Part shown: in pieces, positions 1-64,000 of the stretch
Layout of the letters: every line of letters begins with the position of its first letter
Position numbering within the stretch: position 1 is the stretch's first letter
Assembly (NCBI RefSeq): GCF_021172045.1
Contig: NZ_CP087164.1
Coordinates: 4,526,001 to 4,590,000, forward strand
Direction: 5' to 3'
DNA: 64,000 nt
Source of the DNA: Capillimicrobium parvum
GTDB taxonomy: Bacteria > Actinomycetota > Thermoleophilia > Solirubrobacterales > Solirubrobacteraceae
The notes under the pieces: generated by a model
What the model was told of the DNA's origin: nothing
The model's database searches: none
The model's input: the letters and a program-made list of their open reading frames with translations, nothing else
Program-made: the position numbers and the translations under genes

Positions 1-915
1 CGACGGCGGCGTCGCCGAGCCGGACCCGGACGTCGCGCCCGCGCCGAGCGCGGAGAGCAGCCCCGTGATCGACTTCGCGTCCGCGGGCGCCGTGACGTCC
101 TGCGGCTGGTTGAGCTCGTCGAACTGCAGCGTGAGCGCCACGTGGCCGGTGGCGAGCTGCAGGTCGAGCACGAACTTGCGCAGCTTCCGGTCGTCCGCGC
201 CCGTGTAGATGTCGACCTTCGCCGACTTGACGGACTTCGCGAGCTGCTGCACGTCGGCCTGGCTGAGCTGCTGCGCCTGGCTGGACGCCGAGCCCACCTT
301 GCCCGCCGCGGTGCGCACGTCGCCGAGCAGCTTCGGGACGTCGATGCCGGCGGTCAGGTGCACGGTCCTGACGCCGCCCACGTCGGTCTCCCCCGCCCTG
401 CGCGGGTCGGTCAGCCACTTCAGCGGGTCGATGCCGAGCGAGGTCAGCGACGGGGCCGAGCCCTGCTTGGCGCCCTGCTGGGCGGACTGGCGGTAGCCGT
501 CGGCGAACTGCTTGAACAGGTCGTCGGGGACCGCGTAGTCGACGCCCTTGTAGCTGAGGAACCCCTTGTCGCCGGTCGACGTCGCGCCGATGCGCTGGGT
601 CGCCCCGCCCGACGTGACGGCGAGCTCGAAGGAGAACTTCGGCAGCTCCGTCTTGGACTCGCTGGTCTCGAACGGGCCGCTCAGCTTGAACGTGACCGGC
701 TTGGCGACGCCCTGCACGTCGGCGTCGAGCGCCAGGGTCAGCCGGCCGGACCGGATGCTCGTGTCCCCGCCGAACGTCGTGTTCAGCAGCTCGGTGGGCG
801 ACGCGCCGGCCGCATCGCCGCCGCCGCCGTTGCCGCCACCGCCGCACCCGGCCGCGGCGAACGCGGCGAGCAGGAGCGCGATCAGCAGGGACGGCAACGC
901 AACTTGCAGCCTCAT
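1..915 (-). CDS. Exported lipoprotein, LppX/LprG-like (partial, C-terminus beyond window)
   Basis: The reading frame is open from ATG at 915 to the left edge (305 residues seen). It opens with a hydrophobic signal peptide followed by a Cys near residue 24 (FAAAGCGGG), a plausible lipobox, then a Gly-rich linker. The body (SGRLTLALDADVQG, LGIDPLKWLTDP, VDIYTGADDRKLRKF) has the beta-rich pattern of LppX/LprAFG-type actinobacterial lipoproteins, which bind or carry lipids outside the membrane; that assignment is inferred from pattern only. It diverges from the epimerase gene with 23 bp between the start codons. A TAGGTT hexamer lies 9 nt before the ATG, so the mRNA may be almost leaderless. Confidence 0.75.
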   Translation of the reverse strand, partial: MRLQVALPSLLIALLLAAFAAAGCGGGGNGGGGDAAGASPTELLNTTFGGDTSIRSGRLTLALDADVQGVAKPVTFKLSGPFETSESKTELPKFSFELAVTSGGATQRIGATSTGDKGFLSYKGVDYAVPDDLFKQFADGYRQSAQQGAKQGSAPSLTSLGIDPLKWLTDPRRAGETDVGGVRTVHLTAGIDVPKLLGDVRTAAGKVGSASSQAQQLSQADVQQLAKSVKSAKVDIYTGADDRKLRKFVLDLQLATGHVALTLQFDELNQPQDVTAPADAKSITGLLSALGAGATSGSGSATPPS

Positions 916-924
916 CGGCGGTTG

Positions 925-930
925 AACCTA
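925..930 (-). promoter_or_regulatory. Putative -10 box of the lipoprotein gene
   Basis: On the minus strand this reads TAGGTT, 9 nt before the ATG at 915. It overlaps the opposite-strand TAGCAT by two bases. Confidence 0.4.
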
Positions 931-934
931 GCAT
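929..934 (+). promoter_or_regulatory. Putative -10 box of the epimerase gene (leaderless)
   Basis: TAGCAT ends 4 nt before the ATG at 939, the spacing expected when transcription starts at the start codon. No Shine-Dalgarno sequence is visible. Confidence 0.45.
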
Positions 935-938
935 CGAG

Positions 939-2396
939 ATGGTGCTCCGCACGGCAGTCCTGCTGGCGCTGCTGAGCCTGGCGCTCACCGCCACCGCCAC
1001 CGCCGCACCGGTGCACGTGCTGTCCCCGGGCGGTCGTGAGGTGGTCCGCCAGGATCGGCATCTGCCGCCGCCCGACCCCCGGCCCTCCGCCCTGCGGACG
1101 GGTCCGCACGCGCACGCCGCCGCGGCGAGGAAGACGCCGCGCAAGACGACCGGCACCGAGCTGCTGCGCCTGCGCGACGAGGGCGCGATCGCCCCCGAGC
1201 TCTACGACGCGGCCCTGGCGACGTGGAAGGACGCGCGCTCGACGCTGCGCAAGCTCACGGGCCGCCGCGCGGTCGAGCTCGGCAACGTCATGAAGGCGGT
1301 CGACGCGCTCGCCGCCACCGGCCAGCTGACGCCCGGGCGCATCCCGGTGCTGTTCGAGATCATCGGGCGCAACCGCGAGTGGTGGGGCGGCAACGGCTCG
1401 CTGCTCTCCTACGGCGCGCGGGCGAAGTTCACCGGCAGCCGGATCGTCTGGCAGTCGTATCCCGGCATGGGCATCCAGCCGCAGTGGCTGGGCACGTTCG
1501 GCGACGCCAACGCGCTGTGGAAGTCGAAGCGCAAGAGCAACGCCGTCGCGCTGACGGAGCTGCTCGACGAGGTCCTGCGCTTCGCCTCGCCGCGCGCCGG
1601 CGGGATCGCCTGGGAGAGCTTCTTCTCCTTCAGCGGGGCGCCGCCGGTCTGGGTGAGCGCGCTGTCGCAGGGGACGGGCATCCAGGCGCTCGCCCGCGCC
1701 TCCCAGAAGCTGGCGCGACCCGACTACCTCGAGGCGGCGACCGCGGCGCTCGGCATCTTCAAGGCCCCGCCGCCGGAGGGCGTCGCGCTGAGGACGGACG
1801 GCGGGACGCACTACCTGATCTACTCGACGAACTCGAAGCTGCTCGTCCTCAACGGGTTCCTGCAGTCGCTGATCGGCCTCTTCGACTACACGCAGATCAC
1901 GGGCAGCGCCGAGGGCCGCGCGCTGTTCGACGCGGGCGACCGCGCCGCGCAGGCCGAGGTCGGCAACTACGACACGGGCGCGTGGTCGCTCTACGACGGC
2001 GCCAAGGAGTCCGACCTCGGCTACCACCAGCTCGTGCGCCAGTTCCTGACGAACCTCTGCGACCGCACGACGACCGCGGTCTACTGCGACACGGCGGCCG
2101 CCTTCGCGGAGGACGAGGTCACGCCGCCGGAGATGCGCGTCGTCACCAGGCGGGCGGTGACGAAGAAGCCCGTGCCGATCCGCTTCACGCTCTCGAAGGT
2201 CTCCACGGTGACGCTCTACGTCGACGATGCGCGCATCACGTCGGCGCGCCTCGGCCACGGGACGCAGACGCTGACCTGGCCGGGATCGTCGAAGCCGGGC
2301 GACAGGACGGTGCGCATCGACGCCACCGACCTCGCCGGCAACCGCGGCTCGGCCGAGGGCGTCATCACGCTCGAGCGCGCCAAGAAGACGCGCTGA
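939..2396 (+). CDS. Secreted D-glucuronyl C5-epimerase-like protein
   Basis: 485 residues. It starts with a signal peptide (VLLALLSLALTATATAA). From about residue 200 to 390 it carries the C-terminal-domain pattern of D-glucuronyl C5-epimerases: GGIAWESFFSFSGAPPVWVS, NGFLQSLIGLFDYTQITG, GNYDTGAWSLYD and LGYHQLVRQFL. These enzymes invert uronic acids within polysaccharide chains. The last 70 residues (TLSKVSTVTLYVDD, DRTVRIDATDLAGNRG) look like an Ig-like/FlgD-type beta domain. Secretion suggests it acts on a cell-surface or external glycan, but the substrate cannot be read from sequence. In bacteria the family is mostly annotated by homology only. Confidence 0.75.
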   Translation: MVLRTAVLLALLSLALTATATAAPVHVLSPGGREVVRQDRHLPPPDPRPSALRTGPHAHAAAARKTPRKTTGTELLRLRDEGAIAPELYDAALATWKDARSTLRKLTGRRAVELGNVMKAVDALAATGQLTPGRIPVLFEIIGRNREWWGGNGSLLSYGARAKFTGSRIVWQSYPGMGIQPQWLGTFGDANALWKSKRKSNAVALTELLDEVLRFASPRAGGIAWESFFSFSGAPPVWVSALSQGTGIQALARASQKLARPDYLEAATAALGIFKAPPPEGVALRTDGGTHYLIYSTNSKLLVLNGFLQSLIGLFDYTQITGSAEGRALFDAGDRAAQAEVGNYDTGAWSLYDGAKESDLGYHQLVRQFLTNLCDRTTTAVYCDTAAAFAEDEVTPPEMRVVTRRAVTKKPVPIRFTLSKVSTVTLYVDDARITSARLGHGTQTLTWPGSSKPGDRTVRIDATDLAGNRGSAEGVITLERAKKTR

Positions 2397-2399
2397 CCG

Positions 2400-2405
2400 T
2401 AGGCT
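2400..2405 (+). promoter_or_regulatory. Putative -10 box of the ArsA-like gene (leaderless)
   Basis: TAGGCT sits 6 nt before the ATG at 2412, just after the epimerase stop codon, suggesting a separate transcript. Confidence 0.4.
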
Positions 2406-2411
2406 GCCGGG

Positions 2412-3614
2412 ATGGCTCCGCGGACCATCCTCTACACGGGCAAGGGCGGCGTCGGCAAGACGTCGGTCGCGGCGGCCACGGCGCGCCGCTGCGCCGCCGC
2501 GGGTCTGCGCACGATCGTGATGTCGACCGACCCCGCACACTCGCTCGCCGACGTGCTCGACCACGAGATCGGCGGCCAGCCGACGGAGCTCGACGGCGGA
2601 CTGTGGGCCCAGCAGGTGTCGGCGCAGGACGAGATGGAGCAGCACTGGACCGCGGTGCAGGCGTGGGCGGGCGAGCTGCTGCTCGAGCGCGGCGTCGAGC
2701 GCATCTCGGCCGAGGAGCTGACCGTGCCGCCCGGGATGGACGAGCTGTTCAGCCTGCTGCAGCTCAAGCGCCACTACGAGTCCGGTGGCTGGGACGCGGT
2801 CGTCGTCGACTGCGCGCCGACCGGCGAGACGCTGCGGCTGCTGTCGTTTCCCGACGCCGCCCGCTGGTGGCTGCAGAAGGTCTTCCCGCAGTCCAGCCGG
2901 CTCATGGACGCGGCCCGTCCGATCGCCCGCGCGGTGCTCGACCTGCGCCTGCCGGGCGACGATGCGCTCGACGAGGTCAACCGGCTCGTGACGAACCTCA
3001 TCGCCATGAACGCGATCCTCCGCGACCGCGAGCACGTCTCGCTGCGGCTGGTGATGACGCCGGACCGGATGGTCATCGACGAGGCCCGCCGTACGTTCAC
3101 GTACCTGAACCTGTACGGGTTCCTCACGGATGCCGTCGTGGTCAACCGGCTGTTCCCGGAGGAGGTCGGCGCCTACTTCGGCCCGTGGCGCGAGCGCCAG
3201 CTCGAGGCCCTCGACGAGGTGCGTGACGCGTTCGCCCCCGTGCCGGTCCTCTGCGCGCCGTACTTCGCGTCCGAGCCCGTGGGCGGCAAGCCGCTCGACG
3301 AGCTCGGGGGCGCGCTGTTCGGAGCCGGGCGCGACGCGGCGGCCCTGCTGCACACCCGGCTGACGCAGGAGCTGCGCGCCGGGGCGGGCTCGGCCGTCCT
3401 GCGGCTGGACCTGCCGTTCTCCGCCAAGGGCGACATCAGCCTGCGCAAGATCGGCGCGGAGGTGGTCGTGCGCGTCGACGGCCACAAGCGCACGGTGGTC
3501 CTGCCCCCCGGCCTGGCGGGCTATCGTGCCGACGGCGCGTCGTTCTCCGACGGCGCGCTCGAGCTGCGCTTCGCCGATCCGGAAGCCGATGCCGATGCCG
3601 ATGCCCGACCCTGA
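2412..3614 (+). CDS. ArsA/Get3-family ATPase with C-terminal HSP20-like domain
   Basis: 400 residues. The deviant Walker A loop GKGGVGKTS lies at residues 10-18, followed by STDPAHSLADVL and the family signature DCAPTGETLRLLSFPD near residue 132. After the ATPase (about 1-310) the tail (LRLDLPFSAKGDISLRKIG, VVVRVDGHKRTVVLPP) matches the HSP20-like domain found at the end of many bacterial ArsA homologues. Eukaryotic Get3 targets tail-anchored proteins and classical ArsA drives arsenite export. No arsB or arsR is nearby and only one ATPase half is present, so arsenic resistance is unlikely. Two tiny genes follow, the first overlapping its 3' end, suggesting one operon. Start ATG 2412 is supported by the upstream TAGGCT. 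Confidence 0.85.
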   Translation: MAPRTILYTGKGGVGKTSVAAATARRCAAAGLRTIVMSTDPAHSLADVLDHEIGGQPTELDGGLWAQQVSAQDEMEQHWTAVQAWAGELLLERGVERISAEELTVPPGMDELFSLLQLKRHYESGGWDAVVVDCAPTGETLRLLSFPDAARWWLQKVFPQSSRLMDAARPIARAVLDLRLPGDDALDEVNRLVTNLIAMNAILRDREHVSLRLVMTPDRMVIDEARRTFTYLNLYGFLTDAVVVNRLFPEEVGAYFGPWRERQLEALDEVRDAFAPVPVLCAPYFASEPVGGKPLDELGGALFGAGRDAAALLHTRLTQELRAGAGSAVLRLDLPFSAKGDISLRKIGAEVVVRVDGHKRTVVLPPGLAGYRADGASFSDGALELRFADPEADADADARP

Positions 3615-3945
3615 CCCGCTCGAGGAGCTCCGCACCCAGGTGCGCGCGACGCAGGAGGCCGCCCAGCGGCTCATGGCCGACGGCGTGCCGCCGCACGGCT
3701 GGGAGGGCGAGCGGTCCGACGCCGGCGCGTTCGGCCAGGACGTCCAGGCGCTCGCCGCGCTGCTGCAGACGCTGCGCGAGCTGCTGCCGCCCGACCTGCG
3801 CGAGCAGGTCGCCGACCTGATCCGCGGGCTCCTGCTCGTCCTGCGGGCGCTCATCGACTGGCTCGTCGCGGCGATCGAGGAGCGCAGCGGCGTCCCCGCC
3901 GCCCCGGGCGCGGACGATCGGGTCGAGGACATCCCGATCGCGTGA
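3601..3945 (+). CDS. Small acidic protein encoded with the ArsA homologue
   Basis: About 114 residues from ATG 3601. In-frame ATGs also occur at 3589 and 3595 in a short GATGCC repeat, so the exact start is uncertain. It overlaps the end of the ArsA gene by 14 bp, which points to translational coupling. The protein is predominantly helical, with an amphipathic middle and a hydrophobic stretch (LLLVLRALIDWLVAAIEE) near the C-terminus. I recognise no family. A partner or client of the ArsA-like ATPase is possible from position alone. Confidence 0.6.
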   Translation: MPDPDPLEELRTQVRATQEAAQRLMADGVPPHGWEGERSDAGAFGQDVQALAALLQTLRELLPPDLREQVADLIRGLLLVLRALIDWLVAAIEERSGVPAAPGADDRVEDIPIA

Positions 3946-3999
3946 GATCATGGGCTCCGTGCCGTCGTCCGCGCTGAGCGCACTGTCCTGCGGGCCCGT

Positions 4000-4212
4000 A
4001 TGACCCAGCCCTCCTCCGACCGGATCCGCACCCTCCTGCTGCGCGCGGACAACGTCCTCAAGAACGAGGGCGACGAGGCCGATCGGCAGCGGCGCGCCCG
4101 CGCGGCGCTCGAGGAGGCGCGCGACGTGGCGCGCGACCCGACGGTGGACGACCGCCTGCGGGAGCTGATCGAGCGCCGCCTGACCGCGCTGGAGGCCGGT
4201 GGACCGGGCTAG
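4000..4212 (+). CDS. Small hypothetical helical protein
   Basis: 70 residues, highly charged and helical (ADRQRRARAALEEARDVARD, LRELIERRLTALEAG). Its stop codon overlaps the GTG start of the next gene, indicating coupling. No family is recognised. It is credible as a gene because of codon-position GC bias and its overlapping position in a run of same-strand genes. Confidence 0.55.
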   Translation: MTQPSSDRIRTLLLRADNVLKNEGDEADRQRRARAALEEARDVARDPTVDDRLRELIERRLTALEAGGPG

Positions 4213-4945
4213 CGCGATCCTGGGGCGGATCGGGCGCGCCTGGCGGGCACTGGCCGGCGAGCAGCGGCTCGCCGCGGTGGCGGCGCTGCTGCTGCTGCTC
4301 ACGCTGTTCCTGCCCTGGTACGGCAAGTCGTTCTACGACCCCGCCAAGAAGGCCTACGCCGACGACTCGCTGACCGGGTTCGGCTCGGCCGACTTCGTGA
4401 TGGCGTCCGTCGTGCTGGTCGGGCTGGGCGTGCTCGCGATGCTGTTCGCGCGCGGGGAGGGCCGCGGGTTCCACCTGCCCGGCGGCGACGGGCTGATCAC
4501 CATGATCGCCGGCGGCTGGGCGGCGTTCCTGATCTTCTACCGCGTGCTCGACCACCCGGACGTCTCCGGCCCCGGCGCGACGATCGGCATCCAGTGGGGG
4601 ATCTTCGTCGCGTTCCTCGCGGCGGCGCTGCTCGTGTACGCCGGCTACCGGATCCGCTCCGCGCACCGGCCGGAGCCGCCCCTGCCGCTCGCGCCGACGG
4701 CGCCGGTGCGGCGGCCGCAGCGCGGCGGCCGGACGCCCGAGTACGACGACGTCGGCGACGAGGCGCCACGCGCGCGGCGGCGGCGCCCGGTAGAGCGCGA
4801 CCGCGACCGGCCCACGGAGCGCGACCGCGACCGGCCCACGGAGCGCACCCGCCGCGTCGAGCCCGCGCAAGCCGCCGACGAGCCGTCGATCCCCGGCCAG
4901 ATGTCGTTCGACGAGGCCGAGACCGAACGCCTGCGCGACCGCTGA
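4199..4945 (+). CDS. Four-helix membrane protein with charged repeat tail
   Basis: 248 residues starting at GTG 4199, inside the 3' end of the previous gene. Four hydrophobic segments are visible (AAVAALLLLLTLFLPWYG; FVMASVVLVGLGVLAML; LITMIAGGWAAFLIFY; FVAFLAAALLVYAGY). The last 80 residues are a soluble Arg/Pro/Glu-rich tail with a direct repeat of about 24 nt (ERDRDRPT twice) near 4796-4843. The overall plan, with LFLPWYG in helix one, resembles the protein at 37364-38065 (SLFLEWYSPG), so the two may be distant paralogues. Function unknown. Confidence 0.65.
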   Translation: MDRASAILGRIGRAWRALAGEQRLAAVAALLLLLTLFLPWYGKSFYDPAKKAYADDSLTGFGSADFVMASVVLVGLGVLAMLFARGEGRGFHLPGGDGLITMIAGGWAAFLIFYRVLDHPDVSGPGATIGIQWGIFVAFLAAALLVYAGYRIRSAHRPEPPLPLAPTAPVRRPQRGGRTPEYDDVGDEAPRARRRRPVERDRDRPTERDRDRPTERTRRVEPAQAADEPSIPGQMSFDEAETERLRDR

Positions 4946-5031
4946 GCGGTAGAGGGACCCAACGGGGCCCGCCTCCCGCCGGCAGGGGCTGCAAGCCCAC
5001 TTGGCAAGCCTGTGGCCGGCGCCGGCACCCC

Positions 5032-6059
5032 TGGCACCGCCTCGTCCTGATCGTCGTCGGCGCCGCGATCGCGCTGGCCACCGGGCTGGTACCCGACGAC
5101 GGCCGTCACGGCTTCGCCGGCCAGCTCTTCTCGACGCTCATGCACGCCCTCGACCCGGGTACCGTGGCCGGCGACGGCGGCGGGTGGCCGTTCCTCGCGG
5201 TGATGCTCGCGGTCACGCTCGGCGGTCTGATCGTCGTGTCGGCGCTCATCGGCGTGATCGCCACCACGCTCGACGAGAAGCTGCTCGAGCTGCGCAAGGG
5301 CCGGTCGTTCGTCATCGAGTCCGGCCACACCCTCGTGCTCGGCTTCAACTCGCGGGCGGGCACGATCCTCGGCGAGATCGACCACTACGTCGCGCCCGGC
5401 TCGCAGGTGACCGTCGTGGCCGACGGCGATGCCGCGCACGACGAGATCGACACGGCCCGCGCCGGCCTGCGCAACGCGGAGGTCGAGTTCCGGACCGGGA
5501 GCATCACCGACCGCGCCACGCTCGAGGCGCTGAACGTCGGCAGCTACGACCACGTGATCGTCCTCTGCTACGCCGACCACCTCGACGCCCAGCGCGCCGA
5601 CGCGCGGACGCTCATCACGCTGCTGCACCTGCGCGACATCGTCTCGCGCCTGGACCGCCCGATCTCGATCGTCAGCGAGATGCTCGACGACCGCAACCAC
5701 GAGCTCGCGCAGGTCACCCAGGTCGACGACGTCATCGTCTCCGACAAGGTCCTGTCGCTGCTGCTGGCCCAGATCTCCGAGAACGCGGCGCTCGCCGCGG
5801 TGTTCCGCGAGCTCTTCGAGTCCGACGGCTCGGAGATCTACCTGCGCCCGGTCGAGGAGTACGTCGCCGCGGGGGGCGAGACGACGTTCGCGACGGTCGT
5901 GGTGGCGGCACGGCAGCGGGGCGAGAGCGCGATCGGCCTGCGGCTGGCCGAGGCGGCCGGGACCCGTCCGCCGGCTACGGCGTGCGGCTGAACCCGTCGA
6001 AGTCCGCGCCGTACGTCCCCGTGGCGGGCGACCGCGTCGTGGTGCTCGCCGAGGACTGA
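5032..6059 (+). pseudogene. CASTOR/POLLUX-type ion channel with RCK domain, frameshifted and lacking a clear start
   Basis: The body (5032 to about 5960) encodes a membrane segment (LVLIVVGAAIALATG), the family's pore region (LMHALDPGTVAGDGGGWPF), a second membrane segment (TLGGLIVVSALIGVIATTL), ELRKGRSFVIESGHTLVLGF and a regulatory Rossmann domain. The reading frame of the body stops at 5991. The expected C-terminus (GYGVRLNPSKSAP, GDRVVVLAED) lies one frame over and ends at 6059, so about one base is missing near 5950-5961. Upstream of 5032 no frame shows the usual N-terminal segment and the body frame has no ATG, GTG or TTG before it. Two separate defects favour a decaying gene. A sequencing error at the 3' end plus an unusual start is the alternative. 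Confidence 0.65.
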
Positions 6060-6109
6060 CGAGCGCGCGGCGCGCGGCGCGCGCATTCGCCTTGCGCGCC
6101 GCCCTCGGC

Positions 6110-6115
6110 GATACT
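6110..6115 (+). promoter_or_regulatory. Putative -10 box of the secreted protein gene
   Basis: GATACT lies 8 nt before the ATG at 6124, downstream of a GCGC-rich tract. Confidence 0.35.
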
Positions 6116-6123
6116 CGCGCGCC

Positions 6124-6738
6124 ATGCGGGCACTCCTGGCGGTCGTCGTTCTCCTGCTCGTCGCGGCGCCCGCCTCGCAGGGCGCCCCCTCCGGCGGTCG
6201 GCTCAGTCCCGCCGCCTGGGACGCGCTGAACCGCATCGGCAGCGGCGGCGATCAGATCACCGCACGCGACGTCCGGGACCCGGCCCGGCTCGCCGACGCG
6301 CTCTGCGGCAGCCAGCCGGCGCGGCCCGCCGACTTCCAGGTCGTCCTCGTCGGGCGCATCTGCCGCGAGTCGGCGCGGGTCGCGAGCTCGTTCGCGCAGG
6401 CGGCGTTCTGCCTGCGGGGGCTGCGCCCGGCGCGGGTGCGCGCGTGCATGCCGCCCGCGCTGCGACGGGGCGCCGCGGCCGTGCGCGAGCTGGCCGACCT
6501 CGACGCGCGCCTGGCCGGCCTGATGCGGCGGCGGTGCGCGACCCTCCTCGTCCGCGGCGACCGCGAGTCCCTCGCCGTCGCCCGATCGTCCGAGCGCCTG
6601 GCCGGCGTGCTCGAGCGCGGGCGGCGCGACGTCAGGCGCGCCGTCCGCGGATGGTCGCTGACCGTCCTCGAGGATGGGATCCAGGACAGCGGGCCGTCCC
6701 CGCGCCGGGTCCGGCGCGCCTGCGCCCCGCGCGCGTAG
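6124..6738 (+). CDS. Secreted hypothetical protein
   Basis: 204 residues with an evident signal peptide (MRALLAVVVLLLVAAPASQG). The mature part is Arg- and Ala-rich and mostly helical, with several Cys (ADALCGSQ, GRICRES, FCLRGLRPARVRACM, RRRCATLL) that could form disulfides outside the cell. No domain is recognised. It is convergent with the small membrane protein gene at 6745. Confidence 0.55.
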   Translation: MRALLAVVVLLLVAAPASQGAPSGGRLSPAAWDALNRIGSGGDQITARDVRDPARLADALCGSQPARPADFQVVLVGRICRESARVASSFAQAAFCLRGLRPARVRACMPPALRRGAAAVRELADLDARLAGLMRRRCATLLVRGDRESLAVARSSERLAGVLERGRRDVRRAVRGWSLTVLEDGIQDSGPSPRRVRRACAPRA

Positions 6739-6744
6739 CGCGCG

Positions 6745-6972
6745 TCAGAACGTCGGCTCGCGCGGGTCGTGCTGCTCGCGCGGATCGGCCGGGTCGTCGT
6801 GGTAAGCGACCACGCCGCCGACGACCATCGCCGCCGTCGCCAGGAACAGGATCGCCAGGCCGGTCACCACGAGCCAGCGCGCCCGGGCGGCGTGGCCGGC
6901 GATCGCGACCACCACGCCGAAGCCCATCAGCGCGAGCACCGGCGCTGCGGGGAGCGAGGAGGCGGCCACCAT
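6745..6972 (-). CDS. Small two-helix membrane protein
   Basis: 75 residues from ATG 6972 (GTG 6978 adds two). Two hydrophobic segments (VLALMGFGVVVAIAG; WLVVTGLAILFLATAAMVVGGVVAY) and a short acidic tail (HDDPADPREQHDPREP). Function unknown. It diverges from the MoxR gene with 30 bp between the starts. Confidence 0.5.
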   Translation of the reverse strand: MVAASSLPAAPVLALMGFGVVVAIAGHAARARWLVVTGLAILFLATAAMVVGGVVAYHDDPADPREQHDPREPTF

Positions 6973-6985
6973 GCGCACGGCGTTC

Positions 6986-6991
6986 TACCAT
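6986..6991 (+). promoter_or_regulatory. Putative -10 box of the MoxR-CoxE operon
   Basis: TACCAT lies 11 nt before the ATG at 7003 in the short divergent gap. Confidence 0.35.
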
Positions 6992-7002
6992 CTGGCGACC
7001 CC

Positions 7003-7896
7003 ATGACCGCGCTGCCCACCTCCGTCGACCAGGTCCGCGAGGGCCTCGGCTCGGTCGGCTACCTGCCCGGCGAGTCCACCGCGCTCGTCTCCTATCTCGC
7101 CACCCGTCTCGGCAAGCCGGTCCTCGTCGAGGGCCCCGCCGGGGTCGGCAAGACCGAGCTGGCCAAGGCGCTGGCGCGGTACCTGGGCCGCACGCTCGTG
7201 CGGCTGCAGTGCTACGAGGGGCTCGACGAGGCCAAGGCGCTCTACGAGTGGAACTACCGCAAGCAACTGCTGCGCATCCAGGCGGAGGCGTCCGACACCG
7301 GCTGGGAGAAGGTCCAGGACGACATCTTCGGCGAGGAGTTCCTGCTCGAGCGCCCGCTCATGGCCGCGATCGCCTCGCCCGAGCCGGTCGTGCTCCTCAT
7401 CGACGAGATCGACAAGACCGACCAGGAGTTCGAGGCGATGCTCCTGGAGGTCCTCTCGGACTTCCAGATCTCGATCCCGGAGCTCGGCCGCATCGAGGCG
7501 CGCACCCATCCCATCGTGCTGCTGACCTCCAACAACACGCGCGAGCTCACCGAGGCGCTCAAGCGCCGCTGCCTGTACCTGTGGCTCGACTACCCGTCGG
7601 CCGAGCACGAGCTCGAGATCGTCCGGCTGCACACGCCGGACCTCCCGGAGAAGGTCGCGCACAAGCTCGTGGACGTGGTCGGCATGGTCCGCGAGCTCGA
7701 CCTCAAGAAGCCGCCGTCGATCGCGGAGTCGATCGACTGGGCCCGCGCGCTCATCCTGCTCGGCGCCGACGACATCGACGCCCAGACGTTCCGCGACACG
7801 ATGTCCGTGATCGTCAAGCACCGCACCGACCTCGACATCGTCGCCGAGCGCGTCGGCGTCAAGCTGACCGGCGGCGTCGGCACCCAGGCTGCCTGA
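7003..7896 (+). CDS. MoxR-family AAA+ ATPase
   Basis: 297 residues. Walker A is GPAGVGKTE (about residues 45-53), Walker B is LLIDEIDKTD (near 133), and sensor 1 is VLLTSNNTRELTEALKRRC, all in the order typical of MoxR ATPases (chaperone-like remodellers acting with VWA-domain partners). The start ATG 7003 follows a TACCAT box and gives the family N-terminus (VREGLGSVGYLP). The next gene encodes its expected VWA/CoxE partner in the same direction. In carbon monoxide dehydrogenase clusters such pairs (CoxD/CoxE) help mature the enzyme, but no CODH genes are present here, so the client is unknown. Confidence 0.9.
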   Translation: MTALPTSVDQVREGLGSVGYLPGESTALVSYLATRLGKPVLVEGPAGVGKTELAKALARYLGRTLVRLQCYEGLDEAKALYEWNYRKQLLRIQAEASDTGWEKVQDDIFGEEFLLERPLMAAIASPEPVVLLIDEIDKTDQEFEAMLLEVLSDFQISIPELGRIEARTHPIVLLTSNNTRELTEALKRRCLYLWLDYPSAEHELEIVRLHTPDLPEKVAHKLVDVVGMVRELDLKKPPSIAESIDWARALILLGADDIDAQTFRDTMSVIVKHRTDLDIVAERVGVKLTGGVGTQAA

Positions 7897-7936
7897 TCGA
7901 ATCCCACCCTCCCGCCCCCAACCACTCCCGCCCGGC

Positions 7937-9304
7937 ATCGCCGCCCGGCTGATCGAGCTGGGCGAGGAGCTGCGCCGCGAGGGCCTCGCCATCGGGACCT
8001 CCGAGCTGCTCGACGCGTTCGCGGCGCTCGACGAGGTGCCCTGGGAGGAGCCCGTCGACTTCCGTGAGGCGCTCGCCGCCACGCTCGCGAAGTCCCCCGA
8101 CGACCGCCGCGTGTTCGAGATCGTCTTCGAGCGCTTCTTCTTCCGCGCCACCGAGGCCGCCGCCGTGCGCGCCGGCGTGCGCGAGGAGGGCGGCGCCGGC
8201 GAGGGCACCAGCGGCGAAGGCACCCCCGGCGAGGTCGACCTCGAGACGCTGCGCGAGCAGATCGCCCAGGCGCTGCGCGCCGGCGACGAGGCCGCGATGC
8301 GCGACCTCGCCCGGCTCGCCATCGCCGCGTTCGGCCGTCAGGGCGAGGGCTCGGGGGTCATCGGCGTCGACGTCCAGCGCATCCGCCGCCAGCTCGGCCT
8401 GCGCAGCGAGCCGCAGCCCGAGCTGCCGGCCGAGGACCCCCGCCGGGACGGCCTGCCCCGCGACGCGCTGCGCCGCTTCGAGGCGCTGCTGCGCCGCGAG
8501 CTCGAGCGCATGCAGATCGAGCGCACCGAGCAGCTGCCGCCCTCGCGGCCGCTCAACGAGCTCGACCGCGCCTTGCCCTCCGGCCCGCTGCAGGACCTCG
8601 CCGCCGTGCACCGCGTCGTCACCCAGCTGCGCCGCCGGCTCGCCACGCAGGGCATGGAGGCGCGCGGGCGCAAGCGCCGCAACGTCGTCGACGTGCGCCG
8701 GACGATGCGCGCCTCGCTGCAGACCGGCGGCGTCCCGGTCGACCTGCGCTACCGCCCCCGCCGGCCCCGCCGCCCGGAGATCTTCGTCCTCTGCGACGTC
8801 TCCACGAGCGTCACGAGCGCCTCGGTCTTCTTCCTCTCGGTCCTGCACGCGCTGCACGACACGTTCCGCAAGATGCGCTCGTTCGTGTTCATCGAGCGCA
8901 TCAGCGAGGTCACCGACGTCTTCGAGAAGGAGCGCGACTTCCGGACGGTCTCGGAGATCATCAGCCGCGACGCCGGGGTCGCCGACATCTCCGGCTACAC
9001 GGATTACGGGCGGGTGTGGAACGAGTTCCGCGACCAGGTCGAGGACGAGCTGCACCCGCGCGCGACGGTCATCGTCCTCGGCGACGCGCGGACCAACGGC
9101 CGGGATCCGAAGGCCGACGTCTTCGCGGAGATCGCCCGCATGGCCGGCCGCACGTTCTGGCTGAACCCCGAGCCGCGCCTGTACTGGAACTACGGCGACT
9201 CGGTGATCGCCGCGTACGAGCAGTACTGCGAGGCCTTCGAGTGCTGGACCACGGGGCAGCTCGAGGAGTTCGTCAAGGCGCTGACGAAGCCCATGAACAC
9301 CTGA
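7937..9304 (+). CDS. CoxE-like VWA domain protein, start codon uncertain
   Basis: About 455 residues. The C-terminal half carries the VWA fold with a MIDAS-type motif (FVLCDVSTSVTSAS, DxSxS), RATVIVLGDARTNGRDP and FWLNPEPRLYWNYGDS, as in CoxE-like proteins that partner MoxR ATPases. The conserved N-terminal region (LIELGEELRREGLAIGTSE) is encoded from about 7949, yet the frame has no ATG, GTG or TTG between the stop at 7865 and GTG 8036. I place the start at ATC 7937 as a compromise; CTG 7889 or CTG 7949 are also possible, and GTG 8036 would delete conserved residues. It sits about 40 bp after MoxR with no visible terminator. Confidence 0.8.
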   Translation: MAARLIELGEELRREGLAIGTSELLDAFAALDEVPWEEPVDFREALAATLAKSPDDRRVFEIVFERFFFRATEAAAVRAGVREEGGAGEGTSGEGTPGEVDLETLREQIAQALRAGDEAAMRDLARLAIAAFGRQGEGSGVIGVDVQRIRRQLGLRSEPQPELPAEDPRRDGLPRDALRRFEALLRRELERMQIERTEQLPPSRPLNELDRALPSGPLQDLAAVHRVVTQLRRRLATQGMEARGRKRRNVVDVRRTMRASLQTGGVPVDLRYRPRRPRRPEIFVLCDVSTSVTSASVFFLSVLHALHDTFRKMRSFVFIERISEVTDVFEKERDFRTVSEIISRDAGVADISGYTDYGRVWNEFRDQVEDELHPRATVIVLGDARTNGRDPKADVFAEIARMAGRTFWLNPEPRLYWNYGDSVIAAYEQYCEAFECWTTGQLEEFVKALTKPMNT

Positions 9305-9355
9305 CCGCCGCGACTGCGCCGAGCGCCCGGGGCGCGCCATCTGCGCCGCGTCAAC

Positions 9356-9361
9356 TAGCGT
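9356..9361 (+). promoter_or_regulatory. Putative -10 box of the anchored protein gene (leaderless)
   Basis: TAGCGT ends 8 nt before GTG 9370. The same hexamer and spacing recur before GTG 36701. Confidence 0.4.
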
Positions 9362-9369
9362 AACGCGCC

Positions 9370-10314
9370 GTGAATGCGGTCACCTGGCGCCGCCGGGCCG
9401 TCGCGATCGGAGGCGCGGCCGCGCTCCTGGTCGTCGTCGTGGTGCTCGTCAAGGGCTGCGGCGACGACGACGGCGCGGGCGGTGCCGGTGCGGGCGACGG
9501 GCAGGCCACGGACGCCGACGCGCCGCCGCCCCAGCTGCCGCGCGGGGGCCGCGTCATCCTGCCGGGCCATCGCGTCGTCGCGTTCTACGGCGCGCCGCAG
9601 GACCGCGAGCTGGGGACGCTCGGCATCGGCACGCCCGAAGAGGCCGGCCGCCGGCTGCTGCGCGTCGCCAAGCGCTACGAGCCGCTCGGCGAGCCGGTCC
9701 TGCCGGCGATGGAGCTCATCGCGGTCGTCGCCGCCGGCGCCGCGGGCAACGACGGCAAGTACCGCACCCGGCAGCCCAACTCGGTCATCCGCCGCTACCT
9801 GCGCGCCGCCCGCAGGATCAAGGCGCTGCTGATCCTCGACATCCAGCCCGGTCGCTCGGACTTCCTCATCGAGGCGATGCGGCTCAAGCGCTGGCTGAAG
9901 GAGCCCGACGTCTCGCTCGCGCTCGATCCGGAGTGGCGGGTCGACGCGCCGAACCTGCCGGGCCAGGTCATCGGCTCGGTGAGCTCCGAGGAGGTCAACG
10001 CGGTCTCGTTCTGGCTGGATCGGCTGTCGCGCCGCGGCAACCTTCCGCAGAAGCTGCTGCTGATCCACCGCTTCACCCACGACATGATCCGCGACCAGGG
10101 GCGGCTCAAGCGCCGGCCCGGCATCGCGCTGGCGATCAACGTCGACGGGTTCGGCGGCCGGGCGATCAAGCGGGCGAAGTACCGCGACTTCGCCTCCCCG
10201 AACGACCGCTTCTACGACGGCTTCAAGCTCTTCTTCCACGAGGACACGAACCTGCTGCAGCCGAAGCAGGTCGCGCGGATGCGCCCGCCGCCGCACATCG
10301 TCGTCTACGAGTAG
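9370..10314 (+). CDS. Membrane-anchored extracellular protein of unknown function
   Basis: 314 residues from GTG 9370. One N-terminal transmembrane segment (AVAIGGAAALLVVVVVLVKGCG) is followed by a Gly/Asp-rich linker and a soluble domain beginning at VVAFYGAPQDRELGTLG. The segments LILDIQPGRSDF, SLALDPEWRV and LLLIHRFTHDMI alternate strand and helix and suggest a TIM-barrel, glycoside-hydrolase-like fold. This is inference from secondary-structure pattern and the Asp/Glu residues at strand ends. Cys 31 after the hydrophobic segment could be a lipid site. No catalytic assignment is possible. Confidence 0.65.
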   Translation: MNAVTWRRRAVAIGGAAALLVVVVVLVKGCGDDDGAGGAGAGDGQATDADAPPPQLPRGGRVILPGHRVVAFYGAPQDRELGTLGIGTPEEAGRRLLRVAKRYEPLGEPVLPAMELIAVVAAGAAGNDGKYRTRQPNSVIRRYLRAARRIKALLILDIQPGRSDFLIEAMRLKRWLKEPDVSLALDPEWRVDAPNLPGQVIGSVSSEEVNAVSFWLDRLSRRGNLPQKLLLIHRFTHDMIRDQGRLKRRPGIALAINVDGFGGRAIKRAKYRDFASPNDRFYDGFKLFFHEDTNLLQPKQVARMRPPPHIVVYE

Positions 10315-10338
10315 CTCAACTCCGCCGCCCGCCGGGCG

Positions 10339-11961
10339 ATGACCGGGGCCTGGCCGCCGGTCGCCCGGCCCCCCGGATCCTGCTCGCAGCGCTCGTCGCG
10401 CTGTTCGCCGTGCTGCTCGCGCGCAACGCGACCGGGGCCGGGAACTGGCCGGGGTGGACGACGTGCCTCTACAACGCTGTCGAGATCGGCGCGGTCGCGG
10501 TCTGCGCCTGGCGCGCGGTCGCCGTACCGGCGGAGCGGCCGGCCTGGGCGGCGATGACGCTCGGCATGGCCTCGTTCACGGCCGGGGACGTCTATTGGAC
10601 GATCGCCTTCACGGGTGCGCCCGCCGAGGACATCCCCTACCCGTCGCCGGCCGACGCGGTCTACCTCGCCTTCTACCCGTGCGTCTACGTGGCGATCGGG
10701 CTGCTCCTGCGCGCCCGTGCCGATGGCATCACCCCGTCGCAATGGCTCGACGGGCTCACGAGCGCGCTCGGGGTCGCGGCCATCTCGTGGCGCTGTTCGT
10801 CGGCGTGATCCAGGCCGGCACCGGGGGCGCCGCGCTGACCGTGGTGACGAACCTGGCCTATCCGATCGGCGATCTCGTGCTGCTGCTGGTGCTCGGAGCG
10901 GTCGTGGGAACCGGCGGGCGCGGCGCCGACGCGACCTGGTGGATCCTCGCCGTGGGCCTGGCGATCTTCGGCCTCGGCGACAGCGCCTACCTCCTCGAGG
11001 CCGCCGAGGGCACCTATGTCGTCGACGGCGTGCTCGACGTCGTGTGGCCGCTCTCGCTGGTGCTCTTCGCGGCCGCCGCCTGGCAGCCCCGCCGCCCGCA
11101 CCGCATCCGGCACCTGGACGGCTGGCGCACGCTCGCCGGGCCCGCCTTCGCCGGCGTGTGCGCGCCCGCCGTCGTCGTCTACGACCACTACGACCGGGTG
11201 ACGGCCCCGAGCGTCTGGCTGGCCGCCGCGGCGCTGCTCGCGCTCCTGCTGCGCCTGACGCTGCTCATGGCCGCCCACCGCCGCATGCTCGCCACCGCGG
11301 AGCGCGACGCCCGCACCGACTCGCTCACCGGCCTGCCGAACCGCCGCGAGCTCGTCGACGCCGTCCCCGTTCCCGGCCGCGCTTCCGCATCGGGGGCGAC
11401 GAGTTCTGCGTCGTCACCGGGCCGGGGACGGCGCCCCAGGTGATCGCGGCGGCGACCGAGGCGCTCAGCGAGAACGGCGAGGACTGGCGGATCACCGCGT
11501 CGTCGGGCTCGGTGTCGCTGCCCGACGAGGCGCCGCACGCCGCCCAAGCGCTGCACCTCGTCCACCAGCGGATGTACGCCGACAAGCGCGGCGGGCGTGC
11601 GTCGCCGGTCGCGCAGGCCCGCGACGTCCTCCTGCGCGCCGTGTCCGAGCGCTGGGACGGCGGCGGCTACCCCGACGGACTGGCCGGCGAGGAGATCCCG
11701 GTCGGCGCGCGGATCGTCGCGGTCTGCGACGCGTGGGACGCGATGGTCAGCGACCGCGCCTACCGAATCGCAGCCACCCCCGCCGCCGCCCTGGCGGAGC
11801 TGCGCCGGTGCGCCGGGACGCAGTTCGACCCGGCGGTCGTCGCGGCGCTCGCCGAGGTGCTCGAGGACGCGTCGCTCGAGTCGTGCCCGGTCTCCGCCTG
11901 GCCGCCTGACGGCGGTCGGCGCGCGTGCCTGCCGGGGTGCTCGCGCACGCCGATCGCGTAG
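10339..11961 (+). pseudogene. Eroded membrane GGDEF / HD-GYP c-di-GMP turnover gene
   Basis: Pieces of one protein lie in successive frames. ATG 10339 opens a frame (MTGAWPPVARPP) that must shift at the C6 run 10369-10374 to reach the membrane domain (RILLAALVALFAVLL). A second shift near 10785-10800 joins ISW to ALFVGVIQAG. The GGDEF domain starts (DARTDSLTGLPNRRELVDA) but about 50 residues are missing before FRIGGDEFCVV near 11386-11406. After MYADKRGGR the HD-GYP domain keeps only its end (ERWDGGGYPDGLAGEEIP, IVAVCDAWDAMVSDRAYR), having lost the HD residues. The ending is in frame to TAG 11961. Two indels plus two internal deletions make this a clear pseudogene. Confidence 0.85.
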
Positions 11962-11964
11962 CAT
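11959..11964 (+). promoter_or_regulatory. Putative -10 box of the TPP-riboswitch transcript
   Basis: TAGCAT overlaps the last stop codon of the pseudogene and would place transcription start near 11971, just before the aptamer. Confidence 0.4.
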
Positions 11965-11977
11965 GGGCCGCTGTTGA

Positions 11978-12071
11978 GCCGGGGGGGCTGGCGGGATACG
12001 GCCGGCTGAGAGAGCGCTTCGATCCAGCGCTGACCCTTCGAACCTGTGGGGCAATCCCCGCGAAGGGAGGC
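11978..12071 (+). promoter_or_regulatory. TPP riboswitch (THI element)
   Basis: All conserved blocks are present in order: GGCTGAGA (12004-12011), ACCCTTCGAACCTG (12033-12046), a GGGGCAATCCCC arm, and GCGAAGGGA (12060-12068). The closing stem is GCC (11978-11980) with GGC (12069-12071). It lies directly upstream of a thiamine-precursor ABC importer. The only Shine-Dalgarno-like sequence (AAGGGAGG) is within the aptamer's 3' strand and the ATG follows after one base, so ligand binding should block translation initiation directly. Confidence 0.95.
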
Positions 12072-12848
12072 ATGCAGACCCAGACCGCATCACCCGCGGC
12101 GCCACCGCCGACGCAGACCGATCCCGGCGTCATCCGGGTGGAGCGCGCGACCCGCCACTTCGGCGCCGTCACGGCGATCGAGGACCTCACGCTCGCCGTG
12201 CGCGCGGGCGAGGTCGTCGCGGTCGTCGGCCCGAGCGGCTGCGGCAAGTCGACGCTGCTCGAGCTCGTCTGCGGGCTGTCGGCGCCCGACGCCGGCCGCG
12301 TCGACGCGGGCCCCGCCGCGCTGATGCCCCAGCGGGACCTGCTGCTGCCGTGGGCGAGCGCGCTCGACAACGCGGCGCTGGCGCTACGCGTGCGGGGCGA
12401 GTCGAAGGCGAAGGCGCGCGCCGCGGCGGCGCCGGCGTTCGCCGAGTTCGGCCTGGCGGGCTTCGAGCGCTCGCGGCCGGCCGCGCTGTCGGGCGGGATG
12501 CGCCAGCGCGTCGCCTTCCTGCGCACGCTGCTGGCCGGCAAGCCGATCCTCTGCCTCGACGAGCCGTTCGCCTCGCTCGACGCGATCTCGCGCGCCGACA
12601 TGCAGGCGTGGCTGCAGGGCGCGCTGGCGCGCGAGCCGCGCACGGTGCTGCTCGTCACCCACGACGTCGAGGAGGCCGTGCTGCTGGGCGACCGCGTCGC
12701 GGTGATGTCGCCGCGGCCGGGGCGGATCGTCGCCGAGATCGCGGTCGGCCTGCCGCGCCCGCGGACCGCGACCCAGCCCGAGGTCGTCGCGCTGCGCGGC
12801 CGGGCGATGGCGGCGCTCGCCGCGGCGACGGCGGGGGCGCGGGCGTGA
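12072..12848 (+). CDS. thiZ: ABC transporter ATP-binding protein, thiamine precursor (ThiZ-like)
   Basis: 258 residues. Walker A GPSGCGKST, a Q-loop (LMPQRDLLLPW), signature LSGGMRQRVAFLRTL, Walker B ILCLDEPFASLDA and switch His (LLVTHDVEEA) are intact; it belongs to the nitrate/taurine/HMP importer ATPase group. The TPP riboswitch upstream and the NMT1/THI5-like binding protein downstream identify the cargo as a thiamine pyrimidine precursor. ATG 12072 abuts the aptamer with almost no SD spacing; GTG 12138 (first residues VERATRHFG) is a fallback start where the conserved domain begins. Confidence 0.9.
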   Translation: MQTQTASPAAPPPTQTDPGVIRVERATRHFGAVTAIEDLTLAVRAGEVVAVVGPSGCGKSTLLELVCGLSAPDAGRVDAGPAALMPQRDLLLPWASALDNAALALRVRGESKAKARAAAAPAFAEFGLAGFERSRPAALSGGMRQRVAFLRTLLAGKPILCLDEPFASLDAISRADMQAWLQGALAREPRTVLLVTHDVEEAVLLGDRVAVMSPRPGRIVAEIAVGLPRPRTATQPEVVALRGRAMAALAAATAGARA

Positions 12849-13582
12849 TCGCCGGCCTGCTCTCGCTCGCGCTGCTCGGCGCCTGGCAGCTCTACGCCGA
12901 CCTCGGCGGCGTCGACGACCTCATCCTGCCCGCCCCGAGCGAGATCGCCACCGCGCTGTGGGACGACCGCTCGCTGCTGTGGGACAACTTCCTCGTCACC
13001 GCGAGCGAGGTCGCGCTCGGCATCGCCGCCGCGCTCGCGCTCGGGTTCGCGTGCGCCGTCGCGATGCACTTCTCGCGCTCGCTGCGCAACGCGACCTACC
13101 CCCTGCTCGTCGCGTCGCAGGCCGTCCCGGTGGTGATCGTCGCGCCGCTGCTCGTCGTCTGGCTCGGCTTCGGCATCGGGCCGAAGGTGGCGATCATCGC
13201 GCTCGTCTGCTTCTTTCCCATCACCGTGACGACGCTCGACGCGCTCGGCCGCGTCGACCGCGACACGATCAAGCTCCTGCGCACGCTGGACGCCACGCGC
13301 TGGGCGGCGTTCCGCCACGCGGAGGCGCCGGCGGCGCTGCCCGCCGCGCTGAGCGGGGCGAAGATCGCCGTCGCCGTCGCGGTCATCGGCGCCGTGTTCG
13401 CCGAATATGCCGGCTCGTCCTCAGGGCTCGGCCACCTCATCCTCCAGGCGATCCCCCAGCTCGAGACCGCCCGCGCCTGGGCGGCCGTCGTCGTGCTGGC
13501 GGCGTTCGCCGTCGCCCTCTTCTACGCACTCGACTGGGCCCAGCGCCGCCTCGTGCCCTGGACCCGAACCGAAAGGACCTAG
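12845..13582 (+). CDS. thiX: ABC transporter permease, thiamine precursor (ThiX-like)
   Basis: 245 residues from GTG 12845, overlapping the previous stop as GTGA. Typical BPD-type permease with about five to six membrane segments. The cytoplasmic coupling loop (LRTLDATRWAAFRHAEAPAA) precedes IGAVFAEYAGSSSGLGHLIL, which is the SsuC/TauC/ThiX pattern. It pairs with the ATPase upstream and the binding protein downstream in the riboswitch-controlled operon. Confidence 0.9.
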   Translation: MIAGLLSLALLGAWQLYADLGGVDDLILPAPSEIATALWDDRSLLWDNFLVTASEVALGIAAALALGFACAVAMHFSRSLRNATYPLLVASQAVPVVIVAPLLVVWLGFGIGPKVAIIALVCFFPITVTTLDALGRVDRDTIKLLRTLDATRWAAFRHAEAPAALPAALSGAKIAVAVAVIGAVFAEYAGSSSGLGHLILQAIPQLETARAWAAVVVLAAFAVALFYALDWAQRRLVPWTRTERT

Positions 13583-13589
13583 ACCGCCC

Positions 13590-14621
13590 GTGCTCCGCCG
13601 TATCGCCGTCCTCGCCGTCCTCGCCGCGAGCCTGCTCGGGCTCGCCGCATGCGGCGAGAAGGACGACCGCGTCTCCGCGCCCCCCGTCCAGAAGGTGCGC
13701 CTGATGCTCGACTACCTGCCCAACGCCGACCACGCCGGCATCTACGAGGCGATCGCCGACGGCTCGTTCGCCCGCGCCGGGCTGAACGTCGAGCCGCTCG
13801 TGCCGCCCGACCCCTCCGCCCCGCTGAAGCTGCTCGCCGCCGGCCGCGCCGACATCGCGATCTCCTACGAGCCCGAGGTGCTGCTGGCCCGCGACAAGGG
13901 CCTGAAGGTCGTCTCGATCGGGGCACTCGTGCAGCGGCCCCTGACGTCGATCATGGCGCTGCCGAGCGCGAAGGTCACGACGCCCAAGGACCTGCGGGGC
14001 AAGACCGTCGGCACCGCGGGCATCCCCTACCAGTCGGCGTACCTGAAGACGATCCTGGCCGAGAACGGCGTGCCGCAGACCTCGGTCAAGGAGGTCAACG
14101 TGAGCTTCAACCTCGTCCCGGCGATGCTGTCCAAGCGGGCGGACGCGACGCTCGGCGCCTTCTGGAACGTCGAGGGCGTGCAGCTGCAGCGCGAGAAGCG
14201 CAACCCGGTGATCATCCCGGTCGACCAGGCCGGGGTGCCGACCTACAACGAGCTCGTCCTCGTCGTGCGCGAGCAGGACGCGCGCGCCCGCGGCCCGTAC
14301 CTGCGGGCGTTCGTGCGCGCGCTCGCCCAGGGCCACGAGGCGCTGCGCAAGAACCCGCAGGCCGGCGTCGACGCCCTCGTCGAGCGCAACCCCGACCTCG
14401 ACCCCGCCACGACGCTCGCCCAGGTCCGCGCCACGCTGCCGGCGTTCTTCCCCACCGACAAGACGAAGCCGTTCGGCTGGCAGGACGTGGACGCGTGGGG
14501 CCGCTACGGGCGCTGGATGCTCGACAACCAGCTGCTCGCCAAGGCGCCGCTGCCGACGTCCCTGACGAACGAGTACCTGCCCGGCGTCGGGCTCGAGCAG
14601 GACGAGGGTCCGCCGAGCTGA
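13590..14621 (+). CDS. thiY: Thiamine precursor-binding lipoprotein (ThiY / NMT1-THI5-like)
   Basis: 343 residues from GTG 13590. A lipoprotein signal peptide (LAASLLGLAACGEKDD) is followed by the NMT1/THI5-like fold: VRLMLDYLPNADHAGIYEAI, EPLVPPDPSAPLKLLAAGRAD, ISYEPEVLLARDKGLKVVSIG, LRGKTVGTAGIPYQSAYL. ThiY proteins bind N-formyl-4-amino-5-aminomethyl-2-methylpyrimidine or a related pyrimidine. Last gene of the riboswitch operon, followed at once by a strong hairpin. Confidence 0.92.
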   Translation: MLRRIAVLAVLAASLLGLAACGEKDDRVSAPPVQKVRLMLDYLPNADHAGIYEAIADGSFARAGLNVEPLVPPDPSAPLKLLAAGRADIAISYEPEVLLARDKGLKVVSIGALVQRPLTSIMALPSAKVTTPKDLRGKTVGTAGIPYQSAYLKTILAENGVPQTSVKEVNVSFNLVPAMLSKRADATLGAFWNVEGVQLQREKRNPVIIPVDQAGVPTYNELVLVVREQDARARGPYLRAFVRALAQGHEALRKNPQAGVDALVERNPDLDPATTLAQVRATLPAFFPTDKTKPFGWQDVDAWGRYGRWMLDNQLLAKAPLPTSLTNEYLPGVGLEQDEGPPS

Positions 14622-14623
14622 GC

Positions 14624-14670
14624 ACGAGTTGCGCTTTCCGTCCACCCCTCGGACGGAAAGCGCAACTCGT
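14624..14670. terminator. Perfect 20-bp hairpin between convergent genes
   Basis: Arms 14624-14643 and 14651-14670 are perfectly complementary, with loop ACCCCTC (14644-14650). No T-tract follows. Position just after thiY and before the 3' end of the convergent glycosylase gene suggests a bidirectional terminator. The same 7-base loop occurs in the hairpin at 39844-39892. Confidence 0.75.
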
Positions 14671-14721
14671 CGCCCGCGCACAGCCCGAGACGGCGTGGCC
14701 GCCGCCCTGCTCTCGAGCCGG

Positions 14722-15618
14722 CTACGCCGCCAGCGCGCGGGCGCCGCGGACGGCGCCGGCGATCGCGTGCGCGCCCGCCAGCCCGGCCCACTCGCCGTAC
14801 GGTGCGAAGAACTCGCGCACCTCGTCCTCCTCGGCGCGCGCGGCCGGGTTGCCGCCCGCCCGCAGCCGCCCGACGAGCTTGCGGTAGGCGAGGTCGCCGG
14901 CGGGCAGCTGGTCGTAGCGGCCCTGGCCGTAGAGCGCGAGGAACTCGATGGTCCAGGCCCCGATGCCGCGGATCGCCCGCAGCCGCGCCCAGCCGCGCTC
15001 GTGGTCGCCCGCGCGCAGGTCGACGCGCCCCCGGGCGACCTCGCGCGCCGCGCGGACCAGCGCCTGCGCGCGGGTGGCGGTCAGGCCGAAGGACTCCAGG
15101 CGCGCGGGCGCGAGGCCCGCCACGGCCGCGGCGCCGGGGACGTCGCGCAGGCCGGTCCGTTCGCAGCGGGGGCCGCAGAAGCGGACGATCTCGCGCTGGA
15201 TCGCGGCGGCGTCCTCGAAGGCGATGAGCTGCTCGCAGATCGCCCACGCGAGCGCCTCGAACGGCTCCGGCCGGCGGCGGATGCGCATGTGCGGCGCAGA
15301 CCGCACGGAGCGGCCGATGAGCGGATCGAAGCGGAAGCGCTCGTAGAACGGGCGCAGGTCGTCGTCGACGCCGATGGCGAAGCGCATGCGGGCGATCGCC
15401 TCCCGCGCCGCGTCCGGGGACTCGGCGGCGGCGCCGAGGACCACCCGGTCGGCGGCGGGCTGGGCGACCCGCACCACCACCGGCACGCCCTCCACGTGGA
15501 GCAGGCGGTGCAGGACCCCGTCCCGGCAGCGCTGCACACCGTCCATACCGCCCTGCCGGCGCAGCCGGAACGGCCACGGCGGGCGGACCTCGACGCGGAC
15601 CTCGGGCGGCCCCGGCAC
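14722..15618 (-). CDS. DNA-3-methyladenine glycosylase II-like (AlkA family, HhH-GPD)
   Basis: 298 residues. The helix-hairpin-helix (LRAIRGIGAWTIEFLALYGQ) is followed by the catalytic Asp in QLPAGDLAYRK, the AlkA layout for excising alkylated bases. The N-terminal part (RPPWPFRLRRQGG, HVEGVPVVVRVAQ) matches the AlkA-N-like region; FRFDPLIGRSVRSAPHMRIR and FEALAWAICEQLIAFEDAA are the typical lead-in. The start is GTG or a nearby alternative, ambiguous by a few codons. It ends near the 14624 hairpin, convergent with thiY. Confidence 0.85.
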   Translation of the reverse strand: MPGPPEVRVEVRPPWPFRLRRQGGMDGVQRCRDGVLHRLLHVEGVPVVVRVAQPAADRVVLGAAAESPDAAREAIARMRFAIGVDDDLRPFYERFRFDPLIGRSVRSAPHMRIRRRPEPFEALAWAICEQLIAFEDAAAIQREIVRFCGPRCERTGLRDVPGAAAVAGLAPARLESFGLTATRAQALVRAAREVARGRVDLRAGDHERGWARLRAIRGIGAWTIEFLALYGQGRYDQLPAGDLAYRKLVGRLRAGGNPAARAEEDEVREFFAPYGEWAGLAGAHAIAGAVRGARALAA

Positions 15619-15632
15619 GACGCGCGCGCCGC

Positions 15633-15932
15633 TCAGCGCCGGTCGACGAGGTGGACGTCGACGAGGAACGTGCGGGTGGCGACGACGTCGAACCGTCCGC
15701 GCCGCCCCCGGCCGCCGAGCCGCAGCGGGCGCGGCCGGCGCGTCATGCGCAGCGCGCCGCGCACCAGCGCGACGGCGGTCGCGCCCACGACGATGCTGGC
15801 GCCCGCCACCGCGGCGGCCTGCACGGACACCGGCGCCGCCGAGCGGCGCTCGATCGGCGCGGCCTCGCGCACGACGACGCCGTCGACCACCTCGGGCTCG
15901 GAATCGGTCTGGGTCAGCTCCTGGTCGGCCAT
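15633..15932 (-). CDS. Small single-helix membrane protein
   Basis: 99 residues. An acidic N-terminus (MADQELTQTDSEPEVVDGVV) leads to one hydrophobic segment (VQAAAVAGASIVVGATAVALV), then a basic Arg-rich tail ending in FDVVATRTFLVDVHLVDRR. No known family. It starts 8 nt after a TAAGGT box on its strand and lies between the glycosylase and the GNAT-like gene, all on the minus strand. Confidence 0.6.
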   Translation of the reverse strand: MADQELTQTDSEPEVVDGVVVREAAPIERRSAAPVSVQAAAVAGASIVVGATAVALVRGALRMTRRPRPLRLGGRGRRGRFDVVATRTFLVDVHLVDRR

Positions 15933-15940
15933 CGTTCGCG

Positions 15941-15946
15941 ACCTTA
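15941..15946 (-). promoter_or_regulatory. Putative -10 box of the small membrane protein gene
   Basis: TAAGGT on the minus strand, 8 nt before ATG 15932. Confidence 0.4.
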
Positions 15947-15968
15947 GCAGTGGGTCAGGCGGTCAACC

Positions 15969-17090
15969 TCAAAGCGTCCGCTCGTAGACGCGGTAGCGCT
16001 TGACGACCCGCCCGCCCATCGCCTCCATGCCGCGGTTCATCGCCGTGTTCGTCTCGAGGATCCAGCCCATCTCGCCCCACGAGCAGCGCGTCGCGGCGCC
16101 CATGTCGAAGTTCTCGATGTACAGCTGCGCGGCCGCGCCCGTGTACTGGTACTCCGGCTTGACTCCGAGGAAGCCGACGCGGACACGGTCGATCGTCCGC
16201 CTCCGGCGCAGGTAGTGCCACCAGCCGAACGGCAGCAGCCGGCCCTTCATCTTCCTGAGCACCTGGTTGATGTCCGGCACGGAGATCGCCGCGCCGATCG
16301 CCTCACCGTCCTTCTCGGCGATCATGAACCAGTTCGAGTCGAACACGAGCTGGAACTCGAGCGCGAGGGCGTCGAGGTCCTCCTCGGAGTACGGCACGAA
16401 GTCCCAGTTCTCGGCCCACGCGTGGTTGTAGACGTCGGCGAACATGTCGAGGTCGGCCCGCAGCGTGCGCCGGCTCATCTTGCGCACGGCCACGCCGTGC
16501 TTCGTGTTCGCCTCCTCCGCGAGCCGGAACAGGATCGGGCGCACCTTGGACCGGTCGGCGATCTCCAGCTCCCACATCAGCAGGTCCATGGCCTTGTCCA
16601 TGCCGGCGCCCTCGACGAGCGGCTGGTAGTACGGCGGCTGCCACGGCTGCTTGATCATCGGGTCGCGGTCGAAGCCCTCGATCAGCAGGCCCGCCTCGTC
16701 GTTCATCGTGAAGTCCATCGGGCCGATCATGCGGTCGCGCCCGCGGGCCCGGAGCCACCCGGCCGCGGCGTCGAGCAGGGCGCGCGTGGCCTCGGGGTCG
16801 TCCTCCATCTCGAGGAAGCCGAACATCCCCCACGCGTTGTCGTGGACCTCGTTGAACGGGTGGTTGATCTGGGCGCTGATGCGGCCCACGACGCGCCCGT
16901 CGCGGCGGGCCAGGAACAGCCGCGCGTCGCCGTGCGTGAAGAACGGGTTGTGCTTGCGCGACAGGAACAGGCGCCGCTCCAGGCGCAGCGGGGGGATCCA
17001 CTGCGGGGAGGTAGAGTGCAGCCGGTACGGGAGCTCGATGAACTCCCGAATCTCGCGGTGCGACGCCACCGCCCGGATCTCAAGGCTCAT
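15969..17090 (-). CDS. GNAT-fold N-acyltransferase-like protein
   Basis: 373 residues. Pattern of a two-lobed GNAT-superfamily protein: FIELPYRLHSTSPQWIPPLR, GDARLFLARRDGRVVGRIS, DFTMNDEAGLLIEGF, WFMIAEKDGEAIGAAISVPD and a closing acyl-CoA-site segment (VKPEYQYTGAAAQLYIENF). The family is usually annotated only as GNAT. The gene is back to back with a serine-palmitoyltransferase-like enzyme, start codon touching start codon. Bacterial ceramide synthases are known to be GNAT-fold acyltransferases, so N-acylation of the product of the neighbouring enzyme is a reasonable hypothesis, not a demonstrated function. A TACGGT box lies 9 nt upstream, inside the opposite gene. Confidence 0.75.
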   Translation of the reverse strand: MSLEIRAVASHREIREFIELPYRLHSTSPQWIPPLRLERRLFLSRKHNPFFTHGDARLFLARRDGRVVGRISAQINHPFNEVHDNAWGMFGFLEMEDDPEATRALLDAAAGWLRARGRDRMIGPMDFTMNDEAGLLIEGFDRDPMIKQPWQPPYYQPLVEGAGMDKAMDLLMWELEIADRSKVRPILFRLAEEANTKHGVAVRKMSRRTLRADLDMFADVYNHAWAENWDFVPYSEEDLDALALEFQLVFDSNWFMIAEKDGEAIGAAISVPDINQVLRKMKGRLLPFGWWHYLRRRRTIDRVRVGFLGVKPEYQYTGAAAQLYIENFDMGAATRCSWGEMGWILETNTAMNRGMEAMGGRVVKRYRVYERTL

Positions 17091-18335
17091 ATGCCCACCA
17101 CCGTAGACGTCTTCGCCAAGGTCCGCGGCCACGAGCGCGCCGAGCAGCTGCGCGCGGCCCGGGAGGCCGATCTCCTTCCCTATTTCCGCGTCCTGACCGG
17201 GCCGGCCGGGCCCGTCGTGGAGATGGAGGGCGCCGATCGCGTGATGCTCGGCTCGAACAACTACCTCGGGCTGACCGGCGACGCGCGGGTCGTCCAGGGC
17301 GCGCGGCGGGCGCTCGACGACTACGGCACGGGCCTGACCGGCTCGCGCCTGCTCAACGGCACGACCGCCCTGCACGTCGAGCTCGAGCGCGAGCTCGCCG
17401 AGTGGATGGGCACCGAGGACTGCATCGTCTTCACCACCGGCCACCAGGCCAACGTCGGCACGCTCGGCACGATCCTCGCGCCGGGCGACACCGTGATCGT
17501 CGACTCCGGCGACCACGCGTCGATCCTCGACGGCGTGATGCTCTCGCGGGCCAAGATGCGCCCGTTCCGCCACAACAAGCTCGACAAGATGGAGAAGGCG
17601 CTCGAGCGCGCCCAGGGGGACGGCGGCGGGATCCTGGTGGTGGTCGACGGCGTGTACTCGATGGAGGGCGACGTCGCGCCGCTGGTGGAGATCTGCGACC
17701 TGTGTGCGCGCTACGGCGCCCGGCTCATGGTCGACGAGGCGCACGGCGCCGGGGTGCTCGGCGCGCGTGGTGCGGGAGCGTCGGAGCTGCTCGGCGTGGA
17801 GGACCGCGTCGACCTGCGGATGGGCACGTTCTCGAAGTCGCTGGCGTCCTGCGGCGGGTTCGTCGCCGGCAGCGCCGAGGTCGTGGAGTTCCTGCGGATC
17901 TCCAGCCGCGCCTACATCTTCACGGCGTCGGGGGTGCCGGCGGCGCTCGGCGCGGCCCTCGCCGCGCTGCGCATCGTGCGCTCGCCGGAAGGGCCCGAGC
18001 TCTTCGCCCGCGTGCTCGCCAACGCCCGGTACCTGCGGGACGGCCTGCGCGAGCGCGGCTTCAAGACGATCGATCACGACATCGTCACACCGGTCGTCCC
18101 CGTGCTCGTCGAGGATGACTGGAAAGCCGCCCTCCTGTGGCGAGCGCTCTACGACGCCGGCGTCTTCGTCAACGTCGCCATCCACCCGGCGGTCCCTCCC
18201 GGCGGGGCCCTTCTGCGCACGAGCGTGATGGCGACCCACGACGAGGCCACGCTGGAGCGTGCGCTGGACGCGTTCGCCTCCGTCAAGCAGGCCTTCGAGG
18301 CCGAACACGGACCACTGCCCACCGCGGCGCGGTGA
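17091..18335 (+). CDS. Alpha-oxoamine synthase, serine palmitoyltransferase-like (PLP-dependent)
   Basis: 414 residues. Fold-type I PLP enzyme of the AONS/KBL/SPT group: VMLGSNNYLGLTGD, YGTGLTGSRLLNGT (near residue 80), TTGHQANVGTLG, VDEAHGAGVLG (near 215) and the PLP lysine in TFSKSLASCGGF (near 249). The N-terminus (FAKVRGHERA, LLPYFRVLTGP) resembles bacterial serine palmitoyltransferases more than BioF or Kbl, and no bio or tdh genes are near. It would condense an amino acid with an acyl-CoA to a 3-keto amine, the first step of sphingoid-like lipids. The substrate is inference. Its ribosome site (AAGG, 17082-17085) lies within the divergent gene. Confidence 0.8.
   Translation: MPTTVDVFAKVRGHERAEQLRAAREADLLPYFRVLTGPAGPVVEMEGADRVMLGSNNYLGLTGDARVVQGARRALDDYGTGLTGSRLLNGTTALHVELERELAEWMGTEDCIVFTTGHQANVGTLGTILAPGDTVIVDSGDHASILDGVMLSRAKMRPFRHNKLDKMEKALERAQGDGGGILVVVDGVYSMEGDVAPLVEICDLCARYGARLMVDEAHGAGVLGARGAGASELLGVEDRVDLRMGTFSKSLASCGGFVAGSAEVVEFLRISSRAYIFTASGVPAALGAALAALRIVRSPEGPELFARVLANARYLRDGLRERGFKTIDHDIVTPVVPVLVEDDWKAALLWRALYDAGVFVNVAIHPAVPPGGALLRTSVMATHDEATLERALDAFASVKQAFEAEHGPLPTAAR
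17100..17105 (-). promoter_or_regulatory. Putative -10 box of the GNAT-like gene, inside the divergent CDS
   Basis: TACGGT on the minus strand, 9 nt before ATG 17090. It falls in codons 4-5 of the opposite gene. Confidence 0.4.
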
Positions 18336-18619
18336 TCTCGACCCCGTGTCGAGGGATGGCACGAAAAGTGCGCTCGGAGCGCATGTTCCAGGTTTCCCGT
18401 AGTTGAAACGGCCGCCGGGCGCGGCGTACCTTGCGAATGCGTCCGGACGACGCACGGGGAAGGAGAGTTGAGCGAGGCGGTAGAGGGCCGACTCGCTCGG
18501 GGAAGTCTTCGCAGAAGAGGCCGGCCCGAAGGGCGAGCCTTGCCCGTGCCCGCGCCGTCTACGCGACCCGTACACGACGAAGCCGGTCCGGCCGGGTGCC
18601 GGGGCGGCGGGGAGGGAGC
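18336..18619 (+). other. 284-bp intergenic region with promoter-like elements and long leader
   Basis: After a small inverted repeat (CTCGAC 18337-18342 with GTCGAG 18348-18353, a weak terminator candidate) the region contains a -35/-10 pair and then about 180 nt of leader before a strong Shine-Dalgarno (GGAGGGAG 18611-18618). No ORF with coding character is seen in the leader. It is by far the longest apparent leader in the window. Confidence 0.5.
18403..18432 (+). promoter_or_regulatory. Putative sigma70-type promoter of the IHF gene
   Basis: TTGAAA (18403-18408), 18-bp spacer, TACCTT (18427-18432). Confidence 0.4.
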
Positions 18620-18985
18620 ATGATCGCGTCAGCGACGACCGCCGGCGACCCGCAGCACCTGCGGGCCCTGCAACGGGCCAACGAGGTTCGCCTCGCTCGG
18701 GCGGAGCTCAAGCGTCGCGTCGCGGAGGGTGAGCTCACGGCGGCCGACGTCGTGCTCGAGTCGCCGTGGCAGGCGGAGAGCATGACGGTGGCCGATCTCC
18801 TGATCAGCCAGCGGCGGTGGGGCAGGACCCGCTGCCGCCGATTCCTCGCCCACGCCACGCTGACGGAGACGAAGACGATCGGGTCGCTCACCGATCGCCA
18901 GCGCCGGATGGTGGCCGAGCAGCTGGGCGCCGACCACCTCGCTCAGCAGATGGCGCCCACCGCCGGCGTCCCCGCCATGGCCTGA
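18620..18985 (+). CDS. Actinobacterial integration host factor (IHF/mIHF-like)
   Basis: 121 residues from ATG 18620 with a strong SD. It keeps the mIHF core: ANEVRLARAELKRRVAEGEL, a middle helix with SMTVADLLISQRRWGRTRC, and a C-terminal half (RRFLAHATLTETKTIGSL, RQRRMVAEQL) that in mIHF forms the helix-two-turn-helix DNA-binding element. The usual GVGK motif is replaced by RRWGRTR. mIHF is a nucleoid protein unrelated to proteobacterial IHF. The gene is monocistronic with a long leader, consistent with a highly expressed DNA-binding protein. Confidence 0.85.
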   Translation: MIASATTAGDPQHLRALQRANEVRLARAELKRRVAEGELTAADVVLESPWQAESMTVADLLISQRRWGRTRCRRFLAHATLTETKTIGSLTDRQRRMVAEQLGADHLAQQMAPTAGVPAMA

Positions 18986-19022
18986 CACGCGGCGGCTTCG
19001 ACCTCGCCGCGCGCGCCTGCGG

Positions 19023-19451
19023 TCAGACGCGCGTGGCGAGCTCGAGGATGTGCCCGTCGGGGTCGCGCAGGTACAGGGAGCGGAAGCGGCCGCGCTCGAA
19101 GACGTCCGTCGTCTGGACGCCGCGGCCGCGCAGGTAGTCGCGCCACGCATCGAGCTCCTCCGACGAGTCGACGGCCAGCGCCAGGTGATGGGTCGAGCCG
19201 ACCCCCACCGAGCCCTCGGGCATCGCGGGGTACTCGAGGAACGACAGCAGCGTGCCGGCCCGGCCCTCGGCGTCGCCGAACCAGAAGTGGCGGGCGTCGG
19301 GGTCGTCCTCGTTGGCGGCCTGTTCGACCAGCGCGAGGCCCAGGAGGTCGCGGTAAAAGGACGTGGTGGCGTCGAGGTTGCGGGTGATGAGCGTCACGTG
19401 GTGCAGGCCCGTGATGCGCATGCGCCGGGGCTCGCCGGAGGTATCGGTCAC
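19023..19451 (-). CDS. VOC-family (glyoxalase/dioxygenase-like) metalloprotein
   Basis: 142 residues. A single two-module VOC domain: ITGLHHVTLITRNLDATTSF (metal His in HHV), FYRDLLGLALVEQ, STHHLALAVDSSEEL (second His) and LYLRDPDGHILELATR (Glu ligand). GTG 19451 overlaps the stop of the upstream gene (GTGA); an internal ATG 30 bases later would also give the domain. The substrate is unknown. Confidence 0.8.
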   Translation of the reverse strand: MTDTSGEPRRMRITGLHHVTLITRNLDATTSFYRDLLGLALVEQAANEDDPDARHFWFGDAEGRAGTLLSFLEYPAMPEGSVGVGSTHHLALAVDSSEELDAWRDYLRGRGVQTTDVFERGRFRSLYLRDPDGHILELATRV

Positions 19452-20062
19452 GCCCGGAACCCTATGCCCCCGGTCCGACGGCGGAAGACCGACCGCAGCC
19501 CGTAGAACGCGACGCCGAAGACGGCGACCCCGACGATCAGCAGGACCTCCTGCGGCAGGCTCGTCAGGAAGAACAGCGGCACGTCGACGACGACCGCGGC
19601 GGCGCCGGCCAGCAGCGTCGAGTGCGAACGGTATCCGGCGAAGTGCTCGCGCAGGGAGAGCTCGAGGGCGGCGAGCGTCACGAGCGCGAAGCCGCAGACC
19701 AGGAACAGCGCCCGGCGGTCGGCCACCCCGGCGAACCCGAGGACGATCAGGACGATGCCGAACAGGATCGTCAGCTCGACGAGCGGGAAGGGGCTCCAGG
19801 GCGCCTTGGGGGCGTCCTCGAGGCGCGCGCGCCGGGTCGGCGGGGCCGGGGGCCGGCGAGGCGTCGTGGTGCGGGCGCCGCGCGGCGTGGCGACCGTGTC
19901 GGTCGTGCCGGCGGGGGTGCCGGCGGCGCGCGGCGTGGCGACCGGGTCGGTCGTGCCGGCGGCGCGCGGCGGAGTCGCCTCGGCGGCGTCGCGCGCGATC
20001 GCGGGGCCCGGCGGCGACGCGGCGGGCGCTGAGGCCGAGCGCTTGCGGCTGCGGCGGCCCAT
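19448..20062 (-). CDS. Membrane protein with Ala/Pro/Thr repeat N-terminus
   Basis: 204 residues. The N-terminal 90 residues are low complexity with degenerate ATPRAAGT-type repeats; DNA shows a near 36-39-bp tandem duplication around 19880-19960. The C-terminal half has four hydrophobic segments (LTILFGIVLIVLGFAGV; FLVCGFALVTLAALEL; LLAGAAAVVVDVPLFFL; VLLIVGVAVFGVAFYGL). No known family. Translationally coupled to the VOC gene downstream. Confidence 0.6.
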   Translation of the reverse strand: MGRRSRKRSASAPAASPPGPAIARDAAEATPPRAAGTTDPVATPRAAGTPAGTTDTVATPRGARTTTPRRPPAPPTRRARLEDAPKAPWSPFPLVELTILFGIVLIVLGFAGVADRRALFLVCGFALVTLAALELSLREHFAGYRSHSTLLAGAAAVVVDVPLFFLTSLPQEVLLIVGVAVFGVAFYGLRSVFRRRTGGIGFRA

Positions 20063-20072
20063 CAGCTGCGGC

Positions 20073-20552
20073 TCACGCGGGCGATAACGGGCAGCCGGAG
20101 GACAGCTTGACCTGCCACCAGCCCATGAGCATGCCGATGAGACCGAGGCGCGGCCGCACGTGCCAGACGCCGCAGCCGCCGACGCCGCGATCGGCGTTCG
20201 CGACCTTCACGAAGCGGTGGCGGCCTGGCTCGAGCAGCATCTGCTCGAGCAGCGCGCGCGCCTCCTCCTCGCGGGCGGTGCGCTCGGCGAGCGCCGAGCG
20301 GGCGTCGGCGACCCGGGCGGAGAGCCGGTCGCGCAGCGCCTCGAGCTCGCCGAAGGACAACAGCCGCGGGCAGCCGGCGCGGGCGGCGGGCACCGCGACG
20401 ACCACCTCACGCGGGAACGCGCTGACCGCCAGCGCGCTGAGCTCGCGCTCGAGGCGGCCGACCTGGGCGCGCAGCGCACGGCGGGCGGCGGCCTCGCCTT
20501 CGACCCGGTCGGCGGCACCCGTTTGCGGTGCGGCAAGCAGCGCCTGCGCCAT
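20073..20552 (-). CDS. Hypothetical coiled-coil protein
   Basis: 159 residues from ATG 20552, chosen because a TACGAT box lies 6 nt upstream. Helical N-terminal two thirds with heptad-like Leu/Ala/Arg (LERELSALAVSAF, LEALRDRLSARVADARSALAERT), then a conserved-looking C-terminus (RGVGGCGVWHVRPRLGLIG, MGWWQVKLSSGCP) containing two Cys. Function unknown. Confidence 0.6.
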   Translation of the reverse strand: MAQALLAAPQTGAADRVEGEAAARRALRAQVGRLERELSALAVSAFPREVVVAVPAARAGCPRLLSFGELEALRDRLSARVADARSALAERTAREEEARALLEQMLLEPGRHRFVKVANADRGVGGCGVWHVRPRLGLIGMLMGWWQVKLSSGCPLSPA

Positions 20553-20558
20553 GCCGGG

Positions 20559-20564
20559 ATCGTA
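20559..20564 (-). promoter_or_regulatory. Putative -10 box (leaderless) of the coiled-coil protein gene
   Basis: TACGAT on the minus strand, 6 nt before ATG 20552. Confidence 0.4.
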
Positions 20565-20613
20565 CTCCTCCGACCCCGGCGCGACAGCACCGGTCCGCTC
20601 CCCGCGGTGCGGC

Positions 20614-21219
20614 CTACTCGAGCAGCTCCACGCACGTCCACAGCGCCTCCTCGACGTAGAGGTCCGGGACGTTCGGGACCTGCACCGCGTAGAGCAGCAG
20701 CTCCCGGGTCGCGCGGTCGGGGGCGAGCGCACCGTCCGGAGCGGCGAAGAGCGGCGCGACCGGGCCGGCGGCGCTCGCGACGACCAGCCGGCCGCCCTCG
20801 GCCTCGGGGCGCAGCTCCAGCGGCTCGGCGGCCTTCGCCGCATCGACCGCCCACACCGCCACCCCGGTGTCGACGAGCGCGATCAGCAGCGCGTCGGCGG
20901 GCAGGCCGCGCGACTCGTAGCCGCCGCGCAACAGGCGCTCCACGAGCGCCGCCTCGGCGGGCACCCGCTGCACGTCGGGGTCCAGGCCGACGTGGCGGAA
21001 GAACACGCGATGGGCGTGCGGCACCGGCTCGCTGCGCATGGCCACCGCCCGCGCGCCGTGCATGCGGTCCGACAGGGTGCGCAGGCGGTCGCGGACCTCC
21101 GGCGGCGAGCGGCGCGGCGTGGACGCCATACGCACGGAGCGCAGCCGCAGGCCGGGGAACTCGGCGCGCAGGGGCTCGGCGACCCGCCCCTCGGTCAGCC
21201 TCGGGCCGGCGCCCGCCAT
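20614..21219 (-). CDS. B3/B4 tRNA-binding-domain protein (COG3382-like)
   Basis: 201 residues from ATG 21219, overlapping the end of the redoxin-like gene by 25 bp. LRTLSDRMHGARAVAMRSEP, VPHAHRVFFRHVGLDP, RRGGYESRGLPADALLIALV-type pattern and VDTGVAVWAVDA match free-standing B3/B4 domains related to the editing region of phenylalanyl-tRNA synthetase beta. Such proteins may hydrolyse mischarged tRNAs or bind nucleic acid; the biochemical role of the free-standing form is unknown. Confidence 0.7.
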   Translation of the reverse strand: MAGAGPRLTEGRVAEPLRAEFPGLRLRSVRMASTPRRSPPEVRDRLRTLSDRMHGARAVAMRSEPVPHAHRVFFRHVGLDPDVQRVPAEAALVERLLRGGYESRGLPADALLIALVDTGVAVWAVDAAKAAEPLELRPEAEGGRLVVASAAGPVAPLFAAPDGALAPDRATRELLLYAVQVPNVPDLYVEEALWTCVELLE

Positions 21220-21959
21220 CCCCGCTCCCGGGACGTCGCCACCAGCCGGCGCAGGCTCGCGCGCAGATCGGCCACCGACTGCTCGCCGATCGTCGTCGCC
21301 CTCACCGCCCCGCCCGGGTAGGCGTACGTGGTCTGCGGGCACACCGCCACGCCGTACAGGTTCGCCACCGCCCCGTCACGGTCGTAGCCGACCGGGAAGC
21401 CCCAGCCGCGGTCGCGGACGAGGCGGCGCAGGTCGGACCGGTCGCCGCGCACGGACACCGCGGCGACCTGCACGCCGGGGAACTCGCCGCGGACCCGGTC
21501 GAGCCGGTCCAGCGCCGTCGTGCAGTCCCCGCCGCGCGTCGCCAGGAATGCGAGCACCACCGGGCCGCGCTCGGCGAGCTGGCAGACGTTGAGGATCTGC
21601 GGCCCGCGCACCGCGCACGCGGGCCGGCTGCCCGCCGGCCCGGATCCGGCGCGCCGGGCCACGTTCGCGTCGCCGTCGAGGTCGCCGAGGGCGAGCGGGA
21701 CGGCGAACGGCGGCAGCTTCGCCCCCGGCCGCACCCCGCTCGACGAGACGCCCTCCGTGCGCAGCGTGTTGACGAGGATCCAGGCCATCGCGACGAGCGC
21801 GACGATGCCGATCAGCCAGCCGTAGCGCCGGCGCCTGCCTCCCCCCGGCCCAGGCGGCCGGGCGGGCCCCGCCGCCGGCTCCGGCCCCGCCGCCCGCGCA
21901 CCGGCCGGCCCGTCCTCGGCGTCGCGGCGGTCCTCGGGGAAGTCGAGCGGGCCGCTCAC
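21195..21959 (-). CDS. Membrane-anchored redoxin-like protein without CxxC
   Basis: 254 residues from GTG 21959, coupled to the MMPL gene by a GTGA overlap. Pro/Ala-rich N-terminus, one membrane segment (YGWLIGIVALVAMAWILVNTL), then an AhpC/TlpA-type thioredoxin fold (GAKLPPFAVPLALGDLDGD, GPVVLAFLATRGGDC, VQVAAVSVRGDRSDLRRLV, GWGFPVGYDRDGAVANLYGV, CPQTTYAYPGG). Where TlpA has WCxPC this protein has RGGDC, so the nucleophilic Cys is replaced and only the second position is Cys. It probably acts outside the membrane, either through one Cys or without thiol chemistry. Confidence 0.75.
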   Translation of the reverse strand: MSGPLDFPEDRRDAEDGPAGARAAGPEPAAGPARPPGPGGGRRRRYGWLIGIVALVAMAWILVNTLRTEGVSSSGVRPGAKLPPFAVPLALGDLDGDANVARRAGSGPAGSRPACAVRGPQILNVCQLAERGPVVLAFLATRGGDCTTALDRLDRVRGEFPGVQVAAVSVRGDRSDLRRLVRDRGWGFPVGYDRDGAVANLYGVAVCPQTTYAYPGGAVRATTIGEQSVADLRASLRRLVATSRERGWRAPARG

Positions 21960-24571
21960 GGCGCCGCCGCCCGCTCCGGGCGCGCCCGCCGGCCGCTCGG
22001 CGCGCCGTGCGTCGGCGCCCGCCGCTCGGCGAGCACGAGCACCGCCGGCAGCACCGCCAGGACGCCGAGCAGCGACACCGCCAGGTCCACGACCGTCACC
22101 CACCCGAAGTCGCGCAGCATCTGTATGTCGGAGACGATGAGCACCGCGAAGCCCGCGATCGCGGTGATGCCCGACGCCAGCACCGCGAGGCCCGTCGAGC
22201 GGTACGTGCGCTCGAGCGCCTCGCGCTCGCCGAAGCCGCCCGCGCGCTCCTGCCGGTAGCGCTCGGCCAGCAGCACGCTGAACTCGGTCGAGATCGCCAC
22301 GACGAGCGCGCCGAGCGTGACCGACATCGGGTTGAGCTCCACCCTCAAGGCGAAGAGCACGAGCGCCGACCACCCGGTCGCCAGGGCGATCGGCACCAGC
22401 GGGACCAGCGCGCGCCGCACGGACCGCAGCGCCACGATCAGGACCAGCGTGACCGCCAGAAGGCCGCCGAGCAGCAGTGCGACCCGGCGCCACGGCTCCG
22501 ATACCGCCGCGTTGGCCTCGGACGCGATCACCGGCAGCCCGACGAGCTGGGCGGTCACCCCCGGCGGCGGGTCGAGCTCGTCGCGCATCGTCTCGATCAC
22601 CCGCTGCTGCTCGTCGAGCGGCATGAGGCGGATGCCGAACGCCAGCGTCGCGGCCGTCTGGTCGGGCGTGATGACCGCCTGCGAGAAGTACGGCGGCACC
22701 GCGTCGAGCAGCGCCCTGACGTCGGAGCGCTGCAGGCCGCCCGTGCCGCCCGAGAACAGGTCGGGCAGCGAGAACGCCGGGCACAGGGTCGCCTCCCCGC
22801 ACCCCTGGGCGCCGCCGTACCCGTAGCGCTCGAGGACGCGGTCCTGGTACGCCGACATCCACTCGAGCACGGACGGGTCGGTCAGGTCGTCCGCCGACAC
22901 CATCACGTCGATCTCGCCGCCGACACCGGTCGACTCCTGCAGCTCCCGCAGGTCCGAGAGCGCGGTGAGGTCCTGCGGCACGAGCCGGTTGACGTCGGAC
23001 TGGACCTTCAGCTGGGTCTCCAGACCCCAGCCCGCCAGCGCCAGCAGCACGGCCACGACGACGACCCGCCGCCCGCGCCCGAGCGCCGCGCCGACGATCC
23101 ACGCCGACGCTCCCCGTCCGGCCCGCCGCACGCCTCGGGCGAGCGCGTTGTCGCGCAGGAGCTCGTCGGCGCCCCGCGCCGCCGCGGCCAGCGCCCCCGC
23201 CGCCCCGCGCGCCGCCGGCGGCCGGCGCTCCGCGATCGCCAGCGCCGCCGCCCCCACGGTGAGGGTGCACAGGAGCGCGATCACGACGCCCGCCACGAGC
23301 AGCAGCCCGAACTCGCGCACCATCGGCACCGGCGAGAGGCCGAGCACGAGGAACCCCGCCGCGGTCGCGAGCCCGGCGGTGAGGATCGCCGGCGCGCCCA
23401 CCCGGGCCGCCCGCACCGGCGAGCCCTCCTCGCGGGTCCGCGACTGGAACTGGATCGCGTAGTCGACGGCCAGGCCGATCAGCACCGGCAGCACGCCGAT
23501 CGAGGCCATCGTGAGCGGCAGCCCGGTCAGCGCGAGCGCGCCGAAGGTCAGTCCGGCCGCGCAGCCCGCCACGACGAGCGGCAGCAGCCGCAGCCGCGCC
23601 CGGAACACCACCGCGAGCGTCACCGCCATGATCACCAGCGCCGCCACGAGCAGCACGACGAGCGAGTGCGTCAGCTCGTCGCCGAGGTCCGAGAGCACGA
23701 CCGGCGCACCCGTGGTCACGTACCGGCCGCCGCCGCTCAGCCGCCAGTCGGGCATCGCCACCGCGCTGCGCACCAGCGCGATCGCGTCGCGCCGCTCGTC
23801 GTCGGACAGGCCGGGCTTCAGCCGGACCTGGATGAGCGCCGTGGCGCGGCTCGGGAACAGGTAGGCGAAGCGCTCCTTCGGCAACCCCTGTGCCGCGTCG
23901 CGGAAGACGAGCTTCGTGACGAAGCTCGTGTCGTTGAGCTGCGGCACGCCCGTCAGCCCGTACTTGAGCGCGAGCGCCAGGACGTCGCGCGTGAACTCCG
24001 CCTCGACGAGCCGGCGCGCCTGCTGGGCGAACGTCCTGGCCCGCGCGACGTCGTAGCCGCGCTTGCGGGCCAGCTTGTAGGCGGCCTCGGCCGCCTGCTC
24101 GGCCTGCGCCGCGCGCTGGGTGGACTGGGCGCTGAACTGGTCGCCGATCTGGCGGACGGACTCGTTGACGAACGTCCCGGGCCCGTAGACCACCTGCACC
24201 GGCTTCGTCTCGGCGAGGCGGCCGCACGGCCCGTTCGTCCCGCCGGCCGGCGTCGCGCCCGAGGGCGGGTTGCCCGCCAGGCAGCCCTCGAGCCCGAGCA
24301 CGGTCTCCAGGTCCGTCGTCAGCAGCAGCTTGCGCAGGTCCTCGCGCACGAGCACGTAGATGGCGTCGTCGCCGAAGCGCTCGTGATAGCGCTCCGTCGC
24401 CTGCCAGGTGTCCGTGGAGCGCCCGATCAGCGTGTCGGCGCTGCTCGACGGCCGCAGGGTCAGCGCGGCGAGCGTCACCGCGCCCGCCGAGAGCGCCAGC
24501 ATCACGGCGAGGACGATCCATGGCCGCCGCGCGACCCACGCGACGAGGCGCTGCAGCGGGCTCGCCGTCAC
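21956..24571 (-). CDS. MMPL/RND-superfamily lipid transporter
   Basis: 871 residues from GTG 24571, preceded by TACCCT 6 nt upstream. Two repeats of one helix plus a large extracytoplasmic loop plus five helices: first VARRPWIVLAVMLALSAGAV, later VVVVAVLLALAGWGLETQL. The RND/MMPL core motifs LPVLIGLAVDYAIQFQSR and LGALVVAISTEFSVLLAERY are present; the second copy has STEFS where an Asp is usual in the proton-relay segment. The family exports lipids or hopanoid-like molecules. It lies 40 bp after the last mce gene but has its own promoter-like box, so co-function with the Mce importer is likely but not fixed co-transcription. Confidence 0.85.
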   Translation of the reverse strand: MTASPLQRLVAWVARRPWIVLAVMLALSAGAVTLAALTLRPSSSADTLIGRSTDTWQATERYHERFGDDAIYVLVREDLRKLLLTTDLETVLGLEGCLAGNPPSGATPAGGTNGPCGRLAETKPVQVVYGPGTFVNESVRQIGDQFSAQSTQRAAQAEQAAEAAYKLARKRGYDVARARTFAQQARRLVEAEFTRDVLALALKYGLTGVPQLNDTSFVTKLVFRDAAQGLPKERFAYLFPSRATALIQVRLKPGLSDDERRDAIALVRSAVAMPDWRLSGGGRYVTTGAPVVLSDLGDELTHSLVVLLVAALVIMAVTLAVVFRARLRLLPLVVAGCAAGLTFGALALTGLPLTMASIGVLPVLIGLAVDYAIQFQSRTREEGSPVRAARVGAPAILTAGLATAAGFLVLGLSPVPMVREFGLLLVAGVVIALLCTLTVGAAALAIAERRPPAARGAAGALAAAARGADELLRDNALARGVRRAGRGASAWIVGAALGRGRRVVVVAVLLALAGWGLETQLKVQSDVNRLVPQDLTALSDLRELQESTGVGGEIDVMVSADDLTDPSVLEWMSAYQDRVLERYGYGGAQGCGEATLCPAFSLPDLFSGGTGGLQRSDVRALLDAVPPYFSQAVITPDQTAATLAFGIRLMPLDEQQRVIETMRDELDPPPGVTAQLVGLPVIASEANAAVSEPWRRVALLLGGLLAVTLVLIVALRSVRRALVPLVPIALATGWSALVLFALRVELNPMSVTLGALVVAISTEFSVLLAERYRQERAGGFGEREALERTYRSTGLAVLASGITAIAGFAVLIVSDIQMLRDFGWVTVVDLAVSLLGVLAVLPAVLVLAERRAPTHGAPSGRRARPERAAAP

Positions 24572-24577
24572 GAGCTC

Positions 24578-24583
24578 AGGGTA
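24578..24583 (-). promoter_or_regulatory. Putative -10 box (leaderless) of the MMPL operon
   Basis: TACCCT on the minus strand, 6 nt before GTG 24571. Confidence 0.4.
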
Positions 24584-24610
24584 CGCGCGGTCGCGGCGCC
24601 GCGACGCACC

Positions 24611-26218
24611 TCACGGGCCCGGGGTGTGCCCGTTCGGGGCGGCGCTGATGTGGGGGTACTGGGTCGTCCCCGCGCGCGTCGGGAACAGGCCCTGCTGCTT
24701 GCACGGCGGCGCGATCGCGGTCGTCACCCCGCTGAAGGCGAACTTGAAGATGTCGTTCTGGAGCGCCGGCGTGATGAACGTGCTGAGGGTCGCGATGAGC
24801 TGGTCGGCCTGCTCCTGCGTGAGGTTCTGGAAGGACTCGGGCAGCAGCGGCGTCAGCTCGTTCGTCGCCCCGCCGATCGCGCCGGTCAGCTGGTTGGGCG
24901 CGAGGAGCATCGGGACGCCGGACCCGCACTGGCGCGTCTCGTACGACGGGAGTCCCTGCGCGATCTGGTCGAACGTGCCGGGCAGCGTGTACGGGTTCGG
25001 GCGGTTCGTCGGCAGCCGGTTGGCGTAGATCGCCAGGTTCTCCGGGTTGATCGGGTTCATCGTGCGCAGGTAGTGCACGAGCGAGCCGTCCGACACCGGG
25101 CCGCTGGCCTGGGTCGCGGCCACGACGTTCGCGAAGAACGCGGTCAGTTCGGGCTTGTAGTAGCCGAGGCCGCTCAGCGCGGGGTTGAGCTGCGCCAGCG
25201 GCGCGTCGAGCTCGCCCAGGAACGGCGAGAGCTGGGCGAGGAAGCGGTCGAGCGCCGGGAGGCCCTCCTTCGAGGCGTCCACGAGCGGGCCGAGGTCGCG
25301 GAACAGCGCGCGCAGGTCGGGCGCCAGGCCCTGCAGCTCCTGCAGCGTCGGCGACAGCTCGCGCGCCGCCGGGCGCAGCTGGGTCACGAGCGGATCGCTG
25401 TTGTCGGCGAACTCGGTCAGCCGCTTGACCGTCTGCTCGGACTCCTTCTCGAAGGTCGGCAGGATCCGGAAGATGTCCTGGAGGTTGCGGTCCTGCTGGG
25501 CCGTCGTCGAGAAGACGCGGTTGGAGTTCTCGATGAGCGAGCGCAGCTGGTCGTCGCGCGCGGTGAGCGCGTCGAAGACGTCGCCTGTGCCCTTGACGAC
25601 CTGGCGCACGTCGCCGGACTGCGCGTTGAGGATGCGCAGGAGCGTGTCGGTGTCCGAGGCGAACGGCGCGAGATTGCCCAGCGCGCTGTTGAGGTCCTTG
25701 CCGCGACCGGTCAGCGCGACCGCCTGCTGCTGCATCCAGATCTGGAAGTCCTCGCGCGTCTTGGAGTCGAACGCGCGGAAGATCTCGTCGAGCTCGACGG
25801 TCGGCGAGACCTGCGACGCGGGCAGGTTGCCGTTCTCGGGCAGCATCCCCTTCTTCGGGGTGCCCGGGGTCAGCTCGACGTAGGTCTCGCCGAGCAGCGT
25901 CTTCTGGCGCAGGATCGCCTTCGTGTCCTTCGGGATCGGCGCGTACTGCTTGTCGAGCTCGATGATCGTCTCCGACCGGCCGCTCGCGGTCGTCTTGATC
26001 TCCTTGACCTTGCCGACGGACACGCCGGAGATGCGGACGTCGGCCTCCTTGGCGAGCTGGGTCGCCTCGCCGAACGAGGTCGAGAAGCGGTAGCCCTTCG
26101 GCGCCAGCGGGATCGGGCCGCCGAAGGCCAGCCACAGGAAGAGCAGCAGACCGAAGCAGGAGAGCGTGAAGCCCGCCATGACGAGGAGCCGGCCGAGGGT
26201 CGGGGCCTGCTTCTGCAT
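24611..26218 (-). CDS. MCE-family protein, sixth of the operon (MceF position)
   Basis: 535 residues from ATG 26218 with SD GGGAGGGA. N-terminal membrane anchor (LLVMAGFTLSCFGLLLFLWLA), MCE domain at about 38-125 (FSTSFGEATQLAKEADVRIS, GVSVGKVKEIKTT, LLGETYVELTPGTP), then a long helical region (LNSALGNLAPFASDTDTLL, RSLIENSNRVFSTTAQQDRN) and a C-terminal domain rich in Asn/Pro. MCE proteins form a hexameric tube carrying lipids across the envelope. This is the last mce gene in transcription order. Confidence 0.9.
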   Translation of the reverse strand: MQKQAPTLGRLLVMAGFTLSCFGLLLFLWLAFGGPIPLAPKGYRFSTSFGEATQLAKEADVRISGVSVGKVKEIKTTASGRSETIIELDKQYAPIPKDTKAILRQKTLLGETYVELTPGTPKKGMLPENGNLPASQVSPTVELDEIFRAFDSKTREDFQIWMQQQAVALTGRGKDLNSALGNLAPFASDTDTLLRILNAQSGDVRQVVKGTGDVFDALTARDDQLRSLIENSNRVFSTTAQQDRNLQDIFRILPTFEKESEQTVKRLTEFADNSDPLVTQLRPAARELSPTLQELQGLAPDLRALFRDLGPLVDASKEGLPALDRFLAQLSPFLGELDAPLAQLNPALSGLGYYKPELTAFFANVVAATQASGPVSDGSLVHYLRTMNPINPENLAIYANRLPTNRPNPYTLPGTFDQIAQGLPSYETRQCGSGVPMLLAPNQLTGAIGGATNELTPLLPESFQNLTQEQADQLIATLSTFITPALQNDIFKFAFSGVTTAIAPPCKQQGLFPTRAGTTQYPHISAAPNGHTPGP

Positions 26219-26262
26219 CAGTGGTCCCTCCCGGCGGTACGGGGATGTGCGGGAGTGACCAC

Positions 26263-27684
26263 TTAGCCCGCACCCCCCTTGGCCGAGGCGGTCGTCGCCG
26301 CCGGGCTCGTCTCGCCCTGCGTGCCCGTGCCGGTCGAGCTCGGCGGCGTCGGGCTGCCCGCCCCGGTCGAGCTCGAGCACGCCTGCCGCGCGCTCACCGG
26401 GTTGAGCATCTGGATGAGGACGCCGAGCTGCGGGTTGGCGCGCGCGATGTTCGGCAGCGTCTGCAGCGTCGAGCAGGAGGCGAGCACCATGCCCTTGCGG
26501 ATCGGGCCCTGCGCGTCCTGCGTCGCGAACACCGACGCGCCGGCGTGGTTCGTCCACGCCGCCCAGAACAGGTAGCCCTCCTCGGCGTCGCCGGGCGGGT
26601 TGTAGGCCAGCTCGTTGACGAGGTAGTTGACGACCTTCAGCGCGCTCGTGAGGTCCGGCGTCAGCTTCGAGAGGTTCCGCGCCGCGGGCCGCAGGATCTT
26701 CACCGTCGGCAGCGACTCCCGCGCGAACGGCCGGATCTTGTCGCGGATGATCGGCGTCGACTCGACCAGGAAGGGGCGCAGCTGGCGCAGGGAGGGACCG
26801 AGGGCCCGCGCGCCCGGCCGCAGCGCCTGCAGCGTCGGCCCGAGCGTCTGGGCCAGCCGGTCGGCCTTGGCGAGGTTCGTCTGCGCGACGTTCAGCGTCG
26901 GCGGCAGCTGCTGCAGCGTGGAGCGCAGCGCGCGGTCCTGGTTGTTGAACGCCTGGAAGACCGCGTTGGAGGAGTCGACGAGCTGGGCGAGCTCGTCGTC
27001 CTTCGTCGCCACCGCCTCGGTGAGCAGGCGGAAGTTGTGGATCGAGCGCTTGATGTTGTCGTGCCGCTCGGCGAGGAGTCGCGTGATCTCCAGGACGTCG
27101 CGGCTGGTCGGCTCGAAGCGCCGGAACGTGTTGGCCAGGTTGTTCGCGTTGCCGTCGAGGCCCTGTGCCGCGTTGCCGAGCAGGATCTGCAGGTAGTCGC
27201 GCGTGTCGACGTCGAGCGACGCGAGGATCTCGTCGACGTTGACCGTCGGCGCGGTCTGGCTGATCGGGATGACCCAGTCGTCGGCCGCCTTGCCGGCGTC
27301 CTTCGTGCCGGGATCGAGCTGGATCGTCATGTCGTTGAGCCCGGTCTTCGGGCGCACGAGCGCGGTCGCGTTCCTGTAGAGCGTCGCGTCGCCGCGGTGG
27401 ATCTTCATCGTCACCACGGCGCGGCCGTCCTTGAGCTCGACGCTGCCCACCTCGCCGACCTTCACGCCGGCGATCGCGACCTCCTGGCCCTGGCCCGGGG
27501 TGATCGCCTGCGCCGTGGAGAGCTCGAGCTTGCGGTCCACGAAGTCCGAGCCGATGACCGGCACCCAGTCGGGGAGGTACAGCCGCTGGTGCGACAGGAT
27601 GTAGCTGCCGACGCCGATCGCGACGACGAGCAGCACGAGGAGCGCCGCGAAGTCCTTCCAGTGGTTGCGGACGGCGCGGGTCAT
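26263..27684 (-). CDS. MCE-family protein, fifth of the operon (MceE position)
   Basis: 473 residues from ATG 27684, overlapping the preceding gene as ATGA. Single membrane anchor (FAALLVLLVVAIGVGSYIL), MCE domain (LSTAQAITPGQGQEVAIAGV, KVGEVGSVELKDGRAVVTM, GLNDMTIQLDPGT) and helical rod (LAQLVDSSNAVFQAFNNQDR, RPGARALGPSLRQLRPF). No lipobox, unlike mycobacterial MceE. The tail is Ser/Thr/Pro-rich low complexity (TGAGSPTPPSSTGTGT). Confidence 0.9.
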   Translation of the reverse strand: MTRAVRNHWKDFAALLVLLVVAIGVGSYILSHQRLYLPDWVPVIGSDFVDRKLELSTAQAITPGQGQEVAIAGVKVGEVGSVELKDGRAVVTMKIHRGDATLYRNATALVRPKTGLNDMTIQLDPGTKDAGKAADDWVIPISQTAPTVNVDEILASLDVDTRDYLQILLGNAAQGLDGNANNLANTFRRFEPTSRDVLEITRLLAERHDNIKRSIHNFRLLTEAVATKDDELAQLVDSSNAVFQAFNNQDRALRSTLQQLPPTLNVAQTNLAKADRLAQTLGPTLQALRPGARALGPSLRQLRPFLVESTPIIRDKIRPFARESLPTVKILRPAARNLSKLTPDLTSALKVVNYLVNELAYNPPGDAEEGYLFWAAWTNHAGASVFATQDAQGPIRKGMVLASCSTLQTLPNIARANPQLGVLIQMLNPVSARQACSSSTGAGSPTPPSSTGTGTQGETSPAATTASAKGGAG

Positions 27685-29576
27685 CCGCCGCTCCTGGCCG
27701 CGGACCTGGCGCCCCTGCTCGCCGTCCGCCCCACCCCGGCCGCCCGGAACGGGTTCAGGCGGTCGAGCAGCTGCCCGGCGACGTCGTCCCGGGAGATCCG
27801 GGGCGCCGAGCGCGTCCGGGCCGTCCGCAGCTTGGCGGAGCGCCGGCGGGCCGCCGCACGCCGCGCCGCCGCCCGCCGCGACGCCGAACGCCCGGCGGGC
27901 AGCGCGCCGGTGGCCGTCGTGACGGTGTTGCCGGCCGTCTCGGGGATCCCGCCGATCGGGCCGGGCGGCAGCGTCTGGTCGGCCAGCGAGACGACCTGCT
28001 GCGTGAGCCCGTTGAGGATGTCGCCGACGGTGCCGACGAGCGGCGCCACGGTGCCGGTCGCGTCGCCGAGCGGCGGCGGCGTGCTCTCCGTCGACGCGTC
28101 GGGCCGGCCGGTGGCAGCGCCGTTGAGGTCCGGGATCTTCTGCGTGTAGCACGGCACGTCGGGCCGGTACGGCGGGCGCCGGCCCGGATAGACCGGCCGG
28201 TTGCCGATCGGCGCCAGGTCGTTTCGGCCGAAGAGCTCCTCGCCCGACAGCGAGCCCTTGCCGGTCGAGACCGTCTGGATGCCGCCGCCCGGCTGGAAGC
28301 GGACGTAGATGCCGTTGCCGTCGAAGTTCTGGCCCTCGCCGGCGAGGCCGACCAGGGCGTACCAGAACTCCTTGTAGTTCTCCTTGCCGGTGCTCAGCGC
28401 GCCGTCCTGGATGACGATGTCGCCGGTCGGCAGGATCACCTTCGTCACGCACTTGCTCAGCAGGTCGGCCTGCGGCAGCAGCTGCAGCGTGCCGTCGATC
28501 GTCTTGGCCAGGTCGCTCGTCGCCGGGCTGAGCTCGCGGGCGACGCCCTGCAGCTCCGACGGCTGCACGAGGGCGCGGGTCTGCTTGATCCACGGGAAGC
28601 TGGCGGTGATCGTCGCCGGCGTCTCGCGCACGCCCGGCAGGATCTCGCGGGCGAACGCGCGCGTCGGCGGGAACGCGTCGTTGAGGTCGGCCAGCGTGCG
28701 GTTGGTGATCCGCAGGGTCGGGCTCAGCTCGCGGATCGTCGTCTGGAGGTTCGTCGACTCGTCGGCGAAGATCTTCATCGTCGCGTTGAAGTTCGTGACG
28801 AAGTCCTGCAGCTGGCGTTCGTTGCGTCCCAGCGCTCCGGTGACCTTCGCGAGGCTGGCGATCGACTCGCCGAGGTCGTCGGGCTGCACGCCGAGGACCG
28901 CCTGGTTGACGATCGAGGCGTTCTTCAGCGCCGGTCCCGCGTAGTCGAAGTTGTCGTTGAGCGACTGCGCCGCCGTCTCGCCCCGGGTGTCCGGGTCGGC
29001 CTGGGCGTCGTCGGCCGGCGTCGGCTTCGAGGTCAGCGCGCTGCCGTACTCGTCGAGGACCGTCTGCAGCGACTTGCGGGTGTCGAACTGCAGCGACGTC
29101 AGCACGTCGCCGAGCTGCACGGGCGAGGCGGTCTGGGTCATCGGCAGCGAGTCGCCGTCGCCGAGCGTCGGCGAGCTCGGCGTCCCCGGCTGCAGGTCCA
29201 CGAAGAAGTTGCCCTCGAGGAAGATGCGCGGCCGGATCTTCGCGGTGGCGTCCTTGTGGATCGGCAGCGCCTTGTCCTGGAGCTCCAGCGTGACCACGGA
29301 CGCGTTGGTGTCCTGCCAGCGCTCGATCTTCGTGACCTTGCCGACGTTGACGCCCGCGATGCGCACCGGCGAGTTCTTGCGGATCGAGTTCGCGTTCTCG
29401 AAGACGGCGTTGACCCGGAAGCCGTGCGTGAACGGCACGGACTTCGTGAAGCCGAAGTAGCAGATGATCCCGATGACGACGAGCAGCACGACGCCGACCG
29501 CGACCGGGTTGACGCCGCGCCGGTCCTTGCGCGGGATCCGGTTGGCGTCGGACTTGGACTTGGAGGCGCGTGCCAT
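27681..29576 (-). CDS. MCE-family protein, fourth of the operon (MceD position)
   Basis: 631 residues from ATG 29576, sharing one base with the stop of the previous gene. A basic cytoplasmic N-terminus (MARASKSKSDANRIPRKDRR), membrane helix (VGVVLLVVIGIICYFGF), MCE domain (FENANSIRKNSPVRIAGVNV, FLEGNFFVDLQPGTPS), helical rod, then a conserved C-terminal domain (YVRFQPGGGIQTVSTG, RPVYPGRRPPYRPDVPCYTQ). The last 90 residues are Arg/Ala-rich ([19 protein letters not shown]), the longest tail of the six. Confidence 0.9.
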   Translation of the reverse strand: MARASKSKSDANRIPRKDRRGVNPVAVGVVLLVVIGIICYFGFTKSVPFTHGFRVNAVFENANSIRKNSPVRIAGVNVGKVTKIERWQDTNASVVTLELQDKALPIHKDATAKIRPRIFLEGNFFVDLQPGTPSSPTLGDGDSLPMTQTASPVQLGDVLTSLQFDTRKSLQTVLDEYGSALTSKPTPADDAQADPDTRGETAAQSLNDNFDYAGPALKNASIVNQAVLGVQPDDLGESIASLAKVTGALGRNERQLQDFVTNFNATMKIFADESTNLQTTIRELSPTLRITNRTLADLNDAFPPTRAFAREILPGVRETPATITASFPWIKQTRALVQPSELQGVARELSPATSDLAKTIDGTLQLLPQADLLSKCVTKVILPTGDIVIQDGALSTGKENYKEFWYALVGLAGEGQNFDGNGIYVRFQPGGGIQTVSTGKGSLSGEELFGRNDLAPIGNRPVYPGRRPPYRPDVPCYTQKIPDLNGAATGRPDASTESTPPPLGDATGTVAPLVGTVGDILNGLTQQVVSLADQTLPPGPIGGIPETAGNTVTTATGALPAGRSASRRAAARRAAARRRSAKLRTARTRSAPRISRDDVAGQLLDRLNPFRAAGVGRTASRGARSAARSGG

Positions 29577-30994
29577 CAGTCGGTCAGGCTCGCCTTCGTC
29601 TTCGCGGTCGATTGCGACTGGGTGCCCGGCACGTTGCCGATCACGGTGCGGCCGGGCAGGTACTGCTCGTTGCCCGCCTCGCACTCGGCCGGCTGGCCCG
29701 GCGAGCTCGTGTTCGGGTACGGGTTCGTGTGCAGGTAGTTGTCGCGGTTCGGGCCGGCGGCGGGCTTGGACGCCGGGCCGCCCTCGTTGTTCGGGCCCTG
29801 CGGCGCGGCGACGATGATGAACCGCTGCCACGTCCCGTTCGCGTCGCCGTCGGAGAGCAGGCTCGCGATGTTGCGGAACCAGAGCGTCATGTAGTTGCAG
29901 ACGGTCTGGGCCGGCTTCAGGTAGGCGATCGTCGGGCGCAGGATGTCCGACGTCGTCTGCAGGTCGTCGACGCCGAGCTTCGTGTTCGGGTCCTCGGCGA
30001 AGGCGACGAGCGAGTTGAACGTGCTCGTCAGCCGCTGGTTGAGCGCGACGGTGCGCGGCAGCGTCCGCGTGCCGTCCTCGAAGGCGTCGGCGAGGATGGG
30101 GGCGGCGGTGCGCAGCGCCCGCACGCCGGGCCGCAGCTCGTGGAAGAGCGCCTGCGAGTTGGCCAGGAACGGCCGCTGGCGCGGGAAGCCCTGGATCGCC
30201 GCGTCGAGCGCCGCCGGGCCGCCCTCGATCGAGTCCTGGATGTCGCCGCGCACGTCCGACAGCGCGGAGAACGTCGTGTCGAGGTTGACGAACAGGTCGG
30301 CCTGCGTCTGCGCCGCGGGCGCGACGATCGACGCGGCGCGCTCCAGCGACTGGAACAGCCGCCCGAGCTGCGTGCGGTTGTCCGACAGGTTCTGCATGAC
30401 CGGCACGAGGTTCTTCAGCAGCGGGTCGAGCTCCTCGATGGCCACGTTGAGGTCCTGGCCGCGGCCGGCGAGCGCGAGCCCGAACTCGTTGAGGTTGACC
30501 TGCGAGGCCTGCCGCGTCTGCTCGTCGAACATGTTGAGGACCTGGTCGATCTCGACCGGCTCCGGCTTGGCGTGGGCGACGCTGACCGTGGCGCCGTCGC
30601 TCCAGCCGTCCTCGGACGTGCCCTTCGTGATCTGGACGTACTTCAGGCCCAGGGCCGACCGCGAGCGCACGAGGAACGTCGAGTCCTTCGGCAGCGGGTC
30701 GACGCTGCGCTGCAGCTTCAGCGTGAGCTGCGCGTAGTACGTGCCGTCCTTGCTGCGCTTGGGCACGATGTCGGCCACGGCGCCGACGCGCGTGCCGCCG
30801 ACCCGGACGTCGTTGCCGCGCACGAGGTTCGCCGCGTTGGGCACGTCGACCTTCAGCTGGTACGTCGGCACGAACGGCAGGCCGTTGTTCGCGTTGTAGG
30901 CGAGGAAGACGGCGACCAGGATGACCAGGACCGTGGCGGCGCCGATCAGGACCGGGTTGGCCGCGATGGAGCTCGAGCGACGACGACCGCCCAT
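29576..30994 (-). CDS. MCE-family protein, third of the operon (MceC position)
   Basis: 472 residues. Membrane anchor (VLIGAATVLVILVAVFLAY), MCE domain (VDVPNAANLVRGNDVRVGG, TRVGAVADIVPKRSKDG, ALGLKYVQITKGTSED), helical rod (LNVAIEELDPLLKNLVPVMQ) and a C-terminal segment with two Cys (TVCNYMTLWFRNI, PAECEAGNEQYLPGR). It follows the upstream gene without a gap. Confidence 0.9.
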   Translation of the reverse strand: MGGRRRSSSIAANPVLIGAATVLVILVAVFLAYNANNGLPFVPTYQLKVDVPNAANLVRGNDVRVGGTRVGAVADIVPKRSKDGTYYAQLTLKLQRSVDPLPKDSTFLVRSRSALGLKYVQITKGTSEDGWSDGATVSVAHAKPEPVEIDQVLNMFDEQTRQASQVNLNEFGLALAGRGQDLNVAIEELDPLLKNLVPVMQNLSDNRTQLGRLFQSLERAASIVAPAAQTQADLFVNLDTTFSALSDVRGDIQDSIEGGPAALDAAIQGFPRQRPFLANSQALFHELRPGVRALRTAAPILADAFEDGTRTLPRTVALNQRLTSTFNSLVAFAEDPNTKLGVDDLQTTSDILRPTIAYLKPAQTVCNYMTLWFRNIASLLSDGDANGTWQRFIIVAAPQGPNNEGGPASKPAAGPNRDNYLHTNPYPNTSSPGQPAECEAGNEQYLPGRTVIGNVPGTQSQSTAKTKASLTD

Positions 30995-32674
30995 CTACCC
31001 ACCGCCTCCGAGCAGGTAGTCCAGCAGCCGGGTCGTCGCCGAGGCGGACGCCGGAGCCTGGGCCTGGGCGGGGTCGCTCGACGAGGGCGACGGCTGCGGA
31101 GCGGCGGTCGGCGTCGCCGCGGGCGCGGCGCCCGGGGCGGGCGCGCCGGACGACGGCGCCGGATCCGGCTGCGGCTCGCCGCCGCTGGAGGGCAGCACCG
31201 CGTCGGGCATGCGGATCGGGCTGCCCGAGGCGCCGCCGCCGCTCACGGGCTGGGCGACGGCGGCGTCGCCGGAGCCGCTGCCGCGCCCGGCCGCACGGTC
31301 GCGGCCGCCCGGCTCGGGGTAGCGGCGTAGGACCTCGTCGATCGGCATGCCGTGCAGCAGCGCGTCCTGGCGCTTGAGGTACAGAGAGCGCCCGGACCCG
31401 CCGTTGCTCGCGGCCACGGCGCGCGCCTCGCCGCCTCCGCTGTTGAACGTCGCCAGGCAGCCGATCGTCGGCTCGATCGCGTAGGTCGCGCAGGCGTTGA
31501 TGATGAGCCCGGCGCGCAGGTAGTGGCCGGAGGCGTCGAACCCGTTGATCGACGTCATCTGGAAGAACAGGTAGTCCATCGCCCGCTCGATGCCGCCCGT
31601 GTCGCGCAGGCTGACCAGGAGCTCGTCGAGATCGCGGGCCAGCGGCGCCGAGGACGCGGCGAGGTCGTTGATGTCCTGCGTGATCGGGCGGATCTCGCGC
31701 ATCGCCTTCGTGCCGACGACGGCGGCGTCGCCGAGCGAGCGGACCGCGGGGCGCGCGGCGGACGACAGCGGGCCGAGCTGCTCGATGAGGCGGTTGATGT
31801 TCGGCGCCTGCGCTCCGAGGTCCTGGAGCACCGGCGTCATCTCGTCGGAGAGGCCGCCCAGGCGCACGAGCGTCGGGCGCAGCTCCTCGAGGAACCTCGG
31901 CAGCCGGCGGAAGTTGTCCTCGAGCGCGCCGCGCCGCTCGGCGGTCGCCTGCGAGACGTTGCGCGCCTTCTCGATGAAGTCGGCGACCTGCGTGCGGCGG
32001 GTCGCCAGCGGCGCCAGGACCGTGTCCGAATCGCGGGCGAGGTCGGCCAGGACCTGGTTCTGCCGGCGCAGGATGGCGAGGACCTTGTCGGTCTCCTGCA
32101 GGGCCGGGTTCGCGCGGCGGATGACCTCGTTGAGGTCCGCGCCGCGCCCCGCGAGGCCGGTGCCGAGCTCGTTGAGGATGATCGTGAGCCGCTGGCGCTC
32201 GGGGAGCCGGTAGATGTTGTTGATCAGGTCGAGGTCGACGTTGCGCATCGTGTTGCTGACGGGCAGCAGGTACTGCCCCTTGCCGTCGCCCTTCTCGATG
32301 CGCTGCAGCGGGGGCGGCGGGTTCTGGCCGTCCTCGCGCGGCTGCGTCGGCGTGCACTCGACGAACTTCTCGCCGATCAGCGACTGCGGCCGGATGATGC
32401 AGCTGGCGTCCTTGCGGAAGTCGCCGAAGCCGGGCTTGTCGATGCGCAGGACGACCGCGGCCTTCTTCTCCGGCGTGACCTCGAGCGACTCGATCTTGCC
32501 GACCTTGACGCCGGCGACCTTGACGTCCTCGCCGGGGATCACCGAGAACGCCGAGTCGAAGATCGCGCGCACGCGGTAGGTGTCGTCCTCGCCGCCCCGT
32601 GTGAGGACGACGGCGACGACGACCACGACCACCGCGGCGGCGATGACCAGGGCGATGCCGGCGACGCGCCTCAT
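30995..32674 (-). CDS. MCE-family protein, second of the operon (MceB position)
   Basis: 559 residues from ATG 32674 (ATGA overlap with the previous stop; the longer upstream frame is ignored). Membrane helix (VAGIALVIAAAVVVVVVAVVL), MCE domain (FDSAFSVIPGEDVKVAGVKV, LIGEKFVECTPTQ), rod (LADLARDSDTVLAPLATRR), and a C-terminal domain ending in a Pro/Ala/Ser-rich linker and LLDYLLGGGG. Confidence 0.9.
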   Translation of the reverse strand: MRRVAGIALVIAAAVVVVVVAVVLTRGGEDDTYRVRAIFDSAFSVIPGEDVKVAGVKVGKIESLEVTPEKKAAVVLRIDKPGFGDFRKDASCIIRPQSLIGEKFVECTPTQPREDGQNPPPPLQRIEKGDGKGQYLLPVSNTMRNVDLDLINNIYRLPERQRLTIILNELGTGLAGRGADLNEVIRRANPALQETDKVLAILRRQNQVLADLARDSDTVLAPLATRRTQVADFIEKARNVSQATAERRGALEDNFRRLPRFLEELRPTLVRLGGLSDEMTPVLQDLGAQAPNINRLIEQLGPLSSAARPAVRSLGDAAVVGTKAMREIRPITQDINDLAASSAPLARDLDELLVSLRDTGGIERAMDYLFFQMTSINGFDASGHYLRAGLIINACATYAIEPTIGCLATFNSGGGEARAVAASNGGSGRSLYLKRQDALLHGMPIDEVLRRYPEPGGRDRAAGRGSGSGDAAVAQPVSGGGASGSPIRMPDAVLPSSGGEPQPDPAPSSGAPAPGAAPAATPTAAPQPSPSSSDPAQAQAPASASATTRLLDYLLGGGG

Positions 32675-34014
32675 GGCCCGGGCAGCACCAGGGTCGGGTC
32701 GCAGTCGAGCTTGCCGTCGGTGTCGCGCCACGGCGCCGAGCCGTCCTGCGCGGGCTGGCTGGCGGCGCCCGGGCAGCGCACGACGTTGCCGGTCGACGTG
32801 CCGGTGATGCGCGACACCGGGCTCTGCGGCGTGAGCAGGCCGCCCGCCGGGTTGCTCGTGAAGCTGAACGGCGTGAACATCGGCTGGATGCGCGCGTAGT
32901 GGCCGTTGGCGTCGTAGTTGGAGGCGCCCTGGCCGAAGTCGCGCAGGAAGCCGACGAGCTCCGGCGTGTACGGGCGGATGAACGTCAGCACCGGCAGGCT
33001 CTTGCGCAGCGCCTGCGTCGAGCTCGCGAACGCCGGCTCGGCCGCCTGCTCCAGCGCCGGCGTCTTGTTCAGCAGGTCGATGAGGTCGTTGTCGCTGCCC
33101 GAGCGCGAGATGAGCGTGCGCAGATCGGCGACCGTCGGGCGCGCGTCGCGCACGAGCGGGCGCAGCGCGCGGAAGAACGGCGCGAGGTCCTTCGTGGCCG
33201 GCTTGGACGCGTCGACGAGCACCGTGAGGTCGTCGAGCGTCGAGCGCAGGTTGACGAACGTCGAGTTCGCCCGGCGCAGCGTGAGCGGCAGCTGCTGCAG
33301 GTCCGTCACCAGCGCGGCGCGCTCGTCGCCGATCGCCTTCGCGGTCAGGTTCGCGTTCGTCACGAGGTTCGTCAGGTCGTTGCCGCGCTCCGACAGCGCG
33401 CGCGTGACCGTGGCGCCGTTGGCCAGGAAGTCGCTGAGCGCCTGCTGGTCGCGCGTGAGCTCGTTGACGACCCGCCGGGTGGTCGACAGCGCCGGGTTGA
33501 AGTACAGCGCCGCCTGGTTGGCCTGCTCACCCTTGTTGGCGAACTGCGTCGCGGAGCCCTGGATGACCTCCTGCAGCGCCTTGAGCGTCTTCGGGTCGAG
33601 CGTGTCGAAGAGCTGGTCGAGGTCGACCGGGGCGGTGGTCTTCACGGAGTCGATCGTGGCCCCGTCCGGCAGCGCCTTCGCGTTGTTCGGCGCCATCGTC
33701 AGCGTGATGTAGCGGTTGGCGACGCCCGAGAGCGAGGTCTGGCGGATCAGCGCGGTCGTGCCCTCGCGCAGCGGCGCGTAGGCGTTGTCGACCGCGATCT
33801 TGACCTTCGCCTGGTTGTCCTTCGTCAGCGTGATGTCGCGCACCGAGCCGATGCGCCGGCCGCCGACCTGGACGTCGTCGTCCTTGACGAGCTGGCCCGC
33901 GTTGGTGAACACCACGCTGTACTCGTGCCGGCCGCCGCCGCGCAGGAGCAGGAAGGCCACGACCGCGATGGCGGCGGCCAGGGCCAGCAGGGCGATGCCG
34001 CGGCTGAGGGTCAT
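32671..34014 (-). CDS. MCE-family protein, first of the operon (MceA position)
   Basis: 447 residues. Membrane helix (GIALLALAAAIAVVAFLLL), MCE domain (FTNAGQLVKDDDVQVGGRRI, LSGVANRYITLTMAPN), rod (LNKTPALEQAAEPAFASST) and a C-terminal domain with two Cys (NVVRCPGAASQPAQDG, KLDCDPTLVLPGP). It directly follows the ATPase gene, the start ATG lying next to the ATPase stop. Confidence 0.9.
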   Translation of the reverse strand: MTLSRGIALLALAAAIAVVAFLLLRGGGRHEYSVVFTNAGQLVKDDDVQVGGRRIGSVRDITLTKDNQAKVKIAVDNAYAPLREGTTALIRQTSLSGVANRYITLTMAPNNAKALPDGATIDSVKTTAPVDLDQLFDTLDPKTLKALQEVIQGSATQFANKGEQANQAALYFNPALSTTRRVVNELTRDQQALSDFLANGATVTRALSERGNDLTNLVTNANLTAKAIGDERAALVTDLQQLPLTLRRANSTFVNLRSTLDDLTVLVDASKPATKDLAPFFRALRPLVRDARPTVADLRTLISRSGSDNDLIDLLNKTPALEQAAEPAFASSTQALRKSLPVLTFIRPYTPELVGFLRDFGQGASNYDANGHYARIQPMFTPFSFTSNPAGGLLTPQSPVSRITGTSTGNVVRCPGAASQPAQDGSAPWRDTDGKLDCDPTLVLPGP

Positions 34015-34923
34015 TCACTCCATGCCCAGGGGACCCTGGGAGTCCCCGGACAGGAACTGGCGGACGAAGGCGTTGTCGGAGTCGAAGAGCTGCTCGGCCG
34101 GGCCGGACTCGACGATCCGCCCCTTCCACAGCACCGAGATGTGCTCGGCCACGCGGCGGGCGCTCATGATGTCGTGCGTGATCACGACGTAGGCGCCGCC
34201 GTTCTCGTCGTGGATCTCCTTGATCAGCTCGCACAGCAGCGCGGTGCGGACGGGATCGAGGCCCGAGTCGGGCTCGTCGAAGAGCACGATGTCGGGGTCC
34301 AGGACCAGCGCCCTCGCGAACCCGGCGCGCTTGCGCATGCCGCCCGAGAGCTCGTTGGGCATCTTGTCGCCCGCGTCGGCCAGGCCCACCTCGCGCAGGC
34401 GGCGCTGGACGATCTCCATGACCTCGTCCTCGCCCTTGTCCGTGTGCTGGCGCAGGGGGAAGGCGACGTTGTCGAGGAGGTTCATCGAGCCGAAGAGCGC
34501 GCCGTCCTGGAAGAGGACGCCGAACTTCTTGCGCATGTCGAAGAGCTCGTCGTCGTGCATGTTCGGAACGGACTCTCCGTGCACGATGACGTCGCCCTGG
34601 TCGGGATACAGCAGCCCGACCATGTGCTTGATGCAGACCGACTTGCCGGTGCCCGAGGGCCCCAGGATCATCGAGATCTTGTCCTCCGGGATGCCCATGT
34701 TCAGGCCCCGCAGGATCTTGTTGCGCCCGAACGCCTTGTGGACGTCGACGAACTCGATCGCGTCCTGCACGCCGGTCGGGCGCTGCACGCCGGTGTGCCA
34801 CTTGAACTCGTCGTCGTCCGCGCGGTCGCGGGGCTCGCTGACGATCGAGAGGCGCTCGCCGGGCGGCTCGGCTGCGTCGTCCGGACGCGGTTCGTCTCGC
34901 TTGTCGTCAGCCACCTTGCTCAC
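34015..34923 (-). CDS. Mce/Mla-type ABC transporter ATP-binding protein (MceG/MlaF-like)
   Basis: 302 residues from GTG 34923 (GTGA overlap with the permease stop; GTG 34914 is also possible). Walker A GPSGTGKSV, signature LSGGMRKRAGFARAL, Walker B DIVLFDEPDSGLDPV, switch VVITHDIMS: the MlaF/MceG subtype (GKSV, DSGLDP). An N-terminal charged extension of about 60 residues is unusual. In mycobacteria MceG is encoded apart from mce operons; here it is inside, between permeases and MCE genes. Confidence 0.92.
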   Translation of the reverse strand: MSKVADDKRDEPRPDDAAEPPGERLSIVSEPRDRADDDEFKWHTGVQRPTGVQDAIEFVDVHKAFGRNKILRGLNMGIPEDKISMILGPSGTGKSVCIKHMVGLLYPDQGDVIVHGESVPNMHDDELFDMRKKFGVLFQDGALFGSMNLLDNVAFPLRQHTDKGEDEVMEIVQRRLREVGLADAGDKMPNELSGGMRKRAGFARALVLDPDIVLFDEPDSGLDPVRTALLCELIKEIHDENGGAYVVITHDIMSARRVAEHISVLWKGRIVESGPAEQLFDSDNAFVRQFLSGDSQGPLGME

Positions 34924-35714
34924 CCTCCGATCGGGGCGCGTGGATTGGCGCCCCAGAAGACCTGCGTGCCGAGCATCCCGATGAGATGCACGAGCACGAT
35001 GTTCAACACCATGGATTTCGCCGTCGCGGTGCCGACTCCCACCGGACCGCCGCTCGCGTTGTACCCGTAGTAACAGCCGACGAGCACGATCGCGGTGGCC
35101 ATCACCATCGCCTTGATCATGCTGTAGAGCAGGTCGGGCGGGTTCTGGAACATCCAGAATATGAGGAAGTAGCCGCCGCTCGAGACTTCGCCGATCTGCT
35201 CGACCACCGCCAGGTACGACGCGAAGAACCCGGCGCCGATCGCCGCCAGGTACATGAAGGGCAGGACCATCCAGGCCGCGAGCAGCCGTGTCGCGCAGAG
35301 GAACAGGACCGAGTCGATGCCCATGACCTCGAGCGCGTCGATCTCGTCGGAGATCCGCATCGAGCCGAGCTCGGCGACGATGCCCGTGCCGACCTTCGCG
35401 GCCATCATGTACCCGAACGCGTAGGGCACCAGCTCGCGCAGGTCGCACCATGCGGCGAAGACGCCGGCGTACGAGGGCGAGCCGACGGCGCGGTTGAAGT
35501 ACGCGCCCTCGATGCCGCACTGCAGGCCGATGATGAAGACGAGGCCCCAGATGACGATCGTCGAGGAGACGATCAGGATGCCGGCCTGGCGCAGCGCCTC
35601 GCCGAAGAACCGGAAGACGCGCAGGCTGTAGACCTGGCCGAGGATCCGGCCGCAGAACTTGGCGATCTCGCCGAACGACGCGAACCAGTCGCGCGGGACG
35701 GTCAGCCAGCCCAC
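34920..35714 (-). CDS. YrbE/MlaE-type permease, second copy (YrbEB position)
   Basis: 264 residues from GTG 35714, overlapping the TAG of the first permease by one base (TAGTG). MlaE-family signature: FGYMMAAKVGTGIVAELGSM, ISDEIDALEVMGIDSVLFL, then FYLAAIGAG-type helices and GCYYGYNASGGPVGVGTATA. It forms the transmembrane dimer of the lipid importer with the first permease. Confidence 0.92.
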   Translation of the reverse strand: MGWLTVPRDWFASFGEIAKFCGRILGQVYSLRVFRFFGEALRQAGILIVSSTIVIWGLVFIIGLQCGIEGAYFNRAVGSPSYAGVFAAWCDLRELVPYAFGYMMAAKVGTGIVAELGSMRISDEIDALEVMGIDSVLFLCATRLLAAWMVLPFMYLAAIGAGFFASYLAVVEQIGEVSSGGYFLIFWMFQNPPDLLYSMIKAMVMATAIVLVGCYYGYNASGGPVGVGTATAKSMVLNIVLVHLIGMLGTQVFWGANPRAPIGG

Positions 35715-36520
35715 TACCTGATCACCTGGATCTCCGGGTGCGTGGCCAGCAGCGTCTGCGTGAAGACGTAGTTGAACGCGAACACGCCCAGGAAGGCGAT
35801 GACGACCGCCTGATTGACGGCGCGGCCCACCCCTTCCGCGCCGCCGGACGCGGTCATCCCCTTGTAACAGCAGACGATCGCGATGATCGCGCCGAACATC
35901 GTGCACTTGAGGACGGAGCCCCAGAGATCGGTGGTCGACGCGTTCGTGAAGAAGGTCGCCCAGAACGGGCCGAGCGGCGCCCCGTTGACGAGCGTCGCGA
36001 CGATGCCGCCGAAGATGCCGAACAGCAACGCGTAGATGTCGAAGAGACCCGTGACCAGCATGAGGGCGAGGAACCGCGGCACGACGAGGTTCTTCACCGG
36101 GTCGACCCCGAGCACCTGGAGGGCGTCGAGCTCCTCGCGGATCTTGCGGGCGCCGAGGTCGGCGGTGATGGCGGTGCCGGCGACGCCCGCGAGCACGATC
36201 GCGGTGACGAACGGCGCGAACTCGCGGATCGACGCGAGCACGAAGAAGCCGCCGAGACGGTCGAGCGCGCCGAAGAGGACCAGGAAGTTCGCCGCCTGCA
36301 GCCCCGGGGCGCCGTAGCCGAAGGCAACCGTGCTGACGAGCAGCGGGAACCAGCAGAGCTTCAGCGCGAACAGGAACTGGCTGACGAACTCGCCGCCGTA
36401 CGGGTAGGGCGGACGGAGGGCGGACATGATCGTCTTCCCCGTCAGGATCATCATGTCGCCCACCTCTTCGAGCAGGTTCTTCGTCGGCAAGAACGCTCGA
36501 TCGGCGACGTCTCTGACCAT
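35714..36520 (-). CDS. YrbE/MlaE-type permease, first copy (YrbEA position)
   Basis: 268 residues from ATG 36520. ATG 36523 immediately upstream is too close to the SD (GAGGGGGG). Typical signature: APFVTAIVLAGVAGTAITAD, LGARKIREELDALQVLGVDP and CCYKGMTASGGAEGVGRAVN. First gene of the nine-gene mce operon; a TTGGCA/TACGAT promoter-like pair lies 67-96 nt upstream. Confidence 0.92.
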   Translation of the reverse strand: MVRDVADRAFLPTKNLLEEVGDMMILTGKTIMSALRPPYPYGGEFVSQFLFALKLCWFPLLVSTVAFGYGAPGLQAANFLVLFGALDRLGGFFVLASIREFAPFVTAIVLAGVAGTAITADLGARKIREELDALQVLGVDPVKNLVVPRFLALMLVTGLFDIYALLFGIFGGIVATLVNGAPLGPFWATFFTNASTTDLWGSVLKCTMFGAIIAIVCCYKGMTASGGAEGVGRAVNQAVVIAFLGVFAFNYVFTQTLLATHPEIQVIR

Positions 36521-36586
36521 CATCACCCCCCTCAGGAGTTCCCCGGATCCGCTTGGGAATCGTGCTGTTCCCCCACGGCGGGCCGG

Positions 36587-36616
36587 ATCGTATGGGACTA
36601 CCCGGATCGCTGCCAA
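36587..36616 (-). promoter_or_regulatory. Putative promoter of the mce operon
   Basis: On the minus strand TTGGCA (36616-36611), 18-bp spacer, TACGAT (36592-36587), about 67 nt before the first permease start. Confidence 0.45.
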
Positions 36617-36672
36617 ACCGCAACCGTTCAACTGAGACGCAGAACGGGAACGAAACTTGCGGTGCCTGACCG

Positions 36673-36684
36673 ACTCGATCGAGT
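36673..36684. promoter_or_regulatory. Perfect 12-bp palindrome, candidate operator
   Basis: ACTCGATCGAGT is self-complementary and sits 2 bp before the TAGCGT box of the lipoprotein gene, between it and the divergent mce operon. Confidence 0.35.
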
Positions 36685-36686
36685 GC

Positions 36687-36692
36687 TAGCGT
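36687..36692 (+). promoter_or_regulatory. Putative -10 box (leaderless) of the lipoprotein gene
   Basis: TAGCGT ends 8 nt before GTG 36701, the same hexamer and spacing as at 9356-9361. Confidence 0.4.
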
Positions 36693-36700
36693 CCCCGCCC

Positions 36701-37258
36701 GTGAGAGGGGTCCTCGCGTTGACGGCATGCTGCGCGCTTCTGGCCGGCTGCGGGGGCGGCGAGCGGCAGGATCACGCGGAGAAGAGCGCGACGTACGACC
36801 TCGACGTCGTGTCCGCCGACTTCCCGAAGGATCAGAGCATCTCGGCGCCGGCCGAGCTGACCATCGCCGTCAGGAACACGGGCGATCGCACGATCCCCAA
36901 TCTCGCCGTCAGCCTCGACGGCATCTCGTCCGCGAACGACCAGCCCGGCCTCGCGGATGCGCGTCAGCCGGTCTGGATCGTGGCCGACTCGCCGACGGCG
37001 GCGGACACCGCCTACGACTTCACGTGGACGGTCGGCAAGCTCGACGCCGGCGCGACGAAGTCGCTGACGTGGCGGCTGACGCCGGCCACGCCCGGCACGC
37101 ACAGCCTCACGTGGACGGTCGCGGCGGGACTGCACGGCAAGGCGAAGGCCCGGACGAAGGGCGGCGGGCTGCCGACCGGCAAGTTCACGGTGCGGGTCTC
37201 GGACGCCCCGGCGCAGGCGACGGTCGACCCGCAGACGGGCGACGTCGTCGACAAGTGA
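36701..37258 (+). CDS. Exported lipoprotein with Ig-like/CARDB-like domain
   Basis: 185 residues from GTG 36701. Lipoprotein signal (LALTACCALLAGCGGG, Cys near residue 18). The mature part is beta-rich (ELTIAVRNTGDRTIPNLAVS, LDAGATKSLTWRLTPATPGT, LPTGKFTVRVSDAP), like CARDB or bacterial Ig-type domains. It diverges from the mce operon with 180 bp between starts. A role in the same lipid system is possible only by position. Confidence 0.7.
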   Translation: MRGVLALTACCALLAGCGGGERQDHAEKSATYDLDVVSADFPKDQSISAPAELTIAVRNTGDRTIPNLAVSLDGISSANDQPGLADARQPVWIVADSPTAADTAYDFTWTVGKLDAGATKSLTWRLTPATPGTHSLTWTVAAGLHGKAKARTKGGGLPTGKFTVRVSDAPAQATVDPQTGDVVDK

Positions 37259-37319
37259 GACAGGCGCCGCGCGTCGCCTGAGCGCTGCAGTGAGCGCTGC
37301 GGCGGGTAACCCCGATCGC

Positions 37320-37341
37320 GGCCGTCGTTACTGTGACGGCC
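37320..37341. repeat. Short inverted repeat upstream of the membrane protein gene
   Basis: GGCCGTC (37320-37326) and GACGGCC (37335-37341) with an 8-nt loop. It could end the lipoprotein transcript or control the next gene. Confidence 0.4.
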
Positions 37342-37363
37342 TACGACCTCCGGGAGGCCTGTC

Positions 37364-38065
37364 TTGCGGCGCAACTTCGATCTCAGCACGGCGCTTGTCG
37401 CCATCGGCGCCATCGCGGTGCTCGTCAGCCTGTTCCTCGAGTGGTACAGCCCGGGGCTGAGGGCGTGGGACGTCTTCGAGATCGTCGACTGGGCGCTGCT
37501 CGCCCTGGCGGTCGCGGCTCTCGTGGTGGCGGGCGCCGAGGCGTCGGGCGCGAGCGCGCCGACCACGCGGCTCGGCTGGATCTGCGGGATCGTCGCGCTC
37601 ATCGTGATCGCCCAGATCCTCGATCCCCCGCCGGCGGCGCGCGACGCGACCCGCGAGATCGGCGCGTGGATCGCGCTCGGGGGCAGCGCGGTGATGGTGA
37701 TCGGGGCGGTCATGGCGCTCGCGCAGATCTCGGTGACGATCGACGTGTCCGAGCGCGAGCGGCGCCGGCGCACCGCGGCGGTCGACGCGCGCGCGGGTGA
37801 CGAAGGCGGCTCGGGCGGCCGCGGTCCGGGCGGATCGCGCGGGGCGCACGACGCCGGAGCGCACGAGCAGGAGTCCGCGGAGGGGCGGCGAAGCGGGCTG
37901 TGGGGCAAGGGTGGGACGCGTTCGTCCGGTTCGTCCGGCTCGTCCGGCTCGTCCGGTTCGGCGCGCCCGCGCCGTGAGCCCATCGTCACGCCGCCGCCTG
38001 CCATGGGCGACGACCCCGACCGCACGCAGCCGCTCTCCCCCGCCGATCGACCGCCGCCCGAGTGA
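37364..38065 (+). CDS. Four-helix membrane protein with low-complexity tail
   Basis: 233 residues from TTG 37364 with SD GGGAGG. Membrane segments: ALVAIGAIAVLVSLFLEWY, WALLALAVAALVVAG, LGWICGIVALIVIAQIL, WIALGGSAVMVIGAVMALA. The tail is Gly/Ser/Arg-rich with a perfect SGS microrepeat (DNA 9-mers around 37921-37955). Its first helix and general plan recall the protein at 4199-4945. It is coupled to the next gene by a GTGA overlap. Confidence 0.65.
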   Translation: MRRNFDLSTALVAIGAIAVLVSLFLEWYSPGLRAWDVFEIVDWALLALAVAALVVAGAEASGASAPTTRLGWICGIVALIVIAQILDPPPAARDATREIGAWIALGGSAVMVIGAVMALAQISVTIDVSERERRRRTAAVDARAGDEGGSGGRGPGGSRGAHDAGAHEQESAEGRRSGLWGKGGTRSSGSSGSSGSSGSARPRREPIVTPPPAMGDDPDRTQPLSPADRPPPE

Positions 38066-39780
38066 GCCCCGCCACCGCAGCCACCACCTTCGAGGTCCTC
38101 GCCTTCCGCGCCCTGCCGGTCACGGGGTCGGTGGCCGTGCTCGAGCTGGAGGGCCGCTTCAGCGCGGCGACCGCGCAGGGGCTGCGCCGGCCGCGGCTGC
38201 TCGTCGAGGGCGACGAGCACGTCGAGTGCGAGCCGGTCGGCGGTCCGGCGGACGCCGCCGCCGGTCCGCGCGGCGTGCCATGGCGCGCGTCGTTCGCGGT
38301 GCCGCTGGACGTCGTGGATCGGGCCGGGTACGTGCTGGCGGTCGGGCGCGACCTGCTCGTCGAACTGCCGGCGCCCAACCTGGACGCCGGCGACGACGAC
38401 CTTCCGCGGATGGCCCGGCTGGCGCGCGAGGTCAACGAGCTGCGCCGGGCGCTGGACGCGGCGTCCGAGCGCGTGACCGTGGCCGAGGACCGTGCGCGAC
38501 GGGCCGCCGAGGCGCGCCACCGCGTCGAGGACGACCTCGGGCAGGTGCGCACGGAGCGCGACGAGGCCCGCGCCGCGGCGACGGCCGCTTCGGCCGCCCG
38601 CGACGAGGCGATGAGCGAGGCCCAGCGCGCGCGCGAGGAGGCCGATGGCGACATCGTCCGGGCCGGCCAGGAGGCGGCGCTGAAGCTCGAGGCGGTGCAG
38701 GCCGCGCATGCGGCGGCGATCGAGGCGGCGCGGACCGAGCACGCCGCGGCGCTCGAGGCGGCGCGGACCGAGCACGCCGCGGCACTCGAGGCGGCGCAGG
38801 CGGAGACGCAGCAGGCGCGTGACGAGCTCTCGGCGGAGCTCGCGCTGGTGCGCGCCGACGCCGAGACCCGGCTCGCGTCGGCGATCGCGGCGGCCGAGGC
38901 CGACCGGGAGGCCGCGCTGGCCGAGGCCGAGCGCGAGCACGAGGCGGATCTCGACGTCGCGCGCGCCGGCGTTGCCGCGGCGCGGCGGGACCTGGAGGCG
39001 GCGCGGGCCGAGCTCGAGGCGCTGCGCGGGGAGCGGTCGCAGGCCGCCCCGGCGACGGCGGCGGCGGCGCGGCGCGCGGCCACGTACGCGGACCAGCCTG
39101 GGGCCGAGCCGGACGTCGCCGGCGCGTTGGACCGTTCCGGCGAGCCGGACCCCGCCGCCGAAGGCGACCGCTCGCGGGCGGAAGCCGAGGACGCCGCCGC
39201 CGAAGCCGACCGCTCGCCGGACGAAGCCGACCGCTCCGCCGCCCGAGGCGACCGGTCGCCGGCCGAAGCCGGCCACTCCGCCGTCGAAGCCGACCACTCG
39301 CCGGCCCTGTCGGACCAGTCGCCGTCCCACCCGGACCAGTCGCCGGCCCAGCCGGACCGCCCCGCCGGCGGACCGGGCGCCCCCGACACCGACCAGCACA
39401 CCGTCGCCGGTCGCCCCGGGCCGCACTCGCGCTTCAGCCTATTCCGCGACCCCGACCGCGGGTCCGAGGCGCCGACGCTCGGTCCGGAGCCCGCCCCGCG
39501 CGGCCGTCACGACCCGAGCGTCGTCCCGACCGAGGCGCTCGACATCGACGAGGGCGTCCGGGTCCTGTCGCGCCCACCGCGCCGGCGCCACGCGATCTCC
39601 GACGAGCGCGAGCCGGAGCGGCTCGCGCCCGGGGCGACGCGCATCGGCGCCCGCTCGATGGACCAGACCGTCCGCCGCCACCGCGCGCTCGAGCCGCAGC
39701 GGATCGGGGCGCTCGTCGCGCTCGCGATCGCGATCGCCGCGTTCATCCTGGTGGTCGTGCTGCGCATCGGGCCGATCTGA
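38062..39780 (+). CDS. Long coiled-coil protein with C-terminal membrane anchor
   Basis: 572 residues from GTG 38062. An N-terminal beta-rich globular region (about 1-115; LELEGRFSAATAQGLRRPRL, VPWRASFAVPLDVVDRAG) precedes a long Ala/Glu/Arg coiled coil (about 120-330) with exact tandem repeats (IEAARTEHAAALEAARTEHA). A low-complexity stretch of degenerate DRSPxEA units follows (about 350-430), then one C-terminal membrane helix (IGALVALAIAIAAFILVVVL). The topology suggests a tail-anchored cytoplasmic rod at the membrane, perhaps with the upstream membrane protein. No family assignment. Confidence 0.7.
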   Translation: MSPATAATTFEVLAFRALPVTGSVAVLELEGRFSAATAQGLRRPRLLVEGDEHVECEPVGGPADAAAGPRGVPWRASFAVPLDVVDRAGYVLAVGRDLLVELPAPNLDAGDDDLPRMARLAREVNELRRALDAASERVTVAEDRARRAAEARHRVEDDLGQVRTERDEARAAATAASAARDEAMSEAQRAREEADGDIVRAGQEAALKLEAVQAAHAAAIEAARTEHAAALEAARTEHAAALEAAQAETQQARDELSAELALVRADAETRLASAIAAAEADREAALAEAEREHEADLDVARAGVAAARRDLEAARAELEALRGERSQAAPATAAAARRAATYADQPGAEPDVAGALDRSGEPDPAAEGDRSRAEAEDAAAEADRSPDEADRSAARGDRSPAEAGHSAVEADHSPALSDQSPSHPDQSPAQPDRPAGGPGAPDTDQHTVAGRPGPHSRFSLFRDPDRGSEAPTLGPEPAPRGRHDPSVVPTEALDIDEGVRVLSRPPRRRHAISDEREPERLAPGATRIGARSMDQTVRRHRALEPQRIGALVALAIAIAAFILVVVLRIGPI

Positions 39781-39837
39781 CGAGAATCGTCACCAACACG
39801 TGGTGATTCGTCACACGCGCCGCGCGACGATGGCGAC

Positions 39838-40797
39838 ATGCCCGACGTGCGTCACCTTCTGCCCACCCCTCGGGACAAACCTGACGCACGTCCGCGAGCG
39901 GTGGCCGTGCTGGCGCACCAACAGCACGGAGTGGTCGCCGCCCGGCAGCTGAACGCACTCGGCGTCAGCAGTTCGACGATCGCCCGCTGGACCGCCGACG
40001 GCCGCCTGCTGCGCCTGCATCGCGGGGTCTACGCCGTGGGCCACCAGGCGCTGACCGCCGACGGCCACCGGATGGCGGCCGTGCTCGCCGCCGGGCCCGG
40101 GGCCGCGCTGTCGCACCGGTCCGCGGGCGAGATGCGGGGCGTGATGCGCTGGGCCGGCCCGTACCACGAGGTGACCGTCCCCGGCGCCGGGGGCCGGCGC
40201 CGGCGGGCGCGCCGCGTCCGCGTGCACCGCGGTCGCCTGGACCCCGCCGACTGGACCGTCGTGCGCGGCATCCCGGTCACGACGGTCGCCCGGACGCTGC
40301 TCGACGTCGGCGAGGTGGCACCGTCCCGGCTCCCCCGCGCGGTCGAGGAGGCCGATCGGCAGGGGCTCCTCGATGTCCCGGCGGTCCGCGAGGTCATGGC
40401 GCGCAACCCGGGGCGCCGCGGCCTCAGACCCCTCGCCACCGCACTCGAGCTCCACACGCCCGAGCCCGCGTTCACCCGCTCGGGCCTCGAACGCGCCGCG
40501 CTCGCGCTCATTCGCGACCACGGCCTCCCCCGCCCGAGCGCCAACCTCTGGCTCCACGGCTACGAGGTGGACCTGGTCTGGCCCGATCAGAAGCTGGTCG
40601 TCGAGCTCGACACGCGCGGCTTCCACGGCACGACCTCCGCCTTCGAACGCGACCGACGGCGCGATGCCGACCTCCAGGCCCGCGGCTATCGCGTGATGCG
40701 GTTCACCGACCGCCGCATCGCCGACGACGCCGCGGCCGTCGCCGCCACGATCGCCGCGGCGCTCTCGCGAGCTACCGCGGCAGCCGCGGAGCGATGA
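39838..40797 (+). CDS. AbiEi-antitoxin-like winged helix fused to DUF559/Vsr-like nuclease domain
   Basis: 319 residues from ATG 39838, or 298 from GTG 39901. The AbiEi_4-like winged helix (QQHGVVAARQLNALGVSSST, RLLRLHRGVYAVG) is followed by a middle domain (HRSAGEMRGVM, GIPVTTVARTLLDVG) and a DUF559-type nuclease fold (YEVDLVWPDQKLVVELDTRG, FERDRRRDADLQARGYRVMR) with the E-VDLVWP and VELD residues expected for a PD-(D/E)XK site. These are common orphan genes in Thermoleophilia and related actinobacteria with no proven toxin. The longer start would translate the hairpin at 39844-39892. The 3' end overlaps the convergent PucR gene by 26 bp. Confidence 0.75.
   Translation: MPDVRHLLPTPRDKPDARPRAVAVLAHQQHGVVAARQLNALGVSSSTIARWTADGRLLRLHRGVYAVGHQALTADGHRMAAVLAAGPGAALSHRSAGEMRGVMRWAGPYHEVTVPGAGGRRRRARRVRVHRGRLDPADWTVVRGIPVTTVARTLLDVGEVAPSRLPRAVEEADRQGLLDVPAVREVMARNPGRRGLRPLATALELHTPEPAFTRSGLERAALALIRDHGLPRPSANLWLHGYEVDLVWPDQKLVVELDTRGFHGTTSAFERDRRRDADLQARGYRVMRFTDRRIADDAAAVAATIAAALSRATAAAAER
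39844..39892. terminator. Imperfect 21-bp hairpin with ACCCCTC loop
   Basis: Arms 39844-39864 and 39872-39892 match at 16 of 21 positions, including an uninterrupted outer 11 bp. Loop ACCCCTC (39865-39871) is identical to that of the hairpin at 14624-14670. It lies after the coiled-coil gene and is probably its terminator. Confidence 0.55.
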
Positions 40798-41971
40798 TGC
40801 GGTACGCCTTCAGCCCGAGCCCGAGCCGCTCGCGGTCCTCGGACTGCATCGGGTCAAGCCCGGTCAGCTCCTTCACCCGGTCCAGCCGGTACGCGACGGT
40901 GTGGCGATGCGCGTAGATCGTCGCCGCGGTCGCGTTCATGTTGCAGTTCTGCTCGAGATAGGCCTCGAGCGTGCCCACGAGGTCGGTCCGGTACTGGTCG
41001 TCGTAGCGGACGATCGGCTCGACCGTGTCCTCGTAGAAGGACCGCACCTCCTCCGGGTGCGAGGCGAGCACGCGAAACAGCAGCCGGTACGTGCCCGTGC
41101 CGATGTCCTCGGCGATCGGCGCATCGGACTGGCGCAGCACGTCGAGCACGAGCTCGGCCTCCTGGATCGCCCGCGCGATGTCGGCGGGATCCGAGTAGAA
41201 CGAGGACGCGCCCACCGTCCCGTGGCGCTGCAGCCGCGTCGCCAGCCGGCGCGCGGCCTCGAGCGTCCGCTCGGGCGCGTCGTCGGCGCCCACCGCGGGC
41301 AGCAGCGCGTACACGCGCGCGTCGTCCATGTGCTGGGCCAGCGCGCCCGGATGCTCGCCGGAGATCGTCGCGACGACGTGCCGTGGACGGTCCGTGGTCA
41401 GCTCGGCGCACAGGACGACCGCGCCGCGCGACAGGTCGCAGCCGAGCCGGCCTGCACGCCGCACCACGTCGCGCGCGTCGAGATCCGGTCGCGATCGCAG
41501 CTCCTCCAGCAGCGAGCCTCGGAGGTTCTGCTCGACCTCCTCCTTGGCCTCCTCCACGGCGACCTCCGTCAGCGACGCGACGGCGGCCAGGTGCAGGAAG
41601 TCCGAGGCCTGGGGCGCGGGCGGCGCGTCGCCGGGCAGGAGCGCCACGACCCCGATGGTCTCGTCCCCCGACGTGATCGGCGCCTCGGCGACCAGCGACG
41701 ACGGCAGCGCCGACGGCCGGCCCTTGACCCGCTCGGCCGCGAACCGGCGCAGCTCGCCGATCTCGGTGCCCTCGGGATGCATGACGGCCACGGCCAGCCG
41801 CGGCACGATGATCGCCACGGGCCCCCCACAGGCGTCGGACGCGAGCTGGGCGACCCGGATGAGGCCCTCTCCGGTGAGCACCGCGTCCACCATCTGCAGG
41901 TGCAGCGCGCGCAGCCGGGCGACCAGGCCGTCGACGGAGGGATCTCGAGAGTCGGGGTGGGCTTGAGCCAT
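40772..41971 (-). CDS. PucR/CdaR-family transcriptional regulator
   Basis: 399 residues from ATG 41971. N-terminal GAF-like sensor (RVAQLASDACGGPVAIIVPR, GVVALLPGDAPP), central GGDEF-related region (GAVVLCAELTTDRPRH, GASSFYSDPADIARAIQEAE) and a C-terminal PucR helix-turn-helix (YLEQNCNMNATAATIYAHR, HTVAYRLDRVKELTGLDP). PucR proteins often control nitrogen or purine use; adjacency to glnK-amt points to nitrogen control. It is separated from glnK by a strong hairpin, so it is probably partly uncoupled. Confidence 0.88.
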   Translation of the reverse strand: MAQAHPDSRDPSVDGLVARLRALHLQMVDAVLTGEGLIRVAQLASDACGGPVAIIVPRLAVAVMHPEGTEIGELRRFAAERVKGRPSALPSSLVAEAPITSGDETIGVVALLPGDAPPAPQASDFLHLAAVASLTEVAVEEAKEEVEQNLRGSLLEELRSRPDLDARDVVRRAGRLGCDLSRGAVVLCAELTTDRPRHVVATISGEHPGALAQHMDDARVYALLPAVGADDAPERTLEAARRLATRLQRHGTVGASSFYSDPADIARAIQEAELVLDVLRQSDAPIAEDIGTGTYRLLFRVLASHPEEVRSFYEDTVEPIVRYDDQYRTDLVGTLEAYLEQNCNMNATAATIYAHRHTVAYRLDRVKELTGLDPMQSEDRERLGLGLKAYRIIAPRLPR

Positions 41972-41994
41972 CAGACGAGCGGCAGGGCAGCATG

Positions 41995-42031
41995 GCCGTG
42001 GGCGGCGGGCGATCGGCCCGCCACCCACGGC
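41995..42031 (-). terminator. GC-rich hairpin between glnK and the PucR gene
   Basis: 16-nt arms (41995-42010 and 42016-42031) with one mismatch and a 5-nt loop, 19 nt after the glnK stop. No T-tract. It would end or attenuate the amt-glnK transcript. Confidence 0.65.
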
Positions 42032-42049
42032 GCATCCATGCCGGGTTCG

Positions 42050-42424
42050 CTAGGGCGAGGCCGACGCCGCCGCGTCGGGGTGCGCCTGCAGGATCTCCTC
42101 GCCGGACTCGCCGGTACGGACCCTGAAGGCCTGCTCCACGGGCAGCACGAACACCTTGCCGTCTCCGACGGCTCCCGTGCGCCCATGCTTGAGCACGGTG
42201 TCGACGATCGTCTGCGCGTCGCCGTCTGCCACGACGCACTCGATCTTGACCTTGGGCCGCAGGTAGTTCGTCAGCTCCGCGCCGCGGTAGCGCTCGGTGA
42301 TGCCCTTCTGCCGTCCCGACCCCTTGACCTCGCTGATCGTCAATGAGGGGAAGCCGAGGTTCAGCAGCTCCATTCGGATGGGCTCGAACGCCTCGTGCCG
42401 GACGTAGGCGACGACCATCTTCAT
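42050..42424 (-). CDS. glnK: PII nitrogen regulatory protein (GlnK/GlnB-like), Leu at position 51
   Basis: 124 residues. PII hallmarks: VRHEAFEPIRMELLNLGFPS, TISEVKGSGRQKGITERYRG (residues 29-48), LRPKVKIECVVADGDAQTIV and KVFVLPVEQAFRVRTGESGE. PII binds 2-oxoglutarate, ATP and ADP and blocks AmtB through its T-loop. The residue modified by uridylylation or adenylylation in relatives, Tyr51, is Leu here (RGAEL), so that switch is absent. Encoded downstream of amt with an ATGA overlap, as usual for GlnK. Confidence 0.93.
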   Translation of the reverse strand: MKMVVAYVRHEAFEPIRMELLNLGFPSLTISEVKGSGRQKGITERYRGAELTNYLRPKVKIECVVADGDAQTIVDTVLKHGRTGAVGDGKVFVLPVEQAFRVRTGESGEEILQAHPDAAASASP

Positions 42425-43878
42425 GCTGGGACCTCCTGAGACGTCGGGGCAGGCGCCGCGGGCGCGTAGGGCCGCGACGACAGCGCGCCGTACCCCTCGA
42501 GCTCGGGCGTCGGGATGAACTGCTCCGGATACCCGTACATGCCGTGCTCGGAGATGTCCAGGCCTGCATCCTCCTCGTCTTCGCTGACGCGCAGGCCGAA
42601 GAGCGCCTTGATCGAGCCGAACGTGATCATCGAGAGGACGAACACGAGGGTGAACGCCGCCGCCACGCCGACCGCCTGGACGCCCAGCTGCTTGAACGAG
42701 CCGCTGTAGAACAGGCCGGGATCGCCGATGCCGTTGTACTTGGCCAGCCGGGTCGACGTGAACAGGCCGCACGCGAGCGTGCCCCAGATGCCGGCCACGC
42801 CGTGCGCCGACAGCGCGCCCACCGGGTCGTCGATCCTCTTGTCGATCGCCAGGACGGCGAACACGACGATGATCCCCGCGACCAGGCCGATGATCGGCGC
42901 CGCCCAGAACTCGACGTAGCCCGACGGCGCGGTGATGGCGACGAGCGCCGCGATCGCGCCGTTGCCCACCATGCCGACGTCCAGCTTCTTCTGCAGCAGG
43001 TAGATCGTCGCGCCCGCGCCGATCACACCCGCCGCCGCGGCCAGGTTCGTCACCACGACGATCTCGGCGAAGCGGTTGTCGGCCGTGCCCAGCGTCGAGC
43101 CGGGGTTGAAGCCGAACCAGCCGAGCCACAGGATGAGCACGCCCAGGCCGAACAGGGGCATGTTGTGCCCCGGGATCGCCCGCGGCTTGCCGTTGGGCGC
43201 GTACTTGCCCTTGCGCGGCCCGAGCAGGAGCAGCGCGGCCAGCGCCCCCGTGGCGCCGGTGAGGTGGACGATCGTCGAGCCGGCGAAGTCCTGCATGCCG
43301 TTGCCGACGCTGGCCAGCCAGCCGCCGCCCCAGATCCAGTGCGAGACGAGCGGGTAGATGACCGCCGCGAAGACCACCGCGTAGATCGGATAGGCGATCA
43401 GCTTGATGCGCTCCAGCGTGGTGCCCCAGACGATCGCCAGCGAGACCGCGCAGAACACGAACTGGAAGAAGAAGAACGCCGCCGTGGATCCGGTGATCTG
43501 GCCCTCGACGAAGCTCCCGGCGTTGATGGTGTGGCCGAAGGAGAAGAAGAACCCGGAGTCGCCGGCCAGCTTCGCCCCCCCACCGAAGGCGATGGCAAAA
43601 CCGACGGCCCAGTAGACGATCGAGGCGATCGAGAAGTTCATGAGGATCTTCGCGACCACGGCACCGACGTTCTTGCCGCGCGAGAAGCCGATCTCGAGGA
43701 GCGCGAAGCCGGCCTGCATGAACATGACCAGCACGGCGGCCACGATCACCCAGGTCACGTTGAGCTGATCGGCGAGGTCACCGATCGATGGTCCGTCCTG
43801 TGCGAGCGCGGCCGCTGGCAGCAGAAGCGATACGAGCACGCCGGCGATGACGGCCCGCCCCAGGCGGGGGTGAGGCAT
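42421..43878 (-). CDS. amt: Ammonium channel Amt/AmtB
   Basis: 485 residues. A signal-peptide-like start (AVIAGVLVSLLLPAAALAQ) is followed by about 11 helices with the Amt signatures: MQAGFALLEIGFSRGKNVG, DFAGSTIVHLTGATGALAAL, GFNPGSTL and DDPVGALSAHGVAGIWGTLA (the pore-lining twin-His positions are HLTG and SAHG). The cytoplasmic tail after residue 425 is acidic, then Pro/Ala-rich. SD AGGAGGG precedes ATG 43878. First gene of the amt-glnK operon, divergent from glnN. Confidence 0.95.
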   Translation of the reverse strand: MPHPRLGRAVIAGVLVSLLLPAAALAQDGPSIGDLADQLNVTWVIVAAVLVMFMQAGFALLEIGFSRGKNVGAVVAKILMNFSIASIVYWAVGFAIAFGGGAKLAGDSGFFFSFGHTINAGSFVEGQITGSTAAFFFFQFVFCAVSLAIVWGTTLERIKLIAYPIYAVVFAAVIYPLVSHWIWGGGWLASVGNGMQDFAGSTIVHLTGATGALAALLLLGPRKGKYAPNGKPRAIPGHNMPLFGLGVLILWLGWFGFNPGSTLGTADNRFAEIVVVTNLAAAAGVIGAGATIYLLQKKLDVGMVGNGAIAALVAITAPSGYVEFWAAPIIGLVAGIIVVFAVLAIDKRIDDPVGALSAHGVAGIWGTLACGLFTSTRLAKYNGIGDPGLFYSGSFKQLGVQAVGVAAAFTLVFVLSMITFGSIKALFGLRVSEDEEDAGLDISEHGMYGYPEQFIPTPELEGYGALSSRPYAPAAPAPTSQEVPA

Positions 43879-43983
43879 GAGCCCTCCTGATTCGTTGACA
43901 GGTGGCGCTCATGCTCAGGCAGCGGCCGGGACGGGTCATTGGACCAGTGTCGAAAGATCGCCCAGCGCGACTTGTCCAGGCTG

Positions 43984-44002
43984 TCGAACTCGGGAGGTTC
44001 GA
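43984..44002. promoter_or_regulatory. Inverted repeat, candidate operator
   Basis: TCGAAC (43984-43989) and GTTCGA (43997-44002), 7-bp spacer, in the upstream half of the region shared with amt. Confidence 0.35.
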
Positions 44003-44095
44003 GCCCGGCAGGCGTCGTACCGGCCTCCGCGTCCGGGAGGCGGGGCGCGTGCGATCGCCCCGTTGGCCCGGAGTGCGAATCCGGCTGGCCGTTCT

Positions 44096-44111
44096 TTATC
44101 CACGGGGATAA
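44096..44111. promoter_or_regulatory. TTATCC-N4-GGATAA palindrome over the glnN promoter
   Basis: Perfect 6-bp arms (44096-44101 and 44106-44111). The right arm overlaps a TAAGGT box, a typical repressor position. It does not match the GlnR or AmtR consensus sequences I know. Confidence 0.45.
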
Positions 44112-44133
44112 GGTCGCGCCCAGCCCGCTGCCG

Positions 44134-44139
44134 TAGCCT
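44134..44139 (+). promoter_or_regulatory. Alternative -10 box for glnN
   Basis: TAGCCT, 45 nt before ATG 44185, leaving a leader that contains the SD. Confidence 0.3.
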
Positions 44140-44184
44140 CGCCCACGAGCCGAATCCCGTCGACGAGAAGGACGAACCCCACCC

Positions 44185-46329
44185 ATGCCCGCCCCGAGGA
44201 CCCGCCAGCAGAACGTCACCGCCGCCCAGTGGGCGGCCAACGGCGCACTCGGCCCGACCGATCTGACGGAGAACATCGACTACTACGGCGAGAACGTCTT
44301 CTCGCCCGCCATCCAGAAGGACCGGCTGTCGAAGGACACCTACCGCAAGCTCCAGATCGCCGTCGCCAAGGGCGAGGGCCTCGATCTCGGGCTCGCCAAC
44401 GAGGTCGCCAACGCGATGAAGGAGTGGGCGCTCGAGAAGGGCGCGACCCACTACACGCACTGGTTCCAGCCGCTCACCGGGCTGACCGCCGAGAAGCACG
44501 ACTCGTTCTTCGACCCGCAGGGCGACGGCACCGCGATCACCGAGTTCAAGGGCAAGGAGCTCATCCAGGGCGAGCCGGACGCGTCGTCGTTCCCCACCGG
44601 CGGCATCCGGGCCACGTTCGAGGCGCGCGGCTACACCGCCTGGGACCCGACGTCCCCCGCCTTCATCCTCGAGAACCCGAACGGCGCTCTGCTGTGCATC
44701 CCGACCGCGTTCGTCTCGTGGACCGGCGAGGCGCTCGACCAGAAGATCCCGCTGATGCGCTCGATGGAGGCCCTGTCGAACTCGGCCGTGCGCGCGTGTG
44801 AGCTGCTCGGCGTCGAGGCCAACCACGTCTTCACCACGGTCGGTCCCGAGCAGGAGTACTTCCTGATCGACGAGCAGTACTACTTCGAGCGCGCGGACCT
44901 CGTGAACACGGGGCGCACGCTGTTCGGCGCCAAGCCGCCGAAGGGCCACGAGCTCGACGACCACTACTTCGGCTCCATCCCCGAGCGGATCCTCGCGTTC
45001 ATGATGGACGCCGAGCGCGAGCTGCAGCGGCTCGGCATCCCGATCAAGACGCGCCACAACGAGGTCGCGCCGAACCAGTACGAGCTCGCCCCGATCTTCG
45101 AGAACTCGAACGTCGCCAGCGACCACCAGCAGCTGACGATGCAGATCCTGCAGAACAAGGCGCGCGACTACGGCCTCGTCTGCCTGCTGCACGAGAAGCC
45201 GTTCGCCGGCGTCAACGGATCCGGCAAGCACAACAACTGGTCGATGGGGACCGACAAGGGCGTCAACCTGCTCGACCCGGGCGACACCCCGCAGGAGAAC
45301 CTGACGTTCCTGTTCTTCTGCGCGGCGGTCATCCAGGCCGTCAACCGGCACCAGGCGCTGCTGCGCGCGTCGGTCGCCAACGCTGGACAGGACCATCGCC
45401 TGGGCGCCAACGAGGCGCCGCCGGCGATCATCTCGATCTTCCTGGGCTCCGAGCTGACGAAGGCCTTCGAGGCGATCGAGAGCGGCTCGGGCGACGGCGG
45501 CACCGTGAAGGAGACGCTGGAGCTCGGCACGCCGCTGCTGCCGGTGCTGCCCAAGCACGGCGGCGACCGCAACCGCACCTCGCCGTTCGCGTTCACCGGC
45601 AACAAGTTCGAGTTCCGCGCACTCGGCTCGTCGATGTCGCTGTCGCTCCCGAACACGGTGCTCAACACCATCGCGGCCGAGGCCATGGACGACCTGACCG
45701 CCCAGCTGCGGCCCCTGGTCGACAGCGGCAAGCCGCTGATGGAGGCGGTGCTCGAGGTGGTCAAGGACGTCTACGCCGCCAACAAGCAGATCGTGTTCGA
45801 CGGCGACGGCTACTCGGAGGAGTGGCACCAGGAGGCCGAGGCCCGCGGCCTGCTGAACCTCCCGGCGACCCCGGCCGCCCTGCCGTGGCTGACGAACGAG
45901 CAGACGGTCGCGGCGTTCGCGAAGTACAACGTGCTCTCCGAGCGCGAGCTCGAGGCGCGCGAGGAGGTGCTCACCGAGCAGTACGTCGTCAAGCTCAACA
46001 TCGAGGCCGAGACGGCGGCGAGCATCGCCCGGACGCAGATCCTCCCGGCCGTCGTCCGCCACCTGGCGGAGCTGCGGGCGGCCGGCAGCGAGACGCTCAT
46101 CGGCGAGACCGAGGAGCTGCTGCGCGAGCTGGTGTTCGCGATCCAGAAGCTCGAGTCGGTCAACGAGATCCACGAGGACGACACCATCAAGCAGGAGGCT
46201 CGGTACATGCTCGAGACCGTGATCCCGGCGATGGACGCCGTCCGCGAGGTGGCCGACAAGCTCGAGCGCATCGTGGCCGACGACCTGTGGCCGCTGCCCA
46301 AGTACTGGGAGATGCTGTTCATCAAGTAA
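44185..46329 (+). CDS. glnN: Type III glutamine synthetase (GlnN)
   Basis: 714 residues, the length of GSIII rather than the about 450-475 of GSI. GSIII signatures: [50 protein letters not shown] and [20 protein letters not shown]. It makes glutamine from glutamate, ammonium and ATP as a double hexameric ring. The C-terminal 190 residues are the long helical GSIII extension. Divergent from amt-glnK; the shared control region suggests regulation by nitrogen supply. Confidence 0.95.
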
Positions 46330-46386
46330 CGAGCCCGCGACAACGCGCGACGGTCTGGCGGCGCGGGCGCGGGCGCGGGCGCGGCG

Positions 46387-46392
46387 TAGGCT
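46387..46392 (+). promoter_or_regulatory. Putative -10 box of the NAGPA-like gene
   Basis: TAGGCT, 10 nt before ATG 46403, following a GGGCGC repeat tract (about 46360-46385). Confidence 0.4.
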
Positions 46393-46402
46393 CCCGTCCG
46401 CG

Positions 46403-47155
46403 ATGAGCGCCGGGATCGTCTACGAGCTGCTGCGGTTCCGCACGCGCGACCGGGGCGAGACGACGGTCTACCTCGTCCGCCATCCGCTGCGCGCGACGCG
46501 CGTGACGATCCACTCCTTCGAGGAGCCCACGCGCCTGGACCACTGGTGCGCCGCGCACCGCCGCCCGGAGGCGATCGTCGCGGGCTTCTTCGTCCGCGAC
46601 CCGTACCGGCCGCTCGGCGAGGTCCGGCTCGGCGGCGCGGCGGTCGAGCACGAGCCCGTCGCGCAGCCGTGGACCGGTTCGCGGTCCTGCGTGTACGTCG
46701 ACGAGTACGGCGTGACGCTTGGCCCGCGGGAGGCGTTCGGCGCCGCGCCCGACGGCGACCTCGTGCAGGCGGGACCGCTGCTCGTCCACGAGGATCGGGT
46801 GGTCGTCGAGGACGGCGACCGCGAGGGCTTCTCGGCCGGCGCGTCGCAGTTCGACTCGGACATCACGATCGGCCGCTACCCGCGCTGCGCGCTCGGCGTG
46901 AGCGGCGACGAGCTGCTGGCGGTGTGCTGCGACGGGCGGCGGTCGGGGGTCGACGTCGGCCTGGAGCTCGGCGAGCTCGCCCGGCTGCTCGTGTCCTACG
47001 GCGCCCACGAGGCGATCAACCTCGACGGCGGCGGATCGTCGACGCTCGTGCACCGCGGGCACCTCCTCAACCGCCCGTACTCGAACGACGACCAGCCGGC
47101 GCCGGAGTCGCGGCCGATCCTCACCGCGCTGCTCTTCGACCCGGTCTCGAGCTAG
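46403..47155 (+). CDS. Phosphodiester glycosidase (NAGPA/DUF2233) family protein
   Basis: 250 residues, no signal peptide. Family motifs: AIVAGFFVRDPYRPLGEVRL, RCALGVSGDELLAVCCDGR, and the near-universal ending EAINLDGGGSSTLVHRGHLL. The family includes the mammalian uncovering enzyme that removes GlcNAc from phosphodiester-linked mannose; bacterial members are mostly uncharacterised. A cytoplasmic location is unusual since many members are exported. The stop codon lies in the left arm of the hairpin at 47152. Confidence 0.8.
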   Translation: MSAGIVYELLRFRTRDRGETTVYLVRHPLRATRVTIHSFEEPTRLDHWCAAHRRPEAIVAGFFVRDPYRPLGEVRLGGAAVEHEPVAQPWTGSRSCVYVDEYGVTLGPREAFGAAPDGDLVQAGPLLVHEDRVVVEDGDREGFSAGASQFDSDITIGRYPRCALGVSGDELLAVCCDGRRSGVDVGLELGELARLLVSYGAHEAINLDGGGSSTLVHRGHLLNRPYSNDDQPAPESRPILTALLFDPVSS

Positions 47156-47223
47156 TACACCCATCCGCAAGTTCTTCGGGTCTCGGTGGAATACCTCGAA
47201 GAACTTCCGGACGGCTGCACTAG
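47152..47223. terminator. Long imperfect hairpin with 27-nt arms
   Basis: Arms 47152-47178 and 47197-47223 match at 23 of 27 positions, including an uninterrupted 10 bp (AAGTTCTTCG). The 18-nt loop (47179-47196) contains a further GGT/ACC pairing. It starts at the stop codon of the NAGPA-like gene and separates it from the Moco-FNR gene. No T-tract. Confidence 0.65.
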
Positions 47224-47292
47224 GGAAGCTCCAACCCGGCGGGCGCGGTCCGCTCGCAGCCGCGCCGCGCCGACGCGAGACTGGGCCGGGCC

Positions 47293-48597
47293 ATGGCCGA
47301 GGAGCGCTTCACCGGACGCCCGCCCTCCGCCGCGGTCGCGGCCCGGCTGCCGCCCGGCCAGCACGTCGACGACGGCTTCCCGATCCTGACCGTGGGCCCC
47401 ACCCCCGCGATCGCGCCCGACGACTGGCGCATGACCATCGACGGGCACGTGGACGCGCCGGTCGAGCTCACCCTGGCCGACCTGCGCGCGCTGCCGCGCT
47501 CCGAGTACCGCGGCGACATCCACTGCGTGACGGCGTGGTCCAAGCTCGACACGTCGTTCACCGGCGTATCGGTGGACGCGCTGCTCGACCGGGTGACCCT
47601 GCGGCCGGGCGCGACCCACGCGATCGCGCGGTCCTACGGCGGCTACACGACGAACCTGCCGCTCGGCGACCTCCGCGGCGGTCGGGCGTGGGTCGTCTGG
47701 GAGCACGAGGGCCGCCCGCTGGCGCGCGCACACGGCGGGCCCGTCCGGCTGCTCGTCCCGCACCGGTACCTGTGGAAGTCGGCGAAGTGGCTGGCGGGGC
47801 TGCGCGTCCTCGACCGAGACGAGCCCGGGTTCCACGAGCGCCACGGCTACCACAACGACGGCGACCCCTGGCGCGAGGAGCGCTACTCGATCCCGCGCGA
47901 GCGGCGCGAGTGGCAGACGGCCACGGTCGTCGCCACGCGCCGCGAGTCGGCGGCCGCCCGCACGCTGCGGCTCGCACCGGCGACGCCGGCCGCACACGTC
48001 CCCGGCCAGCACTACGACGTCCGCCTGAGCGCACCCGGCGGCTACACCGCGGAGCGGTCGTACTCGGCCGCGTCCTCCCCGCTCGACGGCGACTGGGTGG
48101 AGATCACCGTCGACCGGCTCGAGGACGGCGAGGTCTCCCCGCACCTGCACGACCACGTCGTGCCGGGCGACCGCATCGAGGTCCGTGGGCCGGTCGGCAA
48201 CTACTTCACGTGGCGCGGGCAGGCGCCGCTGCTGCTGGTCGGCGGCGGCTCGGGCGTCGTGCCGCTCATGGCGATGCTGCGCCACGCCCGGCACGTCGCG
48301 CCCAGCCTCGACGTGCACCTCCTGTACTCCGTCCGCGCGCCCGAGGACCTGCTCTACCGCGACGAGCTCGGAGCCGAGACGACCGTCACCTACACGCGCC
48401 GCCCGCCGCCCGGGTGGACGGGCCTCACCGGCCGTCTGACGCCGGACGTCATCGCCGCCCATGCGCGTCCGGACACCGCCGCGTTCGTCTGCGGCAGCCA
48501 CGGCTTCGTCGACAGCGCCGCGCAGGCGCTCGCCGGGCTCGGGCTCGACTGGGAGCGGATCCGCACCGAGCGCTGGGGCCCGGCCGGCCCGGACTGA
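47293..48597 (+). CDS. Molybdopterin oxidoreductase (sulfite-oxidase fold) fused to FAD/NAD(P)H reductase
   Basis: 434 residues. Residues about 1-195: sulfite-oxidase-type Moco domain (IAPDDWRMTIDGHVDAPVEL, DIHCVTAWSKLDTSFTGV with the Mo-ligand Cys near 78, GGPVRLLVPHRYLWKSAKWL). Residues about 205-434: ferredoxin-NADP-reductase-like module with FAD motif RSYSAASSP (near 254), nucleotide motif VGGGSGVVPLMAML (near 315) and VCGSHGF (near 398). The C-terminus has no plant-type 2Fe-2S domain and no cytochrome b5 or Moco dimerisation domain is present. Electrons would pass from NAD(P)H through FAD directly to Mo within one chain. The substrate is unknown; oxyanion or nitrogen-oxide reduction is a guess. 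Confidence 0.85.
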   Translation: MAEERFTGRPPSAAVAARLPPGQHVDDGFPILTVGPTPAIAPDDWRMTIDGHVDAPVELTLADLRALPRSEYRGDIHCVTAWSKLDTSFTGVSVDALLDRVTLRPGATHAIARSYGGYTTNLPLGDLRGGRAWVVWEHEGRPLARAHGGPVRLLVPHRYLWKSAKWLAGLRVLDRDEPGFHERHGYHNDGDPWREERYSIPRERREWQTATVVATRRESAAARTLRLAPATPAAHVPGQHYDVRLSAPGGYTAERSYSAASSPLDGDWVEITVDRLEDGEVSPHLHDHVVPGDRIEVRGPVGNYFTWRGQAPLLLVGGGSGVVPLMAMLRHARHVAPSLDVHLLYSVRAPEDLLYRDELGAETTVTYTRRPPPGWTGLTGRLTPDVIAAHARPDTAAFVCGSHGFVDSAAQALAGLGLDWERIRTERWGPAGPD

Positions 48598-48603
48598 CGC
48601 CGC

Positions 48604-49242
48604 TCAGTACAGCGTCTGGCGGTACGTCTGCTCGACGAGCTCGTCGAGCGCCTCGGTGTCGCGCGTCTCGACCAGCCGCTGCTCGGTGAGCACCTTGCCG
48701 AGGCTCGGCAGCGTGCCCGGCTCGACGTGGCGCTCCGGGTCCCACAGCTTCGCGCGGATGGCGGCCTTGCCGCAGTGCAGGTACGCCGTGCGGACGCGGA
48801 CGAGCAGGGCGCTCGGCGGCAGGCGGCCGTTCGCGCGGCCGTGCTCGAGCAGCGACGGCTCCTGGGTGACCTCGGCGTCGCCGTGGACGCGCAGCATCTC
48901 GCGGACGCCCGGCACGAAGAACAGCAGCGCCACGCGCGGGTCGGCCGCCGCGTGCGACAACGTGAGGATCTTGTTGTTGCCGGGACGGTCGGGCAGGAGC
49001 AGCGTGCGCTCGTCGAGCACGGTGACGAACCCCGGCGCGTCGCCCTTCGGCGAGACCGTCGGCGCGCCCTCCTCGTCGACGGTCGCGATGCACACGAGCG
49101 GCGAGTGCGCGACGAACTGCCGATGGACCTCGTCGAGGTGGTCCTTGATGAGCGCGAGCGCGATGGGGCTCGGCTCGCCGTACTGCTCGCGCAGCGCGTC
49201 GGCGGCCAGGCCCGTGGGCTGATCGGCGTCGGCGGCTGCCAC
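48604..49242 (-). CDS. Pyridoxamine 5'-phosphate oxidase-class flavoprotein
   Basis: 212 residues from GTG 49242. Split-barrel FMN-binding fold: SPLVCIATVDEEGAPTVSPK, GDAPGFVTVLDERTLLLPDR, PGNNKILTLSHAAADPRVAL, then AYLHCGKAAIRAKLWDPER, the pattern of the DR2398/MSMEG_1061-type PPOX group rather than PdxH. Probable FMN or F420-dependent oxidoreductase. A TAAGCT box 6 nt upstream supports the GTG start. Convergent with the Moco-FNR gene, 6 bp apart. Confidence 0.85.
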   Translation of the reverse strand: MAAADADQPTGLAADALREQYGEPSPIALALIKDHLDEVHRQFVAHSPLVCIATVDEEGAPTVSPKGDAPGFVTVLDERTLLLPDRPGNNKILTLSHAAADPRVALLFFVPGVREMLRVHGDAEVTQEPSLLEHGRANGRLPPSALLVRVRTAYLHCGKAAIRAKLWDPERHVEPGTLPSLGKVLTEQRLVETRDTEALDELVEQTYRQTLY

Positions 49243-49248
49243 GCGGGC

Positions 49249-49254
49249 AGCTTA
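49249..49254 (-). promoter_or_regulatory. Putative -10 box (leaderless) of the PPOX gene
   Basis: TAAGCT on the minus strand, 6 nt before GTG 49242. Confidence 0.4.
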
Positions 49255-49260
49255 ACGGAG

Positions 49261-49278
49261 CGGTTCGGTCAAGAACCG
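49261..49278. promoter_or_regulatory. Inverted repeat in the PPOX/glycosyltransferase divergent gap
   Basis: CGGTTC and GAACCG with a 6-bp spacer, in the 64-bp gap between the divergent genes; candidate operator for the PPOX box a few bases away. Confidence 0.3.
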
Positions 49279-49306
49279 GCGGCAACGCCCGACTGTCCGG
49301 GCTGAC

Positions 49307-51040
49307 ATGCGCATCCTGGGCAACGGCCTCGAGTGGCTGGACTGCGTCGCCGGCCTCGCCGCCGAGCGCCACGATGTCGTCGCGCTCGACCGCGCCGCGA
49401 TCCGCCGCGCGTGGGCGTATCCGCGCGAGGACTGGTGGCGCGCCGTGGTCCCGGACGGCTGGGCGCCCGACGTCGCGCTGTTCTGCTCGCCCGAGTACCA
49501 CCCGGTGCCGCCGTTGATCGGCGCGCTGCCCTGCCCCGTCGTCCTGTGGGTCGGCGACTGGTACGCGAACTGGCAGGCGGTTTCGTGGATCGCCGACCAG
49601 GCCGACCTCGTCCTCGCCGACGCCACCGGGGTCGCCGCCCTGCGCCGCGCGCGGGTCACCGACGTGGTCGACGTCGCCGAGTGCTGCCCCTGGACGTTCG
49701 ACCCGCGCGTGCACCGCCCCGACTGGGACGCGCCCGCCGAGCGCGACGTCGGCTTCCTGGGCAACTTCAACGAGGCCATCCAGCACGAGCGCAACCGCTG
49801 GCTCGGCCGCCTGACCCGCCTGCGCCCCGGCATCCGCGTCGAGCTCGGCTCGGGCCGCTTCGGCGCCGACTACGTCCGCTTCGTCCAGGGCTCGAAGATC
49901 GCGTTCAACTTCAGCCTCACCGGCGACGTGAACATGCGTGCCTTCGAGGCGCCCGCCTGCGGCGCGATGACGCTCATCGACGCGGGCGCGGCGCCCGAGG
50001 CCGCGCGCTGGTTCGCGCTCGGCCGGGAGGTGGTCGTCTACGACGACGGCAACATCGAGGCCCTCGTCGAGCACTACCTGCACCACGACGACGAGCGCCG
50101 CGCGATCGCCCGCGCCGGCTGGGAGCGCGTGCAGCAGCACGGCCCCGTCCAGCGACTGGACCAGCTCCTGGGCCATCTCGAGTCGGTGGCCCGCCGGCGC
50201 CGCCCCCTCGACGTCGCCCGCGCGGGCGGGCGCTGCGCCGCCCACGCCCTCAGCGTGCGCGACGACGAGGTGCCCGAGTCCTGCGAGCTGCTGCTGGACC
50301 CCGCCGACCGCATCGACCCGTCCGACGGCGCGGTCCAGGTCGCCCGCGCCGCGCTCTACGCCGCACTCGCCGGCAGCGGGCACCCGCAGGCGGCCGAGGC
50401 GGTCGGCTGGGCCGACGAGCACCTCCTGCGCGCCATCGCCGCCGACCCGGGCGACGCGGTCGCGCGCCTCAGCCGCGCCCAGCTCGTCTCCGCCGCCGGG
50501 CAGCCCGAAGCCGGCCGCGCCATGGCGCTCGCGCTCGCCGACGACCTCCGAGCCGGCCGGGCGACCGCGCAGCCCGACCGCCTCCCGATCGTCGACACGC
50601 TCGCCTGGCGCACCCGCCGCCAGGTCCCGATCCTCTCGGGCGCGGACCCGCGACCCGACCTGTCGCGGCTCACGCTCGTCGCCGCGCTGCGGCTCGCCGC
50701 GACCCTCACCGCAGACGACCTCGAGACGCGCGCGGCCCTGCTCGCCGAGGCGCTGGACCGCTCCGGCGAGGACCCGGTCGTGCGCATGGAGCTCGCGATC
50801 TGCCTGCTCGGGCTGCGGCCCGCCGAGGCGGTGCTCCACAGCGCCGAGGTGGTCGAGCGCCTGCCCATCAACGTCGTCGGCTGGCAGCTGCACGCGCGGG
50901 CGCTGGTGTCCGCCGGCCGCCCCGGCGAGGCACGCGCGTTCGTCGCCGACCGCCTCGAGGTCACGGGGCGGGTGCGGGTCGACGAGGGCCTGCTCGAAGG
51001 GCTGCACGCGATCATCGCGCCGCTCGCGGCCACCGCCTGA
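49307..51040 (+). CDS. Glycosyltransferase (CgeB/GT1-like) with C-terminal helical repeats
   Basis: 577 residues. The N-terminal part (MRILGNGLEWLDCVAGLAAE, PDVALFCSPEYHPVPPLIGA, VVLWVGDWYANW) and the conserved core (DVGFLGNFNEAIQHERNRWL, GDVNMRAFEAPACGAMTLID, EVVVYDD) match the CgeB-type family with a Glyco_trans_1_2 domain (about 1-290). The rest is helical with TPR-like spacing (LSRAQLVSAAGQPEAGRAMA, NVVGWQLHARALVSAGRPGE). It is followed by a polysaccharide acyltransferase, suggesting cell-surface glycan synthesis or modification. Confidence 0.75.
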   Translation: MRILGNGLEWLDCVAGLAAERHDVVALDRAAIRRAWAYPREDWWRAVVPDGWAPDVALFCSPEYHPVPPLIGALPCPVVLWVGDWYANWQAVSWIADQADLVLADATGVAALRRARVTDVVDVAECCPWTFDPRVHRPDWDAPAERDVGFLGNFNEAIQHERNRWLGRLTRLRPGIRVELGSGRFGADYVRFVQGSKIAFNFSLTGDVNMRAFEAPACGAMTLIDAGAAPEAARWFALGREVVVYDDGNIEALVEHYLHHDDERRAIARAGWERVQQHGPVQRLDQLLGHLESVARRRRPLDVARAGGRCAAHALSVRDDEVPESCELLLDPADRIDPSDGAVQVARAALYAALAGSGHPQAAEAVGWADEHLLRAIAADPGDAVARLSRAQLVSAAGQPEAGRAMALALADDLRAGRATAQPDRLPIVDTLAWRTRRQVPILSGADPRPDLSRLTLVAALRLAATLTADDLETRAALLAEALDRSGEDPVVRMELAICLLGLRPAEAVLHSAEVVERLPINVVGWQLHARALVSAGRPGEARAFVADRLEVTGRVRVDEGLLEGLHAIIAPLAATA

Positions 51041-51054
51041 CCATCGCCGACTTG

Positions 51055-51060
51055 TAGCTT
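51055..51060 (+). promoter_or_regulatory. Putative -10 box (leaderless) of the acyltransferase gene
   Basis: TAGCTT, 6 nt before ATG 51067. Confidence 0.4.
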
Positions 51061-51066
51061 GGCTTG

Positions 51067-53106
51067 ATGGCCGAGCCGACCCGCGCCGCCTTCCGGGGCG
51101 ACATCGAGGGCCTGCGTGCGGTTGCCGTCGGCACCGTCGTGCTCTGCCATGCCGGCCTGGCCGTGTTCGCGGGCGGCTATGTCGGGGTCGACGTCTTCTT
51201 CGTCATCTCCGGCTTCTTGATCAGCGGCCTGCTGGTCGGCGAGCTCGAGCGCAAGGGCCGGATCACCCTGAGCGCCTTCTACGGCCGGCGCGCGAAGCGG
51301 CTGCTGCCGATGGCGGCGATCGTCCTCGCGTTCGTCGCGGTCGTGTCGGCGATCATGTTCAGCCCGCTGCGCCGCGACCAGGTGTCCGGCGACATCGTCG
51401 CCTCGGCGCTGTCGGTCGTGAACTGGCGCTTCGCCTCGCAGGCGATCGACTACTTCGCGTCGACGCAGGACGCGAGCCCGCTGCGCCACTTCTGGTCGCT
51501 CGCGGTCGAGGAGCAGTTCTACCTCGTGTGGCCGTCGCTGCTGCTCGCCATCACGTGGCGGCGCCGGCGCGCGGGCAAGTCGGTGCGCCCGGTCGTCTGG
51601 GGCGCGCTGACGATCATCGCGGTCGGCTCGTTCGTCTACGGCGTGCACCTCACCGACCGGGTGGCGAGCGTCGCGTACTTCTCGACGCTCACCCGCGCGT
51701 GGGAGCTCGCGGTCGGCGGGCTGCTGGCCCTCCTGCTCACGGGGCGGGGTGCGGCGATGGTGCGGCGGATCCCGCGCGCCGCGGCCTACGCAGTCGGCGC
51801 GGCGGGGCTCCTGGCGATCGCGATCGCCACCGTGACCTACAGCGAGGCGACCCCGTTCCCGGGCACCGCCGCGCTGCTGCCGGTCCTCGGCACCGCCGCG
51901 GTCATCGCGGCCGGATATGCGGCGCCGCTGCCGGTGCTCGACGTCGCCCCGATGCGCTTCGTCGGCAAGATCTCCTACTCCTGGTATCTGTGGCACTGGC
52001 CGCTGCTCGTGTTCGCGACCGCCGAGTGGGGTCCGCTGACCGGCGCCCAGGGGCTCGCCGTCCTCGCCTTCTCGCTCGTGCCGACGATCGCCGGCCACCA
52101 CCTCGTCGAGGAGCGCTTCCACCACTCCCCCGCGCTCGCGGCGCGCCCGGCCCGGGCGCTGCGGCTGGGCGCGGTCTGCATCGCGGTGGCCGTCGTCGGC
52201 GGCGTGCTGCTGTCGACGACCGCGCCGAGCGTGCGAACGGCGGCGGCGAGCGAGGTCGCGGGCGCCGCCGCGCTGACGAAGGGCCCCGAGGTCCAGCAGA
52301 CCGCCGACAAGCTGCGCCCCAACCCGCGCGACGCCGACGGCGACCAGCCCCAGATGTACGACGGCTGCTTCGTCGGGCACGAGGGGCTCGACTCGCCGGC
52401 GTGCGTGTACGGCGACAAGCGCTCGAGGAGGACCGTCGTGCTGTTCGGCGACTCGCACGCGATGATGTGGGGACCGGCGATGGACGTGGCCGCCAAGCGC
52501 CGCGGCTGGCGGCTGGTGACGCTCGCCAAGCAGGGCTGCACGATCGCGATGACGCCGATCTACAACGGCCCGCTCGGCCGCGAGTACGACGAGTGCGACA
52601 CGTGGCGCGAGCGCACGCTGCGGCGCATCGTGCGCAAGGAGAAGCCGCGGCTGATCGTCACCGACTCCGTCAGCCGGTACGAGTACATGGACGGCGACAA
52701 GCGCTACGGGCCGTTCAGCCCGGAGTCGGTCCGCGCGCTGAGCGAGGGCACCGCGAGGACGCTGCGCCGGCTGCGGGGGACCGGCGCGCCGGTCGTCGTC
52801 ATGGCGAACGGGCCGACCGCACCGACGAACGTGCCCGCGTGCGTTTCCGACGCGCTGCACGAGCTCGAGAAGTGCGCCTTCCCGAAGGCGGGCAGCGTCG
52901 AGGGGCCGCCGATCAACAAGATCGCGGCGGGCCGCGTGGCGGGCGTCGCCGTGATCGATCCGCTGCCGGTGCTGTGCCCGGGCGAGAAGTGCCCCGCGGT
53001 GATCGGCGACGTGCTCGTCTACCGCGACAACAACCACATCACCGCGACGTACTCGCGCACGCTCGGGCCGTGGCTCTCGCGCCGGCTGCCGCCGTTGCGC
53101 AAGTAA
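51067..53106 (+). CDS. OafA/YrhL-type acyltransferase with extracellular SGNH domain
   Basis: 679 residues. Acyltransferase-3 membrane domain (about 1-370): DIEGLRAVAVGTVVLCHAGL, GVDVFFVISGFLISGLLVGE, LRHFWSLAVEEQFYLVWPSL, and FVGKISYSWYLWHWPLLVFA. After a linker the SGNH esterase/transferase domain carries block I (VVLFGDSHAMMWGP) and the catalytic Asp/His (YRDNNHITATYS). Such fusions O-acetylate surface polysaccharides. ATG 51067 is chosen over TTG 51064 because of the upstream TAGCTT box. Confidence 0.92.
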   Translation: MAEPTRAAFRGDIEGLRAVAVGTVVLCHAGLAVFAGGYVGVDVFFVISGFLISGLLVGELERKGRITLSAFYGRRAKRLLPMAAIVLAFVAVVSAIMFSPLRRDQVSGDIVASALSVVNWRFASQAIDYFASTQDASPLRHFWSLAVEEQFYLVWPSLLLAITWRRRRAGKSVRPVVWGALTIIAVGSFVYGVHLTDRVASVAYFSTLTRAWELAVGGLLALLLTGRGAAMVRRIPRAAAYAVGAAGLLAIAIATVTYSEATPFPGTAALLPVLGTAAVIAAGYAAPLPVLDVAPMRFVGKISYSWYLWHWPLLVFATAEWGPLTGAQGLAVLAFSLVPTIAGHHLVEERFHHSPALAARPARALRLGAVCIAVAVVGGVLLSTTAPSVRTAAASEVAGAAALTKGPEVQQTADKLRPNPRDADGDQPQMYDGCFVGHEGLDSPACVYGDKRSRRTVVLFGDSHAMMWGPAMDVAAKRRGWRLVTLAKQGCTIAMTPIYNGPLGREYDECDTWRERTLRRIVRKEKPRLIVTDSVSRYEYMDGDKRYGPFSPESVRALSEGTARTLRRLRGTGAPVVVMANGPTAPTNVPACVSDALHELEKCAFPKAGSVEGPPINKIAAGRVAGVAVIDPLPVLCPGEKCPAVIGDVLVYRDNNHITATYSRTLGPWLSRRLPPLRK

Positions 53107-53109
53107 CCT
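53104..53109 (+). promoter_or_regulatory. Putative -10 box of the aldo/keto reductase gene
   Basis: TAACCT overlaps the stop codon of the acyltransferase gene and lies 7 nt before ATG 53117. Confidence 0.35.
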
Positions 53110-53116
53110 CATCGGC

Positions 53117-54247
53117 ATGCCGATGGACCCGACTCACACCGCTCTGGGCTCCTGGTCCGGGGGACGCTTCATGCACTTCGGCGAGCCGCTCGACGACGAC
53201 CGCCTGACCGCGCTGCTGCGCCCCGGCGACGGCATCGACACCGTCCTCACCGCCGACGTCTACGGCGAGGGCGAGGCGGACCGGCTCGTCGGCCGGGCGC
53301 TCTCGGGCGTGCCACGGGACTCGTACTGCCTCGTCGGCGCGATCGGTCATGACTTCTACGAGGGCGAGCGCGCGGGGTCCAAGGGCTTTCCGCGGTTCAC
53401 CTCCACGCGCGATCCGTCGCAATGGGCGTCCTATGCGCGCGAGGCCACGGAGCGCTCGCTCGAGCGCTGCGGCGTCGACGCGTTCGACCTCCTTCAGCTG
53501 CACAACCCGGATCGCACCGGCTACAGCGACCCGCGCGTCTGGGAGGCCATGGAGGCGGTGCGGGCGGCGGGGCTGACGCGGATGCTGGGCGTCGCGCCCG
53601 GGCCGGCGAACGGCTTCACGCTCGACCTGATCGACTGCTTCGAGCGGTTCGGCCCGTCGCTGGACTGGGCGATGATCATCCTCAGCCCGATGGAGCCGTG
53701 GCCGGGGTCGCTCGTGCTCGACGCGGCGGCCGAGCACGGGGTGCGCACGATCACGCGCGTCGCCGACTACGGCGGGCTGTTCTGGGACGACGTCCACCCC
53801 GGGCACGTGTTCCGCGAGAAGGATCACCGGCTGTTCCGGCCCGCGGGGTGGGTCGAGCGCGGCGACGAGCGCCTCGAGCGCATGCGCCCGATCGCCGAGC
53901 GCCACGGGCTCACGGTCATGCAGCTCGCGTGCCAGTGGGACCTCGCCCAGCCGACGGTGTCCTGCGTCGCGCCGACGCTCATCCAGGAGGCGGGGCCGGA
54001 CGCGCGGACGGTCGAATCCAAGCGGGCCGAGCTCGCGGGCGTGCCGGCGTCGGTCGTGCTCTCGGATCCGGAGATCGAAGAGCTGCGCGCGATCGGCGAC
54101 AACACCGGTTCGATGGTGCTCAAGGGCGCCGCGCTCGACCACGCCGGTGAGCCGCAGCCCGACCGCTGGTCGCTGGACTCCTCGCTGGCCGAGGTGGCGT
54201 CGCGGTGGCGCATCGATCCCGCGCGGGATCTCGTCAAGACGGCGTAG
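53117..54247 (+). CDS. Aldo/keto reductase-family protein with altered catalytic tetrad
   Basis: 376 residues. TIM-barrel AKR pattern: TADVYGEGEADRLVGRAL, ATERSLERCGVDAFDLLQLH, RVWEAMEAVRAAGLTRMLGV and SCVAPTLIQEAG. The catalytic Tyr (Y49) and His (H129, LLQLHNPD) are present. The tetrad Asp, five residues before the Tyr, is Leu (LTADVYG), and the usual TKxG lysine segment reads CLVGAIGHDF, so no Lys. It may be a non-reductase AKR or use different chemistry. Confidence 0.75.
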   Translation: MPMDPTHTALGSWSGGRFMHFGEPLDDDRLTALLRPGDGIDTVLTADVYGEGEADRLVGRALSGVPRDSYCLVGAIGHDFYEGERAGSKGFPRFTSTRDPSQWASYAREATERSLERCGVDAFDLLQLHNPDRTGYSDPRVWEAMEAVRAAGLTRMLGVAPGPANGFTLDLIDCFERFGPSLDWAMIILSPMEPWPGSLVLDAAAEHGVRTITRVADYGGLFWDDVHPGHVFREKDHRLFRPAGWVERGDERLERMRPIAERHGLTVMQLACQWDLAQPTVSCVAPTLIQEAGPDARTVESKRAELAGVPASVVLSDPEIEELRAIGDNTGSMVLKGAALDHAGEPQPDRWSLDSSLAEVASRWRIDPARDLVKTA

Positions 54248-54290
54248 CCGAGCTGCGGTGATCCGGGTTGTCGGAGGCACCGGAGAGGCG

Positions 54291-54296
54291 TACGGT
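54291..54296 (+). promoter_or_regulatory. Putative -10 box upstream of the tandem alpha/beta-barrel gene
   Basis: TACGGT, 5 nt before an in-frame GTG at 54302 and 32 nt before the SD-preceded ATG 54329. Confidence 0.35.
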
Positions 54297-54328
54297 CGGC
54301 AGTGGATCCCGGAGAGAGGAGTCCCACC

Positions 54329-54892
54329 ATGCCTGTCGCGTTCATCCTGGACTTCGACGGAGCGACGTCCGCCCAGTACGACGCGGTCATCGAGGAGATG
54401 CAGCTCGGCGGCCGCACCCCGCCGGGCGCGCTCTACCACGCCGCTGGACCGACCGAGACGGGGTGGCGCGTCGTCGACGTCTGGGAGACCGACGAGGCGT
54501 TCCAGGACTTCACGGCGCGCACGGTCGCTCCGGCCACGCAGGCCCACGGGCTGGCCGAGCCGCGCGTCCAGCGGCTGGAGGTCGCACAGGTGCGGGAGGG
54601 CGGCTCGGCCGGCTCGGATGCCGCGCTGCTGCAGGTCGTCCGCATGCCCGGCGTCACCGCCGAGACGTTCCACGCGGCGGACGCCCAGGTCCTGCCGCTG
54701 CCCGACGAGATCGTGTTCCACGTCAACGGTCCGGACGAGGGCGGGTGGTTCGTCATCGACACGTGGACCTCGAAGGAGGCACGCGACGCGTTCCTCGAGG
54801 AGCGGGTCCGGCCGGCATTCGAGACGGCAGGGCTCACAGGCCCGCCGGCGTTCGAGGACATGTCGCTGCACGCGACGATGATGCGCGCCTGA
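54329..54892 (+). CDS. Tandem dimeric alpha/beta-barrel (ABM-like) protein
   Basis: 187 residues from ATG 54329, with AGAGGAG 8 nt upstream; GTG 54302 would add nine residues. Two homologous halves: FILDFDGATSAQYDAVIEEM, GWRVVDVWETDEAFQDFTAR in the first, and LLQVVRMPGVTAETFHAAD, GWFVIDTWTSKEARDAFLEE in the second. The internal duplication suggests one polypeptide forms the ferredoxin-like barrel that relatives make as dimers. Function unknown. Confidence 0.7.
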   Translation: MPVAFILDFDGATSAQYDAVIEEMQLGGRTPPGALYHAAGPTETGWRVVDVWETDEAFQDFTARTVAPATQAHGLAEPRVQRLEVAQVREGGSAGSDAALLQVVRMPGVTAETFHAADAQVLPLPDEIVFHVNGPDEGGWFVIDTWTSKEARDAFLEERVRPAFETAGLTGPPAFEDMSLHATMMRA

Positions 54893-54897
54893 TCGGC

Positions 54898-56436
54898 TCA
54901 GCCGGCGACGGACAGCACCGCGTCGAGCGTGTCCGCCTCCGCCGCCGGCTTGTCCGGGCGGTGGCGGATCACGCGGGCGAAGCGCAGCGCCACCCCGCCG
55001 GGGTAGCGCGGGCTGGTCTGGATGCCGTCGAACGCGATCTCGACGACGAGCTCGGGACGGACCTGCACGGCGTAGCGCGTGCGGGCCGTCTCGAGCTCGA
55101 GCAGGCGCCGGGTCTGCCAGGCGAGCATCTCGTCGGTGAGGCCCTTGAAGGTCTTGCCGAGCATGACGAAGCTCGTCGCCGTGGAGTCGCCGGGGTCGCG
55201 CGCGCCGAGGTGGAGGTTGCTGAGCCAGCCCCGGCGGCGGCCGTGGCCCCATTCGGCGGCGAGGACGACGAGGTCGAGCGTGTGGACCGGCTTGACCTTC
55301 AGCCAGCCGGCGCCGCGGCTGCCGGCGGCGTACGGGGCATCGAGGGCCTTGAGCATGATGCCCTCGTGGCCGGCGTCGAGGGTGCGGGCGAGGAAGTCCC
55401 GGGCCTGCCGGGTCGTCGTGACGGGCTCGCGGGGCGTGCGCTGGTTGTGCGGGACCAGCTCGGCGAGGAGCGCGGCGCGTTCCCGGCCCGGGAGGTCGAT
55501 CGTGTCGTTGCCGTCGAGGCGCAGGACGTCGAAGAGGAACGGCGTCAGGGCGATCGCGGGGGTCTTGCTCGAGGTGGCGAACCTCGAGGCGGTGACCTGG
55601 AACGGCTGGGGGCGGCCGCCGGGCTTGAGCGCGATCGCCTCGCCGTCGAGGACGACGTCGGCGACCGGCAGCGCCCGGGCGGCGACGACGATCTCCGGCA
55701 CGCGGGCGGTCACGTCGTCCAGGCTCCTCGTGAAGACCGCCACGTCGCTGCCGCTGCGGTGCACCTGGATGCGCGCGCCGTCGAGCTTGGCCTCGGCGGC
55801 GGCGGGGGCGTCCTTGAGCTTGCCGAACGCGTCGTCGACGTCCTTGGCGGGTCTGGCGAGCATCGGGCGGACGGGACGGCCGACCTCGAGCGTAAAGCGA
55901 TCCAGGGCGTTCGGTCCCTCGGTGAGCGCGGCGTGGGCGACCGGCGCGAGGTCGCCGCGGAGCATGAAGGCGCGCTGGACGCGCGCCGGGGTGGTCGCGG
56001 TGGCCTTGGCGAGCGCCTGGACCATGAGGCCTTCGAGCGCGCCCTGGCGCAGGTCGCCGCCGAGGAGACGTCTGAGGTAGGTCTGCTCCGCGGGCGTGGC
56101 CTGGGCGAACAGGGCGTGGAGCGCCTGCTTCCTCGCGGCCTGCGAGCCGGGTCCGCTCGTCCGGCCGATCGCGTCGAACGCGGCGTCGACGTCGTGGACG
56201 GCCAGCGTCGGCGGGCCGGTGCTGCTCGGGGCCGGGACGTCGCCCAGCGCGGCCCACCCCACGCCGATCTGGCGCTGCCTGAGCTCGCCCGAGAGGAACG
56301 CGACGCCGGCCTCGATCTCGTCCGGCCGGAGGTGGGCGAGCGCGGCGGCGAGCTCGGTCGTCTTCGCCGTGCGCGAGCGGGTCGCGCCGATGACGTCCGA
56401 GGTGTGCGCGAGGTCGGCGAGCAGCACCCGCGCCAT
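54898..56436 (-). CDS. ATP-dependent DNA ligase (LigB/archaeal-type)
   Basis: 512 residues. N-terminal DNA-binding domain (LLGGDLRQGALEGLMVQALA), nucleotidyltransferase motif I AEAKLDGARIQVHR (Lys about residue 217), motif III FLFDVLRLDG, motif IV HEGIMLKALDAPYA, motif V GAGWLKVKPVHTLDLVVLAA, and an OB-fold end (YPGGVALRFARVIRHRPDKP). Similar actinobacterial enzymes are called LigB or LigC-independent ATP ligases; they supplement the essential NAD ligase. Convergent with the upstream gene, 5 bp apart. Confidence 0.9.
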   Translation of the reverse strand: MARVLLADLAHTSDVIGATRSRTAKTTELAAALAHLRPDEIEAGVAFLSGELRQRQIGVGWAALGDVPAPSSTGPPTLAVHDVDAAFDAIGRTSGPGSQAARKQALHALFAQATPAEQTYLRRLLGGDLRQGALEGLMVQALAKATATTPARVQRAFMLRGDLAPVAHAALTEGPNALDRFTLEVGRPVRPMLARPAKDVDDAFGKLKDAPAAAEAKLDGARIQVHRSGSDVAVFTRSLDDVTARVPEIVVAARALPVADVVLDGEAIALKPGGRPQPFQVTASRFATSSKTPAIALTPFLFDVLRLDGNDTIDLPGRERAALLAELVPHNQRTPREPVTTTRQARDFLARTLDAGHEGIMLKALDAPYAAGSRGAGWLKVKPVHTLDLVVLAAEWGHGRRRGWLSNLHLGARDPGDSTATSFVMLGKTFKGLTDEMLAWQTRRLLELETARTRYAVQVRPELVVEIAFDGIQTSPRYPGGVALRFARVIRHRPDKPAAEADTLDAVLSVAG

Positions 56437-56517
56437 GATGGCGCGCTCGCTTGACGAAGGGTCGGCTGCTCACCAGAGTGTCGTCCTCACCCCGCCGGTT
56501 CGACCGAGGAGAGACCT

Positions 56518-56835
56518 GTGCTGTTCTTCGTGCGCTTCGACGTCACCCAGCCCGCGACCGTGCCGAACGCCGACCTCGTCGAGACCTGGAAGCGCGAGGC
56601 CGAGGCGGCCATCGGCGCGATCGAGGCGGGCGCGGTCAAGCACCTGTGGAAGGTCGCCGGCCAGCGGGTCGTGCTCGCGGTCGTCGACCTGCCGACGCCC
56701 GAGGACCTCGACCGGGCGCTCGGCGGGCTGCCGATCATCCGCGAGATGGGCTCGGGGGTAAGGACCGAGGCGGTGCCGATCTACGAGTACACGACGTTCG
56801 CCGAGGACCTGATGGGCGGGGTCCACGGGCCGTAG
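56518..56835 (+). CDS. Muconolactone isomerase-like small protein (CatC family)
   Basis: 105 residues from GTG 56518 with SD GAGGAGA. Pattern MLFFVRFDVTQPATVPNAD, KHLWKVAGQRVVLAVVDLPT, LGGLPIIREM follows muconolactone delta-isomerase (ferredoxin-like fold decamer). No catA or catB genes lie near, so catechol degradation is not implied. Confidence 0.7.
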   Translation: MLFFVRFDVTQPATVPNADLVETWKREAEAAIGAIEAGAVKHLWKVAGQRVVLAVVDLPTPEDLDRALGGLPIIREMGSGVRTEAVPIYEYTTFAEDLMGGVHGP

Positions 56836-56887
56836 CCGTGTGCTTCGGCGCCGATGAGATCCCCCGGCGCGGCGGGTCCCTAGAGGC

Positions 56888-57685
56888 ATGACCACCTCCG
56901 ACACCGCATCCGGCGGCGGCGCCGCGCGACCGGTCCTGACCGCCTCGGCCGTGGCGACCCGCCTGCCCGCCCACGATCTCGACCGCGCCCGCGCCTGGTA
57001 CCGCGAGAAGCTCGGCCTTTCGCCGTCGGAAGCCCGCGAGGGCGGGCTGCTCTACCGCGTGCGCGACGGCGCGTTCGTGGTGTTCGCGTCGACCGGGCGG
57101 GCGGCGGGCACGCACACGCAGATGGGCTTCGAGGTCGACGACATCGAGGCGGCGGTGCGGCTGCTGCGGGAGCGCGGCGTGGTCTTCGACGACGAGGGCA
57201 TCCCCGGCCTGCGGATGGTCGACGGCATCGTCGACGTCCCCGGCAACTATCCGAGCAAGGGCACGGGCGAGCGCGGCGCGTGGTTCCGCGACAGCGAGGG
57301 CAACCTGCTCGGGCTCGGCCAGCCGGTCGGCGGGCCTTCGCATGGCGGGCCCGTCTCCGTCGTGCGGGGCGTGTTCTCCGCCTGGCGGTCCGGCGACCGC
57401 GCCGCGCTCGAGGCGCTGCTGTCCGACGACTTCCGCTTCTTCAGCCCACGCGACGACGGCCTCGACCGCGCCGCATACTTCGAGGTGTGCTGGCCGCACC
57501 ACGAAGAGCTGGCCGGCCACGACTTCGTGCATATCGGCGAGGTCGAGCCCGGTGTGGTGACGGTCACCTACGAGAGCGGTCGGGCCGGGGGCGGCGAGCG
57601 CTTCCGCAACACCGAGGTGTTCACGCTGCGCGACGGCCTCGTCGTGGAGGTCGAGGTCTTCTTCGGACGCACGGTCGGGAGCTGA
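56888..57685 (+). CDS. VOC domain fused to SnoaL/NTF2-like domain
   Basis: 265 residues. Residues about 20-145 are a VOC (glyoxalase-like) domain (TRLPAHDLDRARAWYREKLG, HTQMGFEVDDIEAAVRLLRE, WFRDSEGNLLGLGQPVG). Residues about 150-262 are a SnoaL/NTF2-like cone fold (VRGVFSAWRSGDRAALEALL, DLDRAAYFEVCWPHHE-type region, NTEVFTLRDGLVVEVEVFFG). Both domains bind small ligands; the fusion is uncommon and no substrate can be inferred. Confidence 0.8.
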   Translation: MTTSDTASGGGAARPVLTASAVATRLPAHDLDRARAWYREKLGLSPSEAREGGLLYRVRDGAFVVFASTGRAAGTHTQMGFEVDDIEAAVRLLRERGVVFDDEGIPGLRMVDGIVDVPGNYPSKGTGERGAWFRDSEGNLLGLGQPVGGPSHGGPVSVVRGVFSAWRSGDRAALEALLSDDFRFFSPRDDGLDRAAYFEVCWPHHEELAGHDFVHIGEVEPGVVTVTYESGRAGGGERFRNTEVFTLRDGLVVEVEVFFGRTVGS

Positions 57686-57810
57686 TCTTCACGGACGCCC
57701 GTCGCTCGGTCGTCAGTCGAGCGGCACGGAGTCGTCGATGCGGACAGGTGCGAGCAGCAGGTGCCGGCCGGATCCGCGAACATGTCGAGCCCACGAGCGA
57801 GGAGGCAACC

Positions 57811-58308
57811 ATGACGTCGAAGGCGGACTTCACCGACGAGGAGTGGACGCGGCTCAAGCGGGCGCCGTTCGTCGCGGGAATGGCCATCTCCCTCGCGGAT
57901 CCGGGCGGGCCGATCGAGGCCGTCAAGGAGACCTCGGCGACGTTGAAGACCGTGCTCGCGGCCGCCGAGGGCGGGGATCACGGCGGGCTGGTCGGCGAGA
58001 TCGCGCGCGAGGCCACCGAGGACGGCCGCCGGCACAAGAACCCTCTCGCCGGGTTCAAGCCCACCAAGGGCGCCACGGCGGGCGTCGAGATCCTCGACGA
58101 GCTGCGCGCGGTCAACCGCATCGTCTCGGAGAAGGCCTCGCCGGAGGACGCCGAGGGCATGCGCTTGTGGCTGCTCGAGGCCGCGCAGGCGGCGGCGAAC
58201 GCCGCGAAGGAAGGCGGCTTCATGGGCTTCCACGCGGTGCGGGTGAGCGAAGGCGAGCAGCGGATGCTCGACAGCCTCGGGGAGGCGCTGGCCGCGCCGG
58301 CGGGCTGA
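57811..58308 (+). CDS. Conserved hypothetical protein
   Basis: 165 residues from ATG 57811 with SD GGAGG. Helical protein: FTDEEWTRLKRAPFVAGMAI, GGPIEAVKETSATLKTVLAA, DAEGMRLWLLEAAQAAANAA and GGFMGFHAVRVSEGEQRMLD. I know similar small proteins in streptomycetes, without assigned function. The 125 bp upstream holds no gene. Confidence 0.65.
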   Translation: MTSKADFTDEEWTRLKRAPFVAGMAISLADPGGPIEAVKETSATLKTVLAAAEGGDHGGLVGEIAREATEDGRRHKNPLAGFKPTKGATAGVEILDELRAVNRIVSEKASPEDAEGMRLWLLEAAQAAANAAKEGGFMGFHAVRVSEGEQRMLDSLGEALAAPAG

Positions 58309-58364
58309 CACCGTCGTCGGCCCTTGGCCGGGATCCGCCGGCGCGTGTCGCCGAGCTTGAGAGG

Positions 58365-58370
58365 TACGCT
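58365..58370 (+). promoter_or_regulatory. Putative -10 box (leaderless) of the small gene at 58377
   Basis: TACGCT, 6 nt before ATG 58377. Confidence 0.4.
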
Positions 58371-58376
58371 CGGGCC

Positions 58377-58577
58377 ATGAGCGAGAAGCACCGCATCGAG
58401 CGCGGTTGGATCTTCGTCGACGGCACCCGCCAGGACGACGCCACGATCAAGCTGGGGACCGGCGGCGAGATGCGGTTCAGCCCGTTCGAGGCGATCTCGC
58501 AGCGCGAGGACGCACACATCACCTGGGGCGACATCCTCAAGGCGTCGGTGCAGCGACTCGCGTTCTGGCGCAGGTAG
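58377..58577 (+). CDS. Small hypothetical protein
   Basis: 66 residues ([46 protein letters not shown]). The TACGCT box upstream and coding-type codon use support it. No family recognised. Confidence 0.55.
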
Positions 58578-58653
58578 CGGACGGGACAGCCAGGGCCCGC
58601 GAACGAACGCGCCACGACAGCAGCGGCGAGCCGGCGACGGCGGCGGCCATGGC

Positions 58654-59391
58654 TCAGCGGTTGTGGTTGACGACCTCGACGTTGTGCCCGTCGGGGTCCA
58701 GGACGAACGCGCCGTAGTAGCCCGGGTGGTAGACGGCACGCTCGCCGGGGGCGCCGTGGTCCTCGTAGCCGGCGGCGAGCGCGGCGGCGTGGAACGCCCG
58801 CACGGTCGCGTCGTTCTGCGCCGGGAACGCGATGTGGACGTGCTCGGTCAGCGGCCGCCCGTCGTCGATCAGCGAGAAGCTGAAGTTCTCGCCGACCATC
58901 TGGACGTGGTCCGGCTCGTCCACGCCGATCCGCAACCCGGCGTGCGGGGCGATCGTGGTGTAGAAGCGCCTGGACGCGGCGGGGTCGCGGACGCGGATCC
59001 AGAGGTGGTCGACACAGCCGTCGGGCACGGGGTCCTCGCGCTCCGTGTGCACCGCCTCCGCGCTGTTGCCGTCGGGGTCGAGCAGGAAGCCGCCGTAGTA
59101 GTCGGGGCCGTAGACCGTGCGCGGGCCGGGCGCGCCGTCGTCGCGGTAGCCCGCGTCGATCCCCGCCTGCCAGAAGGCGTCCACGGCCTCGCGGGACGGT
59201 GCGCGGAAGCCGACGTGCAGGCCACGGGTCACGGGGTGCTCGCGGTCCGTCGCCCCGATGTCCCAGTCCTCCCACTCCACGAGCTCGGCGTCCGCGTGAC
59301 TCGGCTCGGCGCCCAGCACGGAGAGGACGGTGCGGTAGAAGCGCTCGGACGCGGCGAGGTCCGCGACGGCGATTCCGACGTGGTCGAACAC
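58654..59391 (-). CDS. Tandem VOC-domain protein
   Basis: 245 residues from GTG 59391 (TAGCCT box 7 nt upstream). Two full VOC domains: the first begins [20 protein letters not shown] and ends [18 protein letters not shown]; the second begins [20 protein letters not shown] and ends [18 protein letters not shown]. Both keep the His and Glu metal-ligand positions. Likely a single-chain glyoxalase- or dioxygenase-like enzyme; substrate unknown. Confidence 0.82.
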
Positions 59392-59398
59392 GCCGCCG

Positions 59399-59404
59399 AG
59401 GCTA
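59399..59404 (-). promoter_or_regulatory. Putative -10 box (leaderless) of the tandem VOC gene
   Basis: TAGCCT on the minus strand, 7 nt before GTG 59391. Confidence 0.4.
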
Positions 59405-59479
59405 CCGTGGCGGGCACGCTCCGATCCCCGGCGCAGACATCACCGACACGCCGGCGCCCGAGGTCGCCACCGCCGTCGT

Positions 59480-59497
59480 CTGAGACAATTGACTCAG
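59480..59497. promoter_or_regulatory. 18-bp near-perfect palindrome, candidate operator
   Basis: Arms CTGAG (59480-59484) and CTCAG (59493-59497) flank a CAATTG core; only one base pair is mismatched. It stands out in a GC-rich setting, in the 209-236-bp gap between the divergent VOC and ATP-grasp genes. Confidence 0.4.
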
Positions 59498-59627
59498 GAG
59501 ACCGCCGCTGAAGTTCCTCGGCGAGCGGGACATCCTCGAACGCCAACGAGGACCGTCGCGAAATGAGAGCCGCCCAACCGCAACGCGCTGCGCGGACGGA
59601 TTGAGCCGTCACCCGCATGGCGGGCGT

Positions 59628-60746
59628 GTGCCGGTCGTCGTCACCGGCAGCGAGTTCGCGGCGGGCCTTGCGCTTCTGCGCGCGGTCCGTGCGGGCGGCG
59701 ACGCCCCGATCGCCGCGGTCACGCGCCCGGACGCCATCGGCGCCGTCTCCCGCGCGGCGCACGCCGTCGAGGTCGTGCACGACCCGAGCGGCGACCCGGC
59801 GGCGTTCGTGCGGGACATCGGGGCCGTAGCGGTGCGCTACGGCGCCCTGGTCCTTCCTGGGACCGAGCCTGCACTGCGGGCGATCGCCCATCACCGTGAC
59901 CAGCTTCCCGGCTCCGTCGTGGCCGGCTGCCCGTCGGCGGCGATCGTCGACCGGGTCCTGGCCAAGAGCGCGCTCGACGAGCTCGCCGCCGCCGGAGGTC
60001 TGCGCACGCCGCCGACGCGCGTGCTCACCGCCGCGAGCGCTGACCGCTGGGACGGCGGGTTCCCGGCGGTCGTCAAGCCGCTCAGCTCGCATGTCCCGCA
60101 GGCGGACGGGACGATGGAGCACGGGCGTGTCTCGGGCGTGCCCGACGGGCCCGGCCTCGCCTCGGCGCTCGCCGCGCTCCCCGGCGGCCGCGGCCTTGTG
60201 CAGCCCTACCTCGTCGGTGACCAGCGCACGGTCGACGGGCTGGCGTGGGACGGTGAGGTGGTCGCCGTCGCGCAGAAGACGGGCGACCGAACCTGGCCCC
60301 CCGACTGCGGCGTCCTGTCCTACGGGCGCATCGTCCCGTCCGATGCCGAGCTCGAACGCCGCGTCCGCGAGATGCTCGCGGACGCTCGCTGGTCGGGCCT
60401 GTTCAACCTCCAGTTCCTCGATGCCCCGGGCGGCCGGTTCCTGATCGATTTCAACCCGCGCGCGTGGAACTCCTTGGCCGTCCAGGTCGAGGCCGGGGCG
60501 AACATGCCCGCGGCGTGGGTCGACCTGCTCCTCGGCCGCCCCATGCGACCGGCCGTCCCACAGCTCGGCCGCCGGTTTCGCTCAGAGATCGACGACGCGC
60601 GATCGCTGTGGGCGGCATGGCGCGGCGGGCAGCGCTCCGCGGCCGTGCTCGGGCTGCGGCCCCGACGTCGCACCAGCCACGCGATCTTCTCGTGGACGGA
60701 TCCCGTTCCGGCCCTGCGTGTCCTGTGGCGGCGCGGATACCACTAG
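59628..60746 (+). CDS. ATP-grasp family ligase
   Basis: 372 residues from GTG 59628; TTG 59601 would add nine. N-terminal Rossmann-like part (VVVTGSEFAAGLALLRAVRA, HAVEVVHDPSGDPAAFVRDI), ATP-grasp segments (VLAKSALDELAAAGGLRTPP, GFPAVVKPLSSHVPQADG, LVQPYLVGDQRTVDGLAWDG) and metal-binding end (NLQFLDAPGGRFLIDFNPRA). Resembles CarB- or PurK-like stand-alone ATP-grasp enzymes joining a carboxylate to an amine. No biosynthetic cluster surrounds it. Confidence 0.78.
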   Translation: MPVVVTGSEFAAGLALLRAVRAGGDAPIAAVTRPDAIGAVSRAAHAVEVVHDPSGDPAAFVRDIGAVAVRYGALVLPGTEPALRAIAHHRDQLPGSVVAGCPSAAIVDRVLAKSALDELAAAGGLRTPPTRVLTAASADRWDGGFPAVVKPLSSHVPQADGTMEHGRVSGVPDGPGLASALAALPGGRGLVQPYLVGDQRTVDGLAWDGEVVAVAQKTGDRTWPPDCGVLSYGRIVPSDAELERRVREMLADARWSGLFNLQFLDAPGGRFLIDFNPRAWNSLAVQVEAGANMPAAWVDLLLGRPMRPAVPQLGRRFRSEIDDARSLWAAWRGGQRSAAVLGLRPRRRTSHAIFSWTDPVPALRVLWRRGYH

Positions 60747-60807
60747 CTCGCGCGCCGAGGACCGGCGTCCGCTACCGCACTCGGGACCCGAGATCGGCGA
60801 CGGGCGC

Positions 60808-60813
60808 TACCGT
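60808..60813 (+). promoter_or_regulatory. Possible -10 box of the helicase gene
   Basis: TACCGT, 13 nt before ATG 60827; spacing is longer than for the other boxes. Confidence 0.25.
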
Positions 60814-60826
60814 GCCGCGGGAACGC

Positions 60827-63403
60827 ATGAGCCTCGTCGACGCGCTTCCCACCGAGCCCAGCGCCGACTCTCTCTTCGACGCGTTCACGAGCTGGACTGT
60901 GGAGCAGGGACTGAGCCTCTATCCCCATCAGGAGGAGGCGGCCATCGAGCTGTTCGACGCGAACAACGTGGTCCTGGCGACGCCGACCGGCTCCGGGAAG
61001 TCCATGGTCGCAGTCGCAGCGCACTTCGCCGCGCTCGCGGAGGGCCGCACCACCTTCTACACCGCCCCCATCAAGGCGCTGGTGTCGGAGAAGTTCTTCT
61101 CGCTCTGCGCGATCTTCGGCGCCGAGAACGTCGGCATGCTGACCGGGGACGCGTCGGTCAACGGCGATGCGCCGATCGTCTGCTGCACCGCGGAGGTGCT
61201 GGCGAACATCGCCCTGCGGGAAGGCGCCGCCGCGGACGTCGGGCAGGTCGTGATGGACGAGTTTCACTTCTACGCCGACGGTCAGCGCGGATGGGCGTGG
61301 CAGGTGCCGCTGCTTTGCCTGCCGCAGGCGCAGTTCCTGCTGATGTCGGCGACCCTCGGCGATGTCAGCAAGATCGCCGCCGACCTGACGCGGCGGACGA
61401 GGCGGCAGACGGCGCTCGTCGACGACGCCCAGCGGCCCGTGCCGCTCACCTACAGCTGGTCCGTCGATCCGCTGCACGAGAAGCTCGAGGAGCTTGCCGC
61501 GGCGGACCAGGCGCCGATCTACGTGGTGCACTTCACCCAGGCGACGGCGATGGAGCGCGCGCAATCTCTGCTCTCGGCGAAGCTCTGCACTCGAGAGGAA
61601 CGCGACGCGATCGCCGACCGGATCGGCGCGTTCCGCTTCACGGCCGGGTTCGGTCGACCGCTGTCCAAGCTGGTCCGCAGCGGCATCGGCGTCCACCACG
61701 CCGGCATGCTGCCGCGCTACCGCCGCCTGGTCGAGCAGCTCGCCCAGCAGGGGCTGCTGAAGGTCATCTGCGGGACCGACACGCTGGGCGTCGGCATCAA
61801 CGTCCCGATCCGCACGGTGCTCTTCACCGGCCTGGCGAAGTTCGACGGGACGCGGCAGCGCCTGCTCAAGGCCCGCGAGTTCCACCAGATCGCGGGCCGC
61901 GCCGGACGTGCCGGATTCGACACCTCCGGCTACGTCGTCGTGCAGGCGCCGGAGCACGTGATCGAGCGCACGCGCGCACTGGCCAAGGCAGGCGACGATC
62001 CCAGGAAGCGCCGGAAGGTCCCGGTCAGGAAGCCGCCCGAGGGCGAGGTGAGCTGGACCGAGGAGACGTTCGCGCGCCTGCGGGACGCGCAGCCGGAGGC
62101 GCTCGTCTCGCGCATGCGCGTCGACCACGCGATGATCCTCAACGTCGTCAACCAGCCGCGGGACGCCGTCGAGACCATGCGCGCGCTGATCGACGACAAC
62201 CACGAGGACGAGCGTGGGCGCGCGAGGCTCGCGGAGCAGGCCGAGGCGCTCGGCAACGAGCTGGTCGCCGCCGGCGTCCTGGAGTGGCTGCCCGAGCCCG
62301 ATCTCCACGGTCGCACGCTGCGGCTCGCGATCGACCTGCAGGAGAACTTCGCGCTCAACCAGCCGCTCGCATCGTTCGCGCTCGCCGCGCTGGAGCTGCT
62401 CGAACCGGAGTCCGAGGACCACACGCTCGACGTCCTCTCCGTCGTCGAGGCGATCCTCGACGACCCGTTCCCCGTGCTCAAGGCCCAGGCGAACAAGGCG
62501 CGGGGTGAGGCCGTCGCCGAGATGAAGGCCGAGGGGATCGACTACGACGAGCGCATGGAGCTGCTCGAGGAGGTCACCTACCCCCAACCGTTGGGCGAGC
62601 CGCTGAGGGATCTGTTTCACACATACCGGGAGACCCACCCGTGGGTGCGCGAGTCCGACCTCTCACCGAAGTCGGTCGTGCGTGACATGTACGAGCAGGG
62701 GCGCACCTTCACGGAGTTCGTCGCGCACTACGGCCTCGCGCGCTCGGAGGGCCTCGTGCTCCGCTACCTGAGCGACGCCTACCGGGCGCTGCGCCAGACG
62801 GTGCCCGAGCGGCTGAAGTCAGAGGAGCTCGAAGCGATCGTCGACTGGCTCGGCGAGACGGTCCGCCAGACTGACTCCAGCCTGCTCGACGAGTGGGAGG
62901 CGCTGACCGATCCGGAATCCGTCGCCCGCGCCGCGGCCGCCGCGGCGGCCGGGGAGACCCTGGCGCCGCCGCGGCCGGTCACCGGCAACGACCGCACGTT
63001 CACCGTGATGGTCCGCAACGCGATGTTCCAGAAGGTGCAGCTCGCCGCCCGGGACCGTTACGACGAGCTCGCACGGCTCGATGCCGCCGCAGCCGCGCTC
63101 ACCGACCCGCCCGGCCGGCCCTCCATGACAGAGGCCTCCTGGGAGGCCGCGCTCGGCGCCTACTGGGACCAGTACGAGAGCATGGGCAGCGGACCACAGG
63201 CACGGGCGCCGCATCTCCTGATGATCGACCGCAGCGCGGCGGCCGCCGGCCCGCGAACCTGGACCATCCGCCAGATCATCGACGACCCCGAAGGCCATCA
63301 TGACTTCGCGATCATCGCGACGGTCGACCTCGACGCCTCCGACGCCGCCGGGGAGCCGGTGATCCGCACCGCGTCGTTCGCGGCGGCCGGCATCGCGTCG
63401 TGA
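60827..63403 (+). CDS. Ski2/Mtr4-like DEAD-box RNA helicase with DUF3516-type C-terminus
   Basis: 858 residues. Motif I TPTGSGKSM, Ia FYTAPIKALVSEKF, II VVMDEFHFY (DEFH), III LMSATLGD, IV-VI GIGVHHAGMLPRYRRLVEQ, CGTDTLGVGINVPIRTVLF and FHQIAGRAGRAGFDTSGYVV. The C-terminal half (about 420-858) is the helical region of the actinobacterial family (HTLDVLSVVEAILDDPFPVL, RTFTEFVAHYGLARSEGLVL, FTVMVRNAMFQKVQLAARDR). Probably involved in RNA turnover. GTG 60812 gives a longer alternative start. Confidence 0.9.
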   Translation: MSLVDALPTEPSADSLFDAFTSWTVEQGLSLYPHQEEAAIELFDANNVVLATPTGSGKSMVAVAAHFAALAEGRTTFYTAPIKALVSEKFFSLCAIFGAENVGMLTGDASVNGDAPIVCCTAEVLANIALREGAAADVGQVVMDEFHFYADGQRGWAWQVPLLCLPQAQFLLMSATLGDVSKIAADLTRRTRRQTALVDDAQRPVPLTYSWSVDPLHEKLEELAAADQAPIYVVHFTQATAMERAQSLLSAKLCTREERDAIADRIGAFRFTAGFGRPLSKLVRSGIGVHHAGMLPRYRRLVEQLAQQGLLKVICGTDTLGVGINVPIRTVLFTGLAKFDGTRQRLLKAREFHQIAGRAGRAGFDTSGYVVVQAPEHVIERTRALAKAGDDPRKRRKVPVRKPPEGEVSWTEETFARLRDAQPEALVSRMRVDHAMILNVVNQPRDAVETMRALIDDNHEDERGRARLAEQAEALGNELVAAGVLEWLPEPDLHGRTLRLAIDLQENFALNQPLASFALAALELLEPESEDHTLDVLSVVEAILDDPFPVLKAQANKARGEAVAEMKAEGIDYDERMELLEEVTYPQPLGEPLRDLFHTYRETHPWVRESDLSPKSVVRDMYEQGRTFTEFVAHYGLARSEGLVLRYLSDAYRALRQTVPERLKSEELEAIVDWLGETVRQTDSSLLDEWEALTDPESVARAAAAAAAGETLAPPRPVTGNDRTFTVMVRNAMFQKVQLAARDRYDELARLDAAAAALTDPPGRPSMTEASWEAALGAYWDQYESMGSGPQARAPHLLMIDRSAAAAGPRTWTIRQIIDDPEGHHDFAIIATVDLDASDAAGEPVIRTASFAAAGIAS

Positions 63404-63434
63404 TCGAAGGGCAACGACCACCACATCGGGCGAA

Positions 63435-63461
63435 GTCCGATGCGGCCAGGAGGCATCGGAC
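63435..63461. terminator. 9-bp perfect hairpin after the helicase gene
   Basis: GTCCGATGC (63435-63443) and GCATCGGAC (63453-63461) with a 9-nt loop, 32 nt after the helicase stop. No T-tract. Confidence 0.5.
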
Positions 63462-63484
63462 CGGCGACCCCGCAGGGACACCGT

Positions 63485-63901
63485 ATGCTCGCGATCGTGC
63501 CGTTCACGCACAGGAACCTCAAGGAGGACCTGGAGGACGTCGGATCCAGGTTCGACGGCGCGCCGGACCTTGAGTTCCGCCTGGCGACCGCGGCGCTCGA
63601 GCTCGAGCGATCCGGCCTGGGCTACCAGCGCGTCCCGCCGGGCTGCCGCTTTCCGTACGGCCATACGCACAAGACGCAGGAGGAGGTGTACGTGGTCCTG
63701 CGTGGGAGCGGGCGGATGAAGCTCGACGACGAGATCGTCGAGCTCAGGGAGTGGGACGCGGTGCGCGTCCCGCCCGGCACGTGGCGGGGCTACGAGGCCG
63801 GGCCGGAGGGCCTCGAGATCATCGTCATCGGCGCGCCCAACCTCGGCGACGCTCCGCGCGAAGACGTCGAGGGCCGGCGCGACTGGTGGGCCGACACCTA
63901 G
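63485..63901 (+). CDS. Cupin-domain protein
   Basis: 138 residues from ATG 63485; ATG 63440 is unlikely because it lies inside the hairpin. Cupin motif 1 GHTHKTQEEVYVVLRGSGRM and motif 2 VRVPPGTWRGYEAGPEGLE are clear, with two metal His and one Glu in motif 1. The motif-2 His is replaced by Trp/Arg context (GTWRGY). Small-molecule binding or isomerase role; substrate unknown. The remaining 99 bp to the window end hold no recognisable feature. Confidence 0.8.
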   Translation: MLAIVPFTHRNLKEDLEDVGSRFDGAPDLEFRLATAALELERSGLGYQRVPPGCRFPYGHTHKTQEEVYVVLRGSGRMKLDDEIVELREWDAVRVPPGTWRGYEAGPEGLEIIVIGAPNLGDAPREDVEGRRDWWADT

Positions 63902-64000
63902 AGCGCCGCGCCGCTTCGAGCGGGGCTGTCGCAGCGCAGTCGAGCCGTTCGCCACTCGCCGTCTGTTAAGCCGACGCGGACCACGGGAAGGATCGCGGCA

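Follow-up and report, generated by a model that had tools for sequence, protein, structure and literature searches.

A candidate NAD(P)H-driven molybdenum reductase in a single chain: a rare fused form of a widespread gene pair

Can one chain of 434 residues carry electrons from NAD(P)H through FAD to a molybdenum center without a heme or Fe-S cluster, and from what kind of system does such a protein derive? The question is raised by a gene in a stretch of 64,000 nucleotides from Capillimicrobium parvum (NZ_CP087164.1, positions 4,526,001 to 4,590,000; hereafter the window). A sequence-only reading of the window had described the product as a sulfite-oxidase-fold domain with the Mo-ligand cysteine, joined directly to a FAD/NAD(P)H reductase module, and had considered it a smaller version of the eukaryotic nitrate reductase design, encoded close to glutamine synthetase. 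It named a domain search, structure prediction and phylogenetic spread as checks, and separate genes with a clean stop in relatives as evidence that would speak against it. The features on which the analysis rests are, in window coordinates:

47152-47223 (no strand): long imperfect inverted repeat, about 27 bp per arm (shuffle z = −2.3)
47293-48597 (+): fused gene, ATG start, TGA stop (open reading frame of 434 residues with Pfam domains)
47395-47832 (+): Mo domain PF00174, residues 35-180 (Pfam E = 5e-36, confident model)
47524-47526 (+): codon for the predicted Mo-ligating residue Cys78 within DIHCVTAWSK (no variation across the aligned family; aligns with CVEAWS of YedY, 1xdq)
47833-47835 (+): codon 181, His where relatives have Trp in the PGFWE motif (family alignment)
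47887-47910 (+): SIPRERRE linker (residues 199-206), found where relatives have a stop codon and intergenic stretch
47923-48204 (+): FAD-binding domain PF00970, residues 211-304, with the RSYS motif (Pfam, alignment, fold search)
48235-48522 (+): NAD(P)-binding domain PF00175, residues 315-410, with the GGGSGVVP motif (Pfam, alignment, fold search)

The gene reads as a single open frame, and the Pfam search confirms that its product joins the two modules in one chain: Oxidored_molyb (residues 35-180, 124 bits against a cut-off of 24) is followed by FAD_binding_6 (residues 211-304, E = 6e-10) and NAD_binding_1 (residues 315-410, E = 4e-12), both above their gathering scores. No cytochrome b5, Fe-S or Mo-co dimerization domain scored over the Pfam cut-offs, in agreement with the sequence-only reading that nothing of the kind lies between the modules. 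The AlphaFold model (mean pLDDT = 90.7, pTM = 0.82) is confident for both halves, with pLDDT values below 50 only at the termini and in linker residues 199-204. The reductase half, which contains the RxYS, GGxG and CG motifs in addition to both the FAD and the NAD domains, matches the FNR-type structure 4eh1 (Z = 27.9, 220 residues, 2.0 Å). Because the reductase half filled the list for the whole fusion, with reductases only among the matches listed, placement of the Mo domain relied on its sequence. Direct reading of the N-terminus revealed neither a hydrophobic nor a twin-arginine stretch, bearing out the earlier statement that there is no signal peptide, and the lack of a visible signal indicates that the protein is probably cytoplasmic. 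As moaA is present in the genome, Moco synthesis is probably possible.

The fusion was found in one genome only, of a species represented by that one sequence, which would fit a sequencing or assembly artefact that masks a stop codon. We consider such an artefact highly improbable. Neither of the other two frames contains a stop near the junction, and no in-frame ATG, GTG or TTG occurs between codons 101 and 269, a run of 167 codons without a start for the reductase; a single-base error would therefore not explain the fusion, and a frameshift or stop loss was judged unlikely once all three frames had been checked. The genome (5.95 Mb) is a single contig, and the GC contents at codon positions 1, 2 and 3 of the fused gene (76, 55 and 97%, respectively) are typical for coding sequence. 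The missing in-frame start near the junction also means that the reductase half is made only within the fused chain.

The relatives show where the architecture belongs. In 87/87 other pair loci (Actinomycetota plus one Chloroflexota) the Mo and FNR modules lie side by side as individual genes, the first closed by a clean stop, in the same order as in the fusion and often overlapping; the Mo proteins typically end ..GDPWREERYWND-stop, and the reductase gene then follows mostly within tens of bases. PF00174 occurs three times in the window's own genome: besides the fusion, it is encoded in a split pair at 3.69 Mb and by an unpaired gene at 5.79 Mb. Thus, the separate genes that the sequence-only reading had named as counterevidence are present both in all of these loci and in the same genome, and its picture of a distinct, smaller nitrate-reductase-like design gives way to that of a joined gene pair with a YedY/MsrP-like motif. 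No second stop-free fusion was found in about 1,000 genomes, a figure summed over partly overlapping searches of relatives, the order, a phylum sample and another actinobacterial class, nor were further fusions found in 80 genome contigs. In-frame full-length matches with one TGA were rejected as fusions, being two genes that share a frame. Because the modules are split in every other pair locus and in its own genome, we regard the fusion as a rare and so far singular offshoot of a system that is widespread in two-gene (or three-gene) form.

The PGAP names for the split pair are "sulfite oxidase-like oxidoreductase" and "ferredoxin reductase". This unit shares the modules, order and size of the fusion, with roughly 45-65% identity per half, and differs from it in being two proteins instead of one chain with an 8-residue linker. 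It is also plasmid-borne in Aeromonas, Acinetobacter, Sphingomonas, Sinorhizobium and Streptomyces, and in many bacteria the Mo gene stands without a linked reductase (most of loci L090-L155). A functional description of the gene pair was not found in the literature searched, nor was a paper on B. subtilis YuiH with sulfite oxidase. In one locus (L030, G051:C87) an in-frame TAG interrupts the reductase gene about 102 codons in, next to apparently intact Mo and DUF6510 genes; this reductase gene may be a pseudogene or contain a sequence error. In three Actinomycetospora genomes (L081, L083 and L084) a flavoprotein gene directly follows the FNR gene of the pair, its product being about 28% identical to a mercuric-reductase-like protein of the Comamonas island.

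A concatenated tree of 82 pairs separates two clades, with the fusion in clade II. The FNR tree reproduces both clades completely, and the Mo tree does so with 4/82 sequences displaced; the mirror-tree correlation between the two halves (r = 0.77) includes species relatedness. Clade I pairs mostly have a DUF6510 gene (PF20120) right after the reductase, for example at L076:6398-6676 and L156:7632-7895 and in about 30 further loci, whereas clade II pairs are without it. DUF6510 proteins are of about 90 residues with invariant CxxC..CxxC (four cysteines) and DGN motifs, and in 22/22 of the fetched loci in which the domain scored over its cut-off (296 phylum genomes) the gene adjoins the Mo gene, the reductase gene or both; by gene linkage, it is a near-obligate companion of the clade I pairs. 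In L178 (G128:C289), a DUF6510 gene apparently lies about 80-1200 bases after the Mo gene with no reductase match between them. No paper mentioning DUF6510 was found in the literature searched.

These cysteines bear on whether the FAD module of the fusion is itself the in-chain donor to Mo, or whether a ferredoxin, cytochrome b5-like or DUF6510-type carrier is needed, or the transfer runs between chains. The need for an extra carrier or a second chain is suggested by DUF6510 as the third gene of clade I pairs, with its four invariant cysteines and its place next to the unit in 22/22 fetched loci, and by the occurrence of the FNR fold also in ferredoxin and flavodoxin reductases. However, the fusion's clade is without DUF6510, and the sole copy in the window's genome belongs to the split pair, not to the fusion. 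Moreover, a redox role of DUF6510 is hypothetical: its structural model, considered as a possible rubredoxin, gave weak zinc-ribbon-like matches to solved folds (Z at most 4.7, thus under 5). On balance we consider this alternative unlikely, although it deserves to be taken seriously; direct flavin-to-Mo transfer in the fused chain is plausible.

The Mo active site indicates the nearest known enzymes. Cys78, recognized in the earlier reading as the Mo ligand, is invariant across 151 relatives, and the surrounding HCVTxWS aligns with RCVEAWS of YedY/MsrP, as opposed to the CAGNRR type of plant sulfite oxidase. The CAGNRR-type motif is also that of nitrate reductase. The best solved relative of the Mo-domain family profile is YedY (1xdq), and MsrP is the top-scoring Mo family in NCBIfam, at 44.6 bits far below its cut-off of 207; SorA (33.3/600), SorT (25.2/570) and SoxC (40.4/420 bits, score/cut-off) all fail as well. 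By motif and NCBIfam scores, then, the Mo domain is nearer to MsrP/YedY than to nitrate reductase. The weak likeness to SoxC, SorA and SorT would be expected if the enzyme ran in reverse, as an oxidizing enzyme of the sulfite dehydrogenase type with electrons passing from Mo to FAD and on to NAD(P)+, but the YedY-type motif, which is not that of sulfite oxidase, and the oxidative-repair genes beside some relatives argue against this direction. The known sulfite dehydrogenases rely on cytochromes, which also counts against it, and we regard it as very unlikely.

The fusion has nonetheless diverged. In both trees its terminal branch is long (0.59 against a median of 0.12 for Mo; 0.58 against 0.17 for FNR), and the tryptophan that is invariant in the Mo domains of its relatives is lost (W181H). 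Together these features suggest that the function of the fused enzyme may be shifted or relaxed. Taken further, they could describe a neutral accident, in which a fused paralogue drifts under relaxed constraint while the second, split pair of the genome serves the cell. Yet the 434 codons are unbroken, with third positions at the high GC content given above, and conservation is otherwise high: apart from Trp181 and the conservative V31I, the strongly conserved positions of the Mo domain are kept, as are nearly all of those in the FNR half. A neutral accident is thus quite unlikely.

The gene's surroundings could suggest a connection with nitrogen metabolism. Type III glutamine synthetase (44185-46329) indeed ends 964 bases before the fused gene, so the distance of about 1 kb in the sequence-only reading stands, and an ammonium-transporter-like ORF was noted by inspection upstream. 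However, an NAGPA-domain gene (46403-47155) lies between glutamine synthetase and the fused gene, and the inverted repeat begins at the stop codon of that gene. The inner arms of the repeat occur nowhere else in the genome, and it is likely to be a terminator separating the fused gene from the glutamine synthetase side, or possibly an operator for the fused gene. Downstream, on the opposite strand, is a PNPOx-domain gene. Glutamine synthetase was absent from the gene families common to four or more of 38 neighborhoods, none of the fusion's neighbors was common to the neighborhoods of relatives, and no conserved nitrogen genes were found around these. A glutamine synthetase operon was therefore rejected, since a gene and a hairpin intervene and the linkage is not conserved, and the closeness is incidental.

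For a compact assimilatory nitrate reductase, what can be said is that its two outer folds are those of the eukaryotic enzyme, and that the ammonium transporter-like ORF and glutamine synthetase lie upstream. Against this stand the absence of cytochrome b5 and dimerization domains, HCVTxWS in place of CAGNRR, relatives without conserved nitrogen genes, and the hairpin and gene that intervene before glutamine synthetase. The analogy was rejected on the missing domains and the different motif, the likeness being architectural only, and a nitrate-reducing function has very little probability.

A different functional context emerges from some of the relatives. msrA and/or msrB lie within about 10 kb of the pair in Sphingomonas, Comamonas, Acinetobacter and on a Streptomyces plasmid (where msrA is the msr gene alongside), and msrA is also close to the pair in Micromonospora and another actinobacterial family. 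On plasmids of Aeromonas, Sphingomonas, Comamonas and Acinetobacter the pair is accompanied by varying combinations of msrA, msrB, glutaredoxin, GST, DM13 and thioredoxin-like genes, and these assemblies resemble islands for oxidant or chlorine stress. The same mobile islands (L212, L215, L216 and L219) also carry DUF427, and plasmids of Klebsiella and Enterobacter carry pairs closely similar to theirs. The MsrA and MsrB of the Acinetobacter island (WP_003464967 and WP_003464965) are among those tabulated for their linkage to chlorite dismutase and the oxidative-stress response (PMC9751292). No msr genes were seen beside the other plasmid pairs in the stretches viewed, nor around the fused gene or its nearest relatives, and in a set chosen blind to context msr neighbors occurred in two lineages only (P about 0.02, against a rough, assumed expectation). 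A repair role is thus tentatively backed for part of the family, and extends to the fusion by homology only.

Together, these results lead us to propose, as the probable explanation, that the fusion is a two-gene unit joined into a single chain, in which a small cytoplasmic Mo enzyme of the sulfite-oxidase fold is combined with its dedicated ferredoxin-reductase-like partner to give an NAD(P)H-driven reductase. On the families involved, the FAD of the C-terminal half would accept a hydride from NAD(P)H and then reduce the N-terminal Mo center with neither heme nor Fe-S as intermediary, as the chain has no other redox domain; that the halves exist fused argues for their acting together. The Mo center, with Cys78 as its ligand, would reduce an oxygenated substrate in the cytoplasm, while in the split relatives electrons would cross from one subunit to the other, with DUF6510 taking part in one branch. 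We infer this electron path from domains and gene linkage. The substrate is possibly, though we say so tentatively, a product of oxidant or reactive-chlorine damage, such as methionine sulfoxide or another S- or N-oxide, by analogy to MsrP, which acts in this way in the periplasm. The complete picture is that of a self-sufficient bacterial enzyme of the sulfite oxidase family, 434 residues long, whose Mo is reduced by NAD(P)H via FAD with neither heme nor Fe-S. It would act in the cytoplasm as a reductase of oxidant-damaged sulfur compounds and provide the key to a large uncharacterized two-gene family; as a whole, this picture is somewhat doubtful.

If the proposed explanation holds, the fusion and the conserved gene pair point to the likely electron donor of an uncharacterized cytoplasmic branch and to its direction, NAD(P)H-driven reduction. 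The fusion would offer a compact single protein in which to measure flavin-to-Mo transfer without heme, and the msrA/msrB plasmid islands suggest a testable phenotype, tolerance to hypochlorite or other oxidants.

Among known systems, MsrP/YedY with MsrQ resembles the fusion in its CVxxWS Mo-ligand motif, the 1xdq match and the pairing of a reductase with an electron-donor partner. MsrP is periplasmic (Tat) and fed from quinones by the heme membrane protein MsrQ. Unlike the fusion, it is larger and Tat-exported; the fusion, with its 44.6 of 207 bits, has no twin-arginine signal. The eukaryotic assimilatory nitrate reductase likewise has a SUOX-fold Mo domain at its N-terminal end and FAD/NAD(P)H domains at its C-terminal end in one chain, but adds cytochrome b5 and dimerization domains and has another active-site motif. 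NasN, a nitrate reductase of 1351 residues that presumably carries a NarB-type domain of the DMSO reductase family, is unrelated to the sulfite-oxidase fold. Encoded by MSMEG_4206 of Mycobacterium smegmatis, it is a monomeric Mo enzyme of unusual domain architecture, for which NADPH is reported as the donor (PMC7816997). In its size of about 200 residues, its probable cytoplasmic location and its lack of a dimerization domain, the Mo half of the fusion agrees with the description of group 3 of the sulfite oxidase family, a single-subunit branch described as uncharacterized (PMC7759655). The same review, from 2020, places FAD in the sulfite oxidase family only in plant nitrate reductases (PMC7759655), whereas here FAD is predicted in the same chain or in the product of the adjacent gene.
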